The notes under the pieces are model-generated. The model worked only from the letters and a program-made list of their open reading frames with translations. It had not been told where the DNA came from and did no database searches. From positions 1 through 64,000 of the forward strand of contig JAJTBZ010000023.1 in assembly GCA_021286645.1 (NCBI GenBank): a DNA stretch of 64,000 bases, written 5' to 3'. This DNA is from Ignavibacteria bacterium (GTDB lineage: Bacteria; Bacteroidota; Ignavibacteria; Ignavibacteriales; Ignavibacteriaceae). Positions 1 to 64,000 of this stretch are shown piece after piece (position 1 is the first letter of the stretch; each line of letters starts with the position of its first letter). A program made the translations under genes and the position numbers.

Positions 1-450
1 TATTGCCATTCCACCAAAATTCAGGCCTTTCAGATTGGCTTTTTGACCTACAAGGGCCATACAGGTCAAATTAATTCCATCCATTTCATGAAATGCCTGT
101 ACACCGGCCAACCCAATAGTAATGCCCTTCATAGTGCCCGCTGTCGGAAATACGCCGAATGAGATACCATAAACAGTAAAGTCTTGTAAAGTATTGGAAT
201 ACCCCTTCCAGAAAGTACAATTTAGTCCGGATACTCTTTTCACTCCGCAGTCACTGAAATTGATGCGAAAGCCATTACAGTATTCAGAATTACCGAAACA
301 GATACCGTTGTATCCTGCAATTAAGTCTAGGCTATAGTAGGAACAATTAGATGTCGAATCTGCTTCGGGAATTACTAAACCATTCGGATGGGGAATGGTA
401 CTACCTGAGATACCCAATATCAGGATCAGAATTATGTACAGATTTTTCAT
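1..450 (-). CDS. Surface-repeat protein, 3' part outside window (LA_2272-like)
   Basis: Translating the minus strand from ATG at 450 gives an open frame that runs off the left edge (150 codons visible). The N-terminus is a signal peptide (MKNLYIILILILGISGS). The rest is a run of short glycine-rich units with motifs such as GLN, GISFG, GITIG, GINL and GLNFGG, each built as a small beta strand plus turn. This resembles the LA_2272-type surface-repeat proteins of spirochaetes and Bacteroidota, which are thought to form repetitive beta structures on the cell surface; the family match is made by eye. An in-frame ATG at 465 is an alternative start. Neither start has a clear ribosome binding site. 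It is divergent from glgA across a 310-base gap. Function unknown. Confidence 0.6.
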   Translation of the reverse strand, partial: MKNLYIILILILGISGSTIPHPNGLVIPEADSTSNCSYYSLDLIAGYNGICFGNSEYCNGFRINFSDCGVKRVSGLNCTFWKGYSNTLQDFTVYGISFGVFPTAGTMKGITIGLAGVQAFHEMDGINLTCMALVGQKANLKGLNFGGMAI

Positions 451-760
451 GGAATACACGCTCATTTATAGTTTTAACATATTTGTTTTCCAAAATAATA
501 ATTGTAGAAATTATATTGTAGAAAACAGTATAAACGGTTAAAATAGTCAATAAATGAATAATTGAATAATATCCGGATATTGTTCATTGTGAGATACAAG
601 TCAAATAAGCGAAAATATATTGGAAAAAGAGAGTCGGGGAGAGGTTAAAATACGAAAATATGGAAGGAATTGGTTATAAAACCTTTAATGTAAGGTATTT
701 TGAGCATATTTAAACAAATTTTTTTGTATTTTTAAAAGTTAAACAATTAAACTTTGTAAG
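451..760. other. AT-rich divergent intergenic region upstream of glgA
   Basis: No gene is visible here. The stretch separates the minus-strand surface protein from glgA. Two promoter-like arrangements face glgA: TTG at 670-672 with TATTTTG at 696-702 (spacer 23), and TTG at 724-726 with TAAACTTTG at 748-756 (spacer 21). The second ends only five bases before the glgA ATG. Neither is a perfect match to TTG-N20-TAnnTTTG. Confidence 0.5.
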
Positions 761-2257
761 ATGGCGCCAACGAAAAAACTGAAAATTCTATTTGTAACAT
801 CGGAATTGTTTCCTTTTGTTAAAACCGGCGGTCTGGCAGATGTATCAACTGCTTTGCCACAAATGCTTACGGAACTCGGGCATGAAGTTCGGATCCTTGT
901 TCCTAAATATGGTGCTATAGACAGCAGGAAATATAAAATCCACGATGTTGTACGGTTAAAGGATATTAATCTCAAGATCGGTGAGAAAGATGTCGTTTTT
1001 TCCATTCGTTCCTCATTCCTTCCATCTCCTAAGGTACGGGTGCAGATTTATTTTCTGGATAATCAGGAATATTTCGGCAGCAGAAAGAGCCTGTATATTG
1101 ACCCGTTAACAGGTAATGACTTTAAGGATAACGATGAAAGGTTCATTTTATTGAACCGGGCCATATTCGAGTTGATTCTAAAATTGGGATGGATACCGGA
1201 TATCATCCATTGCAATGACTGGCAATGCGGCCTTGCCCCGGCTTATTTGAAAACTGTATATAAAAATGAGCCACAATTCGAGCACTTTAAAATTCTCTTT
1301 ACTATACACAACCTGCTGTATCAGGGTGTTTTTTCGAAAAATTCTTTCGAAAAAACCGGACTGCCCGCTGAATTGTGTGCCGAAAATAATGGAATTTTGA
1401 TGGATGGTAAGCTTAATTTCATGAAAAGCGGACTAATGTTTGCTGATTGCCTGAATACAGTTAGTCCGGGTTATGCACATGAAATAGTGCATGATAAGGA
1501 ATTGGGCGGCGGTCTTCATAAGCTATTGGATAAAAAGAAAAATGTAGTTTTCGGTGTAGTTAATGGAATCGATGATTCCGAATGGCACCCCTCGCGTGAC
1601 AGGTATATTACTGAAAAATATGATAGTAAAACTCTCACGCAAAAAGAAGAAAATAAAAAAGCATTACTCGAAAGATTCGGACTTTCTTACGATCCGGGAG
1701 TCCCGGTAATTGGGTTAGTTTCCCGATTATATGAAAGCAAAGGTATCGATTTAGTAATGAGTAGTTTTACTAAACTGATGAAATTACCGGTTAAAGTGAT
1801 TTTGCTTGGTACCGGTGATAAGAAATATCACTCGGCAATTGAGAAATTTGGTGCTAAATTCCAGGATAAATTCGGGTATTACCTGGGCTTTTCGGACGAA
1901 TTGGCGCACTGGATAGAAGCAGGCGCTGATATGTTCCTTATGCCTTCAAAATATGAGCCTTGCGGTCTTAACCAGATGTATAGCCTCGTTTATGGTACCG
2001 TACCTGTTGTTCGGCATACCGGAGGCCTGGTAGATACTGTTTCGCGATATAGCGAAAAGAATGAAGAAGGTAATGGTTTTGCCTTTAAAGAATATACTTC
2101 AGAAGCATTGTTGAAAGAAGTTGAACGCGCCGTAAAGGTATTTCAGGATAAAAAGACCTGGCAGAAAATTGTAAAAAACGGTATGAAATCAGATTTTACC
2201 TGGAAATCTTCTGCAAAGGAATATGTAGATCTTTATAAGAAAGTGCTGAGTATCTGA
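761..2257 (+). CDS. glgA: Glycogen synthase (ADP-glucose type)
   Basis: Predicted starch/glycogen synthase of the GT5 family (498 aa, normal length), transferring glucose from ADP-glucose to the growing alpha-1,4-glucan in the cytoplasm. The N-terminal half carries the diagnostic KTGGLADV motif near residue 22, whose lysine binds ADP-glucose; the C-terminal half has the GT-B donor-site motif with the conserved Glu (SKYEPCGLNQ, near residue 400) followed by a TGGL stretch. No Shine-Dalgarno sequence precedes the ATG, but the KILFVTSE beta strand directly after it fixes the start. gmhB-like phosphatase follows five bases downstream, so the two are probably co-transcribed. No other glycogen genes lie nearby. 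Confidence 0.95.
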   Translation: MAPTKKLKILFVTSELFPFVKTGGLADVSTALPQMLTELGHEVRILVPKYGAIDSRKYKIHDVVRLKDINLKIGEKDVVFSIRSSFLPSPKVRVQIYFLDNQEYFGSRKSLYIDPLTGNDFKDNDERFILLNRAIFELILKLGWIPDIIHCNDWQCGLAPAYLKTVYKNEPQFEHFKILFTIHNLLYQGVFSKNSFEKTGLPAELCAENNGILMDGKLNFMKSGLMFADCLNTVSPGYAHEIVHDKELGGGLHKLLDKKKNVVFGVVNGIDDSEWHPSRDRYITEKYDSKTLTQKEENKKALLERFGLSYDPGVPVIGLVSRLYESKGIDLVMSSFTKLMKLPVKVILLGTGDKKYHSAIEKFGAKFQDKFGYYLGFSDELAHWIEAGADMFLMPSKYEPCGLNQMYSLVYGTVPVVRHTGGLVDTVSRYSEKNEEGNGFAFKEYTSEALLKEVERAVKVFQDKKTWQKIVKNGMKSDFTWKSSAKEYVDLYKKVLSI

Positions 2258-2262
2258 TTCGA

Positions 2263-2835
2263 ATGGGTTCCAAAGCAGTTTTTCTTGATAGAGACGGTAC
2301 AATAAATTTTGATCCTGATTATTTGAAGAATCCCGATGAAGTCGTCATTTTGCCAACGGTTGGCGAAGCTTTAGCAAAACTAAAGATTTCCGGATATAAA
2401 TTGATAGTTATATCGAACCAGTCAGGTGTAGCTCGCGGGATTATGACAGTAGAGGATGTTGAAGCTGTAAATGAAAGAATAAATGAACTTTTATTCGGCT
2501 ATAACGTCCAAATAGAACAGTTTTACTTTTGTCCGCATCACCCGGATTTCAGTCCGACTGGAACGCCAGAATGCAGAAAACCCTCGCCGGAAATGTTGTA
2601 TCGTGCGGTAAATGATCACGATATCGTATTAGACGGTTCTTACATGATTGGTGACACGCATATGGATATTGGATGTGGTAATAACGCCGGAATTCCGGCG
2701 ATACTCGTTCGTACCGGCAAAGGTGCCAGCCAGGAAGAAGTGATAAAAAATAGTGGATTGAAAGTTGCATATACAGCTGATAATTTGCTTGATGCGGTTA
2801 ATTTTATTTTGAAAGAGGTTCATGAAGAAAAATAG
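2263..2835 (+). CDS. gmhB: D-glycero-D-manno-heptose 1,7-bisphosphate 7-phosphatase (HAD family)
   Basis: HAD-IIIA phosphatase of 190 aa. It has motif I DRDGTI (residues 9-14, nucleophile and acid/base Asp), motif II SNQSG, a CPHHP...ECRKPSP loop typical of the zinc-binding GmhB/HisB-N group, and motif IV GDTHMDI. GmhB removes the 7-phosphate during ADP-heptose synthesis for lipopolysaccharide. No other heptose gene is adjacent, so a different sugar or histidinol phosphate substrate is not excluded. It follows glgA by 5 bases and its last 14 bases overlap the next lipoprotein gene, indicating translational coupling. Confidence 0.85.
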   Translation: MGSKAVFLDRDGTINFDPDYLKNPDEVVILPTVGEALAKLKISGYKLIVISNQSGVARGIMTVEDVEAVNERINELLFGYNVQIEQFYFCPHHPDFSPTGTPECRKPSPEMLYRAVNDHDIVLDGSYMIGDTHMDIGCGNNAGIPAILVRTGKGASQEEVIKNSGLKVAYTADNLLDAVNFILKEVHEEK

Positions 2836-4018
2836 AATCGGTTTAGCCATTTTTATACTATTGGCCGGGATGGGATTTTTGTTTTCCTCCTGCAGCGATG
2901 ACCCCGGTTTATTGGGTCAGGATTTAGTTGCCGGCCAGGAATTGGGAAATAACGTTATTACTGTTGATTCACAATCGGTTCAGGCATATACTAAAAGGAA
3001 GATATATGGTTTGGCCGGTGCTTCATATTTGCTAATGGGAAAAGCCGGTAATACTGAGGTTTTAACATTATTAAAATATAAGCCACTTTGGGCCGGAATG
3101 AAGGATTCGTTGTTATCCGGTGCAGTTGTGATTGATTCTGCAGCCATAACAATGGAAAAACTCTACACTGTCGGTGGTACTTCCGATTCATTCGCTGTTA
3201 AAGTAAATCCCTTGCGCTATGCCTGGAACGACTCATCGATAGTTAGCAAAGATTTGGCAGTTTATTCAAATAACCCGATTACGTATTGGAATAATGACTC
3301 TATTTCAATAATCGGGCTTGACCTGAACGTAGCAAAAAAATGGGTAGTAGCAGCCGAAGATACAAACGCTGAAGCTAATAATGGATTGTTTTTTGTGCCA
3401 AAATCTTATTGCACAAAAATACAGGGGTATCAGGCTTTAACTTCATCATCTTATGGTTATACTGATCCATTACTGACCTATAAATTTAGAAATACATCCA
3501 CAAATGTATCCTACATTAAATCGTTTGATTGCGATGCTGACAGGCATGTACTCAACCTTATAGATACAAATACAGTTCATGACTCCACTGTACTTTATGT
3601 TCAGGAGGGTATGGTACTGAATTCCTTTATGACTTTTGATATATCAAAGTTACCCACGAATTGCATAATCAATTATGCTGAACTTACTTTAAACCGTCGC
3701 ACTGATTTATGTGTTGTAAGCAGTATGGATAACTATACAAGTACATTGAAAGCTGCTTATGTAAAGAGTATAGACTCTACTTTAATTGATCCGTATTTGC
3801 AAGCCGGGTTTTCGGTAAATGGCGATGTTTATACCGGAAACGTAACCAGTATTGTCGGAACGTTTTACAACGCGAAAAATTCAACTGTCTCAATTATGCT
3901 TTTTTCTTCAAGTGGAGCTGAAGGAGCAGATGTAGTTGCATTCCACAATAAAACTGCGATATATCCATTAAGGCCGAAATTGAAAATTTATTATACAGTG
4001 AAAGGGCAACAAAAATGA
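2822..4018 (+). CDS. Outer-membrane lipoprotein with DNRLRE-like beta domains
   Basis: 398-aa lipoprotein: a hydrophobic signal segment ends in the lipobox FSSC with Cys24, followed by acidic residues (SDD), as in Bacteroidota surface lipoproteins. The mature part seems to contain two similar all-beta units, each with a stretch like 'hydrophobic-K/D-I-x...-A-x-L-T-L/M' (near residues 85-120 and 265-300) and a final RPKLKIYYTV strand. This resembles DNRLRE/DUF4270-type secreted beta-sandwich proteins; the match is tentative. Its stop overlaps the start of the downstream outer-membrane protein gene (ATGA), so the two are likely made together and may form a surface complex. Confidence 0.6.
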   Translation: MKKNRIGLAIFILLAGMGFLFSSCSDDPGLLGQDLVAGQELGNNVITVDSQSVQAYTKRKIYGLAGASYLLMGKAGNTEVLTLLKYKPLWAGMKDSLLSGAVVIDSAAITMEKLYTVGGTSDSFAVKVNPLRYAWNDSSIVSKDLAVYSNNPITYWNNDSISIIGLDLNVAKKWVVAAEDTNAEANNGLFFVPKSYCTKIQGYQALTSSSYGYTDPLLTYKFRNTSTNVSYIKSFDCDADRHVLNLIDTNTVHDSTVLYVQEGMVLNSFMTFDISKLPTNCIINYAELTLNRRTDLCVVSSMDNYTSTLKAAYVKSIDSTLIDPYLQAGFSVNGDVYTGNVTSIVGTFYNAKNSTVSIMLFSSSGAEGADVVAFHNKTAIYPLRPKLKIYYTVKGQQK

Positions 4019-5244
4019 GGAATTTAAGAGCTATTGCCCTCGTATTAACGATTTTTTCAACATGTATCCAAGCACAGTCGCTTTATTCCATGTTTGGCTT
4101 GGGACTTGTTCAGACTACCGGTTCGGCTAGAGGAGCTGCGCTTGGTAGTAATGGTTTAACCCTTACCGATGCAGATTTCATAAACGTGGCAAACCCGGCT
4201 GCTTTATCCTTTTTGGATATTACCCGGTTAAATGCCGGTTTACAGACTAACGCGATGTTCGCCGCGGATCAGTATGTTAACAAATATTACTCGCGTGTCG
4301 ATTTTTCGGGTGTATCATTTGCATTCCCGATTTATCACCCCTATGGTTTATCGCTTGCAATGGGTATTGAACCGGTATCTATAATTAAATATCAGGTACG
4401 TAAGACATTTTCCGATACGGTTTTTGGCGCTTACAGCAAAGATTTTGACGGTTCCGGCGGGTTGAGTAAGTTCGCATTTTCACTTTCATACGCGCTGCCG
4501 CTTGATTTCAGATTAGGTTTTACATATAACTACTATTTTGGGCAGACTGATATTCGCACTGCAATGAACTTTACCAGCAGTACTATGGGCAGCGGAGAAT
4601 ATGCAACTAAATACGATATTGATGGAAACGGGTATCAATTTGCTGTAATTTCTCCTGATATCGCGCGGTATTTCGGTGATCCTCTTACCCATATGCGGGT
4701 CAGTGCCAGTGTTGATTTGTCGAGTACTTTACCCGCGACCTATAGTGAAGTTTCTATCACTTCATACAACTCAAATTATGTAATAAACACATCGAAACTG
4801 GATTTTGAATTGCCAGCTAAATATCAGGCCGGCTTTTCTGCTACTTTGAAAAATGGTTTAGATGTTTATGTTCAGTATCTTTCGCAGGCCTGGTCAAAAT
4901 ATAAAGTTGGCGGAGTGGCAGATAATAATTTGCAAGATCAATATCGTCTCAGCCTGGGCTTTGCATTATTAGGGGCTCGGGCCGATTATGGCAGCGACCG
5001 CAGTGTTTACCGTTTTGGTGTAAGCTACGAGCAAACCCCGGTGAAATACAATAATACCTCGGTGCAGGAGTATGGAATTCACTTCGGTACCGGTATACCA
5101 CTGAGCAAAGGGAGTAATATTGAAACCACGTTGTCTTATTTGGCTCGTGGAAAAAAATCAAACGGTCTAATTCAGGAAAATATCATCCGGTTAGACGCGA
5201 CTGTTAACTTAGGTGAAATTTGGTTTATCCAGTCCGAACGTTAA
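4015..5244 (+). CDS. Outer-membrane beta-barrel protein (PorV/FadL-like fold)
   Basis: 409-aa protein with a cleavable signal peptide (cleavage near AQS, residues 20-23), then a mature N-terminus of the type LYSMFGLG...SARGAALGS...NVANPAAL. The 'small-residue-rich start plus NPA' pattern is typical of PorV/UPF0164 and FadL-like barrels of FCB bacteria. Alternating hydrophobic strands continue to the C-terminus, which ends in a strand with aromatic residues (EIWFIQSER). Substrate unknown. The start overlaps the stop of the upstream lipoprotein by four bases; glyA follows 18 bases later, possibly by read-through. Confidence 0.65.
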   Translation: MRNLRAIALVLTIFSTCIQAQSLYSMFGLGLVQTTGSARGAALGSNGLTLTDADFINVANPAALSFLDITRLNAGLQTNAMFAADQYVNKYYSRVDFSGVSFAFPIYHPYGLSLAMGIEPVSIIKYQVRKTFSDTVFGAYSKDFDGSGGLSKFAFSLSYALPLDFRLGFTYNYYFGQTDIRTAMNFTSSTMGSGEYATKYDIDGNGYQFAVISPDIARYFGDPLTHMRVSASVDLSSTLPATYSEVSITSYNSNYVINTSKLDFELPAKYQAGFSATLKNGLDVYVQYLSQAWSKYKVGGVADNNLQDQYRLSLGFALLGARADYGSDRSVYRFGVSYEQTPVKYNNTSVQEYGIHFGTGIPLSKGSNIETTLSYLARGKKSNGLIQENIIRLDATVNLGEIWFIQSER

Positions 5245-5262
5245 TAAAACAAGAGAAAATTT

Positions 5263-6555
5263 ATGACACAGAACATCTTTCACACAGATCCGGAAGCCGC
5301 TGCCATTATTGAACGTGAGTTGGCACGTCAGCAGAACAATCTGGAATTGATCGCATCCGAAAATTTTGTCAGCCAAGCGGTTCTCGAAGCCGCCGGTTCT
5401 GTACTAACGAATAAATATGCCGAGGGATATCCTGGTAAGCGTTTTTATGGAGGCTGTGAATTTGTTGATCAGGCAGAGGATCTGGCCCGTGAACGGTTGA
5501 AAAAATTATTTGGTGCTGAATATGTAAATGTTCAGCCACATAGCGGCTCTCAGGCAAATATGTCTGTTTTCATGTCTTTCTTAAAGCATGGAGATACATT
5601 CATGGGTTTAAGTCTCGCCCACGGCGGACACCTTACTCATGGATCACCGGTTAATTTTTCCGGATTACATTATCGGGCAGTTGGATATTTGCTTGATAAA
5701 GAAACCGGTCGGCTCGATTATAATCAGATAGCCGACATGGCGCAACAAGAAAAACCCAAAATGATAATTACCGGCGCGAGCGCTTATTCTCGCGATTGGG
5801 ATTATAAAAAATTCCGTGAAATTGCCGATTCTGTTGGTGCATTTTTAATGTGCGATATGGCTCATCCGGCAGGTTTAATTGCTAAAGGGCTTTTGAATAA
5901 TCCACTTGAATATTGCCATGTAGTTACTTCAACAACACATAAAACCCTTCGCGGTCCCCGGGGTGGAATTGTTTTATTGGGAAAAGATTTTGAAAATCCG
6001 TTTGGAGTTAAAACCTTAAAAGGTGATCGATTAAAAATGATGTCTGAAATCATTGATGGTGTTGTTATGCCCGGTATTCAGGGCGGACCATTAATGCATG
6101 TAATTGCCGCAAAAGCAGTTGCATTTGGTGAGGCCCTGTCTCCAGAATTTGAAATTTATGCCAAACAGGTTGCTGCTAATGCTAAAGTTTTGGCTGATGC
6201 ATTAATGGGATTTGGTTTTTCCATTATTTCCGGAGGAACAGATAATCATTTAATGCTGGTTGACTTAACAAATAAGAATATTACCGGTAAGGAAGCCCAG
6301 ATAACATTGGAAAAAGCCGGAATTACCACTAACAAGAATATGGTTCCTTTCGACCAGCGCAGTCCGTTTGTTACCAGTGGCATTCGTATTGGTACCCCTG
6401 CCATGACCAGCCGTGGAATGAAAGAAGAGCAGATGAAATCTATTGCAGGCTTCATTAATGAGGCTATTAATAGCAATGGAAACGAAGATTCTCTAAAGAA
6501 AATAGAGTCTGCAGTACAACAGTTTTGTACTCAGTTCCCTTTGTATCGCTCATAA
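5263..6555 (+). CDS. glyA: Serine hydroxymethyltransferase
   Basis: PLP enzyme of 430 aa interconverting serine plus tetrahydrofolate with glycine plus 5,10-methylene-THF, the main source of one-carbon units. Clear signatures: [10 protein letters not shown] near the start, [15 protein letters not shown], the PLP lysine in [12 protein letters not shown] (K227), and the C-terminal [15 protein letters not shown]. Full length. ATG at 5263 follows AGAGAAA, a weak ribosome site. A clear hairpin terminator follows the gene at 6584-6633. Confidence 0.97.
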
Positions 6556-6583
6556 GGCAGCAGACGGAAATAAAGTAATTTAT

Positions 6584-6633
6584 AGAGCCGATGTAGTGTA
6601 ATGGTTTTTTACACGGTCGGCTCTGTTGTTTTA
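6584..6633 (+). terminator. Intrinsic terminator after glyA
   Basis: Stem AGAGCCGA (6584-6591) pairs with TCGGCTCT (6617-6624); inside it GTGTAA pairs with TTACAC, and a T-rich tail (GTTGTTTT) follows. It lies between glyA and tatC. Confidence 0.7.
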
Positions 6634-6649
6634 ATTGGAAATAGAGGGT

Positions 6650-7402
6650 ATGGAAGAAGAAAACAATAGCAAGACTGAACAGAATGAAGTAGAAATGTCC
6701 TTTTGGGAACATCTTGGCGAGCTGAGGAGTAGAATAATAAAAGCCTTGGCCGGTGTTGCTATTGGTACAACAGCATGTCTTGTATTGGTCGATAAAATTG
6801 TTGAAAACATCCTGCTCTGGCCTGCCAAACATTACCACATGGAACTACAGAACCTTAAACCATTCGGTCAGGTAATGATGTATTTCGAAGTAGCTATGAT
6901 TTGTGGTGTTATTGTTAGTATTCCCAATATTTTTTATCAGTTCTGGCGGTTCATTGCTCCGGCTCTTCGCAAAAATGAGCGCGGGTATATAAAAACAATC
7001 GTGGCATATTCAAGTTTATCTTTTATTATTGGCTTGTTGTTTGCTTTTTATGTAATGCTGCCGATGACTTTAAATTTTGCCGTCCAATTTGGAACATCGT
7101 ATATAAAAAATCAGTTCTCTATAGAAGAGTACATGGATATTATTCTGAGTGTAATGCTCGCTTGCGGTGTTGTATTTGAGTTGCCATTACTATCGTATTT
7201 TCTTTCTAAAATAGGGATATTGAAACCTTCATTTATGAGAAAATATCGTAGGCATGCAGCAATAGTACTAGCATTTGCAGCGGCTATACTCTCACCGGGA
7301 ACAGATCCGGTATCGATGATTGCACTAGCTATTCCATTGCTCCTTTTATATGAAGTAAGCATTATTGTATCAATGATTGCGGTAAAGAAACCACGTGAGT
7401 AA
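6650..7402 (+). CDS. tatC: Sec-independent protein translocase subunit TatC
   Basis: Integral membrane core of the twin-arginine translocase, which binds signal peptides of folded exported proteins. The signature SFWEHLGELRSR lies near residue 18 and six hydrophobic segments follow, including the FxxPALRKNE loop and the final LSPGTDPVSMIAL segment. I prefer ATG at 6650 (MEEENNSK, 250 aa) over an in-frame TTG at 6635; GGAA at 6637-6640 sits nine bases upstream. No tatA/B is adjacent. The 3' end overlaps the GTG start of the polyprenyl synthase by eight bases. Confidence 0.93.
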   Translation: MEEENNSKTEQNEVEMSFWEHLGELRSRIIKALAGVAIGTTACLVLVDKIVENILLWPAKHYHMELQNLKPFGQVMMYFEVAMICGVIVSIPNIFYQFWRFIAPALRKNERGYIKTIVAYSSLSFIIGLLFAFYVMLPMTLNFAVQFGTSYIKNQFSIEEYMDIILSVMLACGVVFELPLLSYFLSKIGILKPSFMRKYRRHAAIVLAFAAAILSPGTDPVSMIALAIPLLLLYEVSIIVSMIAVKKPRE

Positions 7403-8372
7403 AACGAATTTAACAGATATAGCACGGCCTATTCAGGGAGAAATAAAAGAATTTGCCGATCACTTTAGGTCAGCAATGAAGTCGAAAGTTGGCTTAGTAG
7501 ATCTGATTTCTACGTATATACTTAAGCAAAAAGGGAAAAAAGTACGTCCGGTGCTGGTATTACTGGCAGCCCGGGCCTGTGGTGATGTTAGTACTCGTAC
7601 ATACAGAGGTGCTTCGCTAGTGGAACTTCTACATACTGCCACATTGGTGCATGATGATGTAGTGGATAGTGCCGATAAAAGAAGAGGATTTCCGTCCATC
7701 AACGCGGTTTGGAAAAATAAAATTGCCGTTCTTATGGGAGATTATTTATTAGCCCGCGGCCTGATGATTGCTGTTGAAGGGAAAGATTTCGATTTCTTAG
7801 AGAAAATAACTGATACCGTTAAAAGAATGTCAGAGGGAGAACTTCTGCAGATTCAAAAGACCAGGAAACTTGATATAGATGAAGTTACATATTTCAAAGT
7901 TATTTCTGATAAGACTGCATCATTGTTACAAACATGCTGTGTAATTGGAGCTATGAGTGCGTCTGCTGATCCGGAACTTCACCAGGCATTGGAGCAATAT
8001 GGCGCCAATTTAGGTATGGCTTTTCAAATAAAAGATGATATTCTGGATTATGACGGAAAATTTCAATTATTCGGCAAGACCATTGGTGCGGACATTAAAG
8101 AAAAGAAAATTACTCTTCCTTTAATTTTTGCTTTAAATAGTGTACCTGAAAAAGAAGCAAAATCGATCAGAGCATTGATTAAAAGTAAGAATAAGGATGT
8201 AGTATCCCGGGTAATCGAGTTCGTTCATGAACATAAAGGTATCGAATATGCAGAAAAAGTTGCCAACGAGTGTGCCGATAAGGCTCGCCTGGCTTTACGC
8301 CCTGTAGCCGATTCGCCCGCGAAAGAATCACTGCTGCAATTAGTAGATTTCGTAATTAAACGCGAAAAATAA
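7395..8372 (+). CDS. Polyprenyl diphosphate synthase (octaprenyl/heptaprenyl type)
   Basis: Trans-isoprenyl diphosphate synthase of 325 aa extending farnesyl diphosphate with isopentenyl diphosphate, most likely to make the quinone side chain. It shows the KGKKVRP substrate-binding stretch, the first Asp-rich motif HDDVVD followed by RRG, and the second Asp-rich motif KDDILD. The residues before the first Asp motif (HTATLVHDD) suggest a long-chain product (IspB/HepT) rather than FPP. The GTG start overlaps the tatC stop, so the gene is translationally coupled. The following 233 bases to uvrC hold no recognisable gene. Confidence 0.9.
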   Translation: MSKTNLTDIARPIQGEIKEFADHFRSAMKSKVGLVDLISTYILKQKGKKVRPVLVLLAARACGDVSTRTYRGASLVELLHTATLVHDDVVDSADKRRGFPSINAVWKNKIAVLMGDYLLARGLMIAVEGKDFDFLEKITDTVKRMSEGELLQIQKTRKLDIDEVTYFKVISDKTASLLQTCCVIGAMSASADPELHQALEQYGANLGMAFQIKDDILDYDGKFQLFGKTIGADIKEKKITLPLIFALNSVPEKEAKSIRALIKSKNKDVVSRVIEFVHEHKGIEYAEKVANECADKARLALRPVADSPAKESLLQLVDFVIKREK

Positions 8373-8605
8373 TGCTTGTACTATAGGGAATAAATTCTAC
8401 CAGTTATTTCAAAATTTTGAGTCGTACCAATTCATTGATAATAAATGCATGATTTTCCCTCTGTACTTGTGATATTTCAATCGTCAGCTCATCTCTCAAA
8501 CCTACAAAATAAATAGTTAATTATTTCGTATACCGAACTGAATTGTGCAATTAGTATTCTATTGCTAAATTACATTATGAATAGTTCAAATAGTTTTAGA
8601 GTCAT

Positions 8606-10450
8606 ATGAATGAAGTGCTTCAAATAAAACTTGAAAATCTGCCTGAAAATCCGGGTGTGTATCAGTTTTTCAATGAAAAAGGGAAGATTCTATATATTGG
8701 TAAGGCAAAGAACCTGAAAAATAGGGTAAGAAGCTATTTCCAGGTTAATAGGCCGGGTACTCGTATTGGAATTATGGTACAGAAAATTCATGATATAGAA
8801 TTAATTGTTACCGACTCTGAAATTGAGGCCCTTGTTTTAGAAAACAATCTGATAAAACAATATAAGCCCCGTTATAATGTGCTGTTAAAGGATGATAAAT
8901 CATTTCCATATATTAAAATTACAAATGAACCATTCCCCAGGATATATCCAACCCGCAGATTAGTCAGGGATGGCTCGAAATATTTTGGGCCTTATACAGA
9001 CGTAAAAAATATGAAATCATCGCTACGATTGATAAACCAACTGTTTAAAATTCGTAGCTGTAAGCATATTATGACAGCTGAAACTATCGCGCAGAAGAAG
9101 GTCAAAGTTTGTCTTGATTTTCATATAAAGAAATGTGAAGGCCCCTGTGAAGGACTTCAAACCAGAGAGTCGTACGCGGATATGGTTAAAGAGGTGGCCA
9201 AATTACTTTCCGGAAAAACACAAGAGTTGATAAAGGATATGAAGGCCCAAATGGCTCAAGCGGCAGCTGATTTTAGATATGAGCAGGCTGCTTACATCAG
9301 GGATCGGCTTGGGAAGCTTGAGGCCCTCTCTGAAAAACAAAAAATTATTAGTACTGATTTGTTGGACAGGGATGTTATCGCAATAGCATCGGGAGAAAAA
9401 GAGGCAGCATGTTCATTATTCAATATCCGATCCGGGAAACTGGTTGGGAAAAAACAGATGCAATTAAAGGTTGGTAGTGAAGATGATATTTCTGAATTAT
9501 ATTCCTCGTTGATAAAACTCTACTACGATAATGAGTTTATCGATATTCCGGATGAAATAATTACTGAGCCGCTAAAGGAAGAAGAATCGGTAATTTTTGA
9601 ATGGCTACAGAACCGGGCGGGGAAGCCTGTAAAACTTATTACCCCTGTTCAGGGAATGATGGGGCAGTTACTTAAAATGTGCAAAGAAAATGCCCGGTTA
9701 CAATTAGGCGAAATTTTATTGCAGAAAATGAAACGTGAAGGCAAAGTTCCACATTCTTTGGTGTCATTAAAGCGTGATTTGCAGTTATCAAAACTTCCCC
9801 GAGTTATTGAGTGTTTTGATATTTCAAATTTACAAGGTAGTGATATAGTTGCCAGCATGGTCGTTTTCAAAGATGCACGGCCGGAAAAAAGCGCGTATCG
9901 CAAATTTATAATTGAAGGAATTGACGGGCCGAATGACTTTGCCAGTATGGAACAGGTAATTACCCGCAGATATACCAGACTGATAAATGAAGAGAAACCG
10001 CTGCCCGACCTTATTATGGTTGATGGCGGAAAGGGCCAATTATCTATGGCTGTAGCAGTTCTGAGAGAATTAAAGATTAAAAATTATCAGATAATAGGTC
10101 TTGCAAAAAGGCTCGAGGAGATTTTCGTTCCGGGGCAATCGGATCCAATAATTATTCCTAAAACCTCTTCTGCACTTAAACTGTTACAACGTGTTCGTGA
10201 TGAGGCTCATCGTTTTGCAATTACATTTCATCGTCAGAGACGCCAGAACAGAATTATTAGCAGTGAATTAACCGAAATAAAAGGGATTGGCAGCCATACT
10301 GCTCAGAAATTATTAAAACACTTTGGGAGCCTAAAAGCCTTAAAAACGGCTGATTTATCTGCACTGAAAGAGGTTATTGGTGAAGCAAAAGCAAAAGTAC
10401 TGCTGGAATACTTCAACCAGGAACGAGATATAAACAAAAATGAACAATAA
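8606..10450 (+). CDS. uvrC: Excinuclease ABC subunit C
   Basis: Nucleotide-excision repair endonuclease, 614 aa. Domains in order: GIY-YIG nuclease at residues 12-90 (GVYQFF...LYIGKA), Cys-containing linker (CLDFHIKKCEGPCEG), UVR/UvrB-contact segment near 205-240 (DFRYEQAAYIRDRL), RNase-H-like nuclease with ECFDISNLQGS and LIMVDGGKGQLS carrying catalytic Asp residues, and C-terminal helix-hairpin-helix (IKGIGSHTAQKLL). It incises both sides of the lesion with UvrB. It appears to be transcribed alone; no Shine-Dalgarno is evident before the ATG. Confidence 0.97.
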   Translation: MNEVLQIKLENLPENPGVYQFFNEKGKILYIGKAKNLKNRVRSYFQVNRPGTRIGIMVQKIHDIELIVTDSEIEALVLENNLIKQYKPRYNVLLKDDKSFPYIKITNEPFPRIYPTRRLVRDGSKYFGPYTDVKNMKSSLRLINQLFKIRSCKHIMTAETIAQKKVKVCLDFHIKKCEGPCEGLQTRESYADMVKEVAKLLSGKTQELIKDMKAQMAQAAADFRYEQAAYIRDRLGKLEALSEKQKIISTDLLDRDVIAIASGEKEAACSLFNIRSGKLVGKKQMQLKVGSEDDISELYSSLIKLYYDNEFIDIPDEIITEPLKEEESVIFEWLQNRAGKPVKLITPVQGMMGQLLKMCKENARLQLGEILLQKMKREGKVPHSLVSLKRDLQLSKLPRVIECFDISNLQGSDIVASMVVFKDARPEKSAYRKFIIEGIDGPNDFASMEQVITRRYTRLINEEKPLPDLIMVDGGKGQLSMAVAVLRELKIKNYQIIGLAKRLEEIFVPGQSDPIIIPKTSSALKLLQRVRDEAHRFAITFHRQRRQNRIISSELTEIKGIGSHTAQKLLKHFGSLKALKTADLSALKEVIGEAKAKVLLEYFNQERDINKNEQ

Positions 10451-10547
10451 GCTCTATTAAGTTCAGTGGAACTATTTTATATTATATAATCCAATAAAAT
10501 TTTTATAAGGTCTGCCGGGTGTAACCTGAGCAGGAAAAATAAAACAC

Positions 10548-11750
10548 ATGAAGAAAATTCTTATAATATTTGGGCTTTGTGTTTTCCTAAGCCTACAGTT
10601 TAGCTGTAAGTATGTTCAGAAATACTTACCGGGTAAGCATGAATCTGCATTTAATGGACAGGTTCTACAACAACTGGTACAATCTGCATTTGAAGGGAAC
10701 CAGGAAGCCAATGATACGTTGGGTAAGTTGTTCGATTACACTCTGCCGAAAGTGAAATCCTATAATTCGGTTATTATTGATAGTGTAACCGTGCGCCCAC
10801 ATGCCCGTTATTACTATGTACTTTTAGAGTTTTCAAATCCACTGTATAACAGATTTGCGGTATACGACTCAGCCGGCGCTGTTCGTATGATTGATAAATC
10901 ACTTAATGGCTATTTGAAGGCAATGAAATATGGTGATGAACTTACCACAATGTTAACGGTTACCGAGAATTTTAAATCGAAGGATGTTATTAATTTAACA
11001 CGAATTAATTTTTATTTCCTGAGTAAAGATACGGTTACTCAGGCTTTGCGTACATTTATCGTCTTTAATGACTCAATTAAACAAATGTACCAGACTTTCA
11101 GGGGATTCAGTCATAATAAACTGATGGCTTCGTTATCCACAAACTCGAATAATTATTTTCAAAAATCGGAAAACGTCTATTTGTTTGATTCAAGTAAAAC
11201 CCGATTTGTTACTGAATACACGGCGTTTGACGACTCGGTTTACTCATGTGTTATCATGAAAAAGGGTAAATACTCACCATATCAGATAGTCGATAAAAAA
11301 TCGGCTCTTATCTCTGCAGGTATGACTCCATCGGTAGATTCTGTTCAAAAATATAACAATGTTCAGAATAAAAAGGCAGGTTTCTCTCTTAATTTACCGG
11401 CAACCGGTTGGAAAATTAAAAAAGATGTGTATATCAGCACAAAAAAGAAAATGATTAAGGGCACTATATATGCAAATGATGATCAGGGAGCAAAATTCTC
11501 GGTAATCGAGTTAAAACCTGTAGAAGTTGCCGAAAATTTTGTTGATTACGAATTAAAAGAGACTTTGAAAAAGTTTTATACTGTTCGCTGTACAGATAAA
11601 ATAGAGGTACATCGTTCATATTTCAGATATTTTGAAATTGCATTTCTTGAAAAGAAATTCCTTGTAATATTTGAAGCTCCAAAAATTTCCTATCAGAAAT
11701 ATGGCGATAGTTATGAAACAATTATGAGTTCATTTTCTATAGACAATTAG
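10548..11750 (+). CDS. Hypothetical lipoprotein
   Basis: 400-aa protein with a lipoprotein signal (lipobox QFSC, Cys20). The mature protein is polar and lysine/tyrosine-rich with no motif I recognise. The C-terminal 130 residues (from about KAGFSLNLPATGWKI) look like a separate alpha/beta domain similar in feel to PsbP/DUF-type modules found in bacterial lipoproteins; this is only an impression. A 97-base AT-rich gap with no terminator separates it from uvrC, and sixA begins one base after its stop, so the two genes are coupled. Confidence 0.6.
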   Translation: MKKILIIFGLCVFLSLQFSCKYVQKYLPGKHESAFNGQVLQQLVQSAFEGNQEANDTLGKLFDYTLPKVKSYNSVIIDSVTVRPHARYYYVLLEFSNPLYNRFAVYDSAGAVRMIDKSLNGYLKAMKYGDELTTMLTVTENFKSKDVINLTRINFYFLSKDTVTQALRTFIVFNDSIKQMYQTFRGFSHNKLMASLSTNSNNYFQKSENVYLFDSSKTRFVTEYTAFDDSVYSCVIMKKGKYSPYQIVDKKSALISAGMTPSVDSVQKYNNVQNKKAGFSLNLPATGWKIKKDVYISTKKKMIKGTIYANDDQGAKFSVIELKPVEVAENFVDYELKETLKKFYTVRCTDKIEVHRSYFRYFEIAFLEKKFLVIFEAPKISYQKYGDSYETIMSSFSIDN

Positions 11751-11751
11751 T

Positions 11752-12228
11752 ATGAATATTTATATAGTCAGACATGGTGAGGCACAGGCAATCGGGGCAA
11801 CACACCACGATTTTGATAGACGCCTGACGCCCGAAGGACGAGAAATAATGTATCGTTCTGCATTAGGGTGGCGCAATCTTATTCACGGTTTCGATCAAAT
11901 GGTTGTTTCTCCGTTAACCAGAGCTATTGAAACTGCGGGGATTATCAAGGAAGTTTTCCATTTTCAGAGCGAGTTCATCGTAGATAAATCTATTGTTGGG
12001 GGGAAAACAACACACATAATTGAACTTGCTAATGCCCTAAAGGGACATAATGTGATATTTGTTGGCCATGAACCCGATTGTTCTCATTATGTTTCGGATC
12101 TGACATCCTTATCCGGGGTCAATATTAATTTCAAAAAGGGCATGATTGCCAAAATCTCCTTCGAGGGTAAGGCTCGTCTTGGTGCGGGAACTCTCGAATT
12201 CATCATTCCTGTTAAAGCTTATAAGTAG
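11752..12228 (+). CDS. sixA: SixA-like histidine phosphatase
   Basis: Short histidine-phosphatase superfamily member (158 aa). The catalytic RHG motif is at residues 7-9 (IYIVRHGEA), a conserved Arg follows in SPLTRAIETA, and the second catalytic His is in FVGHEPDCS. SixA proteins dephosphorylate phosphohistidine, in E. coli on ArcB or the PTS protein NPr. Which phosphohistidine protein it acts on here is unknown. It starts one base after the upstream lipoprotein gene. Confidence 0.85.
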   Translation: MNIYIVRHGEAQAIGATHHDFDRRLTPEGREIMYRSALGWRNLIHGFDQMVVSPLTRAIETAGIIKEVFHFQSEFIVDKSIVGGKTTHIIELANALKGHNVIFVGHEPDCSHYVSDLTSLSGVNINFKKGMIAKISFEGKARLGAGTLEFIIPVKAYK

Positions 12229-12358
12229 ATAATTATTTGAACCAGAGCACGCCCGCCAGGCAGACTTGTCACGAGGTGATAGCCGGAATATAATTGTTTA
12301 CGATACATAAGTAACTGACAAATCTATGATTAATTATTAATCGGAAAGTTCTATCGAT

Positions 12359-13765
12359 ATGAAAGAATTTGATATTGTGGTTCTCGGTGGCGGCCCTGCT
12401 GGTTATGTTGCCGCGATACGTGCTGCGCAACTGGGGTATTCGACAGCTGTCATTGATATGGACCGGTTGGGGGGGATTTGCCTCAATTGGGGTTGTATTC
12501 CCACAAAAGCCCTCCTAAAAAGTGCCGAATTGTTCGACTCGATTAAAAATCACTCCGATGAATTTGGTATCTCAGTCGGTGATGTGAATTTCGATCTTTC
12601 CAAAATAGTTTCACGCAGCCGCGAAGTCTCAGCTAAAATCTCTCAAAATATTGAATTACTGCTTAAAAAACATAAAATTGCGAGATATAACGGGAAAGGC
12701 AGTTTTGTTGACTCTCAAACATTATCGATAAATTCTTCATCCGGTGAAGCTATTGAAACACTAAAAGGTAAAAAGATAATCGTTGCAACAGGGGCTTATC
12801 CCGTGCAGCCGGGTTTTATCACTTTCGACAGGAAGCATGTTATTACTGCTCGGGAGGCGATGGTGCCGGATTCTCTTCCATCTTCACTAACAATCATCGG
12901 TGCTGGCGCAATCGGTGTGGAATTCGCCTATTTTTATGCCGTATTGGGTACAAAAGTTACAATAATCGAAATGCAGGATCATTTGTTGCCCATTGAAGAT
13001 GAAGAAATTTCTTCTGCTCTTGAAAAGAGTTTTGCGAAGAGAGGCATATCTTATCACGTTAATGCCAAAGTTCAAGGGGTTACAGTTTCTGAATCAGAAA
13101 GGCTTTGCACCGTCTCATTCGAGAAAAACGGGCAGACAACAAATATCAATAGTGAAAAAGTATTGTGTGCAATTGGTGTTAAAGGGAATATTTCCGGATT
13201 TGGGTTGGAAAAAATCGGTGTAAAAACAGATAATGGTTATATATCGGTCAATAAGTTGGATTTTCAGACGAATATACCGGGTATATACGCCGTTGGTGAT
13301 GTTATCGGGGCGCCCTGGTTAGCTCATGTAGCTTCTGCTGAAGCAATTCATTGCGTTGAATCAATTCATGGTTCTGAGTTTAAAGAATTTGATTACTCAA
13401 ACATTCCCGGTTGTACTTATTGCCACCCTCAAGTAGCAAGTGTGGGAATGACTGAAAAAAAGGCGCGTGAAGCAGGTTACTCACTAAAGATTGGAAAATT
13501 TCCTTTTATGGCCTCCGGGAAAGCATTTGCTGTTGGAGAGAGAGAAGGTTTTGTTAAGCTAATATTCGATGAAAAATATGGTGAGTTATTAGGAGCCCAT
13601 ATAATAGGGGCCAATGCAACGGAATTAATAGGTGAGTTGGGGATCGCCCGCGAATTAGAAGCGACAGCCAAATCGATAATTAAAACCATTCACGCTCATC
13701 CAACATTGTCGGAATCTATAATGGAAGCTGCTGCTGCAGCATATGGGGAATCTGTTCATGCCTAA
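12359..13765 (+). CDS. lpdA: Dihydrolipoyl dehydrogenase (E3)
   Basis: FAD-dependent pyridine nucleotide-disulfide oxidoreductase, 468 aa, which reoxidises dihydrolipoamide on the E2 core with NAD+. It has the N-terminal FAD motif GGGPAGYVAAIRAAQLG, the redox disulfide GGICLNWGCIPTK, the NAD-binding GAGAIGVEFA, the second FAD motif YAVGDV, and the C-terminal catalytic His-Glu pair (HAHPTLSE). It is the first gene of the 2-oxo acid dehydrogenase/lipoylation cluster; its 3' end overlaps the lipB start. Confidence 0.95.
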   Translation: MKEFDIVVLGGGPAGYVAAIRAAQLGYSTAVIDMDRLGGICLNWGCIPTKALLKSAELFDSIKNHSDEFGISVGDVNFDLSKIVSRSREVSAKISQNIELLLKKHKIARYNGKGSFVDSQTLSINSSSGEAIETLKGKKIIVATGAYPVQPGFITFDRKHVITAREAMVPDSLPSSLTIIGAGAIGVEFAYFYAVLGTKVTIIEMQDHLLPIEDEEISSALEKSFAKRGISYHVNAKVQGVTVSESERLCTVSFEKNGQTTNINSEKVLCAIGVKGNISGFGLEKIGVKTDNGYISVNKLDFQTNIPGIYAVGDVIGAPWLAHVASAEAIHCVESIHGSEFKEFDYSNIPGCTYCHPQVASVGMTEKKAREAGYSLKIGKFPFMASGKAFAVGEREGFVKLIFDEKYGELLGAHIIGANATELIGELGIARELEATAKSIIKTIHAHPTLSESIMEAAAAAYGESVHA

Positions 13766-14447
13766 TTATCGAGAGTTATTGATTTGCCAGCCGGGGAATG
13801 TGGATTATCAATGGATGTGGGATTTCCAGAAGCGTATTCTTGAGAAAAAAAAGCATTCGTCTTTACCCGATGTCCTGTTTCTTCTCGAACATCCTCATAC
13901 GTATACTCTGGGTAAAGTTGCACATAGAGAGAATCTGCTTTTATCGGAAAGTGAGCTACAAGAAAAATCGATCTCTGTTTTTGATATAGACAGGGGTGGG
14001 GATATTACTTACCATGGACCCGGCCAGATTGTCGGGTACCCGATAATTGATCTTAAATCCTGGCACCAGGATTCACATAAGTATCTGCGGGGCCTTGAGG
14101 AAGTGCTTATCCGTGTAACAGCTTTGTATGGTTTGACTTCGGGCCGGATAGAAGGCCTGACCGGCGTGTGGATTGAAAATAGAAAAATTGCTGCAATTGG
14201 AATTAAAATATCTTCATGGATTACCATGCACGGATTTGCATACAATGCGTGTCCCGATCTGAATTATTTTCATGGGATTATTCCCTGTGGAATTACCGAT
14301 AAAGAAGTTACTTCACTAACCCAGGAAATAAAAGTTTCAATAAGCACGGAAGTAGTTAAAAAACAGATAGTTACAGAGTTTACCCGGGAGTTTAATTATA
14401 CTGATTTTAAAGGAATTTCAGTAGAGGAACTGCAAACCATTTTTTAG
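13758..14447 (+). CDS. lipB: Octanoyl-[acyl-carrier protein]:protein N-octanoyltransferase
   Basis: LipB (229 aa from ATG 13758) transfers octanoate from ACP to lipoyl domains, the first step of de novo lipoylation. Signatures: EHPHTYTLGK, DRGGDITYHGPGQIVGYPI, the catalytic lysine in KIAAIGIKIS and the catalytic Cys in IIPCGI. ATG 13758 is preferred because GGGGAA lies nine bases upstream; an in-frame ATG at 13743 would add five residues. Eight bases overlap lpdA. Its partner lipA and the E2 substrate are downstream in the same cluster. Confidence 0.94.
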   Translation: MPNYRELLICQPGNVDYQWMWDFQKRILEKKKHSSLPDVLFLLEHPHTYTLGKVAHRENLLLSESELQEKSISVFDIDRGGDITYHGPGQIVGYPIIDLKSWHQDSHKYLRGLEEVLIRVTALYGLTSGRIEGLTGVWIENRKIAAIGIKISSWITMHGFAYNACPDLNYFHGIIPCGITDKEVTSLTQEIKVSISTEVVKKQIVTEFTREFNYTDFKGISVEELQTIF

Positions 14448-14559
14448 GGTTATACAGGTAGACAGGTCAGGATCTGAGCGGATATATAGGATTTCAACAA
14501 CTATATGCCGGTAAGTCGAAGGCCTGAGAACCAGATTAATCGTAAGGAAGGTTGCATAC

Positions 14560-16635
14560 ATGCAGGAACCACTTGTAGAAAGTACGGATGAATTGATAAT
14601 ACAAGCGCCCTCGGCTGAATTACCAACCGTAGGGCAAAAAACGGAATTACTTGCTGCTTTTCGGTCAATGTACCTTGGACGGCGTATTGATGAAAAAGCG
14701 ATGGCTTTTCTTAAACAGGGCAGGACATTTTTCCATATTGCCGGTGCAGGCCATGAAGCAATTCAGATTGCCGTTGCACGGCAACTTGACCCGCATGTGG
14801 ACTGGCTGTTTCCGTATTACCGCGATTTATCCCTCATATTAGCCAGTGGCATTACACCTAAAGACTTTTTTCTTCAATCATTTGGTAAAGCCGAGGATCC
14901 TTCCGGTGGTGGAAGGCAATTACCGGCCCATTGGGGCGCAACACATATAAATTTACCTGCTCAATCAAGTCCTACCGGAACACAATTCCTTCAGGCAGTT
15001 GGCACTGCGTTAAGTTCAAGGCGACGGAATATAAATAATATTACATACGTAAGTTCCGGCGAAGGAACAACTAGCCAGGGAGAATTTCATGAGGCAATTA
15101 ACTGGGCAAGTCGTGAAAAATTACCCGTTTTATTCGTAATACAAAATAATAAATATGCCATATCGGTGCCGGTTGTCCGGCAGAGTGGGGGAATGGACTA
15201 CTCAATTGCTGAAATGATGGCAGGATATCATAGTTTATTAAGGATTCGGGTAGACGGGACAAACTACTTTGACTCATTTAATGCAGTTGCAAAAGCTATT
15301 GAATATATTAAAAGTGGAAGCGGGCCCGCGCTGATTGAGGCTGATACCATACGATTATTTTCTCATTCTTCTTCCGATGATCAAAGAAAATATAGAAATC
15401 CTGATGAAATTGCAGAAGATTTTAAAAATGACCCGATAGAAAAACTGGCATATTCTTTAACCACTTTTGGAATAGCTAGTACTGAAGAACTGAACGAAAT
15501 TAAAGCGCAGGTGCAGGAGGAAGTAGAAAATGCCGGACAGCAGGCACTTCAGGCCAGCGATCCCGATCCATTACTGGCAGAGCGCTTTGTGTTGGATGAA
15601 AGCGGCTTCAGTATTAACTTAGTTTATGAAAAAAATGAACCCGCCGGAAAACCTATTGTAATGGTTGATGCAATTAACCACGCATTGCACGAGGAGCTTG
15701 AATTCAATAAGGATATTTATGTTTTTGGCGAGGATATTGCCGATGGAAAAGGAGGGGTTTTTACTGCTACAAAAGGGCTTTCCACGAAGTTTGGTGAAGC
15801 AAGAGTATTTAATTCGCCTCTGGCAGAAGCAAGTATTATAGGCGTAGCAACAGGAATGGCTTTAACTGGTCTGAAACCGGTTGTGGAAATTCAATTCGGC
15901 GACTATATTTGGCCGGCATTCATGCAATTTAAAGACGAAGTAGCAACATTTCGGTATCGGTCCAATAATCGATGGGCTGTGCCGATTGTTACACGTGTAG
16001 CGGTGGGTGGATATATCCATGGCGGCTTATATCACAGTCAGAATATTGAATCAATATTTGCCCATGTACCCGGAATTTTAATCGCATACCCTTCAAACGC
16101 GGCAGATGCTAAAGGATTACTTAAAACGGCTTGCAGATTACATGATCCGGTTTTGTTTTGTGAACATAAAGGCTTGTACCGTCAGAGCTATGCAATGAGT
16201 CCTGAGCCTGATGCAGATTATCTCGTTCCGTTTGGCAAAGCTAAAATCGTACATCCTGGAAAGGATATAACTGTCGTTTCGTATGGTGCTTCATTGTGGG
16301 ATTCTGTTTTCGCTGCAAAAAAATTGGCAGATGAAGGATATTCAGTTGAGGTAATTGATTTAAGAACAATTATTCCTCTTGACACGGAAACCATATTTAA
16401 TTCAGTCCAGAAAACTAATAAAGCTATAGTAATTCACGAAGATACATTTACAGCCGGATATGGTGCCGAAATTGCGGCCAGAATCTCTGACGAATGTTTT
16501 CAGTTCCTCGACGGACCGGTGAAAAGAGTTGCGGCGAAGGATACACCAATTCCGTATGCACCGGTATTGGAAAATGAAATTTTACCAAACAGGGGTTTGA
16601 TCTACAACTCGATCAAATCACTGTTATTATATTGA
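14560..16635 (+). CDS. Fused 2-oxo acid dehydrogenase E1 alpha-beta
   Basis: Thiamine diphosphate-dependent E1 component with both subunits in one 691-aa chain. Residues about 20-345 are the alpha part, with the TPP/Mg motif beginning GEGTTSQG at residue 167 and ending in QNNKYAIS; residues about 365-691 are the beta part, with VFGEDIADGKGGVF and GGLYHSQNIE. The alpha sequence resembles branched-chain/pyruvate E1 of Gram-positive type rather than the AceE homodimer. Such alpha-beta fusions are common in Bacteroidota. The substrate (pyruvate or branched-chain 2-oxo acids) cannot be decided by eye. AGGAAGG lies ahead of the start, and E2 follows nine bases after the stop. Confidence 0.9.
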   Translation: MQEPLVESTDELIIQAPSAELPTVGQKTELLAAFRSMYLGRRIDEKAMAFLKQGRTFFHIAGAGHEAIQIAVARQLDPHVDWLFPYYRDLSLILASGITPKDFFLQSFGKAEDPSGGGRQLPAHWGATHINLPAQSSPTGTQFLQAVGTALSSRRRNINNITYVSSGEGTTSQGEFHEAINWASREKLPVLFVIQNNKYAISVPVVRQSGGMDYSIAEMMAGYHSLLRIRVDGTNYFDSFNAVAKAIEYIKSGSGPALIEADTIRLFSHSSSDDQRKYRNPDEIAEDFKNDPIEKLAYSLTTFGIASTEELNEIKAQVQEEVENAGQQALQASDPDPLLAERFVLDESGFSINLVYEKNEPAGKPIVMVDAINHALHEELEFNKDIYVFGEDIADGKGGVFTATKGLSTKFGEARVFNSPLAEASIIGVATGMALTGLKPVVEIQFGDYIWPAFMQFKDEVATFRYRSNNRWAVPIVTRVAVGGYIHGGLYHSQNIESIFAHVPGILIAYPSNAADAKGLLKTACRLHDPVLFCEHKGLYRQSYAMSPEPDADYLVPFGKAKIVHPGKDITVVSYGASLWDSVFAAKKLADEGYSVEVIDLRTIIPLDTETIFNSVQKTNKAIVIHEDTFTAGYGAEIAARISDECFQFLDGPVKRVAAKDTPIPYAPVLENEILPNRGLIYNSIKSLLLY

Positions 16636-16644
16636 TTTACAGGT

Positions 16645-18216
16645 ATGGAAATGGAAATAGAAATAATAATGCCTAAAATGGGGGAAAGCATTACCGAGGG
16701 TACCATTATAGCATGGCACAAGAAAATTGGTGATCCGATAAAAAAAGATGAGATTATATTTGAGATTAGCACAGATAAAGTCGATACAGAAATACCGGCC
16801 CCGGCGGATGGAATATTGTCTGAAATTCTTGCCGAAGTAGGGAGTACTTTAGAAGTTGGCAAAATAGTTGCAAAGATGAAAAGCACCGAGAGTTCAGTTC
16901 CACAGTCGCCTATAAGGATTACCGAATCAGTAAAGCCGGAAAATACAGAATATTCAACTATTGATATTCCTATGCCTAAAATGGGTGAATCCATCATGGA
17001 AGGGACAATACTCCGGTGGCACAAAAAGGTTGGTGAATCCATAAAACGTGACGAAATTTTGTTTGAAATCAGCACGGATAAAGTCGATGCAGAAATTCCC
17101 AGCCCTGTTGATGGAATTGTCATTGAAATTCTTGCCAATGAAACTGAAACACTATCCGTGGGTGAAACTGTTGCCCGGTTGAAAAGCAACACGGGTATAT
17201 CTCTTACTAGTGAAGAGAAAATAATGGAGCAAAAAGATAATCTTCAGACCACGGTTACAGAAATTAGGGGAAAAGAACAGGCGAAAGAATCCCCAAAGTT
17301 AAATTCTTCAACCAAGTTCTACTCACCACTCGTATTAAGTATTGCCGAAAAAGAAGGTATAGCGCTGTCTGAACTATCCTCTATACGGGGGACCGGTGTG
17401 GATGGTCGTGTCTCTAAAAAGGATATCTTGGGGTACATTGAGTTGCGAAATGCCCCGGTTGTTACAAAATCTCCGGTCTTGGAAATACCCCAGGGTGGAC
17501 AAGTTTACCCCGGAGGAGCCATAGAACGGGTAACCATGGATAATATTCGGCAAAAAATCATGCATCACATGATTGAGAGCAGAGATACTTCTGTACACGT
17601 AACAGGGGTAGTGGAAGTTGATATGTACCGTATAAGTCGATACCTCGAAAAACATAAAGATGAGTTTTATCTACAGAACGGTATAAAACTAACCTATTTG
17701 ACATTCGTTTCATATGCTGTAATAAAAGCTTTATCCAGCCACCCGTTGCTAAATTCATCTATTGATGGTAATGAAATAATACGTAAAAAGTTTATCAATT
17801 TAGGAATAGCGGTTGCATTAGAAAATAACGGACTCATTGTTCCTAATATTAAAAATGCCCAGGATAAAAATCTTGCAGGCATAGCCCGTTCCATTATGGA
17901 TGTAGCGAGCAGGGCAAAATTACGGAAACTTACTGCAGATGATATCACAGGCGGCACATTTACAATTACCAACTATGGAGTTTTTGGTACATTAATCGGT
18001 ACTCCGATTATAAATCAACCGGAAGTTGCAATTTTAGGTATGGGGGCTGTGGTGAAAAAGCCAGTTGTTGTAGATATCGACGGAAATGAATTAATAGCAA
18101 TTCGCCCGATGATGTATTTGACACTTTCACATGACCATAGACTGGTTGACGGAATGGCCGGCGGGAGATTCCTGGCGGATGTAAAGAATATTTTAGAAAA
18201 CTTCACTGAAATTTAA
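16645..18216 (+). CDS. Dihydrolipoyl acyltransferase (E2) with two lipoyl domains
   Basis: 523-aa core of the 2-oxo acid dehydrogenase complex. There are two tandem lipoyl domains, lipoylated at the lysines of DKVDTEIP (K45) and DKVDAEIP (K146). A linker is followed by a peripheral-subunit-binding domain (residues about 225-262, YSPLVLSIAEKEGI...GRVSKKDI) that docks E1/E3, and the acyltransferase domain ends with the catalytic DHRLVDG motif (His near 498). The two lipoyl domains are near duplicates at protein level, suggesting internal duplication. An ATG at 16651 is an alternative start. It sits between fused E1 and lipA. Confidence 0.93.
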   Translation: MEMEIEIIMPKMGESITEGTIIAWHKKIGDPIKKDEIIFEISTDKVDTEIPAPADGILSEILAEVGSTLEVGKIVAKMKSTESSVPQSPIRITESVKPENTEYSTIDIPMPKMGESIMEGTILRWHKKVGESIKRDEILFEISTDKVDAEIPSPVDGIVIEILANETETLSVGETVARLKSNTGISLTSEEKIMEQKDNLQTTVTEIRGKEQAKESPKLNSSTKFYSPLVLSIAEKEGIALSELSSIRGTGVDGRVSKKDILGYIELRNAPVVTKSPVLEIPQGGQVYPGGAIERVTMDNIRQKIMHHMIESRDTSVHVTGVVEVDMYRISRYLEKHKDEFYLQNGIKLTYLTFVSYAVIKALSSHPLLNSSIDGNEIIRKKFINLGIAVALENNGLIVPNIKNAQDKNLAGIARSIMDVASRAKLRKLTADDITGGTFTITNYGVFGTLIGTPIINQPEVAILGMGAVVKKPVVVDIDGNELIAIRPMMYLTLSHDHRLVDGMAGGRFLADVKNILENFTEI

Positions 18217-18269
18217 TTACAATAAAAGGGGAAATAGCTCTATTTTTGAGAAGTTAATTTATAAGAAAT

Positions 18270-19175
18270 ATGATAAATCAGCATCAGAAACACTATAAAG
18301 ATCAAGTTGAAAAAAGCAGGGAAGAGTTAGGGAAACGTCCATCATGGTTAAAAGTGCGGCTGCCGGCCGGCTCAAACTATACTGAAGTGCGTAACCTTAT
18401 GCGTAATAATGAGTTAAATACGGTTTGTGAAGAGGCAAAATGTCCTAATATGGGAGAATGCTGGGAACGTCGTACAGCTACTTTTATGATTTTAGGCGAT
18501 ACTTGTACACGTAGTTGCGGCTTTTGTAATGTAAAAGTTGGTATGCCGGTTAAACCAGATACCGATGAGCCTCGCCGTGTAGCTGAATCCGTTACCTCTC
18601 TTGGCTTAAAACATGTTGTAATAACATCAGTTAACCGCGATGAATTACCGCATGGAGGGGCAGAGATATTTGCCGAAACGGTAAAACTTATCAATCAGTC
18701 TAATCCTGAATGTACTACTGAAATTCTAATTCCGGATTTTAAGGGAGACGAGCAGGCATTTGACATAATTATGTTGCATCCCCCGACCATTTTAAACCAT
18801 AATCTTGAAACTATTGAACGATTATATCATGTTGTAAGGCCGCAAGCCAAATATGAAAGGAGTCTGCAACTTCTTGATTGGTTTCGGAAAAAAGGACTTA
18901 TGACCAAAAGCGGGATAATGGTGGGAATAGGCGAGAAACCCGAAGAAATACTGGAATTAATGAAGGATCTACGCTCGGTTGACTGTAAAATCCTTACTAT
19001 CGGTCAATATCTTCAGCCTACAAAATTACACCTGCCGGTTGACCGGTATGTGGAACTTGACGAGTTCGCGATGTACCGAACCAAAGGAAAAGAACTTGGT
19101 TTTTATGTTGTAGAATCGGCTCCTTTGGTAAGAAGTTCATATCATGCTGATGAACAGGCCAGAGGTGTTGCATAA
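18270..19175 (+). CDS. lipA: Lipoyl synthase
   Basis: Radical SAM enzyme (301 aa) inserting two sulfurs into the octanoyl group placed by LipB. It has the auxiliary-cluster motif CEEAKCPNMGEC, the radical-SAM motif CTRSCGFC, and the C-terminal RSSYHA arginine-serine motif that ligates the auxiliary cluster. Full length. It is the last gene of the cluster, 53 bases after E2; a weak GGCT-AAAA-AGC hairpin with a T-run at about 19228-19247 may end transcription. Confidence 0.96.
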   Translation: MINQHQKHYKDQVEKSREELGKRPSWLKVRLPAGSNYTEVRNLMRNNELNTVCEEAKCPNMGECWERRTATFMILGDTCTRSCGFCNVKVGMPVKPDTDEPRRVAESVTSLGLKHVVITSVNRDELPHGGAEIFAETVKLINQSNPECTTEILIPDFKGDEQAFDIIMLHPPTILNHNLETIERLYHVVRPQAKYERSLQLLDWFRKKGLMTKSGIMVGIGEKPEEILELMKDLRSVDCKILTIGQYLQPTKLHLPVDRYVELDEFAMYRTKGKELGFYVVESAPLVRSSYHADEQARGVA

Positions 19176-19379
19176 CATTGTTGCATTTTGTTAGTGAAGT
19201 GGTAAAATCTGGTGTTAAGAAAATCTGGCTAAAAAGCTGTTTTTTTAAAGTTTACCGTTGATATTATTCTTTTAATTATTCAAATATACGCTGCTTTGCT
19301 AATTAATTTACCCACATAAAAATTATTTGCATATACATTAAAATATTGATACCTTTAGAACCCTTTTTTGCAAAATTAT

Positions 19380-19398
19380 AATAACTAAATTAGTTATT
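19380..19398. promoter_or_regulatory. 19-bp palindrome, possible operator
   Basis: AATAACTAA-A-TTAGTTATT: nine-base arms that are exact inverted repeats around a single A. It touches the TTG of the promoter-like pair at 19397-19425, the usual place for a repressor or activator site. No regulator gene is adjacent. Confidence 0.45.
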
Positions 19399-19425
19399 GA
19401 AATTGGATAAAAAGGATGTATTTTG
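19397..19425 (+). promoter_or_regulatory. Possible promoter (TTG-N19-TATTTTG)
   Basis: TTG at 19397-19399 and TATTTTG at 19419-19425, spacer 19, close to the Bacteroidota -33/-7 pattern. Transcription would begin near 19431, just before the hairpin at 19446. Confidence 0.35.
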
Positions 19426-19445
19426 GTTAGTCAGTTTCTGAACTT

Positions 19446-19475
19446 ACCCCGTCGTGCAGATCGGGGTTTTGTTTG
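19446..19475 (+). terminator. Hairpin with T-rich tail
   Basis: ACCCCG (19446-19451) pairs with CGGGGT (19462-19467) around a ten-base loop, followed by TTTTGTTTG. It could end lipA transcription or attenuate a transcript starting near 19431. Confidence 0.55.
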
Positions 19476-19541
19476 TCGATGAGAATGATACAATTGCTTT
19501 TTTTGTCATTCAAACAAGAAAAAAGTAAATAAGTATTAAGG

Positions 19542-19695
19542 GTTCTATCCCTTCCGGGCTGTCAGAAATCAGGTCTATCAGGATAGTCAAATCATTATAA
19601 CTGCTATAAAATAGCATTTGTAACCAGCGAACCACATATACGAAAATGTGGGTTGAAGAAATTGCCGGGTTAAACCCGAATGAGGCGTTTTTTTT
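19542..19695 (+). ncRNA. Candidate structured leader or small RNA
   Basis: Successive hairpins: CTATCC (about 19544-19549) with GGATAG (19580-19585); GCTAT-AAA-ATAGC (19603-19615); AACCACAT with ATGTGGGTT (about 19630-19654, one bulged G); and CGGGTT-A-AACCCG (about 19666-19678), then a T8 run at 19688-19695. The final hairpin and T-run resemble an intrinsic terminator 75 bases before the ATG of the surface locus. No known riboswitch family is recognised. It may be an attenuating leader or a free-standing small RNA. Confidence 0.4.
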
Positions 19696-19769
19696 ACATA
19701 AATTTTGAATTTTATTTCTAGTACTTTTTAATAAAGAATTATTCTATCATTTAATTTTGTTGGATTTTA

Positions 19770-21932
19770 ATGAGATACCGTGTCCTTTTGGTTTTATTTC
19801 TCTCAGGATTATTTTTCGGATTCCTTCCCGATGACAACAAAAAGCTTGCAAAGACGATGGATGACGACAATAGTAAGTATACTAATGTTGGAAACATCGG
19901 GCTCACCGTATCGAATTACGGTGTGTATGGCAACGGTTTAAGGAATTTAACGCAGCCAAACCATCCACCTTCATGTGAATATCCACTCGGTAGTGGTATT
20001 GAGCACATTTTTGTCGGTGGTCTATGGGTAGGTGCTTATGTTAAGGATAATGCAACCAGCATTTCTAAATCTGGCCCTTTTGTTACAACCGGAGCGATCG
20101 ATGCGAGTTCTTTGGTCTCAGGTCGAAATGGCGGATTTGAATTTACCAACGCTGCCGGTGCTAAAATAGTTGAGCGTTCGACTTTGATTGATTCGCGATA
20201 TTATAATCCTTTTGCTATTTCACATCAGGATTTAGTGTCTGATTATACAGATGTTAATAAAACCTACTCGAATGGTACTCAAATAACCGATCACGAACCT
20301 CTTAATATTAATATACATGAAGAAAATTACTGCTGGAACTTCCCGTTCGCTGATTTCTTCGTTATTAAAAATTATACAATTAAGAACGTTGGACAGAAAT
20401 ATTTAGATTCGGTTTATGTTGGTTTATGGACTGATGCAGTTGTCCGCAACACAAAAATATATACTTCTACCAATACAGCATTTTTCTCAAAGGGCGGAAA
20501 TGGTTATTTGGACAATGATACCATGAAGCTTGCTTATGAATATGATGCCGACGTTTGGGGTGGTGCATGCGATAGTTATATTGGTATTGCATATCTTGGT
20601 TCTACTCCGGAAGTGAAAAATTTTGTTGTTTCTGGCGGTGATACTTTATTTGCATCAAACTTTAATGCATGGACTCACTCGAATAGCACGGATCCTAACT
20701 TTTTTGCACCCGGTAACGATTTACAGCGTTACACCAAAATGCAAGGGTATTTTGGCGGCACCAACAGGTATGGCAGGGGAATTAACCCGGCAGATCTGAA
20801 AGTTAAGGACCAGTCAATTCAGTCGAACAAATCCATGTTAATAACTCATGGTTATTATAAAAATATTGCTCCTGGCGATTCAATAAATGTAGTTTTTGCA
20901 ATCGTTTGCTCGAATAAATCAGGCAATGACCCGGCTAACCTGGATAATCCTGATCAGAGAAAAGAACTGGTAAGCAATGCCGATTGGGCTTATCGTGCTT
21001 ATTATGGCAATGATAAAAACCGTGATGGAAAGATTGATCCGAAAGAGGATATTTTTGGCGATGGTAAGATTCACCGATTTATTCTTCCGGCACCTCCAAC
21101 CACTCCCGTTTTGAAAGTAGTACCCGGTAAGAATACCGCTACTATTTACTGGGATAAACGTGCAGAAGCTTCTATTGATCCTATTGCCTCTGAAGATAAA
21201 AAACGTGATTTCGCAGGATACAAAATATACCGAACCCAACCTCCTTTCGATTTAAATCTGAATCAGACTTTAGCCAACTCATTTGAACTTTTACTACAGG
21301 CAGATAGTTCGGCAGCTACTGGTTTTAATACCGGTTTCAAAAAAGTTATGATCGATCCTACAGACGCGAACAAATATGTTACCTTTGACGGTGATACAAA
21401 TAAATATTATTACAAATACGAATTAAAGAATTTACTTAATGGTTGGCAGTATGTCTTTTCAGTAACTGCTTACGATAAAGGTGATCCGGATAATGGCTTA
21501 CCTCCACTCGAATCAAGTCTTTTTGCGAATATGAAACGTATTATTCCGGGTACACCTGCTGTAAACGATAATTCTACCTCTATTGGTGTTTACCCGAATC
21601 CATATTATGCAAAAGCAATTTGGGATGGTAATTCAGAAAGATTGCGCAAAATATATTTCTATAATTTACCTTCAAGTTGTGAGATTACGATCTATACACT
21701 GGCAGGTGATATAGTAAAAAGGATCCATCATGATCAGACCAGCAATGGTTCAGATACACGTTGGTTCAGCACATACGCGAGCGATGGAAAGCAGCAAATG
21801 GCTGGTGGAGAACACGCATGGGATTTAATTACCGGTAACGATCAGGCGATTGCAACCGGCTTGTACCTTTTCACCGTAAAGAACAATGCAAGCGGTGAAA
21901 TTAAAAAAGGCAAATTTTTAATTGTTAAATAA
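19770..21932 (+). CDS. Large secreted surface protein with EF-hand-like loop
   Basis: 720-aa exported protein. It has a signal peptide (MRYRVLLVLFLSGLFFGFLP), a long beta-rich region typical of FCB secreted proteins of unknown function, a calcium-type loop DKNRDGKIDPKE at residues 415-426 with EF-hand/dockerin spacing, a fibronectin-like segment (about 445-595), and a C-terminal segment starting VYPNPYYAK that resembles a diverged sorting domain (ends KKGKFLIVK). It lacks the canonical NPFNP motif of its neighbours. No enzymatic motif is seen. It is first in the surface locus, 18 bases before the next gene. Confidence 0.65.
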   Translation: MRYRVLLVLFLSGLFFGFLPDDNKKLAKTMDDDNSKYTNVGNIGLTVSNYGVYGNGLRNLTQPNHPPSCEYPLGSGIEHIFVGGLWVGAYVKDNATSISKSGPFVTTGAIDASSLVSGRNGGFEFTNAAGAKIVERSTLIDSRYYNPFAISHQDLVSDYTDVNKTYSNGTQITDHEPLNINIHEENYCWNFPFADFFVIKNYTIKNVGQKYLDSVYVGLWTDAVVRNTKIYTSTNTAFFSKGGNGYLDNDTMKLAYEYDADVWGGACDSYIGIAYLGSTPEVKNFVVSGGDTLFASNFNAWTHSNSTDPNFFAPGNDLQRYTKMQGYFGGTNRYGRGINPADLKVKDQSIQSNKSMLITHGYYKNIAPGDSINVVFAIVCSNKSGNDPANLDNPDQRKELVSNADWAYRAYYGNDKNRDGKIDPKEDIFGDGKIHRFILPAPPTTPVLKVVPGKNTATIYWDKRAEASIDPIASEDKKRDFAGYKIYRTQPPFDLNLNQTLANSFELLLQADSSAATGFNTGFKKVMIDPTDANKYVTFDGDTNKYYYKYELKNLLNGWQYVFSVTAYDKGDPDNGLPPLESSLFANMKRIIPGTPAVNDNSTSIGVYPNPYYAKAIWDGNSERLRKIYFYNLPSSCEITIYTLAGDIVKRIHHDQTSNGSDTRWFSTYASDGKQQMAGGEHAWDLITGNDQAIATGLYLFTVKNNASGEIKKGKFLIVK

Positions 21933-21950
21933 TTTAATGTAGGAGTAACA

Positions 21951-24116
21951 GTGAAACGTATTATCATCTTTGCATTGTTATTAATGTGTGCCGGGTTGGT
22001 CTCTGCCCAGCAGTATCCATTAGTAACTTTACAGCAAATCAATACAGTTGACCCAAGCTTATGGTCAACATTTCCGCCATCACCCCTGGCAAACGATACC
22101 GTGCGAGTTCGTGGTGTATTAACTGTTCGCACAGTAGTTGATCCTTCAACAAATCGCCATCCGATAATTTGGGCTGGTGCTGCTTGGTCATCATATATTC
22201 AGGACCCGGTTAATCCTATATTTGGCGGATTAAACGTATATCAAAAAGATACCGTTGGTACAGCTCAGGGTACGTTATTTGACCTGGCTGATACCGGAAA
22301 AGTTTATGAATTTACCGGTGTGGTTACTCCGTATTTCCAGAGCACCGAGTTAATGTTATTAACCAAGACCCCGCTGGATACAAATCCTGTTGCAATTCAG
22401 CCTATTTCCGATTTGCACAAACGTCCTGCACCGGTTCAGTTATTATTAGACAGCTTATGGACACCGGGCCCGACATATAATTATGCTATCCGTAAATATC
22501 AGGGTGTTTATGTTCAGTTGACTGCAGATGACAATCATCCATTGATTGTTTCAGATCGTGTAACCGGTATCGGCTCGGCTTCCGGTAATTTTAAACTCAA
22601 TGATCAGAATGGGTTGTTTGCTTACGCATACGCTCAGTCAAGCTATTTCAAATCAAATGCAAACGGAATTGTTACTAATTATCAACCACCAAACAATGGT
22701 TCATACTTAGCTTATGTTCGTGGTATTCTTACAATTCGTGCCGATGCTTATTATATTGTTCCTTTATACCCTGGTGATATTGGACCGGTATTAAAAACTC
22801 CTCCAACAGTTGGAACAGTAAAAAGAGATAAAGGTACCGTTGCAAAAGGTGAAACAGTTACAGTAACTGCGGTAGCAAAAGGTAATTCAGCAGCGGTTAG
22901 CTCAATGAAATTATACTTTAGAATTAATTCCGGTAACCTTGATTCATTAACAATGACCAAATCAGGTACGGATACTTCATTATACAGTGCTACAATTCCT
23001 GCACAAAACGTTGACTCAGCTTTTGTTGATTATTATGTAAAAGGTGTTGATGGTTTAGGTTTATATAATACCAGTCCTGCGAATATCACTAATAGCCGTT
23101 ATTCGTATTTTGTATTAGCTCCTTCCAAACCTTTAAGAATTCAACACGTTCGTTACAGCCCATTCGGAAGCGCGTACAGCAGCTACAATGGTTATAGTGT
23201 AACGGTTAGCGGTGTTGTTAATTCAGATACAACAGATATACCCGGTAACCATGGAAGCAACCCTCCTCGTTTATATATGCAGGATGGTAATGGCCCGTGG
23301 AGTGGTTTAATGTTAGGCACAGTTGGAAATATCGGTACTCAGGTATTAACCCTGAAAAGTGGTGATTTAATTACCGTTACCGGTGTTGTTACTTTAACCT
23401 CAGGCTTTGGTAACAAGATTGATACGATTTCAGCTTTGAACGTGGTTTCTCATGGTAATGCTTTACCGGCTGCGGTAAAATTATATCCTTGGGAAGTTGG
23501 AACGTCTACTCTTGGTGTATTAAGTGCAGAAAAATGGCATGGTATGTTGGTGCGTTATGATTCATTACGCGTTGATAGTGCTAATGCCGATGGTACAAGC
23601 AATTTTGGTGAAAGCTATGTTAACAATGGCATTTTACCCCATACACGTGTAATTTGGTCAGATGGCGCAACACATTTTAATAATGCTGCGGGAACTACAG
23701 TACAAAATGTAGTAAAGAAAAATGATTTCTTTGGCTCGATTACCGGTATTTTAGGATATACCCATTCCTATTATAAATTGTGTCCACGTAAAGATGCGGA
23801 TATCGTTAATTACAAACCACTTTCAGTTGAACAAATTTCCGGTATTGCACCAAAGAATTTTAATTTACAACAGAATTATCCTAATCCATTTAACCCATCA
23901 ACCACAATTAAGTATGATGTGAAAAATGCAGGTGTTGTAACATTAAAAATTTATAACACGCTTGGGCAGGAAGTTAAAACTCTTGTAAACCAGATGCAAT
24001 CTGCCGGTACTTATTCAGTAACGTTTAATGCATCTTCGATGCCATCAGGAATGTATATATATACAATACATTCGAATGGAATTTCGATTTCAAAGAAAAT
24101 GATGCTTATAAAATAA
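21951..24116 (+). CDS. T9SS cargo with several OB-fold-like domains
   Basis: 721-aa secreted protein with a GTG start preceded by AGGAG. A signal peptide ends at VSAQ. At least two, probably more, domains share the pattern 'V-x-G-V-(V/L)-T ... (Q/M)-(D) ... G-D-x-(I/V)-x-V-x-G-V-V', notably near residues 45-120 and 425-490, as in YhcR-type/DUF5689 OB-folds of secreted nucleases. A middle beta-sandwich (about 285-385) separates them. The C-terminal 75 residues are a type A T9SS sorting domain (NYPNPFNPSTTI ... GMYIYTI). No catalytic residues are recognised, so it may be a binding or scaffold protein. A strong terminator follows. Confidence 0.7.
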   Translation: MKRIIIFALLLMCAGLVSAQQYPLVTLQQINTVDPSLWSTFPPSPLANDTVRVRGVLTVRTVVDPSTNRHPIIWAGAAWSSYIQDPVNPIFGGLNVYQKDTVGTAQGTLFDLADTGKVYEFTGVVTPYFQSTELMLLTKTPLDTNPVAIQPISDLHKRPAPVQLLLDSLWTPGPTYNYAIRKYQGVYVQLTADDNHPLIVSDRVTGIGSASGNFKLNDQNGLFAYAYAQSSYFKSNANGIVTNYQPPNNGSYLAYVRGILTIRADAYYIVPLYPGDIGPVLKTPPTVGTVKRDKGTVAKGETVTVTAVAKGNSAAVSSMKLYFRINSGNLDSLTMTKSGTDTSLYSATIPAQNVDSAFVDYYVKGVDGLGLYNTSPANITNSRYSYFVLAPSKPLRIQHVRYSPFGSAYSSYNGYSVTVSGVVNSDTTDIPGNHGSNPPRLYMQDGNGPWSGLMLGTVGNIGTQVLTLKSGDLITVTGVVTLTSGFGNKIDTISALNVVSHGNALPAAVKLYPWEVGTSTLGVLSAEKWHGMLVRYDSLRVDSANADGTSNFGESYVNNGILPHTRVIWSDGATHFNNAAGTTVQNVVKKNDFFGSITGILGYTHSYYKLCPRKDADIVNYKPLSVEQISGIAPKNFNLQQNYPNPFNPSTTIKYDVKNAGVVTLKIYNTLGQEVKTLVNQMQSAGTYSVTFNASSMPSGMYIYTIHSNGISISKKMMLIK

Positions 24117-24127
24117 TTAATAACTTA

Positions 24128-24164
24128 CTGCTGCGGGAGCATAGCCCCGCAGCAGTTTTTTTTT
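24128..24164 (+). terminator. Strong intrinsic terminator inside the surface locus
   Basis: CTGCTGCGGG (24128-24137) pairs perfectly with CCCGCAGCAG (24146-24155) around eight bases, followed by nine T. Only 18 bases separate the T-run from the next ATG. Confidence 0.9.
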
Positions 24165-24182
24165 ATTTAATCCGAAATTTTC

Positions 24183-25742
24183 ATGTTACATAAATCTACA
24201 TTATTACTATTACTGGTTTCGATGGTTATGTTCTATTCCTGTAAGGAAAACGGATCAGGTAGCCAATCAGAAAATCAGCCTCCGACAACGAAGTGTTTCT
24301 TGGCAGATATAGCCGTTGATACAACCGTCGCCGTACAACAAAGCAAGATCCATATGTATTGGTCTGGCGATGATCCTGATGGTTTTGTCATTGGATTTTA
24401 TTTCTCTTGGGATAGCGGAAAGACATGGGCATTCACTAAATCAACAGATAGCTTATTTGCTTTACAAATAGGTGCAGTAAGTGCTACATATTTATTTAAA
24501 GTTTCTGCAGTAGATAACAGCGGTAACGGGCAATATGATACTATGGTTACGCAAAATGGTATTAATTATGGACCTGAGCCTTTTACCGATTTGAATAACA
24601 ACGGCAAATGGGATGTAGGCGAGCCTTTCGTTGATATTGGAAAGATTGATCCCAATCCGGCTACTGTTAAAATACCTATCAGAAATACGGCTCCAACAAT
24701 TTCATGGAACGTATTAACTACTATTCCGGATATCTCCTTACCGGTAATGTCATTTGGTTGGAATGCATCTGACTTGGATGGCGACGAAACCATCACAAAA
24801 GTTTGTATAGCCTTAAATGATACTAACAGTTTTGTGGAACTTGCCGGCAATGTTCGTATGGTAACTTTGCGGGTTCCCAAGGCGCAGGTGTCAGGCTCGC
24901 AAATGGAGATATTAATTGATGGCAATCCTAACAATATAGCCACAACTAAATTAAGTGGTTTACGTCTTGATGCTGAAAACATTTTCTATGTTCGTGTTCA
25001 GGATGTATCAGGTGCCACATCTCCTTGGATAAACTCTACCACTCAGAGCAAGTCAAAGAAATGGTTTGTAAAATCAATCAAAGGCGATCTGCTTGTTGTA
25101 GATGATTACGGATTAAATGATAATTCAGCTACATATTATAAAACCTTGTTGGATGCTATTGTTACTAATCAGGCATACGATGTAGCAGATATTAAAACAT
25201 ATGCATTACCATATAAGAATTATACATTCCTGGAAACAATCCGGTTGTATAAATATATATTCTGGTATGCAGACTATAACAACCCGTCACTGGATTTAGC
25301 TTCTGCTACGGTACAAAAATACTTGAAAGCAAACGGAAAAATATTCTTCTCAATGCAATTCCCGACAAATATTGATTTGGGTCAAATTCAAGGATTTCTG
25401 CCTATTTCAGCTGATAGTAGTAAGTTTACTTCTTTCTTATTCCCCGGAACCATTGTTGGACCGGTAGGCTCAATTACAGATTTCCCAACATTAAATCTGT
25501 CTGCAGCTGTTCCACGCGCGAGAACTTTCTTCCTGCCGAGCGTAGGAGTGCGCCCCATTTATTATTTACCTAATAATGAATTAAGTGGTTACTTGGGCCT
25601 GGAAAGTAGTGATGATTTTGGTAATCCGAATCTATTCTTTATTGGTATTCCGTTACATTTAGCCGATGGTACTTCGGGTACAGTGAAGACCTTATTTAAG
25701 CAAGTATTGAAAACAAGATTTGGGTTTAGTGGTATACAATGA
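24183..25742 (+). CDS. Surface lipoprotein with calcium-type loop
   Basis: 519-aa lipoprotein with lipobox FYSC (Cys20). The N-terminal half has two Ig/fibronectin-like beta domains with the phrases WSGDDPDG and WNASDLDGDE. Between them is a DLNNNGKWDVGE loop at residues 136-147, a calcium-binding pattern common in FCB secreted proteins. The C-terminal half (about 300-519, beginning GDLLVVDDYG) looks like an alpha/beta Rossmann or amidotransferase-like domain without an identified active site. It overlaps the TonB receptor gene start by four bases, which suggests the two work as a lipoprotein/receptor pair. Confidence 0.65.
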   Translation: MLHKSTLLLLLVSMVMFYSCKENGSGSQSENQPPTTKCFLADIAVDTTVAVQQSKIHMYWSGDDPDGFVIGFYFSWDSGKTWAFTKSTDSLFALQIGAVSATYLFKVSAVDNSGNGQYDTMVTQNGINYGPEPFTDLNNNGKWDVGEPFVDIGKIDPNPATVKIPIRNTAPTISWNVLTTIPDISLPVMSFGWNASDLDGDETITKVCIALNDTNSFVELAGNVRMVTLRVPKAQVSGSQMEILIDGNPNNIATTKLSGLRLDAENIFYVRVQDVSGATSPWINSTTQSKSKKWFVKSIKGDLLVVDDYGLNDNSATYYKTLLDAIVTNQAYDVADIKTYALPYKNYTFLETIRLYKYIFWYADYNNPSLDLASATVQKYLKANGKIFFSMQFPTNIDLGQIQGFLPISADSSKFTSFLFPGTIVGPVGSITDFPTLNLSAAVPRARTFFLPSVGVRPIYYLPNNELSGYLGLESSDDFGNPNLFFIGIPLHLADGTSGTVKTLFKQVLKTRFGFSGIQ

Positions 25743-28516
25743 AAAAAGTAATAATTTATCTATTATGCTTTACCGCTGTATTGCTCGGGCAGAATACAGG
25801 TACTGTATTCGGAAAAGTAACTGACGCTAAAACCGGCGAACCTCTAATTGGCGTGAGTGTTGCTTTAAAGGGTACCTACTACGGCGCTCAGACCGCGGTA
25901 AATGGCGAATTCAAAATTAAGAATATCAATCCCGGTACCTATAACATGGAAGTATCCTATATCGGTTACAGTACCATGCAGTTTACCGGTGTCAAAATTG
26001 AAGCGGGCAAAAACAAAGAATACAATGTTAAGCTCGAAGAATCCATTCTGACAATCGACAAAAACGTTATCGTTATAGGTGAAAAACCTATGATGGATGT
26101 TGAAGAGACTCAGAGTAAAAGAACTATTAATAAAGATGATATTGCAGCAGCGAAACTTGAAAACATTAGTGATGTTGTAACTCAACAGGCAGGTGTTGTA
26201 AAATCGGACAATGAAATACATATCCGTGGCGGTCGCTCCTATGAAAACGCGTTCCTTCTGGATGGCGTTTCTGTTCAGGATCCACTGGCTGGAACCGGTT
26301 TTGGATTGCAGTTATCAGCAAACGCTATTGAAGATGTGGAAGTGATTACCGGCGGTTACAATGCAGAATTTGGCCAGGCTACTTCGGGTGTTGTAAACGT
26401 TCGTACCAAAGAGGGCGGCGATAAATACCATGGGTCTTTCTCCTACAAGACCGATAGGTTAGCCAGCACTACTAATACGCATGTTTTTAATACCGATGTA
26501 TATGAAGCCAGCTTCAGTGGCCCGATATTTAAATCGAAAACTTTAGGAGATTTTAACTTCTTCCTGAATGGTTATGTCGGTTTAACTGATGGAATTGCCC
26601 AGGGTATGCAAAAAGCAACCGCCCATTCAGTTAATTCTTCCATCTTCTATGGAACAAGATTTGCCCCGAGAGCAGAAAACAGCTTGTTCTACCTGGCAAA
26701 ATTAACTTGGAAACCTACTCCTACATTCAGGGTGCAATATTCATTTAACCAGTCTGTAAACATTAACCAGAATTCTCAATCATTACAGCAGAATTTGGAA
26801 TATGTTGAACCGAGTCCTGGATTCCAGTATAACTTTATGAAAATATTGGATAGTGCAAATACTTTTACTCATAATGCAAAGTACCAAACACTTTCAATTA
26901 CTCATACATTGAATCCAAAAACGTTCTATGAATTGAAATTTAACTATTTCTTTACCCATTTACGCGCTGATGCAAATGGAAAAGAGTGGTATAATTATAA
27001 TGAACCAAAGGATATCACAAACTATCCGGTAATTCTTTATAACACATCCGGACATGATACTATTGGTGTGATTCCGGGAGATGGTTTCTGGGATGTTGGT
27101 AACCCGTATACCTGGCACGATCACTATGTTCAGGAATACTCAGTAAAGGGTGATTTAACCAGTTTCTTCGATACGAAGAATAAATTCAAAGCTGGTTTCG
27201 ATTTCCAATTTCAGGAAATGCAAGTTATTGATATCTATCAACCATGGATTAAGCCTTTAGGCCTGAATAATGATATGTATATCGTTAATCCTGCAAAAGG
27301 ATCATTCTATGCACAGGATAATATCAATTTCTCGGGTATGATTCTTAATTTCGGTTTACGTTTCGATTATTGGTTCCCTGGAAAACTGGTTGATGATGCA
27401 GTGGATAATCCTGATGTAATAACCATACCCCAGGCTGTGCGTGATAGCTACAAAGATCATACATTCAATTTGTTTGGACATCGTTGGAAAGGACGTTTAA
27501 GCCCCCGCTTAGGTATATCTCACCCTGTTTCTGACTATCAGACATTATTTTTCTCGTATGGTCACTTCAGTAAATGGCCTAACCCCCAATTTGTTTATGC
27601 TAAATTAACACCTGTTAGTGCTCAGTCATCATTCCAGAAATTTGGTAATCCCGATCTGGATCCTGAAACAACAGTTGCGTATGAATTAGGATTAAAAACG
27701 CAGTTTACTGAAAATGACGTGCTTACGGTTACTACATATTACAAAGATATTTTTGATTATGTTAGTACACGTTCGGCTATTATAACTACATCGCGTTTAT
27801 CGACTCAGAGTTTAACAACTTATATCAATTCCGATTATGCCCGTTCGCGCGGTCTGGAAGTTGAATATAAGAAACGTCTCGGAAAATGGTTTACCGGCTC
27901 ATTTAATTTTGCATATTCTATTGTTACCGGTAAGAGTTCTTCACCTGATGAAGGTGTACTTGTACAGAAGGGAAGCCTTCAGGAAACAATTAAAGAATTT
28001 TATATGAGTTGGGATCGTCCGCTTAATATTTCTTTATCGACAAATTTCTATGTTGAGAAGAATAATGCATTATTTGGATTTGGCGATGGAATCCTTGATG
28101 ATTATAACATATTTATACGTTTTCAGTTTGAGTCAGGTAAGAGATATACGCCTGCCGTATTCAGTGGTGTTTACTACAGTGACGGCAGACCCGAATACTT
28201 AACAATTCAGACAGACAGAAACAATAAAATTGGCGAAAACTGGTTTTGGGTAGATTTGAATTTTGAAAAGAACTTCCAGGTAAGTGGAATGAAATTCTCA
28301 ATATTCGCCGAAGTACAAAACCTGTTAGACAATTACAACGCAGCGATTATTAACCCTGCAACGGGTAAGGCCTATGAGTTAGGCCAACCTACGCCTTCTT
28401 CCTGGAACGATCCGTTATATCCGGATCTTCAGGCCCCGATTAGCGCGTATCCGTTTAACCCGGCACGGTATTTAACCAGAAGAAACATAAAAGTTGGAAT
28501 AAGCCTGAAATTTTAA
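25739..28516 (+). CDS. TonB-dependent outer-membrane receptor with carboxypeptidase-regulatory-like domain
   Basis: 925-aa active-transport receptor. After a signal peptide (ends LLGQ) comes a carboxypeptidase-D regulatory-like domain (residues 22-105, GTVFGKVTDAKTGEPLIGVSV...), then a plug domain (about 115-225) with IHIRGGRSYENAFLLDGVSVQDP and VEVITGGYNAEFGQATSGVVNV, then a large barrel. This layout is that of the SusC/CarboxypepD-plug receptors of Bacteroidota, although shorter than typical SusC. The substrate is not evident; neighbours are lipoproteins, PorV and a secreted PLD-fold enzyme. Its ATG overlaps the upstream lipoprotein stop. Confidence 0.88.
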   Translation: MKKVIIYLLCFTAVLLGQNTGTVFGKVTDAKTGEPLIGVSVALKGTYYGAQTAVNGEFKIKNINPGTYNMEVSYIGYSTMQFTGVKIEAGKNKEYNVKLEESILTIDKNVIVIGEKPMMDVEETQSKRTINKDDIAAAKLENISDVVTQQAGVVKSDNEIHIRGGRSYENAFLLDGVSVQDPLAGTGFGLQLSANAIEDVEVITGGYNAEFGQATSGVVNVRTKEGGDKYHGSFSYKTDRLASTTNTHVFNTDVYEASFSGPIFKSKTLGDFNFFLNGYVGLTDGIAQGMQKATAHSVNSSIFYGTRFAPRAENSLFYLAKLTWKPTPTFRVQYSFNQSVNINQNSQSLQQNLEYVEPSPGFQYNFMKILDSANTFTHNAKYQTLSITHTLNPKTFYELKFNYFFTHLRADANGKEWYNYNEPKDITNYPVILYNTSGHDTIGVIPGDGFWDVGNPYTWHDHYVQEYSVKGDLTSFFDTKNKFKAGFDFQFQEMQVIDIYQPWIKPLGLNNDMYIVNPAKGSFYAQDNINFSGMILNFGLRFDYWFPGKLVDDAVDNPDVITIPQAVRDSYKDHTFNLFGHRWKGRLSPRLGISHPVSDYQTLFFSYGHFSKWPNPQFVYAKLTPVSAQSSFQKFGNPDLDPETTVAYELGLKTQFTENDVLTVTTYYKDIFDYVSTRSAIITTSRLSTQSLTTYINSDYARSRGLEVEYKKRLGKWFTGSFNFAYSIVTGKSSSPDEGVLVQKGSLQETIKEFYMSWDRPLNISLSTNFYVEKNNALFGFGDGILDDYNIFIRFQFESGKRYTPAVFSGVYYSDGRPEYLTIQTDRNNKIGENWFWVDLNFEKNFQVSGMKFSIFAEVQNLLDNYNAAIINPATGKAYELGQPTPSSWNDPLYPDLQAPISAYPFNPARYLTRRNIKVGISLKF

Positions 28517-28518
28517 GT

Positions 28519-29496
28519 ATGAAAAAGTTTATTGTATTAATTTTACTGGTAATCACTCAGATAAGTATTCACGCACAATTGTTTCCCATACTTGGTGGGC
28601 AGCGTGCGGGAATATCAACGGCACAATTTCTTAAAATTGGTGTCGGTGGCAGGGCAGCGGCTATGGGTGAGGCTTTTGTTGCTGTAGCAAATGATGTTTC
28701 AGCTTTATACTGGAACCCTGCTGGTCTAGTTCAATTTCCCGATAATCAGGTTATGTTTTCTCATAACAGCTGGGTAGTTGATATTAGTCATGAATTCGTA
28801 GGAGCTTCTTACCACTTATCCGATATGGATGTGATAGGAGCCTCTGTGATCGCATTAACTACTCCCGATATGGAAAGAACAACTGAGTTCCAACCATTTG
28901 GCACAGGCGAATTTTTCAGCTATAGTGATATCGCGGTTGCTTTAACGTATTCGAGAAAAATGACCGATAAATTCTCATTTGGCGGAACTATTCGGTACAT
29001 TGAAGAAACAATGGATAAAGTGAAACAACGCGGTGTTATGGTTGATTTAGGTACTTATTACTGGACAGGTTTAGGTACTTCGCGATTCGCGGTTGCAGTT
29101 AGCAATTTTGGTAGTGATCTAACTCCCGATGGTACTGTTACTTTATTAAACAAAGATAAAGTTTCCGATTGGCAGTCTTTTTCACCTCCAACTGTATTTA
29201 GAATTGGTTTTGCTATGGAACCTTATGAAGCAGAAAACCATAAGCTTACTACATCTATTCAGATCAACCACCCCAATGACAATAGTGAAAACGTTGCTGT
29301 GGGTGTTGAATACTGGTACCAGGAGATGGTGGCTTTGCGTGGTGGATATAAATTCAATGTTGATGAGCAGAATATTTCTTTTGGTGTTGGCTTAAAAGCA
29401 CCGGTAAGTTTTGCACGTGTAACATTCGATTATGGATTCACTAATTTTACTAAATTAGGCGCCGCTCACCGGTTCTCATTAATATTAGGTTTTTAA
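28519..29496 (+). CDS. PorV/PorQ family outer-membrane protein
   Basis: 325-aa outer-membrane barrel. The signal peptide is followed by the hallmark mature start: LGGQRAGISTAQFLKIG, GGRAAAMGEAFVAVANDVSALYWNPAGL. PorV (LptO) is the T9SS component that collects cargo carrying C-terminal sorting domains and hands it to the attachment complex; other family members are specialised per locus. Being encoded beside two T9SS cargo proteins, it may serve them specifically, but this is inference. It starts two bases after the TonB receptor and its stop overlaps the next start. Confidence 0.8.
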   Translation: MKKFIVLILLVITQISIHAQLFPILGGQRAGISTAQFLKIGVGGRAAAMGEAFVAVANDVSALYWNPAGLVQFPDNQVMFSHNSWVVDISHEFVGASYHLSDMDVIGASVIALTTPDMERTTEFQPFGTGEFFSYSDIAVALTYSRKMTDKFSFGGTIRYIEETMDKVKQRGVMVDLGTYYWTGLGTSRFAVAVSNFGSDLTPDGTVTLLNKDKVSDWQSFSPPTVFRIGFAMEPYEAENHKLTTSIQINHPNDNSENVAVGVEYWYQEMVALRGGYKFNVDEQNISFGVGLKAPVSFARVTFDYGFTNFTKLGAAHRFSLILGF

Positions 29497-29501
29497 TGCA
29501 T

Positions 29502-30587
29502 ATGAAAAAATATTTATTTCTTGTAGTTAGTCTTTTTATAGTATTAGTTACCGGTTGTAAAGAAGATAAAACTGTTATGCCGGTTTCTGACGGATCAAAC
29601 CAAAATCCTGGTGGTGATACTTTGTATATTCCGGTGTCGCCTTCCTGGGGTGGGTTTAATAATCCCCAGGCCATTCTGATGGGTAGAGAACCATTTATCT
29701 ATATTTGCGATACGGATAATAATCGTGTCGTAATGATGAATACAGCGGGTACTGTTCTTAGCGTTTTAAGCAACATAAAAAAACCTACTGCTATCACTCA
29801 GGATTATTTGCTTAATTTATACATAATTGCGCAATTCGATACCCTGGGCCAGACCTACAGTTCTGTGTATAGGGTAAATTTACTTGACGCTAATTATTCA
29901 CTTGAAGCAGCTACACCGATAAGATTATTACCTCGTGGAGCTGACTTCCAAAGGTCAAAACGTCAATATAAGGCACTTACCGCGTTCTACAATAATGCTA
30001 TCTATATTGCCAGAAGCGGCCCGGATAACAGCAACGTAGCTGACTATGACAATTGTATAATGGCATATGTAAAAGTAAAACGCGCAAATGGCTATTATGA
30101 TGATTCTCTTGCAGGTACGCGTCCTACAATCGATCCATTAAGCACCGGTTTAATTTCTGCGAATGGTATTAGCTGTATGACCTCATTCAGCGGTAATAAA
30201 TATCGCAGCGACTTTATTACTACATTCATCGGCGATAACAGCTTTAAAGCACAATGGTTTCATTGGGTTGAAACCTCATTGGAAGCTAAATATACCAGCC
30301 AGTTTGATCCGAGCAAGAATATGGTTAAATTCGTTAAACCTAACCGCTTTGGTAACCCAACAGGTGTTTGTTTAGATCCTTCCGGAAACATTTACGTTGC
30401 AGATCCTGATGCTTCGAAAGATAGTGTATTCAAATTCAATTCTTTTGGAGAAGAACTTCAGTCATTTGGCGGTGTGAAAGTATTTAAAAAGCCTGTAGGA
30501 GTTGCATATTTTGACAGAACATTATATGTACTTGATGCAGGATTAAATCAGATTCTAAGATTCAAATTATCAACGGACTTACAATAA
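29502..30587 (+). CDS. Lipoprotein with NHL-like repeats
   Basis: Lipoprotein with lipobox VTGC (Cys19 when read from ATG 29502; an in-frame ATG at 29496 adds two residues and overlaps the porV-like stop). The body has NHL/beta-propeller-like units: 'NPQAILMGREPFIYICDTDNNRVVMMN' type, and near the end 'GNPTGVCLDPSGNIYVADP' and 'KPVGVAYFDRTLYVLDAGLNQILRF'. Such propellers usually bind proteins or ligands at the cell surface. One base separates it from the downstream PLD-fold gene. Function unknown. Confidence 0.7.
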   Translation: MKKYLFLVVSLFIVLVTGCKEDKTVMPVSDGSNQNPGGDTLYIPVSPSWGGFNNPQAILMGREPFIYICDTDNNRVVMMNTAGTVLSVLSNIKKPTAITQDYLLNLYIIAQFDTLGQTYSSVYRVNLLDANYSLEAATPIRLLPRGADFQRSKRQYKALTAFYNNAIYIARSGPDNSNVADYDNCIMAYVKVKRANGYYDDSLAGTRPTIDPLSTGLISANGISCMTSFSGNKYRSDFITTFIGDNSFKAQWFHWVETSLEAKYTSQFDPSKNMVKFVKPNRFGNPTGVCLDPSGNIYVADPDASKDSVFKFNSFGEELQSFGGVKVFKKPVGVAYFDRTLYVLDAGLNQILRFKLSTDLQ

Positions 30588-30588
30588 T

Positions 30589-32952
30589 ATGAAGTTATAT
30601 CGAATTCTTCTGTTCGTTATTATTGCTTGTTTTAGTGCATTTGCACAATATACACCTATTAAAAATTTACATGATAACGATGCCAATGGAGCACCAAAAG
30701 ATACCAACACTCTTTTTGTTGTAAAAGGTGTAGTAACTGCTTCTAATCAATTGGGTAACGGAACCAGTGGTCCGGGCTCAATCCAGGATGCAACAGCAGG
30801 AATTTCAGTGTATGGAACTGCCTTTGCGACAACAGCAAATTTGAAAATAGGTGACACCGTTATAGTAACATCCCGATTAGCGCAATATAATGGTTTGTCG
30901 CAGCTCGATTTTAGGAAAAGTACTTCTTCCTCGGTTGTGAAAGTTGCCAGTGGTATTCCGGCTGAACCGGTTGTAACTACTATCCCTGCTATCAAAGCAC
31001 AAACATGGAACGGATATGAAGAATTCGAGAGCCGTTTAGTTAGATTAAATGCTGTAAAATTTACTGATACTACTACGTTTGCCCCCGGTACATCTGGTAA
31101 GACCTACACAATTACAGATACACTTGGTAATACCTTCGATTTCCGTATCTGCGTGAATGGTACAGGTATTTCAGGAACACCTATTCCAAGAGGGCGGTGC
31201 GACGTTATTGGAATTGTCAGCCAATTTAAGTCGTCGACGCCGTATAACAGTGGTTATCAGATAATTCCGCGTAATATCTATGATATTATTGCCGATGGAA
31301 GTCCTGTTGTGAATTCTAATTCGGTAATTATCAATGGCATTGATACCGCGTCATTTAATGTTTACTATGAAACCGTACGAAATGGAAATACGCAAGTAAA
31401 GTATGGACTGACACCGGAATTGGAACTCGATTCTGTAGTAATAGCTAATGATACCATGTATCACACGCTTAAAATTTCAGGATTACAGAAAGGAACTAAA
31501 TACTACTTTAGGCCGTATTCACGTAATTCTGTTGGTTCTTCAATGGGACCATTACAGTTGGTAACAACTGCAACAGGCGGAACAACTACCGGTACAATAA
31601 ATGTCTATTTTAATATGCCGGTGGATAACACGGTTGCTATACCCGGTAACGAAGCAAAGGGCAGTGTTGATCTGACTCAACCTTTGATAAATAGAATTAA
31701 CAATGCTCAGTATTCAATTGATATGGCCGTCTATAGCTTTAATGGTTTAGATAATTTAACCAATGCATTGCTTGCCGCAAAAAATCGTGGTGTTAAAATT
31801 CGTCTGGTTTATGATAGCCGTTCCGGCAGTACAACACAGGCAAGCGTTAGCCAGTTATTGAATGCCGGAATTAAAATGAGCCAACGCCCTGCATCTTTAG
31901 ATGGCATTATGCATAACAAATTCTTCGTCTTTGATGCTCGTGATGGTGTTGCTGCTAATGATTGGGTATGGTCCGGATCCTGGAACCCAACCACAACTGA
32001 AATTACCTGGAAAAACAACGCACTTGAAATAAATGACCCTGCTTTAGCAGCTGCCTATACAACTGAATTTGAAGAAATGTGGGGCAGTAATACCGATACT
32101 CCTAATTCAGCAACGGCTAAATTTGCAGGACAGAAAACTGATAACACACCGCATTCATTTTCAATTGGCGGCAGACCGGTACAGTTGTATTTTAGTCCTT
32201 CTGACCAAACAACAAACCATATCATATCTACAATAAATACTGCTGATAAGAGCATCTATTTTGCAGTTATGGCATTTACCAAAAATGAAATTGGCACTGC
32301 AATTAAAAACAGATATAATGCAGGTGTACCAGGCACTGAAATCCGTGGTATTATTGATGATGTTAACGGTGTAGGAAGTGAATTCTCATTTTTGAAAGGT
32401 TTTGCCGACATGTGGGCTAACCCTTCGCCTACATTGCATAGCAAATACCTTATAGTTGACGCTTCTTATCCAAGCAGCCAGCCGACTGTATTAACCGGAT
32501 CACATAACTGGTCAGCAGCTGCAGAGACATCAAACGACGAAAATACTCTGATAATTCAAGATTTGAAAATTGCCAATCAGTACATGCAGGATTTCAAAAA
32601 GCGGTACAATGATGCAGGTGGTCAGGCAAGTTTCATTATTCCTAACAGTGTAATGGGCGATAATAAAGTTAAAGATTATTCATTCACTTTATATCAGAAT
32701 TATCCAAACCCATTTAACCCGGTAACTACAATCAGCTTTAATATTCCAACTGCACAGCATGTAAAAGTTCGTGTTTATAATGCGCTTGGTGAACTTATGG
32801 GCACTATTTTTGACAAGGACTGTGTTGCTGGAAAGTACGTGGTTGACTTTAGCAGCCGTATTTCCGGTAAAGAAATCCCAAGTGGAATTTACTTCTACCA
32901 GGTTACAGCAGGCAGTTACAGCCAAACCCGTAAAATGGTTTTAAGCAAATAG
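30589..32952 (+). CDS. Secreted OB-fold/phospholipase-D-fold enzyme, T9SS cargo
   Basis: 787-aa exported protein. In order: signal peptide (to about residue 20, ends AFAQ); an OB-fold-like region at about 40-235 (VVKGVVTAS...SIQDATAGISVYG...KIGDTVIVTS, then a second unit); a fibronectin-like domain at about 240-330; two phospholipase-D superfamily halves with HKD motifs HNKFFVFD (His442) and HSKYLIVD (His617), the latter followed by GSHNWS; and a type A T9SS sorting domain at about 705-787 (NYPNPFNPVTTI...). Two HKD motifs form one active site. An OB-fold joined to a PLD domain favours a nuclease over a lipase, but phospholipid is possible. Last gene before a strong terminator. Confidence 0.8.
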   Translation: MKLYRILLFVIIACFSAFAQYTPIKNLHDNDANGAPKDTNTLFVVKGVVTASNQLGNGTSGPGSIQDATAGISVYGTAFATTANLKIGDTVIVTSRLAQYNGLSQLDFRKSTSSSVVKVASGIPAEPVVTTIPAIKAQTWNGYEEFESRLVRLNAVKFTDTTTFAPGTSGKTYTITDTLGNTFDFRICVNGTGISGTPIPRGRCDVIGIVSQFKSSTPYNSGYQIIPRNIYDIIADGSPVVNSNSVIINGIDTASFNVYYETVRNGNTQVKYGLTPELELDSVVIANDTMYHTLKISGLQKGTKYYFRPYSRNSVGSSMGPLQLVTTATGGTTTGTINVYFNMPVDNTVAIPGNEAKGSVDLTQPLINRINNAQYSIDMAVYSFNGLDNLTNALLAAKNRGVKIRLVYDSRSGSTTQASVSQLLNAGIKMSQRPASLDGIMHNKFFVFDARDGVAANDWVWSGSWNPTTTEITWKNNALEINDPALAAAYTTEFEEMWGSNTDTPNSATAKFAGQKTDNTPHSFSIGGRPVQLYFSPSDQTTNHIISTINTADKSIYFAVMAFTKNEIGTAIKNRYNAGVPGTEIRGIIDDVNGVGSEFSFLKGFADMWANPSPTLHSKYLIVDASYPSSQPTVLTGSHNWSAAAETSNDENTLIIQDLKIANQYMQDFKKRYNDAGGQASFIIPNSVMGDNKVKDYSFTLYQNYPNPFNPVTTISFNIPTAQHVKVRVYNALGELMGTIFDKDCVAGKYVVDFSSRISGKEIPSGIYFYQVTAGSYSQTRKMVLSK

Positions 32953-32967
32953 TTTGATATAAGTGTG

Positions 32968-32999
32968 AAAAAGGGCTGTTTTAACAGCCCTTTTTTTTT
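32968..32999. terminator. Intrinsic terminator after the surface locus
   Basis: GGGCTGTT (32973-32980) pairs with AACAGCCC (32983-32990), preceded by an A-run and followed by nine T, so it could work on both strands. Confidence 0.9.
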
Positions 33000-33128
33000 A
33001 TATGCATGGAACTTGAAATAGTGTATCTTGGTTCACTTATATAGAAAGAAGTGCAAAAAAAGTGATCTTCCATTAATAATCCATACTATATTTCAATAAG
33101 TTTTACTAATTTTACTAATTGAATAATC

Positions 33129-33147
33129 AGGATATTGCTAATATCCT
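33129..33147 (+). promoter_or_regulatory. Hairpin upstream of the atpD promoter
   Basis: AGGATATT-GCT-AATATCCT, an exact eight-base inverted repeat with a three-base loop, followed by TTTTG whose TTG is the putative -33 element. It could be a terminator or an operator. Confidence 0.4.
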
Positions 33148-33148
33148 T

Positions 33149-33179
33149 TTGATAAAAAAATGGAAAATTCCTAACTTTA
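33149..33179 (+). promoter_or_regulatory. atpDC promoter (TTG-N20-TAACTTTA)
   Basis: TTG at 33149-33151 and TAACTTTA at 33172-33179, spacer 20, matching the Bacteroidota -33/-7 pattern at 7 of 8 bases of the -7 element. It leaves a leader of about 17 bases containing AGGAGA before the atpD ATG. Confidence 0.5.
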
Positions 33180-33187
33180 TGAGTTAA

Positions 33188-34615
<1,428 letters not shown>

Positions 34616-34616
34616 T

Positions 34617-35021
34617 ATGAAAGAATTTCAAGTAGAGATTGTAACACCTGCAAAATCCAAATACTCGGGTTTGGTTCTTTCGCTTACTGCTCCGGGTAGT
34701 TCCGGTGAATTTCAGGTGCTTTATAACCATGCACCTCTTATAAGTACATTTGAGGTCGGTAAAATTACGATTAAGGAAGATGAATCGAAATCTGAAAAAA
34801 TATTTGCAACCGGCGGGGGAATCATTGAAGTTTTGCAAAATAAAATCTTGGTTCTTGCCGATTCTCTTGAATCTCCTGAGGAAATAGACATTTCTCGAGC
34901 AGAAAAAGCTCTTGAGCGTGCCAAAAACAGGCTGGGTCCGGAGAAAAATAAAACTCTGAATGTAGCCCGCGCCGAAGCAGCTATGGCCCGTGCTATTAAC
35001 AGATTGAAGGTAGCCCGCTAA
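34617..35021 (+). CDS. atpC: F1 ATP synthase subunit epsilon
   Basis: 134-aa central stalk subunit. An N-terminal beta-sandwich (VEIVTPAKSKYSGLVLSLTAPGSSGEFQVLYNHAPLI type, with the conserved G-E/x-F-x-V-L-x-x-H pattern) is followed by a two-helix C-terminal domain rich in Ala/Arg/Lys that regulates ATP hydrolysis. One base after atpD; followed by a clear terminator. Confidence 0.95.
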   Translation: MKEFQVEIVTPAKSKYSGLVLSLTAPGSSGEFQVLYNHAPLISTFEVGKITIKEDESKSEKIFATGGGIIEVLQNKILVLADSLESPEEIDISRAEKALERAKNRLGPEKNKTLNVARAEAAMARAINRLKVAR

Positions 35022-35028
35022 TATTGTA

Positions 35029-35063
35029 AAACCTCATTCATGAAAGTGGATGAGGTTTTTTTA
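35029..35063 (+). terminator. Intrinsic terminator after atpC
   Basis: ACCTCATTCA (35031-35040) pairs with TGGATGAGGT (35047-35056) with one G-T pair and a TGAAAG loop, followed by a T-run. Confidence 0.88.
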
Positions 35064-35081
35064 TTTAAATGAGTTTATATC

Positions 35082-35390
35082 GTGACAGCTCTAAATGAAA
35101 GGCTGAGAAGCCTCGAGATATTAAATTATTTTATTCTTACCGTATCCGGCAGCATGTTTTGTATGGATCTATCCGCTGCTCCTTTTCTCCTCCGCCATCT
35201 TGATATTTGCATTCTTATCATATTCTTTATTCTTCAGATTTTTATTATGCTACGCGGTCAAACGGTTCACTTAGGGAGTATGAGAATTGAAAAAGATAGG
35301 CATCGTACATGTTATATTTGTATTTTACTTACAAATTTTGGCGGTCTCCTTGTATCACTATGGGCAATGGTTCGATATTATCGGCAATAA
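35082..35390 (+). CDS. Small membrane protein, unknown
   Basis: 102-aa open frame starting GTG, with three likely membrane segments (LNYFILTVSGSMFCMDL, ICILIIFFILQIFIML, YICILLTNFGGLLVSLWAM) and a basic stretch between the second and third. It directly follows the atpC terminator and ends one base before the convergent Lon-domain gene. There is no recognisable family or ribosome site, so it could be a chance frame; the clean membrane pattern argues for a real gene. Confidence 0.45.
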   Translation: MTALNERLRSLEILNYFILTVSGSMFCMDLSAAPFLLRHLDICILIIFFILQIFIMLRGQTVHLGSMRIEKDRHRTCYICILLTNFGGLLVSLWAMVRYYRQ

Positions 35391-36017
35391 TCACCGATTT
35401 ATATAACCATCGTGCATGGTAAATTTTTGAGCAATTTCTCTTCTTTTTAGCGATTCTTGCAGCCTTTCGAGATGTGTTATAAGAAATTGCACTCTTTCAT
35501 TTTCATTCTGTAGCGAAAGTAGCTTGATTTGCTGTGGCAGAGCTAATCCGCTTTTTTCTGCAATTTTGTATGCTTTGCTGTTTGCCCTCGCCAGGTTTCG
35601 CCAGAAGGCCTCATCCAACGGCACAGAAATATCTTTTATTGTCTCCCTGAATTTCGATTCTAATTCATGAAGTAATATAGGACTTCCATTTGCTTCTTCA
35701 TCATCGTATGGTGTTACACTGGCTTCAGCGTAACCCGCAGAGTGCATCCACCATTTACCTATTCGAAATCGCTTTGTACCTTCAACAATGACATCAACCT
35801 CGCCATTGGCATAGATATTTACTTTTTCAAGTACGTTGCTAATTGTGCCTATCCCGGTTATCTGATCTTCATCAAGCGGTACCACTCCAATGCTTGTATG
35901 ATATTTAAGGGCGTTATTTATTAACAGTAAGTAACGTTCTTCAAAAACGTGTATAGGATACATCGCCGCAGGGTAGATAACCAACGGCAAAGGGAAGATA
36001 GGTATGATTCGTTCCAT
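35391..36017 (-). CDS. Stand-alone Lon N-terminal (substrate-binding) domain protein
   Basis: 208-aa protein with only the LON substrate-binding (PUA-like) domain: IPIFPLPLVIYPAAMYPIHVFEERY at the start, then IGVVP, GTISNV, and VIVEGTKRFRI, followed by a helical C-terminal part (VPLDEAFWRNLAR..., ending in a leucine-rich helix). No AAA or protease domain is present. Such proteins are widespread but poorly understood. AAAGG lies before the ATG and a good promoter at 36036-36066. Confidence 0.88.
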   Translation of the reverse strand: MERIIPIFPLPLVIYPAAMYPIHVFEERYLLLINNALKYHTSIGVVPLDEDQITGIGTISNVLEKVNIYANGEVDVIVEGTKRFRIGKWWMHSAGYAEASVTPYDDEEANGSPILLHELESKFRETIKDISVPLDEAFWRNLARANSKAYKIAEKSGLALPQQIKLLSLQNENERVQFLITHLERLQESLKRREIAQKFTMHDGYINR

Positions 36018-36035
36018 ACTATACCTTTCGACATA

Positions 36036-36066
36036 GAAAAATATTATCTAAATAACACACATCCAA
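36036..36066 (-). promoter_or_regulatory. Promoter of the Lon-domain gene (TTG-N20-TATTTTTC)
   Basis: On the minus strand TTG (36066-36064) and TATTTTTC (36043-36036) are separated by exactly 20 bases; the -7 element matches TAnnTTTG at 7 of 8. Transcription would start a few bases before the AAAGG ribosome site. Confidence 0.5.
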
Positions 36067-36189
36067 TGCAACAATTACGTCTAATCCAAGATTTACATTA
36101 CATTAAAAAATGCATAATATTTTTGGATTATTCAAGTGATTTGGAATACACAGGGTAGAATCATATTAATCCGACAAAGAAAATCGTTC

Positions 36190-36218
36190 TTGACATAAAC
36201 TTCTGAATCAACTATCTT
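36190..36218 (+). promoter_or_regulatory. Promoter upstream of the receiver-protein gene
   Basis: TTGACA at 36190-36195, 17-base spacer, TATCTT at 36213-36218. Read the other way, it is TTG-N20-TATCTT, the same geometry as the other promoters in the window. The leader would be about 145 bases. Confidence 0.45.
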
Positions 36219-36370
36219 AAGAATTCGACTCAGTTTGTACTATATTCGCGTTAAATTTTGAAAAAATTGTGTCATGCAACTACGCGATTCTGAAATTTGC
36301 GAATATTTGTGTGTGTTATAATTTAAAGTGATGTTACCAGAAATAAGCTAACTAATGATGGGATGGTGCA

Positions 36371-37849
36371 ATGGAAATTACTGACTCTGCTGCAAATGAG
36401 AACTTGGAAAGTGGAACTCAAAGTAAAGGACAGGCGAGGAGAAAACAATCATCCGGGCAATTCACAAAATCGAGTTTACTTGAGAAAATTGCTTTTTTAG
36501 AAAATGAAATCGCGAATTTTTCCCTTCCCGATTTACCGTTGCAATTACACAAAGAGAAAAATTCTGTTTCGGAAGGCAAGCAGAAAAATGTTCTGGATTT
36601 CTTTCCCGTACCCGTGCTTTTGATTGACTCAGATTTACATATTACCAATATAAATACTTTATTTAATTCTTTACTGTTAGATAATGCTGCCTTTGTCCAA
36701 AATACCGTATTGACTCAATATCTCGATGAAAGTTCGGCCACCAGGTTTAAATATTGCTTTAAGCAGCATGGTGATGACTGGAATAATTCCACCCGATATC
36801 TGTCTGTAACTATAAAGAAACAACAACAGACGATTCCGGTTCATTTCTATATTTCTGAATTTACAACCGGACAGTATTGTATTGTGGCTATTGACCCGGC
36901 GGATCAGCGGTTGTTTAATGACGATAGTTGTAATTTACAAACAGATAAGTTTGAATTTATTACAGTATTAAAGCAGCTTATAAAACTGTGTGAAATCCAA
37001 TCGGCCAAAAAACAGATAAAGATTCAATATACCGGTTCTTCTGAGGAATTCCATTTCAATGCCCCATTGTCGAAAATTTGGCAAATTTTTGAAACAGTGA
37101 TTAATGAGGGGGTAACATGTATCGAAACCGGGGACATATCTGTTGAGGCTAAACAGGTACATAATGAAACGATTGAATTTCTGGAAATTTCTATAAGAAT
37201 AGAAGGAGAATTTCTTCCTGAAAAATCACTCTTAATAAAACAAGCCGTGCTTGATGTAGATGAAGTGGAAATAAATTCATCAAAGCCAATTGGCGCCGCG
37301 ATAAGATTGCTTAAGGAGATATCCGGTTCATTCTCATTTACTGAAATAGGAGAACATAGTTGGGACTGGAGAGTAAAACTGCCCCTGTACCATATTGATA
37401 AGAGTACAATGCTTCAGGTTACTGACCTATTAGATTTGGACAGATGTGAAGACCAGAGAAATAGTTTTGTAACCTTCAAGGCGCTCTATGTAGATGATGA
37501 TCCTATTTCCTTACGTTTGGCACAAATTGTTCTCAAGGATTTGTGTATGGTTGATTGTGCTAAGAATTCGAAAGAGGCACTTGAAAAGGTAGCAGTAGAG
37601 AAATACGATATAATTCTTATGGATATAAATTTGGGGAAAGATCAAATGGACGGGGTTAAGTTAACCGGTATGATAAGGCAAAAGCCCGAATATAGCAAAA
37701 TTCCATTAGTCGCTTTAACCGCGTACCCTATGGATGAGGAGATGTCAGAATTCCTTTCCAATGGCTGCGATTATTATATTTCAAAACCATATTCAAGAAA
37801 CCTTTTACGAGAAATAGTAACTAAAACTCTTGTTGATGCAAAAAAATAA
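36371..37849 (+). CDS. Receiver-domain protein with PAS-like and decayed kinase-like regions
   Basis: 492 aa. The N-terminal 75 residues are polar with a short coiled coil; residues about 75-185 resemble a PAS domain (LDFFPVPVLLIDSDLHITNINTLFNSLL); residues about 195-345 have the outline of a histidine-kinase ATPase domain but without an HisKA His box, N box or glycine-rich G boxes; residues about 373-490 are a complete receiver domain (YVDDDP acidic pocket, phospho-Asp418 in LMDINLG, Thr in LTAYP, Lys in ISKPYS). It probably receives phosphate from a separate kinase; the large hybrid kinase at 47575 has a similar receiver. It has its own promoter and a terminator. Confidence 0.7.
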   Translation: MEITDSAANENLESGTQSKGQARRKQSSGQFTKSSLLEKIAFLENEIANFSLPDLPLQLHKEKNSVSEGKQKNVLDFFPVPVLLIDSDLHITNINTLFNSLLLDNAAFVQNTVLTQYLDESSATRFKYCFKQHGDDWNNSTRYLSVTIKKQQQTIPVHFYISEFTTGQYCIVAIDPADQRLFNDDSCNLQTDKFEFITVLKQLIKLCEIQSAKKQIKIQYTGSSEEFHFNAPLSKIWQIFETVINEGVTCIETGDISVEAKQVHNETIEFLEISIRIEGEFLPEKSLLIKQAVLDVDEVEINSSKPIGAAIRLLKEISGSFSFTEIGEHSWDWRVKLPLYHIDKSTMLQVTDLLDLDRCEDQRNSFVTFKALYVDDDPISLRLAQIVLKDLCMVDCAKNSKEALEKVAVEKYDIILMDINLGKDQMDGVKLTGMIRQKPEYSKIPLVALTAYPMDEEMSEFLSNGCDYYISKPYSRNLLREIVTKTLVDAKK

Positions 37850-37872
37850 AGCCGGGGTTACCGGCTTTATTT
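37844..37872. terminator. Bidirectional terminator between convergent genes
   Basis: AAATAAAGCCGG (37844-37855) pairs perfectly with CCGGCTTTATTT (37861-37872), loop GGTTA. It serves the receiver-protein gene on plus and sodA on minus. Confidence 0.88.
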
Positions 37873-37887
37873 CCAATCACTTAGAGA

Positions 37888-38496
37888 TTAAAGGGAGTTT
37901 GCAAAACGCTTTGCAACTTCTTCCCAATTAACGGTATTCCACCAGGTATCAACATATTCGTTACGTTTATTTTGATACTTTAGATAATAAGCATGCTCCC
38001 AAACATCAAGTGTAAGGATAGGAGTTCCTTTTACTTCCGCGATATCCATTAACGGATTATCCTGATTAGGCGAAGATGTGACAACTAATTTACCATCGAC
38101 TGATACCAGCCAGGCCCAACCCGATCCAAATCTGGTCATTGCTGCATTCGAAAATTTAGCCTTCAATTCATCAAAAGATGTAAATGCTGAATTGATCGCT
38201 TCCAATAGTTGTCCTTCCGGAACACCACCACCATTCGGTTTCATGATTTTCCAGAACAAATTGTGGTTAAAAACACCGCCACCATTGTTCCGTAATGCCA
38301 CTGGTAATTTGGATACATTCGCGAACAATTCTTCGAATGAAGCCACTTCAACTTTGTTATCTTCAAGTGCTTTATTCAGGTTGTTTACGTAAGTATTATG
38401 ATGACGAGAATGGTGAATTTCCATGGTCATTTTATCAATGAATGGTTCAAGCGCGTCATATGAATAGTCTAACTGGGGTAATTCGAACTTTGCCAT
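37888..38496 (-). CDS. sodA: Superoxide dismutase (Mn/Fe family, Mn-like)
   Basis: 202 aa from ATG 38496 ([18 protein letters not shown]), chosen because AAAGGA lies upstream and family proteins start here; the frame stays open to 38526. Metal ligands: His in [14 protein letters not shown], His in [11 protein letters not shown], Asp and His in [15 protein letters not shown] before the second ligand and the Gln in SSPNQDNPL are typical of Mn-preferring enzymes. Cytoplasmic (no signal peptide). Last gene of the nifS operon, 26 bases after the Fe-S carrier gene. Confidence 0.96.
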
Positions 38497-38522
38497 AATT
38501 TTTTTCCTTTGTTTTATTAAAT

Positions 38523-38855
38523 TCAAACACTAAATGATTCACCGCAGCCACATTTTTTTGTAGCATTGGGATTTTGAAACATAAATCCTTTACCATTTAA
38601 GCCGTCACTGAAATCAAGTACCAATCCATCTAAATAAAACAGACTCTTGCCGTCTACAAATAATGTAATACCATTTGATTCAATAACCGAATCGCCTTCA
38701 CGTTTATCCGAATCGAAATTCATGGTATACATTAAGCCAGAACAGCCTCCGCCCTTAACCCCAATACGCAAAGCAGATGAGGCTATGACTTCACTTTCAG
38801 TTTTTATTCTGTTTATCTGGTCAGCAGCTTTTGGTGTAATTGTTATATCGCTCAT
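38523..38855 (-). CDS. A-type iron-sulfur carrier protein (IscA/ErpA family)
   Basis: 110-aa HesB/IscA family protein with the three conserved cysteines: Cys38 in GGGCSGLMY and Cys102/Cys104 in the C-terminal CGCGESF. It accepts and delivers Fe-S clusters. Together with the cysteine desulfurase upstream it forms a minimal Fe-S assembly unit; no IscU or SufBCD gene is present here. Which of IscA, ErpA or SufA it corresponds to cannot be told by eye. Confidence 0.92.
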
Positions 38856-38867
38856 AATAATCAGAAA

Positions 38868-39179
38868 TTATTGTGTAACTTCCTGGAGTGTTCCTTTTTT
38901 GAATTGTGGCATATTAACTACCCATGCATTCGTTTGAACCTGTCGAGCCTCATTGTTTTTTACTAAATGCTCCAGAAAATCTTTTGTAAGAGACTCACAA
39001 TCAGTATAACCAATCTTTTGGCCTTTGAGTTCCAGAAAAGCTGAAATTGTAAATTGAAGATCCCTGAAAAAAATATTCGAATTATGATATAATGGCAGCT
39101 TTGACTTAAAGAAATTCAACAGACTGCTTTTTTCAGCCAGTAAAGATTCCTTAACTAAATTATAGTTCTCTTGTTTCAT
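38868..39179 (-). CDS. Unknown 103-aa protein in the Fe-S operon
   Basis: Small soluble protein, no signal peptide or membrane segment, one Cys (GYTDCESL). It begins with a charged helix (KQENYNLVKESLLAEKSSLLNFF) and seems largely helical. No family recognised. It lies five bases after the cysteine desulfurase and 12 before the Fe-S carrier gene, so it is translated with them. A role as an adaptor or regulator of the desulfurase is possible but has no direct support. Confidence 0.7.
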   Translation of the reverse strand: MKQENYNLVKESLLAEKSSLLNFFKSKLPLYHNSNIFFRDLQFTISAFLELKGQKIGYTDCESLTKDFLEHLVKNNEARQVQTNAWVVNMPQFKKGTLQEVTQ

Positions 39180-39184
39180 GATAA

Positions 39185-40324
39185 TTAATCCTTTCTTAGT
39201 TCTTTTAATAGTAAAATCGTGTATTCAATTTCTTCTCTGGTTGTAAATTTGCTGAGTCCAAAGCGGATTGAGTTTTTTGTTATATTCGGTTCTTTCCCAA
39301 TTGCCTTCAGCACGTGACTCCCTGAACTTTTTTCTGTACTACAGGCACTTGAACTTGAAAAGGCTACTTTTGGCATTTTCTTCTTTACCGCTTCCACTTT
39401 TACACCAGGGATAAAAAAATTAAAATTCGAATAAAGCCTGTTTGCAACTGGTCCATTAAGGTACGCAAAATCCCCTCCAGCCACAAGTTTATCATATAGT
39501 AAATTCCATAAAATACGTAAATGGGAATAATTTTGCCCGGCCTCACTATAGCCAATTTCCATGCATTCAACTAAACCGACAATCAGAGGAACATTAAGAG
39601 TGCCGCCACGAATGCCTGATTCCTGTCCTCCGCCATGGATGAGAGCAGGGAGGAGGCTCTTGATTGGTTTCGTGGCCAGTAAAGCGCCCACGCCTTTGGG
39701 TCCGTGGTTTTTGTGCGCTCCAATGGTTAGAAAATCAATTGGTGTATTCTGAAGGTTTACGCTAATTTTTCCGGCAGCCTGTGTGTAATCGATATGCAAA
39801 GGGACTTTATGTGATTGGCAAATCTGAGTAATTGTATCTAAATTTTGCAAGGTGCCAATTTCATTTTGCGCCCCGATAATGCTTATTAGTGCCGTTTCCG
39901 GCAAAATTGCCGTTTCCAAAGACTGAATATCAAGAAATCCATCAGAATCTACGGGAATAACCGAAAATTGAACTCCCAGAGGCGATAAATAGTTTAGTAT
40001 TTCATACACCGCGTTGTGTTCTATTTCTGAAACTATAATGTGACGTTTTTCCGGGAATGAATTTTCGATAACGCCCTTAATTACTGTATTTATTGATTCT
40101 GTTGCAGAACCGGTAAAAATTATTCCGTTTGGGATTGTGCCAAACAAATCGGCCAAAACGCCACGTTTTTGTTCAATAATTCGTTGAACAGTGAGGCCTT
40201 GCAGATGTGACGATGATGCAGGATTAGCAAAATTATCCAGAAAAAAAGGTTTCATCGCCTCAAACACGCGTTCATCTACTTTTGTAGTAGCATTATTGTC
40301 CAAATAAATTGGAAAATTGACCAT
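39185..40324 (-). CDS. Cysteine desulfurase (NifS/IscS type)
   Basis: PLP-dependent class V aminotransferase-fold enzyme, 379 aa, releasing sulfur from cysteine as an enzyme persulfide. YLDNNATTKVDERV at the start, HIDYTQAAGK, the PLP lysine in IGAHKNHGPKGVGALL, GGGQESGIRGGTLNV, and the catalytic Cys in the loop SSSSACSTEKSSGSH, which marks the group I (NifS/IscS) type. First gene of the minus-strand operon with its own promoter at 40355-40385. Confidence 0.95.
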   Translation of the reverse strand: MVNFPIYLDNNATTKVDERVFEAMKPFFLDNFANPASSSHLQGLTVQRIIEQKRGVLADLFGTIPNGIIFTGSATESINTVIKGVIENSFPEKRHIIVSEIEHNAVYEILNYLSPLGVQFSVIPVDSDGFLDIQSLETAILPETALISIIGAQNEIGTLQNLDTITQICQSHKVPLHIDYTQAAGKISVNLQNTPIDFLTIGAHKNHGPKGVGALLATKPIKSLLPALIHGGGQESGIRGGTLNVPLIVGLVECMEIGYSEAGQNYSHLRILWNLLYDKLVAGGDFAYLNGPVANRLYSNFNFFIPGVKVEAVKKKMPKVAFSSSSACSTEKSSGSHVLKAIGKEPNITKNSIRFGLSKFTTREEIEYTILLLKELRKD

Positions 40325-40354
40325 ATTTAATAAAGAGACTTTACTATTACATAT

Positions 40355-40385
40355 AAAATTTATATTATACAGAAATTAAGTACAA
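40355..40385 (-). promoter_or_regulatory. Promoter of the nifS-like operon (TTG-N20-TAAATTTT)
   Basis: On the minus strand TTG (40385-40383) and TAAATTTT (40362-40355) with a 20-base spacer; the -7 element matches TAnnTTTG at 7 of 8. No Fe-S regulator box was recognised. Confidence 0.42.
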
Positions 40386-40424
40386 TTTTTCTATTGAAAA
40401 AATTCCGGATTCATACTAATTACT

Positions 40425-41183
40425 TTGAAAGCATATAAATATATATTTAAAAGACAGGAATTCTGGCAGGAGGAACTGACGGAATTTCACGAATCAATAT
40501 TGCGCGATGCCGAATTAGATGAATTTACCGGTGGCGACCTCTACATTATATTAGAGGAATTGATTAGCAACTATTTCAAGTATTCGGTGCAGCCAAAATA
40601 TAAATTTGGTATCGAGGTGCGCATCGATATACTTACTGAAACTATAGAGATCATTCTTGAATACGAGGGGGATGATTTTAATCCGTTTAATTATCATCCG
40701 GTTCTGTACGAAACTGATGTTGAGAATGCATCAATCGGGGGTAAGGGTATTCAAATGGTGAAGAAACTGGCTGAAACATTCTTTTATGCCAGGGAAAATT
40801 ACAAAATTAAACTACATATCGTGAAAAACCGTATTATGGAGACTGAAATGACCTTTACCGAAAGAATTGAAGGAAACGTCCTGATTCTTTCTCTAGACGG
40901 GCGCTTAGACATCATGTCATGCGACTCGCTGCAGAAAAAATTTGATGAAATAATCGATATTCAAAAGCAAAATTTAATTCTTGTCGATTGTGAAAAGTTA
41001 TCGTTTATTAGCTCGGCAGGCCTTCGTTTGTTTATGATTGCCTTGAAGAAGTTAAACAAAATTAATGGCAAAATAGCCTTTTGCGCATTCAATATGAATA
41101 ATAGAAAGATTTTCGATATTACCGGATACGATAAGTTCTTCAGTATTTACGATAGTATTCAGGAAGCATTGGAAGCTTTTTAG
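40425..41183 (+). CDS. Fusion of RsbW-like ATPase domain and STAS (RsbV-like) domain
   Basis: 252 aa, TTG start. Residues about 1-140 are a GHKL ATPase domain of the anti-sigma kinase (RsbW/HATPase_c_2) type: N box EELISNYFKYS with Asn49, G2 box GGKGIQMVKKL. The G1 box reads EYEGDDFNPF, so the Asp usual in D-x-G (ATP adenine contact) appears to be Tyr80. Residues about 143-252 are a STAS domain (LILSLDGRLDIMSCDSL, LVDCEKLSFISSAGLR); Ser197 aligns with the phosphorylated Ser of SpoIIAA. A kinase and its usual antagonist in one chain suggests an intramolecular switch. No sigma factor is adjacent. Divergent from nifS. Confidence 0.82.
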   Translation: MKAYKYIFKRQEFWQEELTEFHESILRDAELDEFTGGDLYIILEELISNYFKYSVQPKYKFGIEVRIDILTETIEIILEYEGDDFNPFNYHPVLYETDVENASIGGKGIQMVKKLAETFFYARENYKIKLHIVKNRIMETEMTFTERIEGNVLILSLDGRLDIMSCDSLQKKFDEIIDIQKQNLILVDCEKLSFISSAGLRLFMIALKKLNKINGKIAFCAFNMNNRKIFDITGYDKFFSIYDSIQEALEAF

Positions 41184-41191
41184 GAATTATT

Positions 41192-41227
41192 ACCCGGGAG
41201 TAAAACGATAAATATTTACTTCCGGGT
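41192..41227 (+). terminator. Long hairpin without T-run
   Basis: ACCCGGGAGTAAA (41192-41204) pairs with TTTACTTCCGGGT (41215-41227) over 13 bases with one G-T pair. It lacks a T-run, but a second hairpin with one follows. Confidence 0.5.
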
Positions 41228-41246
41228 GCCCTAACCATTCCAGATT

Positions 41247-41275
41247 TACCAGTTAAGTATCTTCTGGTATTTTTA
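41247..41275 (+). terminator. Small intrinsic terminator
   Basis: TACCAG (41247-41252) pairs with CTGGTA (41264-41269), followed by TTTTTATT. Together with the hairpin just upstream it would end transcription of the RsbW-STAS gene. Confidence 0.55.
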
Positions 41276-41408
41276 TTCATGTTATTTACCCCTTTTTCCT
41301 TCCATATAAGTCTTATATTATTCATTATTACCAATCTGTGGTACAAAACATGCAGCCGTATTTGTCGGTAATTGTGTATATTTTATTTCATTATATTTCA
41401 GGGATTAT

Positions 41409-41888
41409 ATGAAACTGGCAACACTTTGTTATGTTCAGGATATAGAGCAGAAAAAAACGTTAATGCTGCATAGAGTGAAGAAAAATAACGATTTTCATGA
41501 GGGGAAATGGAATGGTTTGGGAGGAAAACTTGAGAATGGTGAATCGCCTGAAGATTGTGCCATTCGGGAAATTTTTGAAGAAAGCGGATTACAAGTCAAC
41601 AATCCCAAAATGAGCGGTTTTATTACTTTTCCGAATTTTGACGGCATAGATGATTGGTACGTTTTTCTATTTACAGTTGACAATTATTCGGGCACTTTGA
41701 TAGATTCACCCGAGGGTGATTTGAAGTGGGTACCCGATGCGGAACTTTTGCAATTAAATCTGTGGGAAGGCGATAAAGTGTTTCTTCCCTGGGTTTTGGC
41801 AGGTAATTTTTTTAGTGCAAAGTTTGTTTATACAAACAAGAAGCTCGTTGATTATACGGTAACTTTTATTAATGATGGCAAAGATTAA
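41409..41888 (+). CDS. Nudix hydrolase (MutT-like, 8-oxo-dGTP diphosphatase type)
   Basis: 159-aa Nudix protein. The Nudix box starts GGKLENGESPEDCAIRE and ends IFEESGL, agreeing with G-x5-E-x7-REUxEExGU. The preceding WNGLGGK and following FPNFDGIDDWYVFLF resemble the MutT/MTH1-like oxidised purine triphosphatases. The exact substrate is inferred. The stop and the start of the next gene share one base (TAATG), giving coupling to a secreted protease, an unusual partner. Confidence 0.9.
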   Translation: MKLATLCYVQDIEQKKTLMLHRVKKNNDFHEGKWNGLGGKLENGESPEDCAIREIFEESGLQVNNPKMSGFITFPNFDGIDDWYVFLFTVDNYSGTLIDSPEGDLKWVPDAELLQLNLWEGDKVFLPWVLAGNFFSAKFVYTNKKLVDYTVTFINDGKD

Positions 41889-44716
41889 TGAAAATTTTCA
41901 AACTGCTCACTTTTGTTTTATTGACTTCGATATGTATTTATGCCGGTTCGGTTATTACTAACCCTAAAACAGGTCAGAAGTATATTTCAAATGAATTGAT
42001 AATTAAGTTCAAAGAATCCGGGTCGGATATAAACCAGAAAATGGTATCTGATAATCAATTGAAAAAAGCTCTTATGGCAGCAGGCAAATATACTCTTGAT
42101 GCGGTGGTAATATCGAATGATAAAGCCTTCGAATCGATCTCCAGAATTTTTTCCCTGAAATATAGCTCGGATATTGACCCGCTTACTTTCTCGAATACCG
42201 TAATGCATTCTGCATTAATTGAGTGGGCCGAGCCACGATACATATACGAAACATCTTATACTCCTAATGATCCTTCACTTTCATCTCAATGGCATCTTAC
42301 AAAGGTTGCGGCCTCAGGAGCATGGGATGTATGCCAGGGCGATACAAATGTTATTATTGGAATTGTAGATACCGGAATCGATTGGGATCATCCTGACCTG
42401 GCTGCTAACATTTGGCACAATTGGAAAGAAATTCCAAATAATGGAATTGATGATGATAATAATGGTAAAATTGATGACGACAAAGGTTGGGATTTCGGAG
42501 GATTAACCGGAACACCGGATAATAATCCAATGGAAGATAAACCAGATCATGGTACTCATGTGGCCGGATTAGCTTCAGCGGTAACAAATAACGGAATTGG
42601 AATTGCTTCATTGGGATACAAGTGTAAACTAATGGCGGTTAAAACTAGTCAGGATAATAATCGGAATACCAGCGGCAGTCCATATATCGTATATGGTTAT
42701 GAGGGAATAATCTACGCTGCAGCAAATGGTTGTAAAGTGATAAACTGTAGTTGGGGAGGGAGCGGGTATTCTTTATTTGGAGCCGATGCAGTAAGGTTTG
42801 CAATTCAAAAGGGAGCAACAGTAGTCTGTGCCGCCGGCAATGATAGTAGTCCGAATCTTTATTATCCCGCCAGTTATCCGGGTGTTCTTAGTGTTGCAAG
42901 CACTACCTCTGCTGATAAACTATCATCTTTTTCGAATTATGGGAAAACGGTTGATGTTTCAGCCCCCGGTGATAACGTTTACAGTACCTGGATGGATAAT
43001 ACGTATACTTATCTCAGTGGTACATCGATGGCCTCGCCGCTTGTAGCCGGACTCGTTGCATTAGTACGATCAAAATTTCCTACACTTAATGCATTACAAG
43101 CAGCAGAAAGAGTACGCGTTACCAGTGACAATATTGATGCTCTCAATACAAATTATGCAAAAAAAATGGGTTACGGCCGGATAAATGCAACAAAAGCATT
43201 AGCGCAAAGTCCTGTTTATTCGATCAGAATCATTGAGCAGGCTTATAGCGAGCTTTCGGGTGATGGTGACGGTATTCTTGAACCGGGAGAAACGGTGGGA
43301 ATAACAATAAAAGCACGTAACTATCTTGATGCTATTACAGGCGCAACAATTACATTGGTTTCGCAATCTGCGTATGCAACGTTAGTTAACTCTCAGATGG
43401 TTTTACCAGCCATGAACTCACTGGACTCGGTTACTCAGGTGAACGCGCTCTCATTTAAGATTGCAGCAAATACACCGAACAATACCGAATTAACATTTTT
43501 AGTAAACTATTCTGCCGGTAATTATTCTGATTATGAATGGTTAAGTGTTACTGTGAATCCCTCTTATGCTACGGTAAGTTCAGGAAAACTGGATGTTACT
43601 GTAACCAGTAAGGGTAATATTGCATTTAACGATTACCCGACAAATTTACAAGGATCAGGCTTTAAGTTTGATGGCAGTAATAATTTACTATACGAAGGTG
43701 CCTTGGTAATGGGGAATTCCGCTACTAAAATCATTAATTGCGCCCGAAACAGTAGCAGCAACGCCGGTGCGCAGGATACTGACTTCGTGGTTAGTTCTCC
43801 GTATATATTAAAGATTCCCGGAAATAGCGCTGATATCGAAGGAATGGGAATTTTTAATGATAATAACGCGGGTAGTTCAAAACTTGGTATTCTTTGTACT
43901 CTGAAAACTTATACGTATACATCTCTGGCTGATCAAAATTCTTTGATATTACGTTATATCCTGCAAAATACCAGTGCCGCTTCAATTTCGAATTTTTATG
44001 CCGGGTTGTTTCTTGATTGGGACTTAACCGATGGTACAGGTGACAGAATTCAATATGATACTTTAGGTAAGCTGGGTTATGCCATGCATCCTGCAACAAG
44101 CGGTTCTCCGATGGCCGGGGTGGCTATATTAACCAGTCTTAGTCCGGGTTTTTATGGTTTCCTGAATGATGGCACCGACGGCGGTATAAATATATATAAT
44201 GGTTTCACAGATGCTGAAAAATGGAGCGCGCTTTCCAATGGTATCTCGAAGCCCCGATCTCTGGCGGATGGTGATATCTCGTGTATGATTTCTCAAGGAC
44301 CATATACAATTGCCCCAACTAAATCAGTTGAAGCGGCGTTTGCCCTGATAGCAGGTTATTCTGTTGATGACCTGCGAATAGCGGCTGATAGAGCCCGGGT
44401 ACAATACAATAAATTGCTAACAAATGTGATTGGTGAAACTAATACAAAGGTTCATACATTTCATGTAAATCAGAATTTTCCAAATCCTTTTAACCCAAGT
44501 ACTACAATCGAGTATTCAATAGGTCAACCTGGTAATGTAGTGATAAGTATTTACAATCAACTTGGCGAACTGGTATCGCATTTTATACAGGAATCTAAAC
44601 AAGCCGGAACACATCAGTTTACATTTAATGCAACAGGAATGGTAAGCGGTATCTACTATTGCCGAATAAACGCAGGCGTAAATACCTCTGTAATTAAAAT
44701 GATATACCTTAAATAG
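41888..44716 (+). CDS. Secreted subtilisin-like serine protease (S8), T9SS cargo
   Basis: 942 aa. Signal peptide (to about IYAGS), an inhibitor-like propeptide (about 20-125, NELIIKFKESG... IEWAEPRYIYE), and an S8 catalytic domain with Asp161 in GIVDTGIDWDHPDL, His221 in DHGTHVAGL and Ser380 in SGTSMASP. Acidic loops DDDNNGKIDDD and GDGDGILEPGE look calcium-binding. A long beta region follows and the last 80 residues are a T9SS type A sorting domain (NFPNPFNPSTTI...). It is expected to act at the cell surface or outside. One-base overlap with the Nudix gene. Confidence 0.93.
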   Translation: MKIFKLLTFVLLTSICIYAGSVITNPKTGQKYISNELIIKFKESGSDINQKMVSDNQLKKALMAAGKYTLDAVVISNDKAFESISRIFSLKYSSDIDPLTFSNTVMHSALIEWAEPRYIYETSYTPNDPSLSSQWHLTKVAASGAWDVCQGDTNVIIGIVDTGIDWDHPDLAANIWHNWKEIPNNGIDDDNNGKIDDDKGWDFGGLTGTPDNNPMEDKPDHGTHVAGLASAVTNNGIGIASLGYKCKLMAVKTSQDNNRNTSGSPYIVYGYEGIIYAAANGCKVINCSWGGSGYSLFGADAVRFAIQKGATVVCAAGNDSSPNLYYPASYPGVLSVASTTSADKLSSFSNYGKTVDVSAPGDNVYSTWMDNTYTYLSGTSMASPLVAGLVALVRSKFPTLNALQAAERVRVTSDNIDALNTNYAKKMGYGRINATKALAQSPVYSIRIIEQAYSELSGDGDGILEPGETVGITIKARNYLDAITGATITLVSQSAYATLVNSQMVLPAMNSLDSVTQVNALSFKIAANTPNNTELTFLVNYSAGNYSDYEWLSVTVNPSYATVSSGKLDVTVTSKGNIAFNDYPTNLQGSGFKFDGSNNLLYEGALVMGNSATKIINCARNSSSNAGAQDTDFVVSSPYILKIPGNSADIEGMGIFNDNNAGSSKLGILCTLKTYTYTSLADQNSLILRYILQNTSAASISNFYAGLFLDWDLTDGTGDRIQYDTLGKLGYAMHPATSGSPMAGVAILTSLSPGFYGFLNDGTDGGINIYNGFTDAEKWSALSNGISKPRSLADGDISCMISQGPYTIAPTKSVEAAFALIAGYSVDDLRIAADRARVQYNKLLTNVIGETNTKVHTFHVNQNFPNPFNPSTTIEYSIGQPGNVVISIYNQLGELVSHFIQESKQAGTHQFTFNATGMVSGIYYCRINAGVNTSVIKMIYLK

Positions 44717-44728
44717 AAAAAATATTTT

Positions 44729-45835
44729 ATGCTGAATAATTCTTCGATACCTAATAGTATATATCGGTACAACATAGTATTCTATCTTATTGCTTTTTTT
44801 CTATTATTACTCCCGATACTGACAGGTTGTTTTTCCGTACAAAACGAGCTACAAAAAGGAAGTAATCAGCCTTATTATGTTCTACCTCCGGAAATGAGTA
44901 AAGAGAATGAAAATCAAAAATTGATGAATAGCGCCAAGCCCTTATTCTTCGGGAAAAAGTTTTTTCTCGATCCCGGGCATGGAGGCGAGGATCGTAAAAG
45001 TGTCGGGGTAAACAAACGGGTTGTTGAAGCAGACATTAATTTGGCTGTTGCGTTGGAGTTGCGCAAATATCTGGCTGATGCCGGGGCGGATGTAATACTT
45101 TCCCGAGATAAAGATACTACAATTGCATTATCCGATAGATCAGAATTGGCAAATAAAAGCGGGGCTGATTTTTTTATTAGTATTCATCATAATGCTCCCG
45201 GCAGATATGGTGATGAATGGATTGATTACACATCAACTTATTATCACGGCAAAGACACAAATTACGAATATACCCCCATGTGTCAGGACATAGCACGATA
45301 TGTTCAGAGGGATTTAAGCTATGCTCTGCGTACCAGTGGTGGTCCCGGATCCTTTGATGGAACTTATTCAGATTATAATATCTATCCGGGTGAAGGATTT
45401 TCTGTTCTGCGAAAGACAAAAATTCCTGCAATATTAGTTGAGTGTGCTTTTTTCACAAATGCATATCAGGAAGAAAAACTTGCCATACGGGAGTACAATC
45501 GTTTAGAAGCGTTCGGTATCTTTCGAGGGCTATTTAGGTATCTCAAAAGTGGATATCCCGTGTGGAAGAATCCGGTTATTGAAAGGACAAACGATAGCGT
45601 GGCAGTTACCTTGCACGCTGAAGATTCTTTAGGAATCGTTGAAACATCAGTAAAAGTTTTTGTGAACAAAAAAGAAATTCATACTTTTGATTTCAATAAA
45701 GCTCAAAAGAATTTGCATATTATATTACGGCCCGCAGATGAAAATCCTATGATAATTCGAGTAGAAGCCCGTAATAAAAATGGAAATTATTCATATCCTA
45801 TTGAGCTTAAAATTGATAATATATTGCTGAAGTAA
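44729..45835 (+). CDS. N-acetylmuramoyl-L-alanine amidase lipoprotein (Amidase_3)
   Basis: 368 aa. A long N-terminal hydrophobic segment ends in the lipobox LTGC (Cys34), which predicts a membrane-anchored periplasmic enzyme. The Amidase_3 domain (about 70-275) has the zinc ligands FLDPGHGGED, VVEADINLA and ISIHHNA, and the catalytic Glu in ILVECAFFTN. A C-terminal beta domain (about 285-368) follows. It cleaves the amide bond between MurNAc and the stem peptide in cell separation or remodelling. 12 bases after the protease, 9 before the SpmAB fusion. Confidence 0.9.
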   Translation: MLNNSSIPNSIYRYNIVFYLIAFFLLLLPILTGCFSVQNELQKGSNQPYYVLPPEMSKENENQKLMNSAKPLFFGKKFFLDPGHGGEDRKSVGVNKRVVEADINLAVALELRKYLADAGADVILSRDKDTTIALSDRSELANKSGADFFISIHHNAPGRYGDEWIDYTSTYYHGKDTNYEYTPMCQDIARYVQRDLSYALRTSGGPGSFDGTYSDYNIYPGEGFSVLRKTKIPAILVECAFFTNAYQEEKLAIREYNRLEAFGIFRGLFRYLKSGYPVWKNPVIERTNDSVAVTLHAEDSLGIVETSVKVFVNKKEIHTFDFNKAQKNLHIILRPADENPMIIRVEARNKNGNYSYPIELKIDNILLK

Positions 45836-45844
45836 GGATCCACT

Positions 45845-47458
45845 ATGCTAAATTATGTATGGATAGGACTTATATTTTTAGGTCTTACTGCTGCCTTGTT
45901 TTATGATGTTCAGGATAATGTAAATAACACATTTCAGAATGGCAAACCAATTGCCGCACAGATAAAATTGCAAAGCCTACCTACCCCGGCTACTTCAGTT
46001 GATGGTAAACTTGTAATAAATAAGGTTGAACTGCAAAAGAGTTTCAATTTAAGTTCTGTATCTGATATCGTGTTCAATTGTAAGATATCTTCCGGTAAGG
46101 ATTCAACTAAATATAACTTCTATGCAAAAATTGACAAGAGTTTGCCAGAGTTATTTCAACGTATTGCAAAAGCGAGTGGGAAAGATGATGATCTAACCGG
46201 AATCATTGAATTGCAAAGGCCGGATAGTACGGGTGTTCGTGAAGCTCATATTGTTTTTGAAAAAGTTACTTTTTCGAAAATGAAGGAGGTTGTATCTTCT
46301 GCATTGCACTATGCCGGAACTGCTGTCGAAATTGCTTTGGGGTTAATCGGCGTAATGGCTATGTGGCTTGGAATAATGAAGGTTGCCGAGCAGGCTAACC
46401 TGATATCTGCGATTGCAAAAGGTGTTCGACCCGTTACGCGATTTTTATTTCCTGATGTTCCGCAAGATCATCCGGCCATAGGTGCGATTATAATGAATTT
46501 GTCGGCAAATTTTCTGGGACTGGGTAACGCTGCCACTCCATTTGGATTGAAGGCTATGGAAGAACTCGATAAACTTAATCCGGAAAAAGGCACTGCTACC
46601 AATGCAATGTGTACTTTCTTAGCGGTCAATACCGCCGGAATGACATTAATTCCCGCCACCGCGATTGCATTGCGTGCTGCGGCTGGTAGTTCTGATCCGG
46701 CTATCATTATTGGAACTTCCATTTTCGGTTCTACTTGTGCTACAATAGCCGGTATTACAGCTGCTAAAGTGTTGGAAAACTTTCCTTTGCGGAATAAAAC
46801 ATTCTTGCAGGTGCTTCGTGAGAAAATTGGTTTATTCATTACAATGTTTGGTATTTTCACTATAGTCGGGATACTGGCAGGTACAGGGTTACTTAAATCA
46901 TTTTTTACGAATAATACTGAAACAGTAAAGAATGCTATTGAATTAATAGCAACATTTGCAATACCGCTATTGATATTTATCTTCCTTCTGGCAGGAATAA
47001 TAAAAAAAGTTAAAGTATATGAAGCATTTGTAGAAGGTGCAAAAGAGGGATTCAACATTGCAATTAGAATCATTCCATATCTGGTGGCAATGTTAATGGC
47101 TATTGCTATTTTTAGAGCCGGTGGTGCAATGGATTGGTTAATTTATCTGTTACGCTTTATCACGGATCCCATTGGTATGCCTACAGAAGCTTTGCCAATG
47201 GCCCTCATGCGTCCTCTATCAGGAAGCGGGGCATTGGGAGTTATGGCTGAGATTATGCAAGTACACGGGCCTGATTCATTCATTGGAATACTAAGCTCTA
47301 CTTTTTTTGGCAGTTCGGAAACTACTTTCTATGTTCTTGCTGTTTATTTTGGAGCTGTAAACATTAAAAGGACCAGACATGCATTAGCTGCAGGTCTTAT
47401 TGCAGATGTTGCCGGTGTTCTTGGCGCCTTGTTTATTGTTCGAATGTTGTTCTTATAG
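45845..47458 (+). CDS. SpmA-SpmB fusion, nucleoside-recognition (Gate) membrane protein
   Basis: 537-aa integral membrane protein in which SpmA-like (about 145-320) and SpmB-like (about 330-537) parts are joined. Both have Gate-domain features: MAMWLGIMKVAEQANL, NLSANFLGLGNAATPFGLKAME in the first and MALMRPLSGSGALGVM and FFGSSETTFYVLAVYFG in the second. An inserted polar segment (about 20-130) after the first hydrophobic helix is probably periplasmic. In Bacillus the two are sporulation proteins; in non-sporulating FCB bacteria the role is unknown. It follows a cell-wall amidase, suggesting an envelope function. Confidence 0.88.
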   Translation: MLNYVWIGLIFLGLTAALFYDVQDNVNNTFQNGKPIAAQIKLQSLPTPATSVDGKLVINKVELQKSFNLSSVSDIVFNCKISSGKDSTKYNFYAKIDKSLPELFQRIAKASGKDDDLTGIIELQRPDSTGVREAHIVFEKVTFSKMKEVVSSALHYAGTAVEIALGLIGVMAMWLGIMKVAEQANLISAIAKGVRPVTRFLFPDVPQDHPAIGAIIMNLSANFLGLGNAATPFGLKAMEELDKLNPEKGTATNAMCTFLAVNTAGMTLIPATAIALRAAAGSSDPAIIIGTSIFGSTCATIAGITAAKVLENFPLRNKTFLQVLREKIGLFITMFGIFTIVGILAGTGLLKSFFTNNTETVKNAIELIATFAIPLLIFIFLLAGIIKKVKVYEAFVEGAKEGFNIAIRIIPYLVAMLMAIAIFRAGGAMDWLIYLLRFITDPIGMPTEALPMALMRPLSGSGALGVMAEIMQVHGPDSFIGILSSTFFGSSETTFYVLAVYFGAVNIKRTRHALAAGLIADVAGVLGALFIVRMLFL

Positions 47459-47490
47459 TTAATTCAGGAATTTATCTAAGCATATGAACA

Positions 47491-47515
47491 GGCAGAAGGC
47501 ATTGAGCCTTCTGCC
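47491..47515 (+). terminator. Perfect hairpin downstream of the SpmAB fusion
   Basis: GGCAGAAGGC (47491-47500) pairs exactly with GCCTTCTGCC (47506-47515) around ATTGA, with a weaker outer ACAGG/CCTGT pairing. There is no T-run, so it may stabilise mRNA or need a factor. Confidence 0.45.
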
Positions 47516-47574
47516 CGTCTCCTGTCGTAAGTCAGTTACATTTAAACTTTCAATCCCTGGAAAGTGATGCCTGT

Positions 47575-50500
47575 ATGTCGGAGAATGAAATTAATCATCA
47601 AAATTTAATTCAAGAAAATCTTGATTTGAAAGAAAAGATCAGGAATCTTGAATTGCAACTCAATTATACGAATCCCCACCTGTTTGCAAAATCATCAGTC
47701 GATTCAGAAGATTACTTTCGGAATGTTTTTCATTCTGTAAGCGACGCGGTTTTTATTCATGACGCGGATACCGGTAAAATAATCGATGTTAATGAAAGAA
47801 CACTCGAGCTATATGGTTATACATATCAGGAGATTATTCATAGTAATATTGGCGCCCTTAGTTTAGGCGACAGCCCTTACTCAGATAAGGAAGCTGCTGA
47901 GTGGTTAAGCAGAGCCAAAACAATGGGGGTGCAATCTGTTGAATGGATCGCCAGAAAAAAGAATGGATTTTTATTTCATGCCGAAGTTGGTATTCGTTTT
48001 GCCAATATTCGGGAACAAAACGTACTGTTGGTAACAGTACGTGACGTTTCTGAAAGAAAATCAATTGAACAAAAATTGAATGAGAGCCAGAAAAAATTTT
48101 TACGGGTCTATGAAACAGTTAGTGAAGGAATTATTTGGCTTGATGAGTCAGGTATTATCGAAAGCCATAATAAGGCCATTTATGAGATGACTGATTATAT
48201 GACAGATGAGTTAATCGGTCTGCATATTAATGAATTTCTACAACTTAAGACTGCATCTGAATTCGAAAATATTTGGCGAGAATTAAAAGAGGGAAAGAAT
48301 TATTATTCAGAGGTTCAACTACGCGCAGGGATGGATAAAAATATATGGGTATTAGTATCACTTTCTTCTCTCCGAAACGATTTTAGTGAATTTATAGGCG
48401 CATTCTGTCTTGTAGTGGATATTACAAACAGAAAAAAGATGGAAGATGAGATATTCCGTTCAAGAAACTATCTGCAAGCAGTATTCGATTCGGTTAGTGA
48501 TGCTATTTTTATCATTGACGGTAAAACAAAAAATATTCTGGATGTTAATAAGAGTGCATGTGTATTATTTGGCTATAATATTGATGAATTAATAGGAAAA
48601 TCCATTCATGCTCTGGAAAAAGAATATCATATCCTAAGTAATTCTGATTCGGAAATGCTACTCGATAGAGTTAGTGAAAATGGATATCATGGGTTTCAAT
48701 TTCATTCCCGTAAAAAGAATGGAGATAAATTCTGGGCTGAAATTGGAATTAGAATCGCAGATATTGGAGGAGAATTACGATATGTAATAACTGTTCGCGA
48801 TATCACTGAACGGTTAACTCAGGAATTAGCTATTAGAGAAAGTGAGGAAAGTTATCGGGGGTTATTTAATACAGTTCAGGAAGCTATCTACATTCAGGAT
48901 ATGGACGGCCGGTTTATTGATGTAAATGAAGGCGCAGTTCTTATGTATGGTTACGATAAAGAAGTACTGATTGGACAAACACCTGAGTTTGTTACAGCGC
49001 CTGGAATGAATGACCTGGTAAAACTTGCCTACCAATTAAATGCTGCTGCAAGCGGTGTGCCTCAACAATTTGAATTTTGGGCGAAATCCTCAACAGGCAG
49101 AATTTTCCCCAAGGATGTCAGGGTTAGAAGAGGAACCTATTTTGGAAAAGATGTTCTTATCGCAATTGCATTCGACATAACTGAGCGGAAGCATGCTGAA
49201 CTGGCACTACGTGAAAGTGAAGAGACCCACCGAATATTATTGGAAGAATCTACGGATCCAATTTTTGCTATTGAGCATGACGGCACATACAAATATGTAA
49301 ACTATGCGTTTGCTAATCCTTTCGGTCTAAAGCCAAATCAAATAATTGGTCGAAAAATATTTGATATATTTGAGAAAGCGGAGGCTGAAAAAAGATTTGC
49401 GGTTCTCCAGAGAGTATTTTTGACAGGCGAATCTATTGTCTTTGAAGTACGTGTACCTGCTAAAGAGAAAGATCTGTATTATTTAACTACGGTTAATCCG
49501 GTTAAAGATAATTCAGGGCATACAATTTCTGTAATATGCAGTTCCAAAGAAATAACAAAGCTAAAACATACTGAGCAGGCACTTCGTCAGAGCAGGGAAC
49601 AATTTGAACAATTTATGCGGCATTTGCCTGGCTATGCGTACTTGAAAGGTAATAAACGGGAACTTCTTTTTATAAATGAGCGATTCCGCGATGATTTTCA
49701 GTTAGTTGGCGATACCTGGAAGGGCAGCAGGGTAGATGAACTGGTGAGTGGACCGGAAACTGCCCGAAGTAAAAATGATGATGAATATGTAATATCTTCC
49801 GGAAAACCATTAATAACCGAAGAGAAAGTTTCCGTTCACGATGAACTTCGAACATTATATACAATTAAATTTCCAATCCCGGTAACTGAACAAGAGAACA
49901 TTCTGGGTATCATGTCGATTGATATCACAGAACGAAAAAAATGGGAAGAGCTTATACGTGCCCGGGCAGATCTATTCCAATACGCCGACAGGCACCCGGT
50001 AGATGAAGTGCTGTTTGTGGCGATTGCAGAGATATGTAGACTAACCGATAGCCCCATCGGATTTTTGCACTTGGTTGACGAAACTGAAAAGCGACTGATT
50101 ACCAAATGGTGGGTGCAAAATGGCAAGCAGTGTATTCCTGAACCAGGCAAGTTTAACTCAATTTTAGCATTTAATGAAACCGGACACTGTGAATATGTAC
50201 TATATCAGCGGAAAGCGCAAATTCTGAATGTGGGAGATGAATCCTCTACTGAGGCTGCATATCCATTCTTTACCGAGCACGCATATCGTCGAATAGTACT
50301 CCCGTTAATTCGCGAGAATAAGATTGTTGCAATTCTTGGAGTAGGAAATAAACCGGTTGATTACGACAAAAAGGATGTTGAGTTATCTAATCATTTGGCA
50401 GATATGGCTTGGGATATAGTTGAGAATAAACTCTCTCAAAAACAACTCGAAGAAAGCGAAAAACGATATAGAAGTGTAATTGAAAATGTCCAGGATATTT

Positions 50501-51990
50501 TTTATCGTGTAAACAGGGAGGGCGAACTCTTATTGGTTAGCCCGTCTGTTACAAAATCTCTAGGCTATATTTTACCCGATGATGTAATTGGGAATAAGCT
50601 ATATGATCTATGGCTCTCTGAAAAAGATTATAAGCAAATGTGTTCACGTATATCAATGGATGGTGCTGTAACTGATTATGAAGTGACAGTTATTCATAAA
50701 GACGGGTCATTAAAGTTCTATTCAACCTCAAGTAACTATTTCTATAGTGAAAGTGGTACTGTTCTGGGAATCGAAGGGGTCTTCCGGGATGTCTCTGAAC
50801 GGAAAAGGAATGAAAAAGAACTTGTACAGGCTAAGATCCGGGCAGAAGAACTCAATCAGGCAAAGACAAGTTTCCTTGCCAACATGAGTCATGAATTACG
50901 CACTCCTCTCATCGGAATAATTGGGTATTCTGAGATTTTACGAAGTGAAATTTCTAAACCGGAACATAAAGTAATGATTGAGACAATCTTTCATTCCGGT
51001 GGCAGACTTTTGGATACACTTAACTTAATATTAAATCTGGCAAAAATCGAGGCGAATAAACAAGAAATCAAATGGCAGCAGTTAGATCTTAATGATATCG
51101 TTGTCGCAAGAGGAAAATTATTTGAATCAGTGGCAGTTAAAAAACAGATTAATTTATTAGTGCATACATACGAAACTGCATTGGTAATATATTCTGACAA
51201 ATTCTTTCTTGAATCGATAATAAATAATCTGGTCAATAATGCCGTAAAATTTACCGATCAAGGTGAAATTAGTATTAATACCGGAGTTCATTATGAAAAG
51301 GATGCAGCATGGGCCACTTTCAGTGTGAAAGACAGCGGAATTGGTATCCCACGTGAATCACTCGATCTGATATTTGAAGAATTCAGGCAGGTAAGTGAAG
51401 GTTATGGGCGTGATTTTGAAGGTAGTGGATTAGGCCTCGCGATAACAAAACGCTCGGTTAATTTACTTGGTGGCAAGATAACCGTTGAAAGTGAGTTGGG
51501 TAAAGGTAGTATTTTCCGCGTGTACTTACCGCTTACCGAGTCGGGGAATATTCGACTCCATGATTCAGTAGATAGAGTAGAATCGCCTAAACTTTCAACT
51601 TCGCTCCCCGATATTCTTCTTGTAGATGATGATGATATTACGTTTGGTGTATTACAGCATATGCTTGGTGAAAATGCGCAGCTTGATCATGCAGTGAATG
51701 GATACAATGCATTGGAGATGGTAAAAAAGAAACAGTATGCTATGGTTCTCCTGGATATTAATCTTGGAAGAGGTATAAATGGGATTACGGTACTCCGTAA
51801 TTTGAGAGAAATGAAAAACTATGCTCGAGTACCTGTTATAGCCATAACTGCTTATGCAATGCAAGGCGATAAGGAAGCGTTTATTAGTGCGGGATGCGAT
51901 TTCTATCTCTCAAAACCATTTACTCGTCATGATTTATTTGAGATAATTGAAAGATCGCTAAAAATTATTCATTCCAAAAACACCGATTAG
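47575..51990 (+). CDS. Hybrid sensor histidine kinase with seven PAS domains, GAF and receiver
   Basis: 1471 aa, no membrane segments, so a cytoplasmic sensor. In order: short coiled coil; six PAS/PAC repeats (about 45-160, 165-285, 290-410, 420-535, 545-660, 670-785) each closing with a D-[VI]-[ST]-x-R-K type motif; GAF domain (about 795-950); seventh PAS (about 965-1080); HisKA with His1106 in FLANMSHELRTPL; ATPase (about 1205-1320) with NNLVNNAVKFT, DSGIGIP and GSGLGLAI; receiver (about 1345-1465) with phospho-Asp1394 in LLDINLG. Signal unknown. Its receiver resembles that of the 36371 protein. Transcribed alone after a hairpin. Confidence 0.93.
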   Translation: MSENEINHQNLIQENLDLKEKIRNLELQLNYTNPHLFAKSSVDSEDYFRNVFHSVSDAVFIHDADTGKIIDVNERTLELYGYTYQEIIHSNIGALSLGDSPYSDKEAAEWLSRAKTMGVQSVEWIARKKNGFLFHAEVGIRFANIREQNVLLVTVRDVSERKSIEQKLNESQKKFLRVYETVSEGIIWLDESGIIESHNKAIYEMTDYMTDELIGLHINEFLQLKTASEFENIWRELKEGKNYYSEVQLRAGMDKNIWVLVSLSSLRNDFSEFIGAFCLVVDITNRKKMEDEIFRSRNYLQAVFDSVSDAIFIIDGKTKNILDVNKSACVLFGYNIDELIGKSIHALEKEYHILSNSDSEMLLDRVSENGYHGFQFHSRKKNGDKFWAEIGIRIADIGGELRYVITVRDITERLTQELAIRESEESYRGLFNTVQEAIYIQDMDGRFIDVNEGAVLMYGYDKEVLIGQTPEFVTAPGMNDLVKLAYQLNAAASGVPQQFEFWAKSSTGRIFPKDVRVRRGTYFGKDVLIAIAFDITERKHAELALRESEETHRILLEESTDPIFAIEHDGTYKYVNYAFANPFGLKPNQIIGRKIFDIFEKAEAEKRFAVLQRVFLTGESIVFEVRVPAKEKDLYYLTTVNPVKDNSGHTISVICSSKEITKLKHTEQALRQSREQFEQFMRHLPGYAYLKGNKRELLFINERFRDDFQLVGDTWKGSRVDELVSGPETARSKNDDEYVISSGKPLITEEKVSVHDELRTLYTIKFPIPVTEQENILGIMSIDITERKKWEELIRARADLFQYADRHPVDEVLFVAIAEICRLTDSPIGFLHLVDETEKRLITKWWVQNGKQCIPEPGKFNSILAFNETGHCEYVLYQRKAQILNVGDESSTEAAYPFFTEHAYRRIVLPLIRENKIVAILGVGNKPVDYDKKDVELSNHLADMAWDIVENKLSQKQLEESEKRYRSVIENVQDIFYRVNREGELLLVSPSVTKSLGYILPDDVIGNKLYDLWLSEKDYKQMCSRISMDGAVTDYEVTVIHKDGSLKFYSTSSNYFYSESGTVLGIEGVFRDVSERKRNEKELVQAKIRAEELNQAKTSFLANMSHELRTPLIGIIGYSEILRSEISKPEHKVMIETIFHSGGRLLDTLNLILNLAKIEANKQEIKWQQLDLNDIVVARGKLFESVAVKKQINLLVHTYETALVIYSDKFFLESIINNLVNNAVKFTDQGEISINTGVHYEKDAAWATFSVKDSGIGIPRESLDLIFEEFRQVSEGYGRDFEGSGLGLAITKRSVNLLGGKITVESELGKGSIFRVYLPLTESGNIRLHDSVDRVESPKLSTSLPDILLVDDDDITFGVLQHMLGENAQLDHAVNGYNALEMVKKKQYAMVLLDINLGRGINGITVLRNLREMKNYARVPVIAITAYAMQGDKEAFISAGCDFYLSKPFTRHDLFEIIERSLKIIHSKNTD

Positions 51991-52007
51991 TACCAAAGGG
52001 TATTCTC

Positions 52008-52043
52008 TTGTCTTTTTTAGAGTGAATAAATTAGTTATTTTTG
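52008..52043 (+). promoter_or_regulatory. Possible promoter (TTG-N25-TATTTTTG)
   Basis: TATTTTTG at 52036-52043 is a perfect match to TAnnTTTG. The nearest TTG (52008-52010) is 25 bases away, longer than ideal. The start codon of the yqeY-like gene is 30 bases downstream. Confidence 0.38.
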
Positions 52044-52073
52044 TCTGATAATTTAAAAATTTAGGTGTTTAAT

Positions 52074-52526
52074 ATGGGACTCAAAGAAAAAATTAATGAA
52101 GAAATGAAGCTTGCCATGAAGGGCGGCGATAAGATACGTTTGGAAACGATCAGATCGATTAGGGCAATGATTATTGAATTTGAGAAAAGCGGGGCAAACA
52201 GGGATATTACCCCTGAAGATGAAGTGAAAATGCTTAATAGCGCGGTAAAAAAACGCAAAGAAGCCATTGAGCAGTTTACGGCGGGCGGTCGCCTGGAACT
52301 GGCAGAAAAAGAACAGGCAGAGTTAGTAGTGTTGATGGAGTTCTTACCCAAGCAGCTTGATGAAAAAGAAATTGAAGATATTGTTAGAAAACTTGCTGCA
52401 GATTTGCAGGCGGTATCAAAAGAACAATTTTCTGTTCTTATGCCCGCTGTTATGAAAGAATTGAAGGGTAAAGCTGATGGTAAGATTGTTCGTAGCACCG
52501 TAGAAAAAGTATTAGGGATGAATTGA
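52074..52526 (+). CDS. GatB/YqeY domain protein
   Basis: 150-aa protein of the YqeY family (MGLKEKINEEMKLAMKGGDKIRLETIRSIRAMI... , FLPKQLDEKEIEDIV). The domain also forms the tail of the amidotransferase GatB, where it contacts tRNA, but the free-standing form has no settled function. ATG 52074 is preferred over the upstream GTG 52065 because AGGTG precedes it and family members start with GLKE/LKE. Its stop overlaps the next start. Confidence 0.88.
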   Translation: MGLKEKINEEMKLAMKGGDKIRLETIRSIRAMIIEFEKSGANRDITPEDEVKMLNSAVKKRKEAIEQFTAGGRLELAEKEQAELVVLMEFLPKQLDEKEIEDIVRKLAADLQAVSKEQFSVLMPAVMKELKGKADGKIVRSTVEKVLGMN

Positions 52527-53119
52527 TATTGCTTGATATAATTATTTTACTGCTTTTAATAGTAGCTTTCACTCTTGGGTTTAAGGATGGATTTGTTCGT
52601 AAGCTTATCGGCTCGGTAGGCTTTCTTCTGGCTATTTATATGGGAATTAAATTGTCTGCCCCCGCAGGTAAAGCCGTACTTTCGATTACCGGAATTGAGG
52701 CAGAATTCGCGCGTGTAGTGGGTGGGTTCGTTATTTTCCTGCTTGTTATTGTCATCACTGCTGTAATTAAGCGTATTGTACACCCATTCGATAAAGTTAA
52801 TAATCTGATAAACCGTATTATTGGCGGTGTTGTAGGCATTGTTCAGATTCTTGTTTTTCTCAGTGCGGTATTTTACTTGTTAAGTGTATTCAAGGTTCCC
52901 TCAGATCAGGCGAAAGAAAAATCTTATTTATATAAACCTGTTGCGCAAACATTACCGTTTATAATCAGCACCATTCAAGGTGTATCGCCCACGGTCCCGG
53001 CGCAGTTACAATCCATATTGAAAGATTCTGTTTCTGTGAAAGGTAAAGATTCGATAGTGGCTCAACCGGAAGCTAAACAGGAACCCCAAAGAAGTTCAAA
53101 ATTACGAAAGAAAAAATGA
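52523..53119 (+). CDS. CvpA family membrane protein
   Basis: 198 aa, TTG start overlapping the yqeY-like stop. Four hydrophobic segments (LLDIIILLLLIVAFTLGF, FLLAIYMGIKL, VVGGFVIFLLVIVITAVI, IIGGVVGIVQILVFLSAVFYLL) with the CvpA hallmark GFKDGFVRKLIGSVGF near the start, then a long lysine-rich cytoplasmic tail. CvpA proteins are linked to colicin V export and envelope homeostasis. mutS2 overlaps its end by four bases (ATGA); cvpA-mutS2 pairing is common in bacteria. Confidence 0.88.
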   Translation: MILLDIIILLLLIVAFTLGFKDGFVRKLIGSVGFLLAIYMGIKLSAPAGKAVLSITGIEAEFARVVGGFVIFLLVIVITAVIKRIVHPFDKVNNLINRIIGGVVGIVQILVFLSAVFYLLSVFKVPSDQAKEKSYLYKPVAQTLPFIISTIQGVSPTVPAQLQSILKDSVSVKGKDSIVAQPEAKQEPQRSSKLRKKK

Positions 53120-55467
53120 CCGCTGATATCCAGCTTGATAAACTTGAATTTAAAAAAGTCCTTAGTGCAATAGAAAAATTTTGTTATACCGTTCGTGGAA
53201 AACAGATTATCCGGAGCCTGACACCGTTCGCAAATAACATTACAGCAATTAAAGAAGGACATTTAGTTTCTGAGGCGAAACATTTACTGAATTTACTTCA
53301 TTACCCGCCCTTGGAAAATATAGATGATTTATCTGAAGAACTCGGATTGAGTCGAATCGATGGATCTGTTTTGCCTGCCCAAAAGATATTGCAGATTCTT
53401 CGCCTTGCTGTATGCTCGCGTAATTTGGTACAATTCATCAAACAACATTCTGACGAAGCTCCAGGTTTAACCGAGTTTTTGCCAGTGCTGTTTATCGATA
53501 AAGTTTTTGAAAATGCAATACAATCTGTTCTTGATGAGAACGGTGAGGTGAAAGATTCGGCCAGTAGGGAATTGGCTAGAATTCGTGTGGAAATACGGGA
53601 GAAATCCTTCCATTTACGGAAATTGGTTAATAAAATTGCCCGTGATTTATCAGATGAAGATGTACTTCGTGAAGAATATCTTACATTACGTGATGGCAGG
53701 ATGGTCGTTCCTATACGGGTCGAGCACAAACGTCATATCCGCGGATTTATTCATTCAGAGTCGGCTTCCGGTCAAACTGTATATTTAGAGCCGGAAGAAA
53801 CACTGAATCTGAATAACGAAATTGTTACTTTGACTTTTGCTGAAAAAAGAGAAATAGAGAAAATTTTACGGCAGCTTACTCGCCGCATTGGAGAAGTTAG
53901 TCGCGATTTAACAGCTTCACTGGAAATTCTTGCATATATCGACTCTCTTTTTGGAAGGGCTCATTATTCAGGTGAAATCAACGGTTCCTACCCACAAATA
54001 AATGATCGGCAACCATTCGAGGTGCTGGATGCCAGACATCCATTGCTTTATCAAAAGCTTGGCAGGGAGAACACCATTCCCATCAATGTAAAGTTGGACA
54101 AGGATCGGGTAGTAATTATTACCGGCCCGAATGCGGGCGGAAAAACAGTTGTCCTGAAGACGGTCGGGTTATTAACCTTAATGGTATATTCGGGTATTCA
54201 TATTCCGGCATCGCCCGATTCCACATTTCATACGTTCACGCGATTATTTATTGATATAGGCGACGAGCAATCGTTGGAAGAAGATTTAAGTACTTTTTCT
54301 TCGCATTTATCACATATCAAACAAATTCTTAGCGAATCTGATTCGCAAACTCTGGTATTACTCGATGAACTTGGGACTGGTACGGATCCAATTGCCGGGG
54401 CTGCACTTGGCACTGCAACCTTAATGCGTTTACGTGATATTGGATGTATTACATTTGCCACTACTCATCATGGTTCTCTTAAAACTCTTGCTCAGGCTTA
54501 TGATGGTTTTGAGAATGCTGCAATGGAATTTGATACCAGCAGGTTAGTACCGACGTATCATTTTAAATTAGGACTGCCGGGATCCAGCTACGCATTTGAA
54601 ATAGCTGCCCGTTTAGGGTTTACAGCCGAGTTCCTGGATTTGGCAACTTCGTTTCTCGAAAAAGATGAGCATAGACTGGAAGAATCTCTCTTGCAGATAG
54701 AAAGGCTTGAACAAGATCTCAAAAAACGACAAAATGATTTTGAAAAAGAAAATTCTCGTTTGCAGGGGTTGGTGCAGGTACACCAAAGAAAAATTGCAGA
54801 AATTGAACGAGAGAAAAAAGATATACTAAGGCATACAAAAGATGAGGGAAAGGCCTTCATTCATGAGGCGAATCGTGAACTGGAGAAGATTATCAAAGAA
54901 CTACGTGAAAGTTCTGCTGATGCTGAACATGTTCGTAATTCAAAAATATTCCTGAAGAAAGTTGCCGATAAAACAGAGCGTATAGCTCCGGCAAAAAAAG
55001 AACCTGTCTCTTTGGAGTTTGTTGCTGAAGTGGGTAAAGCTGTTCGTATAAAAGAAACGGGAACTATAGGTACAATTATAGAGGTTTATGCTGATAAATC
55101 GAGTGTGAAGATTCTTGCAGGTGCAATACCTATAATAGTTGAGTCAGGAAAATTGGAACCTGTTACAAAAAACAAGACAGAATCAGCAAAACAGAATGTA
55201 CATTTTACCAATAGTAATCATATTCAATACCGAATAGATATTCGTGGTAAGCGCCCGGAAGAAATTGAATATCAGGTTATAAAATTTCTTGACGAAGCGT
55301 ATAGTTCAGGTATGGATAGGGTTGAGATATTACACGGAAAAGGTACCGGTGTCCTTAAAAAAATGGTAAAAGATGTATTAAAAGATCACCTAGGAGTAAA
55401 AAATTCGTATTTTGCTCCGGTTGAGTATGGAGGCGAAGGCGTTACGATTGTCGAAATGAAAAATTAG
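53116..55467 (+). CDS. mutS2: Endonuclease MutS2
   Basis: 783 aa. There is no MutS mismatch-recognition domain. Core and lever are followed by an ABC ATPase with Walker A GPNAGGKT (337-344) and Walker B LVLLDELGTGTDP, a long coiled coil (about 515-640, Glu/Lys-rich), a KOW-like segment, and the C-terminal Smr nuclease domain (about 705-783) with DIRGKRPEE and LHGKGTG. MutS2 acts on branched DNA and, in Bacillus, on collided ribosomes. Overlaps the cvpA gene. Confidence 0.96.
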   Translation: MTADIQLDKLEFKKVLSAIEKFCYTVRGKQIIRSLTPFANNITAIKEGHLVSEAKHLLNLLHYPPLENIDDLSEELGLSRIDGSVLPAQKILQILRLAVCSRNLVQFIKQHSDEAPGLTEFLPVLFIDKVFENAIQSVLDENGEVKDSASRELARIRVEIREKSFHLRKLVNKIARDLSDEDVLREEYLTLRDGRMVVPIRVEHKRHIRGFIHSESASGQTVYLEPEETLNLNNEIVTLTFAEKREIEKILRQLTRRIGEVSRDLTASLEILAYIDSLFGRAHYSGEINGSYPQINDRQPFEVLDARHPLLYQKLGRENTIPINVKLDKDRVVIITGPNAGGKTVVLKTVGLLTLMVYSGIHIPASPDSTFHTFTRLFIDIGDEQSLEEDLSTFSSHLSHIKQILSESDSQTLVLLDELGTGTDPIAGAALGTATLMRLRDIGCITFATTHHGSLKTLAQAYDGFENAAMEFDTSRLVPTYHFKLGLPGSSYAFEIAARLGFTAEFLDLATSFLEKDEHRLEESLLQIERLEQDLKKRQNDFEKENSRLQGLVQVHQRKIAEIEREKKDILRHTKDEGKAFIHEANRELEKIIKELRESSADAEHVRNSKIFLKKVADKTERIAPAKKEPVSLEFVAEVGKAVRIKETGTIGTIIEVYADKSSVKILAGAIPIIVESGKLEPVTKNKTESAKQNVHFTNSNHIQYRIDIRGKRPEEIEYQVIKFLDEAYSSGMDRVEILHGKGTGVLKKMVKDVLKDHLGVKNSYFAPVEYGGEGVTIVEMKN

Positions 55468-55475
55468 AGGGCAGC

Positions 55476-56975
55476 TTGTTTAAAAAAATACTTATTGTTA
55501 ACCGTGGCGAAATAGCAATACGGTTAATGCGTGCATGCCGTGAAATGGGTATCGGGTCAGTTGCTATTTATGCCCCCACGGATAAAACCAGTCTGCATGT
55601 CCGTTATGCAGATGAAGCCTATCAAATTGATGGCACAACCATTCGAGATACATATCTGAATATTCCTGAGATAATTAGAATTGCTCATGCATCGGGCGCG
55701 GAAGCTATACACCCGGGCTATGGTTTCCTATCAGAGAATGAATTATTTATTAGAGAAGTTGAAAAGCATGGTTTGGTATTTATCGGTCCTTCGGCTGATT
55801 CAGTAGAGAAAATGGGTAGCAAAACTGCTGCACGACAATTAATGCGTCAAAAGGGTGTACCTATTGTACCGGGTACAATAGAACCATTAAAGAACATTGA
55901 AGAGGCGCAAAATTTTGCCGAGTCAACGGGGTTCCCACTGTTACTCAAAGCGTCTGCCGGCGGCGGTGGAAAAGGAATGAAACTGGTTCAGAGTATGTCA
56001 GAACTGCATCCAGCCTTTCAAGCTGCTCAACGAGAGGCATTGAATGCATTTGGGGATGATTCTGTTTATATAGAACGATATGTTGTTAATCCGAAACATA
56101 TTGAAGTTCAGATTATTGCCGATAAATTTGGTAATTATGTACATCTATTTGAGCGTGAATGCTCGGTACAGAGAAGGCATCAAAAAATAATCGAAGAGGC
56201 ACCCGCGCCTTCGATTACTCCAACACTCCGGAAACAAATAACTGAAGCGGCTATTAATGCAGCGAAAGCCTGCAATTACATTAATGCAGGAACTATCGAA
56301 TTTCTTTTAGATAGCAGTGGTGATTTCTATTTTTTAGAGATGAATACACGCCTGCAGGTAGAGCACCCGGTAACAGAGTTTGTGTCAGGTATAGATATCG
56401 TAAAAGAACAAATATCCATAGCTGCTGGCAATCCACTATCATTTTCGCAAAATGATTTGGTCCTAACCGGTCATGCACTCGAAGCACGTGTTTATGCTGA
56501 AGATGCTGCGAATGGATTTTTACCCTCTACCGGATATATACACACACATAAAATACCTTCCGGTCCCGGAATCCGAGTCGATACTGGTCTGGATATGGGT
56601 AGTACTGTCAGCCAGGTTTACGACCCTCTATTAACAAAAGTGTCTGTATTCGGTCGGGATAGAAATGCAGCTATTGCCAAGATGCGCAGTGCATTAAAAG
56701 ATTACCAAATTGGAGGTGTAATAACCAATATTCCACTTCTACTTTGGGTACTTAATCAAAAAAAGTTTACAGATGGCGATTATTCGATAAATTTTATTGA
56801 AAATGAATTTCTTTCGGGTGAAACAGCGGAACTATTGCGCTGTAGTAATGAGGAAGATAAAATTGCTGTAGCAACTCTCGCGGGGCTTCTAAGGCGCAAA
56901 GGGCATACAGGTAAAAAGAAACATCTACACGGGGCTCAAAAATCAGACACGTGGAAGAATCAGATTTATGAGTGA
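55476..56975 (+). CDS. Biotin carboxylase subunit of an acyl-CoA carboxylase
   Basis: 499 aa, TTG start with GAGGG just upstream. N-terminal biotin-carboxylase domain (KILIVNRGEIAIRLMRACREMG), ATP-grasp with KASAGGGGKGMK, EMNTRLQVEHPVTE, and C-terminal LEARVYAED. It carboxylates biotin using ATP and bicarbonate. The C-terminus is about 50 residues longer than E. coli AccC and ends in a basic stretch. The carrier protein gene overlaps by eight bases, so this pair resembles split acetyl/propionyl/methylcrotonyl-CoA carboxylases; no carboxyltransferase gene is nearby. Confidence 0.93.
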   Translation: MFKKILIVNRGEIAIRLMRACREMGIGSVAIYAPTDKTSLHVRYADEAYQIDGTTIRDTYLNIPEIIRIAHASGAEAIHPGYGFLSENELFIREVEKHGLVFIGPSADSVEKMGSKTAARQLMRQKGVPIVPGTIEPLKNIEEAQNFAESTGFPLLLKASAGGGGKGMKLVQSMSELHPAFQAAQREALNAFGDDSVYIERYVVNPKHIEVQIIADKFGNYVHLFERECSVQRRHQKIIEEAPAPSITPTLRKQITEAAINAAKACNYINAGTIEFLLDSSGDFYFLEMNTRLQVEHPVTEFVSGIDIVKEQISIAAGNPLSFSQNDLVLTGHALEARVYAEDAANGFLPSTGYIHTHKIPSGPGIRVDTGLDMGSTVSQVYDPLLTKVSVFGRDRNAAIAKMRSALKDYQIGGVITNIPLLLWVLNQKKFTDGDYSINFIENEFLSGETAELLRCSNEEDKIAVATLAGLLRRKGHTGKKKHLHGAQKSDTWKNQIYE

Positions 56976-57465
56976 ATATATAATAAATATTGAAAAAGAC
57001 GAGTATTCTGTTGTAAGCAGTGAAAAAACTGTAACTATAAATGGAACTGAATATACCTATGAACTTGTTTCACATAGGCCCGACCAGTTTACTCTTTGGT
57101 TGGGGAGTAAGGTATATGAAATATGTCGGGTACTTTCCGAAGATAACCACACTATATATCTTATTAATGGGCAATACGTTCAGGCTGAGTTACAAAGCAG
57201 AATTGAGAAGATGATATCCGGGTTAACAATTAACCAGGCAGCATCCGATTCAAAGGTGATTATAAAATCGCCTATGCCAGGGATGGTAGTGAAAATTCTA
57301 AAACAGGTCGGCGATGTTGTTCAAAAGGGTGAAATTCTTGTTATTCTGGAAGCAATGAAAATGGAAAATGATATTAAAAGCCCCAAAGATGGTAAAATAT
57401 CGATTGTTTCAGCTCAAAGCGGGCAAAAAGTTGAAAAAGGCGTTCAATTAATGATAATTGAATAA
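56968..57465 (+). CDS. Biotin carboxyl carrier protein
   Basis: 165 aa with a C-terminal biotinyl domain: SPMPGMVVKILKQVGD, the biotinylation site EAMKMEND (Lys131), and GQKVEKGVQLM. The N-terminal half (about 1-85) is a small beta domain like the BT-type domain that docks acyl-CoA carboxylases. ATG overlaps the biotin carboxylase stop. The enzyme's substrate is set by the carboxyltransferase, which lies outside this window. Confidence 0.92.
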   Translation: MSEYIINIEKDEYSVVSSEKTVTINGTEYTYELVSHRPDQFTLWLGSKVYEICRVLSEDNHTIYLINGQYVQAELQSRIEKMISGLTINQAASDSKVIIKSPMPGMVVKILKQVGDVVQKGEILVILEAMKMENDIKSPKDGKISIVSAQSGQKVEKGVQLMIIE

Positions 57466-57490
57466 AAAAATAAAAAAATTCATTTATTTC

Positions 57491-57522
57491 TTGTTTCAGA
57501 TAATAAAGTTTTGTTATCTTGG
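57491..57522 (+). promoter_or_regulatory. Promoter of the fadL-like gene (TTG-N21-TATCTTGG)
   Basis: TTG at 57491-57493 and TATCTTGG at 57515-57522 with a 21-base spacer; -7 matches TAnnTTTG at 7 of 8. It implies a leader of about 205 bases. Confidence 0.48.
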
Positions 57523-57528
57523 CAAGCC

Positions 57529-57733
57529 TTTGTACAAATAATTAGTGATGAGCATAACGATCACATTCCCTGAGCATCCTTTCAGGTAGTACAAATGATA
57601 TAACAAATAGCATAGAAAGAACGATTTCATAGTCCTTTACCAAAGGATTGTGTAATTGGTCACTTTGTTATTTGTTATTTGTTTTATGCCAAATATTAAT
57701 TATTTATTGAATCATTATTCATAAGGAGGAAAT
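57529..57733 (+). promoter_or_regulatory. Long leader with hairpins before the fadL-like gene
   Basis: About 205 bases between the likely transcription start and GTG 57734. It contains TCCTTT-ACC-AAAGGA (57633-57647), a CCTGA/TCAGG pair near 57570-57587, and an ATAACAAATA copy near 57600 complementary to TATTTGTTAT near 57668-57678. It ends with a strong AAGGAGG ribosome site. No known riboswitch is recognised. Confidence 0.35.
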
Positions 57734-59020
57734 GTGAACTTCCGTAAGCAAGTAATTGCTTTTATTATACTCATTAACTTTACCTCTCTGTTTGCCGGCG
57801 GCTTTCAGATAAACGAGCATGGCGCTCGCGCGATGGCTATGGGCGGTGCATTTACTGCCGTTGCCTTCGATCCTTCAGCGGTTTATTTCAATAGTGCTGC
57901 GATTACCCGGTTAGACGGGGTACAGATAATGGTGGGTACTACAATGATTGCTCCCAATGCATCATTTCGTGGTCCGTATGGTCCGACAGTGAGTAACCCT
58001 ACACTGAATGAAAGCAAAATGCCCAAGCAAGTATTCTTTCCGAGCCATGGTTATGTAACATATAAATATTCCGATAATTTGTCTTTCGGTTTAGGTTTTA
58101 ATGACCCATTTGGCTTAGGTACAAAGTGGGATGATTCATGGGCCGGCAGATTTGTTAGTACAGAAGCAGATGTTAAAACGTACAGCATAAATCCTGTCGT
58201 TGCTTATAAACCTTTCTCAACTCTTGCTGTCAGCGCTGGTTTTCAGTATAATTGGGGAACGGTTACACTTATGCGGTATACCCCAATTCCTACATACAAT
58301 CCATCATTACCTGTTGCCACCATTGGTGAAGGCCATGTTACCCTTGATGGGAAAGACAATGCTGCATACGGCTATACGGCATCTTTACTCTATCAGCCAA
58401 CTAAGGAGTTTTCTTTCGGTGTGCAATTTAGAAGCAAGAGCACTTATGAATTTACCGGAACACAAAAAGTTGATTCAAAAGTTATTGCTGTAGCAGATAA
58501 AGATATAAAGGCAACTTTAGTTACTCCTCAGCAAATAACATTTGGTGTTGGCTACCAGGTTAACGAAGCCCTTATTCTCGATGCTGATTTTCAATATATT
58601 GGCTGGACGAGCTATGATACTTTGAAGGTTGAATATACCAATTCTACCGATGCTCCGTTAGCAACAGCCCGTGAATATAAAGATACCTGGATTTTCAGAA
58701 TTGGCGGCGACTATAAATACGATAAAGATTGGTCATTTCAACTCGGCTTCCTTTACGATAGAAATCCCGTCCCTGATAATAGAGTAGATGCATCATTACC
58801 CGATTCAGATCGCTTAGGCTTTTCTGTTGGATTTAGTCATAATCTTACTGAAAATTTATCTGCTCAGTTTTCATATCTCTTCCTTCACTTTAAGGAAAGA
58901 ACTATTAGTAACTCCGATGTGCAGAGCTTCGATGGTAAATCATACGCCCCTGAAAAATTCAATGGTACGTATAATTTTACTGCTAATCTCGTTTCTTTCA
59001 GCTTGTACTATCATTTATAA
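57734..59020 (+). CDS. FadL/OmpP1-type outer-membrane transporter
   Basis: 428 aa, GTG start with AAGGAGG upstream, the best ribosome site in the window. After a signal peptide (ends LFA) comes GGFQINEHGARAMAMGGAFTAV...DPSAVYFNSAAI, the conserved FadL N-terminal hatch region, then a 14-strand-like barrel ending in SFSLYYHL. FadL proteins carry long-chain fatty acids or other hydrophobic compounds across the outer membrane. An SGNH hydrolase lipoprotein follows 18 bases later, consistent with surface hydrolysis of a lipid or ester coupled to uptake (inference). Confidence 0.9.
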   Translation: MNFRKQVIAFIILINFTSLFAGGFQINEHGARAMAMGGAFTAVAFDPSAVYFNSAAITRLDGVQIMVGTTMIAPNASFRGPYGPTVSNPTLNESKMPKQVFFPSHGYVTYKYSDNLSFGLGFNDPFGLGTKWDDSWAGRFVSTEADVKTYSINPVVAYKPFSTLAVSAGFQYNWGTVTLMRYTPIPTYNPSLPVATIGEGHVTLDGKDNAAYGYTASLLYQPTKEFSFGVQFRSKSTYEFTGTQKVDSKVIAVADKDIKATLVTPQQITFGVGYQVNEALILDADFQYIGWTSYDTLKVEYTNSTDAPLATAREYKDTWIFRIGGDYKYDKDWSFQLGFLYDRNPVPDNRVDASLPDSDRLGFSVGFSHNLTENLSAQFSYLFLHFKERTISNSDVQSFDGKSYAPEKFNGTYNFTANLVSFSLYYHL

Positions 59021-59038
59021 TAGGGAAGAGGTATTTCA

Positions 59039-60493
59039 ATGAAAAAATATATAGTATTATTAGCACTTATTGTTTCAGTATTCCAGTTTGTTGGCTGCGA
59101 AGACAGAACTGATTTATCATTACCTTCTGCCCCGGCTATCTCAACAGGGAATGTTGATTTTACTACATTTGCTTCATTAGGCAATAGTATTACTGCAGGT
59201 TATCAATCTTCTGCATTATATCAAAGTGCGCAGGATTATTCCTATGGCAATCAGCTTGCAAAGTTAGTTAATGCCACCTATGAAATTCCGTATGTTAGCG
59301 ATCCTGGGCTTGGGGGTAAGATATCACTCCTGAAACTGGATGCTTCTACTAACCCGCCTACTCCTATTTTGGTTGTTGATATGACAAATTCCGGACAACC
59401 AACAAATACTGCTTTGACCAGACCATATAATAATCTTGGGATCCCGGGCGCTATTCTCTATGACTTATTAGATACTGTTAGTACTTTTGCTTCAAAAGCG
59501 GCAGCCCCAAGAAATAACCCGTTCTTTCAGTTAGTTTTGAGAAACCCTGCTTTGGGAGCTTCTTCTTATACACAGGCTCGTTCTTTAAAACCAACAGTAC
59601 TTACATTGTGGATTGGTAATAATGACGTTCTTGGTTATGCAACCACGGGCGGAACTTCTGGTACCGATGCAACCGGTAAATTGCCTACGGATGCTTCAGT
59701 TTTTGATTTCCTTTACAAATCATTGATAAATAAAATCGCTACTGAATTACCAAATACCAAGGTTGTAGTTGCCAATATTCCTAATGTAAGCGCAATTCCG
59801 TTCTTCACTACTGTTGGTCCTTCAGTTGCAGCAAAACTAAGTGCTGCCGGGCTTCCGGGTGTTTATTATCAAAAAGCTTCTTCGGTTAGTGTTGCATTGG
59901 TTAGTGACCTGAATACATTTAAAGTAATGTTAACTCTTAAATCGAGTAACTATTTAGCTTATCTCGGAAAACCTTCCGGTTTATTCTACCGCGATAATAA
60001 ATATCCTGCTTTACCTGCTGGTATAGACACTACCAAAGCATTCGGTGCAGATCCTGCTAACCCGATTCCAAACGCTTTAGTGCTTGATGCAGATGAACAG
60101 GTTCTTGTAAATAATGCGGTAACAAACTTCAATAACTCAATTGCCGCAGCGGTAGCAGGAAAAGCAAATTTTGCTTTGGTTAATATCAACAGCGTTTTCT
60201 CCTCAATCCGCGCTAACGACCTTAAGGGCACAGTTTATGGAACTCTTACTTTTAGAACATCATTCCTTACCGGTGGTCTTTTCAGTTTGGATGGTGTACA
60301 CCCAAGTAATCAGGGACATACGATTATTGCTAATGAATTTATCAAAGCAATCAACGCGAAATGGGGTACCAATATCCCTCAACTGAATGTTAATTCAGTT
60401 CCTACCGGGTTGAATTTAGCGAAATCTATTCAAGTAGATAAATTTGGATTACCACAATTTCCCAAAGGGGCATTCGATAATCTGTTATTCTAA
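59039..60493 (+). CDS. SGNH/GDSL hydrolase lipoprotein
   Basis: 484 aa lipoprotein with lipobox FVGC (Cys20). Block I reads SLGNSITAG with the nucleophile at Ser50 (GNS instead of the usual GDS), block III is LWIGNNDVLG (GxND), and block V is LDGVHPSNQGH with the catalytic Asp and His. Such enzymes are esterases, lipases or deacetylases. The length exceeds the usual 200-350 aa, with a large inserted region in the middle (about 240-380). It is likely on the outer membrane beside the FadL-type protein. GAGG precedes the ATG; a terminator follows. Confidence 0.88.
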   Translation: MKKYIVLLALIVSVFQFVGCEDRTDLSLPSAPAISTGNVDFTTFASLGNSITAGYQSSALYQSAQDYSYGNQLAKLVNATYEIPYVSDPGLGGKISLLKLDASTNPPTPILVVDMTNSGQPTNTALTRPYNNLGIPGAILYDLLDTVSTFASKAAAPRNNPFFQLVLRNPALGASSYTQARSLKPTVLTLWIGNNDVLGYATTGGTSGTDATGKLPTDASVFDFLYKSLINKIATELPNTKVVVANIPNVSAIPFFTTVGPSVAAKLSAAGLPGVYYQKASSVSVALVSDLNTFKVMLTLKSSNYLAYLGKPSGLFYRDNKYPALPAGIDTTKAFGADPANPIPNALVLDADEQVLVNNAVTNFNNSIAAAVAGKANFALVNINSVFSSIRANDLKGTVYGTLTFRTSFLTGGLFSLDGVHPSNQGHTIIANEFIKAINAKWGTNIPQLNVNSVPTGLNLAKSIQVDKFGLPQFPKGAFDNLLF

Positions 60494-60517
60494 CAATTAG
60501 AAACCCCAAAATTCCCA

Positions 60518-60552
60518 ACCCCTTCGGAGCCTCCCCCGGAGGGGTTTTTTTT
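60518..60552 (+). terminator. Intrinsic terminator after the SGNH hydrolase
   Basis: CCCCTTCGG (60519-60527) pairs with CCGGAGGGG (60536-60544) with one G-T pair, followed by TTTTTTTT. Confidence 0.88.
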
Positions 60553-60645
60553 ATAAAACTTGTCACCACACCGGGTTACTGGTTTGATTTTGTGCTGGTA
60601 ATTTCTTATTTATGTATGTCATATAATTTATATCCACGAAAGATT

Positions 60646-61158
60646 ATGAATAAATATTTATATGTTGGGGCAGTAGTGATTGCCCTTTTACTAGCGGGAT
60701 GTACACCATCTCAGGAAACAACTAAAGCAGAACAAGCTAAACCGGCCGGAAAAGATTCGTTATATGTCTTTGATGAAGTGCCAGCTAATGGTAATTCTAA
60801 AAACTTAGATATAACGCCCATCCCGGATAAAAACGCACCGGTTGATAAACCGGCTTCTGAAGAAAAACCCGTAGTGGTTTCAAAAACAACGGAGAATAAG
60901 CAACCTGCTAAAAGTATTGGTTATTTCGTTCAGGTTGGAGCTTTTTCAACTATGGAAAAAGCGCAAGACATGGAAATGAAAGTTAAACAGAAAATACATC
61001 GTGAAGTTAAAATTACTCAGAACAAAGTTAGTGGTTTATATATCGTGCAGATTGTTCCTGCTTTCAGTTCTAAGCAAGAAGCCGAGGCTTTACGGAATGA
61101 TATCTGGAAAGTAAAAGATTTTAAAGATGCATGGGTTGTTACGGAAGAATTAAACTAA
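60646..61158 (+). CDS. SPOR-domain lipoprotein
   Basis: 170 aa from ATG 60646, chosen because a lipoprotein signal (MNKYLYVGAVVIALLLAGC, Cys19) starts exactly there; the frame is open upstream to a GTG at 60592. A polar Lys/Pro/Glu linker leads to a C-terminal SPOR domain (about 100-170: GYFVQVGAFSTMEKAQDM, SGLYIVQIVPAFSSKQEAEAL), which binds denuded peptidoglycan at division sites. Probable envelope or division role. The small membrane protein gene follows 11 bases later. Confidence 0.87.
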   Translation: MNKYLYVGAVVIALLLAGCTPSQETTKAEQAKPAGKDSLYVFDEVPANGNSKNLDITPIPDKNAPVDKPASEEKPVVVSKTTENKQPAKSIGYFVQVGAFSTMEKAQDMEMKVKQKIHREVKITQNKVSGLYIVQIVPAFSSKQEAEALRNDIWKVKDFKDAWVVTEELN

Positions 61159-61169
61159 AAGGTTAAAGA

Positions 61170-61388
61170 GTGAGAAATAGAGATATTAAAAAGAATGGCT
61201 TGTCACAAGCCACGAAAAAAACGAAAAAGTCATTAATTGATCCGCGATATAAAAGTTTTGTGAATACCATCATTTTTATTCTAGTGTTATTGGTTTTTTA
61301 CATTGTAAATAATACCAGACCCGAACCGGCTCATGGCCCATACCCGATCGGATACAAACCATCCGGTACTCCAGCCGTGCATCCTTGA
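61170..61388 (+). CDS. Small single-pass membrane protein
   Basis: 72 aa, GTG start. A basic N-terminus (KKNGLSQATKKTKKS) and one membrane helix (FVNTIIFILVLLVFYIVNN) are followed by a short Pro-rich periplasmic tail ending in AVHP. Positive-inside rule predicts the N-terminus in the cytoplasm. It lies 11 bases after the SPOR gene and 46 before the TlpA-like gene, suggesting an operon. No family recognised. Confidence 0.6.
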   Translation: MRNRDIKKNGLSQATKKTKKSLIDPRYKSFVNTIIFILVLLVFYIVNNTRPEPAHGPYPIGYKPSGTPAVHP

Positions 61389-61434
61389 ATCCTTTTACGG
61401 TAAAATGAATCAAACTAAAAAAAAGGATATCATA

Positions 61435-61995
61435 ATGAATATAAAAAAGTTCGTAGTTCTGGTGTTAGTGGCAGTTATTATTACTGCTTTTCGTTTTTAT
61501 TCTCCTGCAGGTGAGAATACAAATGATAGGAAAGTTGCCCCGGATTTTTCTCTTACTTCAACAGATGGGAAAATGGTCAAGCTTTCTGATTATCGGGGGA
61601 AAGTAGTAATTCTTGATTTTTGGGCTACATGGTGCGGGCCATGCCGCAAAGGGATTCCCGACTTAATTGAGCTTCAAAATAAATACAAAAATGATTTAGT
61701 AGTAATTGGTATTTCAGTTGATCGTGAATCGAAAGGGGCAGTCCCGGGATTTATTGCAAAGAATAAAATTAACTACCCGATTGTTTATTTTACCGATGAA
61801 GTTATAAATGCTTATGGAGGAATAACCGGTATTCCAACAAGTTTTATTATTGACAGGAACGGGAAAATTGTAGATACTCACGTAGGTCTGGTTAACAAAT
61901 CGGTATATACCGATTTGGTTGAAAAGCTTAAAGCTGAACCGGTTACCAAAGCCGAGCCAGTCAGAAAAAAAACGAAAACAAAATTAGTAAAATAA
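61435..61995 (+). CDS. TlpA-like thioredoxin-fold protein
   Basis: 186 aa from ATG 61435, preceded by AAGGA at a good distance; upstream in-frame ATGs at 61405 and 61333 have no export signal directly after them. An N-terminal hydrophobic segment anchors or exports it; the thioredoxin domain has APDFSLTSTDGKMVKLSDYRGKVV, then the active site WATWCGPCRKGIP, and a cis-Pro in TGIPTSFII. TlpA/ResA proteins reduce periplasmic disulfides, for example in cytochrome c maturation. The C-terminus is Lys-rich. A terminator follows. Confidence 0.92.
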   Translation: MNIKKFVVLVLVAVIITAFRFYSPAGENTNDRKVAPDFSLTSTDGKMVKLSDYRGKVVILDFWATWCGPCRKGIPDLIELQNKYKNDLVVIGISVDRESKGAVPGFIAKNKINYPIVYFTDEVINAYGGITGIPTSFIIDRNGKIVDTHVGLVNKSVYTDLVEKLKAEPVTKAEPVRKKTKTKLVK

Positions 61996-61999
61996 GTTT

Positions 62000-62033
62000 T
62001 AACCGGAATCATTGTGGTGGTTCCGGTTTTTTC
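62000..62033 (+). terminator. Intrinsic terminator after the TlpA-like gene
   Basis: AACCGGAA (62001-62008) pairs with TTCCGGTT (62021-62028), extended inward by TCA/TGG pairing with one G-T pair, followed by TTTTTTC. Confidence 0.88.
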
Positions 62034-62049
62034 TATCTGATACCTCTCT

Positions 62050-62517
62050 ATGAAAAAAACTAATGCAACACGAATAATTGAGTCAAAGGGAATTGAATAT
62101 TCACTTCATGAGTATGAAGTGGATGAAGACGATTTAACTGGTATTACCGTTGCTAAAAAAATACATGCTGAATCAGATTCAGTATTCAAGACATTAGTAG
62201 CGCGAAATGATAAAAACGAAATCTTTATATTCTGTTTGCCTGTGACCGTGGAGCTAAACTTGAAAAAGGCAGCTATTGCTGCTGGAGCTAAGAACATAGA
62301 GTTGATTAAATTACATGAATTATTACCGTTAACCGGGTATATAAGGGGAGGATGCTCGCCCGTCGGAATGAAAAAACATTTTCCAACGTACTTTGATGAA
62401 ACAGCTCAATTGTTCAATTCAATTTATGTTAGTGCAGGGATTCGGGGGGCACAGATTAAAATTAATCCATTCAATCTAAAGGACTTAGTGGAAGGGGATT
62501 GGGCTGATTTGGTATAA
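62050..62517 (+). CDS. ybaK: Cys-tRNA(Pro) deacylase, YbaK/EbsC family
   Basis: 155 aa YbaK-type trans-editing domain that removes Cys mischarged onto tRNA(Pro). Typical features: residues 10-45 (ESKGIEYSLHEYEVDEDDLTG..AAKK-like), the conserved Lys in SVFKTLVA, LPVTVELNLKKAA, and GYIRGGCSPVGMKKHFPTY. Full length. It lies 55 bases after the TlpA-like gene beyond a terminator. It converges with the sigma-factor gene with 14 bases between them and no visible terminator. Confidence 0.92.
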   Translation: MKKTNATRIIESKGIEYSLHEYEVDEDDLTGITVAKKIHAESDSVFKTLVARNDKNEIFIFCLPVTVELNLKKAAIAAGAKNIELIKLHELLPLTGYIRGGCSPVGMKKHFPTYFDETAQLFNSIYVSAGIRGAQIKINPFNLKDLVEGDWADLV

Positions 62518-62531
62518 GAATCAGTAATTTT

Positions 62532-63098
62532 TTATGAAATGAGCCTTCTTCCCTGTGCGTATTTATGCAATTTACTGTAGAGCATCTTTCTGGCACGGTG
62601 CAATCGAGACCGAACAGTTCCTACCGGGCAATTAACAAATTCAGCAATCTCTTCATAGGTAAATCCCTCGATATCAGAAAGAATGATTACCGTTCGAAAA
62701 TCCTCTGGTAATGCAGCAATTGCACCGGAAAGTTCGTCATCAAGAAGGTTATCAAATATTTCTTTCTCTAAGTGCGCATCCTCGGTGTATGAAGGTTTAA
62801 CATTTTCATAAAAGTTTTCGATTTCTTCATAGTCAACTACAAGGGGACCGCTAGCTTTTTTCTTATATGAGTTTATGTATAGATTTTTCATAATTCTATA
62901 CAACCATGCCTTACAATTTGTGCCCTTCTCAAACTTATCAAAAAACCGGAAAGCGCGTAGAAATGTCTCCTGAACTAAATCATTCGCATCATCTTCATCA
63001 CCGGTTAACTTGAATGCGAAATTAAATAGGCTATCCATGTGGGGAATAGCTTCTCTTTCAAATTCAAGGTGTAAATTATTTTTGTTTGTATCAGGCAT
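62532..63098 (-). CDS. ECF-type RNA polymerase sigma factor
   Basis: 188 aa with region 2 (FNFAFKLTGDEDDANDLVQETFLRAFRFFDKF...CKAWLYRIMKNLYINSYKK, residues about 18-80) and region 4 (ALPEDFRTVIILSDIEGFTYEEIAEFVNCPVGTVRSRLHRAR, about 125-170). The sequence fits the group close to RpoE/SigW. No anti-sigma or zinc-finger gene lies next to it in the visible direction; the minus-strand gene upstream is a carboxypeptidase. Which genes it controls is unknown. Confidence 0.93.
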   Translation of the reverse strand: MPDTNKNNLHLEFEREAIPHMDSLFNFAFKLTGDEDDANDLVQETFLRAFRFFDKFEKGTNCKAWLYRIMKNLYINSYKKKASGPLVVDYEEIENFYENVKPSYTEDAHLEKEIFDNLLDDELSGAIAALPEDFRTVIILSDIEGFTYEEIAEFVNCPVGTVRSRLHRARKMLYSKLHKYAQGRRLIS

Positions 63099-63177
63099 TC
63101 AGTACTAAAACAAGGGAAATATTTTAAATGTAAAATAAGGTAATAATACCGTATTAAAAAAAAATGGAACTATTTTT

Positions 63178-64000
63178 TTATTCGGGAATTAGTTTTATGA
63201 GAATGCCATTGAGAACGAGAAAAAATTGTTCAAAATTGGAATGCAAAATTAGGTTAGCGGAATCACCTTGCTTAAAAATTACCGGGTAGTTTACCGCGGA
63301 AATTAAGTCAGCAATGTGGTGGTAAAACTCACCGGAAACAGCTAAAGTTTCAGTAGAAAGATTATAAATTGGATAATTATTTTTCTTTTCAAGATAAAAT
63401 GCAGTTATTGAAGTCAGGAATTCGTTTGACATCGGTAATGCTCTATATCCCTCAAAATCATAATCATACAATCCATATAACCCGGTAAGGTCGGCTATAT
63501 TTTCAATTATAGCGTGGTTATTACTCAAACTTTTTTCGGCGGAAGGTACATAAGTATTATTAATACCGATGTCTATAATAATTTTATGCGATTGGCTTAC
63601 TTGAATATGTATATTTCGTAGGACTAAATCATATAGAAATTTTTGATTTTCAGGAATAGAGGCATATTCTTCAATAGTATGTTTTTCATATGATTTTCTA
63701 CTAATAGCCAAAAGGGCGCTAAGAATAGTTTGGGTATGTAGTTTACGAATGTATTGTTTTTGAAAATCTTCTTTACATGCACCCGATTCGATAAGAACAG
63801 TAGCTGTATTACAACTCTGAAAGTAATCCCCAAACGCTCTTATCTCAATTTCATCTGAATACCTTCCGATGTGTCCTGGTATTAACGTATGCAAAAGGGC
63901 AGCCATTTGGGATATCAGTAACATAGCAGCTTCGCGATGCCTACTCAGTTCAACCGGTTGAGAAATTTCCGGTGGGGCAAGAAACGAAAAGAACGCTTGA
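63178..64000 (-). CDS. M14 family zinc carboxypeptidase, C-terminal part (5' end outside window)
   Basis: The frame is open to the right edge, so only the C-terminal ~274 residues are visible. The stretch ELSRHREAAMLLISQMAALLHTLIPGHIGRYSDEIEIRAFGD and TATVLIESGACKED matches M14 metallocarboxypeptidases of Bacteroidota type; the Glu in ESG aligns with the catalytic Glu270 of carboxypeptidase A. A further domain of about 150 residues follows. The zinc ligands HxxE...H must lie outside the window. Probably exported. 79 bases upstream of the ECF sigma gene on the same strand. Confidence 0.8.
   Translation of the reverse strand, partial: QAFFSFLAPPEISQPVELSRHREAAMLLISQMAALLHTLIPGHIGRYSDEIEIRAFGDYFQSCNTATVLIESGACKEDFQKQYIRKLHTQTILSALLAISRKSYEKHTIEEYASIPENQKFLYDLVLRNIHIQVSQSHKIIIDIGINNTYVPSAEKSLSNNHAIIENIADLTGLYGLYDYDFEGYRALPMSNEFLTSITAFYLEKKNNYPIYNLSTETLAVSGEFYHHIADLISAVNYPVIFKQGDSANLILHSNFEQFFLVLNGILIKLIPE

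Follow-up and report, generated by a model that had tools for sequence, protein, structure and literature searches.

A remodelled kinase-like domain fused to a STAS antagonist: a putative partner-switching variant in a few uncultured Ignavibacteriales bacteria

Introduction

Partner switching normally runs on ATP, which the kinase spends in resetting its antagonist. In a 64,000-nucleotide stretch of contig JAJTBZ010000023.1 from an Ignavibacteria bacterium (hereafter the window), a single frame tethers a kinase-like domain of the RsbW/SpoIIAB type to a STAS antagonist, and its ATP pocket appears to be conserved in a rebuilt form, which raises the question of whether a switch of this kind can run on binding alone. 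Comparison with its relatives identifies it, at the level of sequence, as a real, lineage-restricted partner-switching variant, in which some members are fused and the ATP site is consistently remodelled. For most readers this will be a modest variation on a well-known theme, and single chains uniting kinase and STAS parts are already known in Rv1364c and in CapK/VapK. The view taken in the initial annotation that the two domains are normally separate partners stands for most of the cases considered here and fails for these known chains. The occurrence of fused and unfused orthologues in neighbouring genera offers a small natural comparison between tethered and free partners.

Domain architecture and predicted fold

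That one chain holds both a HATPase kinase domain and a STAS domain, as first proposed from the letters of the frame, is borne out by Pfam searches with the 252-residue protein, in which these were the only families matched, with neither PAS nor PP2C among them (Table 1). The STAS match has an E-value of 1.9e-17, and the NCBIfam model TIGR00377 for STAS anti-sigma antagonists scores 71.3 bits, above its curated cut-off of 53.45. The HATPase_c_2 match (E 8.2e-6, 26.3 bits) falls just below the cut-off of 27.4, which the same frame passes with 27.9 bits in the search of its own genome; matches of the first half to NCBIfam RsbW models are weak, the RsbW equivalog NF003144 giving 17 bits against a curated cut-off of 145. 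AlphaFold predictions for the full-length protein and for residues 1-138 alone are of middling confidence (pLDDT 69.6 and 70.4, respectively), and both are poor across the stretch from the G1 box to the lid. Set against solved structures, the modelled STAS half matches SpoIIAA (1th8_B, Z 16.9, rmsd 2.0, 112 residues aligned), and the best match of the modelled kinase half is the RsbW domain of Rv1364c (3ke6_B, Z 9.5, rmsd 3.2, 105 aligned), followed by SpoIIAB (1tid_A, Z 8.4), UsfX and RsbW. The ten best rows for the kinase half are all of the RsbW/SpoIIAB/UsfX type, with Z running from 9.5 down to 7.3, four of them at least 8 and those below 8 weak if taken alone. Sequence matches agree with these models in predicting that the kinase half has the Bergerat-type HATPase_c_2 fold.

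Table 1. Features of the fused gene and its flank (window coordinates)
Feature	Position	Strand	Details
Fused gene	40425..41183	+	252 aa, TTG start; fused orthologue L031:7553-8305 at 54% identity
HATPase_c_2 (RsbW/SpoIIAB-type) domain	40476..40802	+	Pfam, residues 18-126; structure comparison
N-box Glu45..Asn49, kept	40557..40571	+	Alignment with relatives
Tyr50, beside N-box Asn, group-only	40572..40574	+	3/3 testable orthologues, 0/57 others
Tyr80 replacing G1-box Asp	40662..40664	+	4/4 orthologues; others D 56, H 1 of 57
G2 box GGKG (105-108), Lys107 group-only	40737..40748	+	K in 3/3 testable orthologues, 0/57 others (5 are gaps)
Short linker, residues 135-141	40827..40847	+	No gap against G013; residues 131-145 27% identical
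GGAG, Shine-Dalgarno-like, 6 nt before internal ATG	40838..40841	+	Hybrid energy -6.4 kcal/mol
In-frame internal ATG (Met142), start of STAS part	40848..40850	+	Position of stand-alone STAS start codons
STAS domain	40866..41168	+	Pfam, residues 148-248; NCBIfam; structure comparison
Ser197, predicted phospho-acceptor position	41013..41015	+	Ser in 63/63 distinct STAS relatives
14-bp stem-loop past stop codon, without T-run	41191..41228	+	-19.7 kcal/mol, z -4.48

Distribution and origin of the fusion

A frameshift or assembly artefact as the source of the fusion is countered by the second fused orthologue, in genome G013, which aligns with the window protein without a gap through the linker. 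Among the matches listed for 164 genomes of the order, two genomes have an unbroken fused frame, namely the window's own (G000) and G013, with up to 16 candidates scored per genome. In a phylum sample of 395 genomes at E <= 1e-16, such a frame was listed in one, again the window's own, with up to six candidates scored per genome and G013 absent from the genomes shown; more divergent fusions could escape both searches. A widespread fusion is ruled against by these counts. When the kinase half was searched in a class sample at E <= 1e-10, 14 of 391 genomes matched, and a score over 54 bits was reached by G000 and G013 alone. A scan of genome contigs gave two loci, apparently on the contigs G013:C82 and G001:C19. 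The latter genome belongs to the window's genus and has the window's neighbourhood with the cysteine desulfurase-like gene divergent, an assignment made by eye for G001.

Twenty regions of relatives comprise 12 with neighbouring HATPase and STAS genes, one fused (G013), one cut within the kinase half (G001), one where the STAS gene adjoins a gene for a long protein ending in a HATPase domain, and five in which only a STAS frame was matched. G064, from the genus of G013, has an unfused orthologue, whose kinase-half frame stops two bases before the STAS ATG with GGAGG ahead of it. Close homologues lacking the STAS part, which by the initial annotation would refute its reading, are thus in part a reality, and since the genes are separate in G064 and in 12 of the 20 regions, fusion into one chain is not essential. 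In a tree of 20 STAS sequences, the window, two copies from G013 and G064 group together (91/91, under the tool's support mark), and unfused G064 adjoins the two G013 copies (100/98), so that the fusion arose either twice or once with one split. Judged by these comparisons, the fusion is minor and labile, a variant of two genes that lie side by side, and the fused switch seems to belong to a few uncultured Ignavibacteriales bacteria. We propose that a stop codon was lost between adjacent, probably co-translated RsbW-like and STAS genes within a small lineage of this order. G013 also carries a second, free STAS gene just past its fusion (L031:8389-8742), which is probably a duplicate, as the tree puts it beside the fused STAS (94/81).

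The ATP site of the kinase half

With the residue numbering confirmed for Tyr80, Ser196 and Ser197, an alignment of 15 sequences places Tyr80 in the column of the G1 Asp, and a profile built from it matches this column to the Asp in SpoIIAB's DEG motif, just as the initial annotation had supposed. Of 61 distinct segments condensed from 111 matched rows, 56 have Asp here, four have Tyr and one has His. Tyr is confined to the orthologue group, whose four members (the window, G013, G001 and G064) come from two genera, two of the four being truncated where a contig ends; the relatives behind these counts come from 146 loci, chosen for resembling the window protein or for a family match in its own genome, and are not a random sample. 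Tyr80 is thus lineage-specific. No other Asp is conserved in its stead: the neighbouring positions 83-84 read DD, VP, DD and EP across the four orthologues, on which ground D83/D84 are rejected for the G1 role. Glu79 and Glu81 are Glu in all four and may have a role at the G1 site. Separately, a HATPase_c_2 gene of G003 (L033:2985-4086), followed by two STAS genes, has His at the G1 Asp position, a second departure from this Asp.

In Hsp90-type pockets the residue following the N-box Asn adjoins the G1 Asp, and by that geometry Tyr50 and Tyr80 together would fill the adenine side of the pocket. The other side is retained: Glu45, Asn49 and the G2 glycines are kept in the orthologues where these can be tested, which counts against a dead site, as such a site need not keep them; together with the group-only Tyr50 and Lys107 this suggests remodelling rather than decay. 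It is highly improbable, on our estimate, that a decaying kinase domain is simply carried along with a working STAS domain. Such decay would account for the loss of the G1 Asp, for the replacement of the G1 Gly by Ala in two of the four orthologues (G013 and G064), and for Pfam scores near the cut-off; against it, the frames are open, the group-only residues are common to two genera, and the kinase halves of the window and G013, 47% identical over 131 codons, differ chiefly at third codon positions (0.41/0.27/0.67 at the three positions).

The same residues bear on the main rival, an active self-contained switch whose kinase half still uses ATP, with Tyr80 either tolerated or bonding the base through its hydroxyl, and transfers phosphate to Ser197 in the same chain or in a second copy. 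The retained N-box and G2 residues and the fusion of the partners speak for it, as does the precedent of Rv1364c, a PAS-PP2C-RsbW-STAS chain of Mycobacterium tuberculosis described, in the available parts of PMC10950880 and PMC9138534, as phosphorylating its own STAS Ser600. The G1 Asp, which in GHKL proteins typically bonds the adenine amino group (PMC10017428, from the portion available), is nonetheless retained in 56 of 57 other relatives, and the change of the G1 Gly in G013 and G064 removes a further element of this box, so that we hold the active switch to be unlikely, if worth serious consideration. With the adenine side rebuilt, ordinary ATP-dependent phosphorylation has probably been lost or strongly altered, and a binding module that no longer phosphorylates, as the initial annotation offered among its readings, is plausible.

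The STAS half and its internal start

Ser197, taken at the outset as the phosphorylatable residue, is invariant among the STAS relatives (63 distinct from 130 rows of the same non-random 146-locus source) and is the predicted phosphorylation site. The further claim that an Asp normally precedes it proved mistaken: the preceding residue is Ser in 48, Asn in 12 and Asp in 3 of the 63, and Ser196 is consequently ordinary rather than an anomaly. Two stand-alone STAS proteins, in G007 (L032:7036-8207) and G032 (L036:7344-8599), are 53 and 54% identical to the window's STAS half, and their genes abut a gene in the same direction, encoding a VanY-type D,D-carboxypeptidase in G007 (Pfam) and a similar protein, by eye, in G032.

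Both fused genes have an ATG with a Shine-Dalgarno-like site at the start of the STAS part, of equal strength in the two and with the hybrid ending 5 and 4 nt upstream, although the linker amino acids around it differ between them. A comparable site (-4.9 to -9.3, taking the better of the possible starts) precedes the STAS gene in all 14 adjacent unfused HATPase-STAS pairs, being that of the second ATG, five codons in, in G033 and G008. Free STAS may hence also be made, and its production through internal initiation is plausible on this pattern; the site may equally be a relic. These energies assume the standard anti-Shine-Dalgarno sequence, as neither a 16S pattern nor the Rfam SSU model found a 16S gene in the window's own assembly.

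Carried further, the conserved start would make the gene chiefly an ordinary two-protein switch in one frame, in which the internal ATG yields most of the STAS as free protein and the fused chain arose incidentally when the stop codon was lost; the unfused orthologue of G064 fits this too. Several controls temper it. Of 1584 internal in-frame ATGs in ORFs of at least 250 aa, 83 reach -6.4 (11 of 291 within the window), so that the site may reflect chance or descent from a separate gene. The outer TTG, at -3.3 against a median of -3.1 for 37 window gene starts, is about average and not marked as poor (at their first start, 8 of these 37 long window ORFs reach -5 or better), and the second, separate STAS gene of G013 hardly has a site at all (-1.2), from which it follows that a strong one is not needed. 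In view of these points and of the assumed anti-Shine-Dalgarno sequence, we regard the two-protein reading as improbable. Among the matches listed in the literature search, no title concerned internal initiation in a STAS/anti-sigma gene of this kind.

A speculative combination of these features would have the adenine pocket rebuilt around Tyr50, Tyr80 and Lys107 for another ligand, with the phosphate side kept, turning the kinase half into a sensor for something other than ATP that holds or releases the tethered STAS, while the gene yields both fusion and free STAS from the conserved internal start and their ratio sets the switch; we consider this a long shot.

A proposed binding switch and its known counterparts

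The explanation that we favour, at a probability of roughly 45%, is a binding switch with an impaired or altered kinase site in which Ser197 is controlled in trans. The kinase-like half would keep its fold and the Mg/phosphate side of its pocket (Glu45, Asn49, GG.G) and serve in binding. Its adenine side would be rebuilt, with Tyr80 occupying the position of the G1 Asp and Tyr50 beside the N-box Asn, so that ATP binding would be impaired and ordinary ATP-dependent phosphorylation probably abolished or much changed. The STAS half would be switched at Ser197 through phosphorylation by the cell's other kinases and dephosphorylation by PP2C phosphatases, and its state would set what it binds: the kinase-like domain tethered to it, a neighbouring one, or some further partner. 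Free STAS from the internal start may come in addition. The observations underlying this scheme are the fusion itself, the residues and their conservation, the paired genes of the relatives and the retained sequence resembling a ribosome site. It draws support from the constrained kinase half, the relatives with paired genes and the presence of other candidate kinases, SpoIIE-type PP2C matches and STAS matches in the same genome. Against it stand the small base of four orthologues, two of which a contig end truncates, the middling models, and the VanS proteins, which have Asn at G1 and still bind ATP weakly, Asn not being settled as the cause of the weakness (PMC10017428, from the portion available). 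VanS likewise has a GHKL domain off the G1 consensus and works as a kinase, but is a sensor histidine kinase, and Asn, unlike Tyr, is isosteric with Asp.

Rv1364c resembles the window protein in that a kinase-like domain precedes STAS within a single chain, and differs in its additional PAS and PP2C domains, both missing from the window protein. The title of one paper on Rv1364c speaks of 'Loss of kinase activity'. The SpoIIAB/SpoIIAA and RsbW/RsbV pairs share the two folds, the N-box and the phospho-Ser with the window protein, but are pairs of proteins with the G1 Asp present, in contrast to a fused chain that carries Tyr80 and has no known partner among sigma factors. STAS and GHKL domains are also united in CapK (HTH-STAS-GHKL) and its relative VapK (STAS and GHKL), single chains which their authors liken to anti-sigma kinases and which have a separate STAS substrate, with STAS N-terminal to GHKL, the reverse of the order here (available text of PMC13373217). 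Mycobacterium smegmatis RsbW3, which acts through a heterodimer with RsbW1 and is not itself the anti-sigma factor, gives a precedent for an RsbW homologue acting by binding, though the accessible text of PMC10950880 mentions no STAS half for it. Titles and abstract openings, covering few subscription papers, named no protein made up of HATPase_c_2 and STAS domains in which the G1 box is altered; a search joining Ignavibacteri* with STAS and anti-sigma returned nothing, and the STAS-only review PMC8256260 uses none of the terms 'fused', 'fusion', 'kinase domain' and 'pseudokinase'.

Genomic context

The fused gene appears to stand alone, with a divergent aminotransferase-V (cysteine desulfurase-like) gene upstream and a NUDIX gene 225 bp downstream. 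A terminator scan gave no terminator-like site after it, and the 6 sites of a promoter scan compare with 6.7 in shuffled sequence. Elsewhere in the window, a 103-aa frame at 38868-39179 is flanked by the aminotransferase-V gene and, by eye, an IscA-like gene; no Pfam family matches it at E 0.001.

A sigma partner beside the fused gene was sought and set aside, as no sigma gene is adjacent; in agreement with the initial annotation, the only sigma factor in the window is the ECF gene at 62532-63098, one of 11 Sigma70_r2 matches in the genome. One of these frames is of 296 aa, which we take by its size to be probably the primary sigma, and the others are of 83-210 aa, the 83-aa frame perhaps being incomplete. 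By size, no SigB/SigF-sized frame occurs among the 11 matches to this one family, which makes 'anti-sigma' a putative label for the output. Potential partners in trans include the other candidate kinases, which are two clear HATPase_c_2 proteins of canonical type (C75:8738-9115 and C71:10986-11354), along with 13 SpoIIE-type PP2C matches and eight STAS matches, the window's own among them. One stretch of this genome, C75:4458-13819 (G000 coordinates), clusters a canonical HATPase_c_2 gene with a STAS gene and three matches to SpoIIE-type phosphatases; an ECF-sized sigma factor lies about 3.5 kb from this cluster, which is possibly an ECF-linked partner switch.
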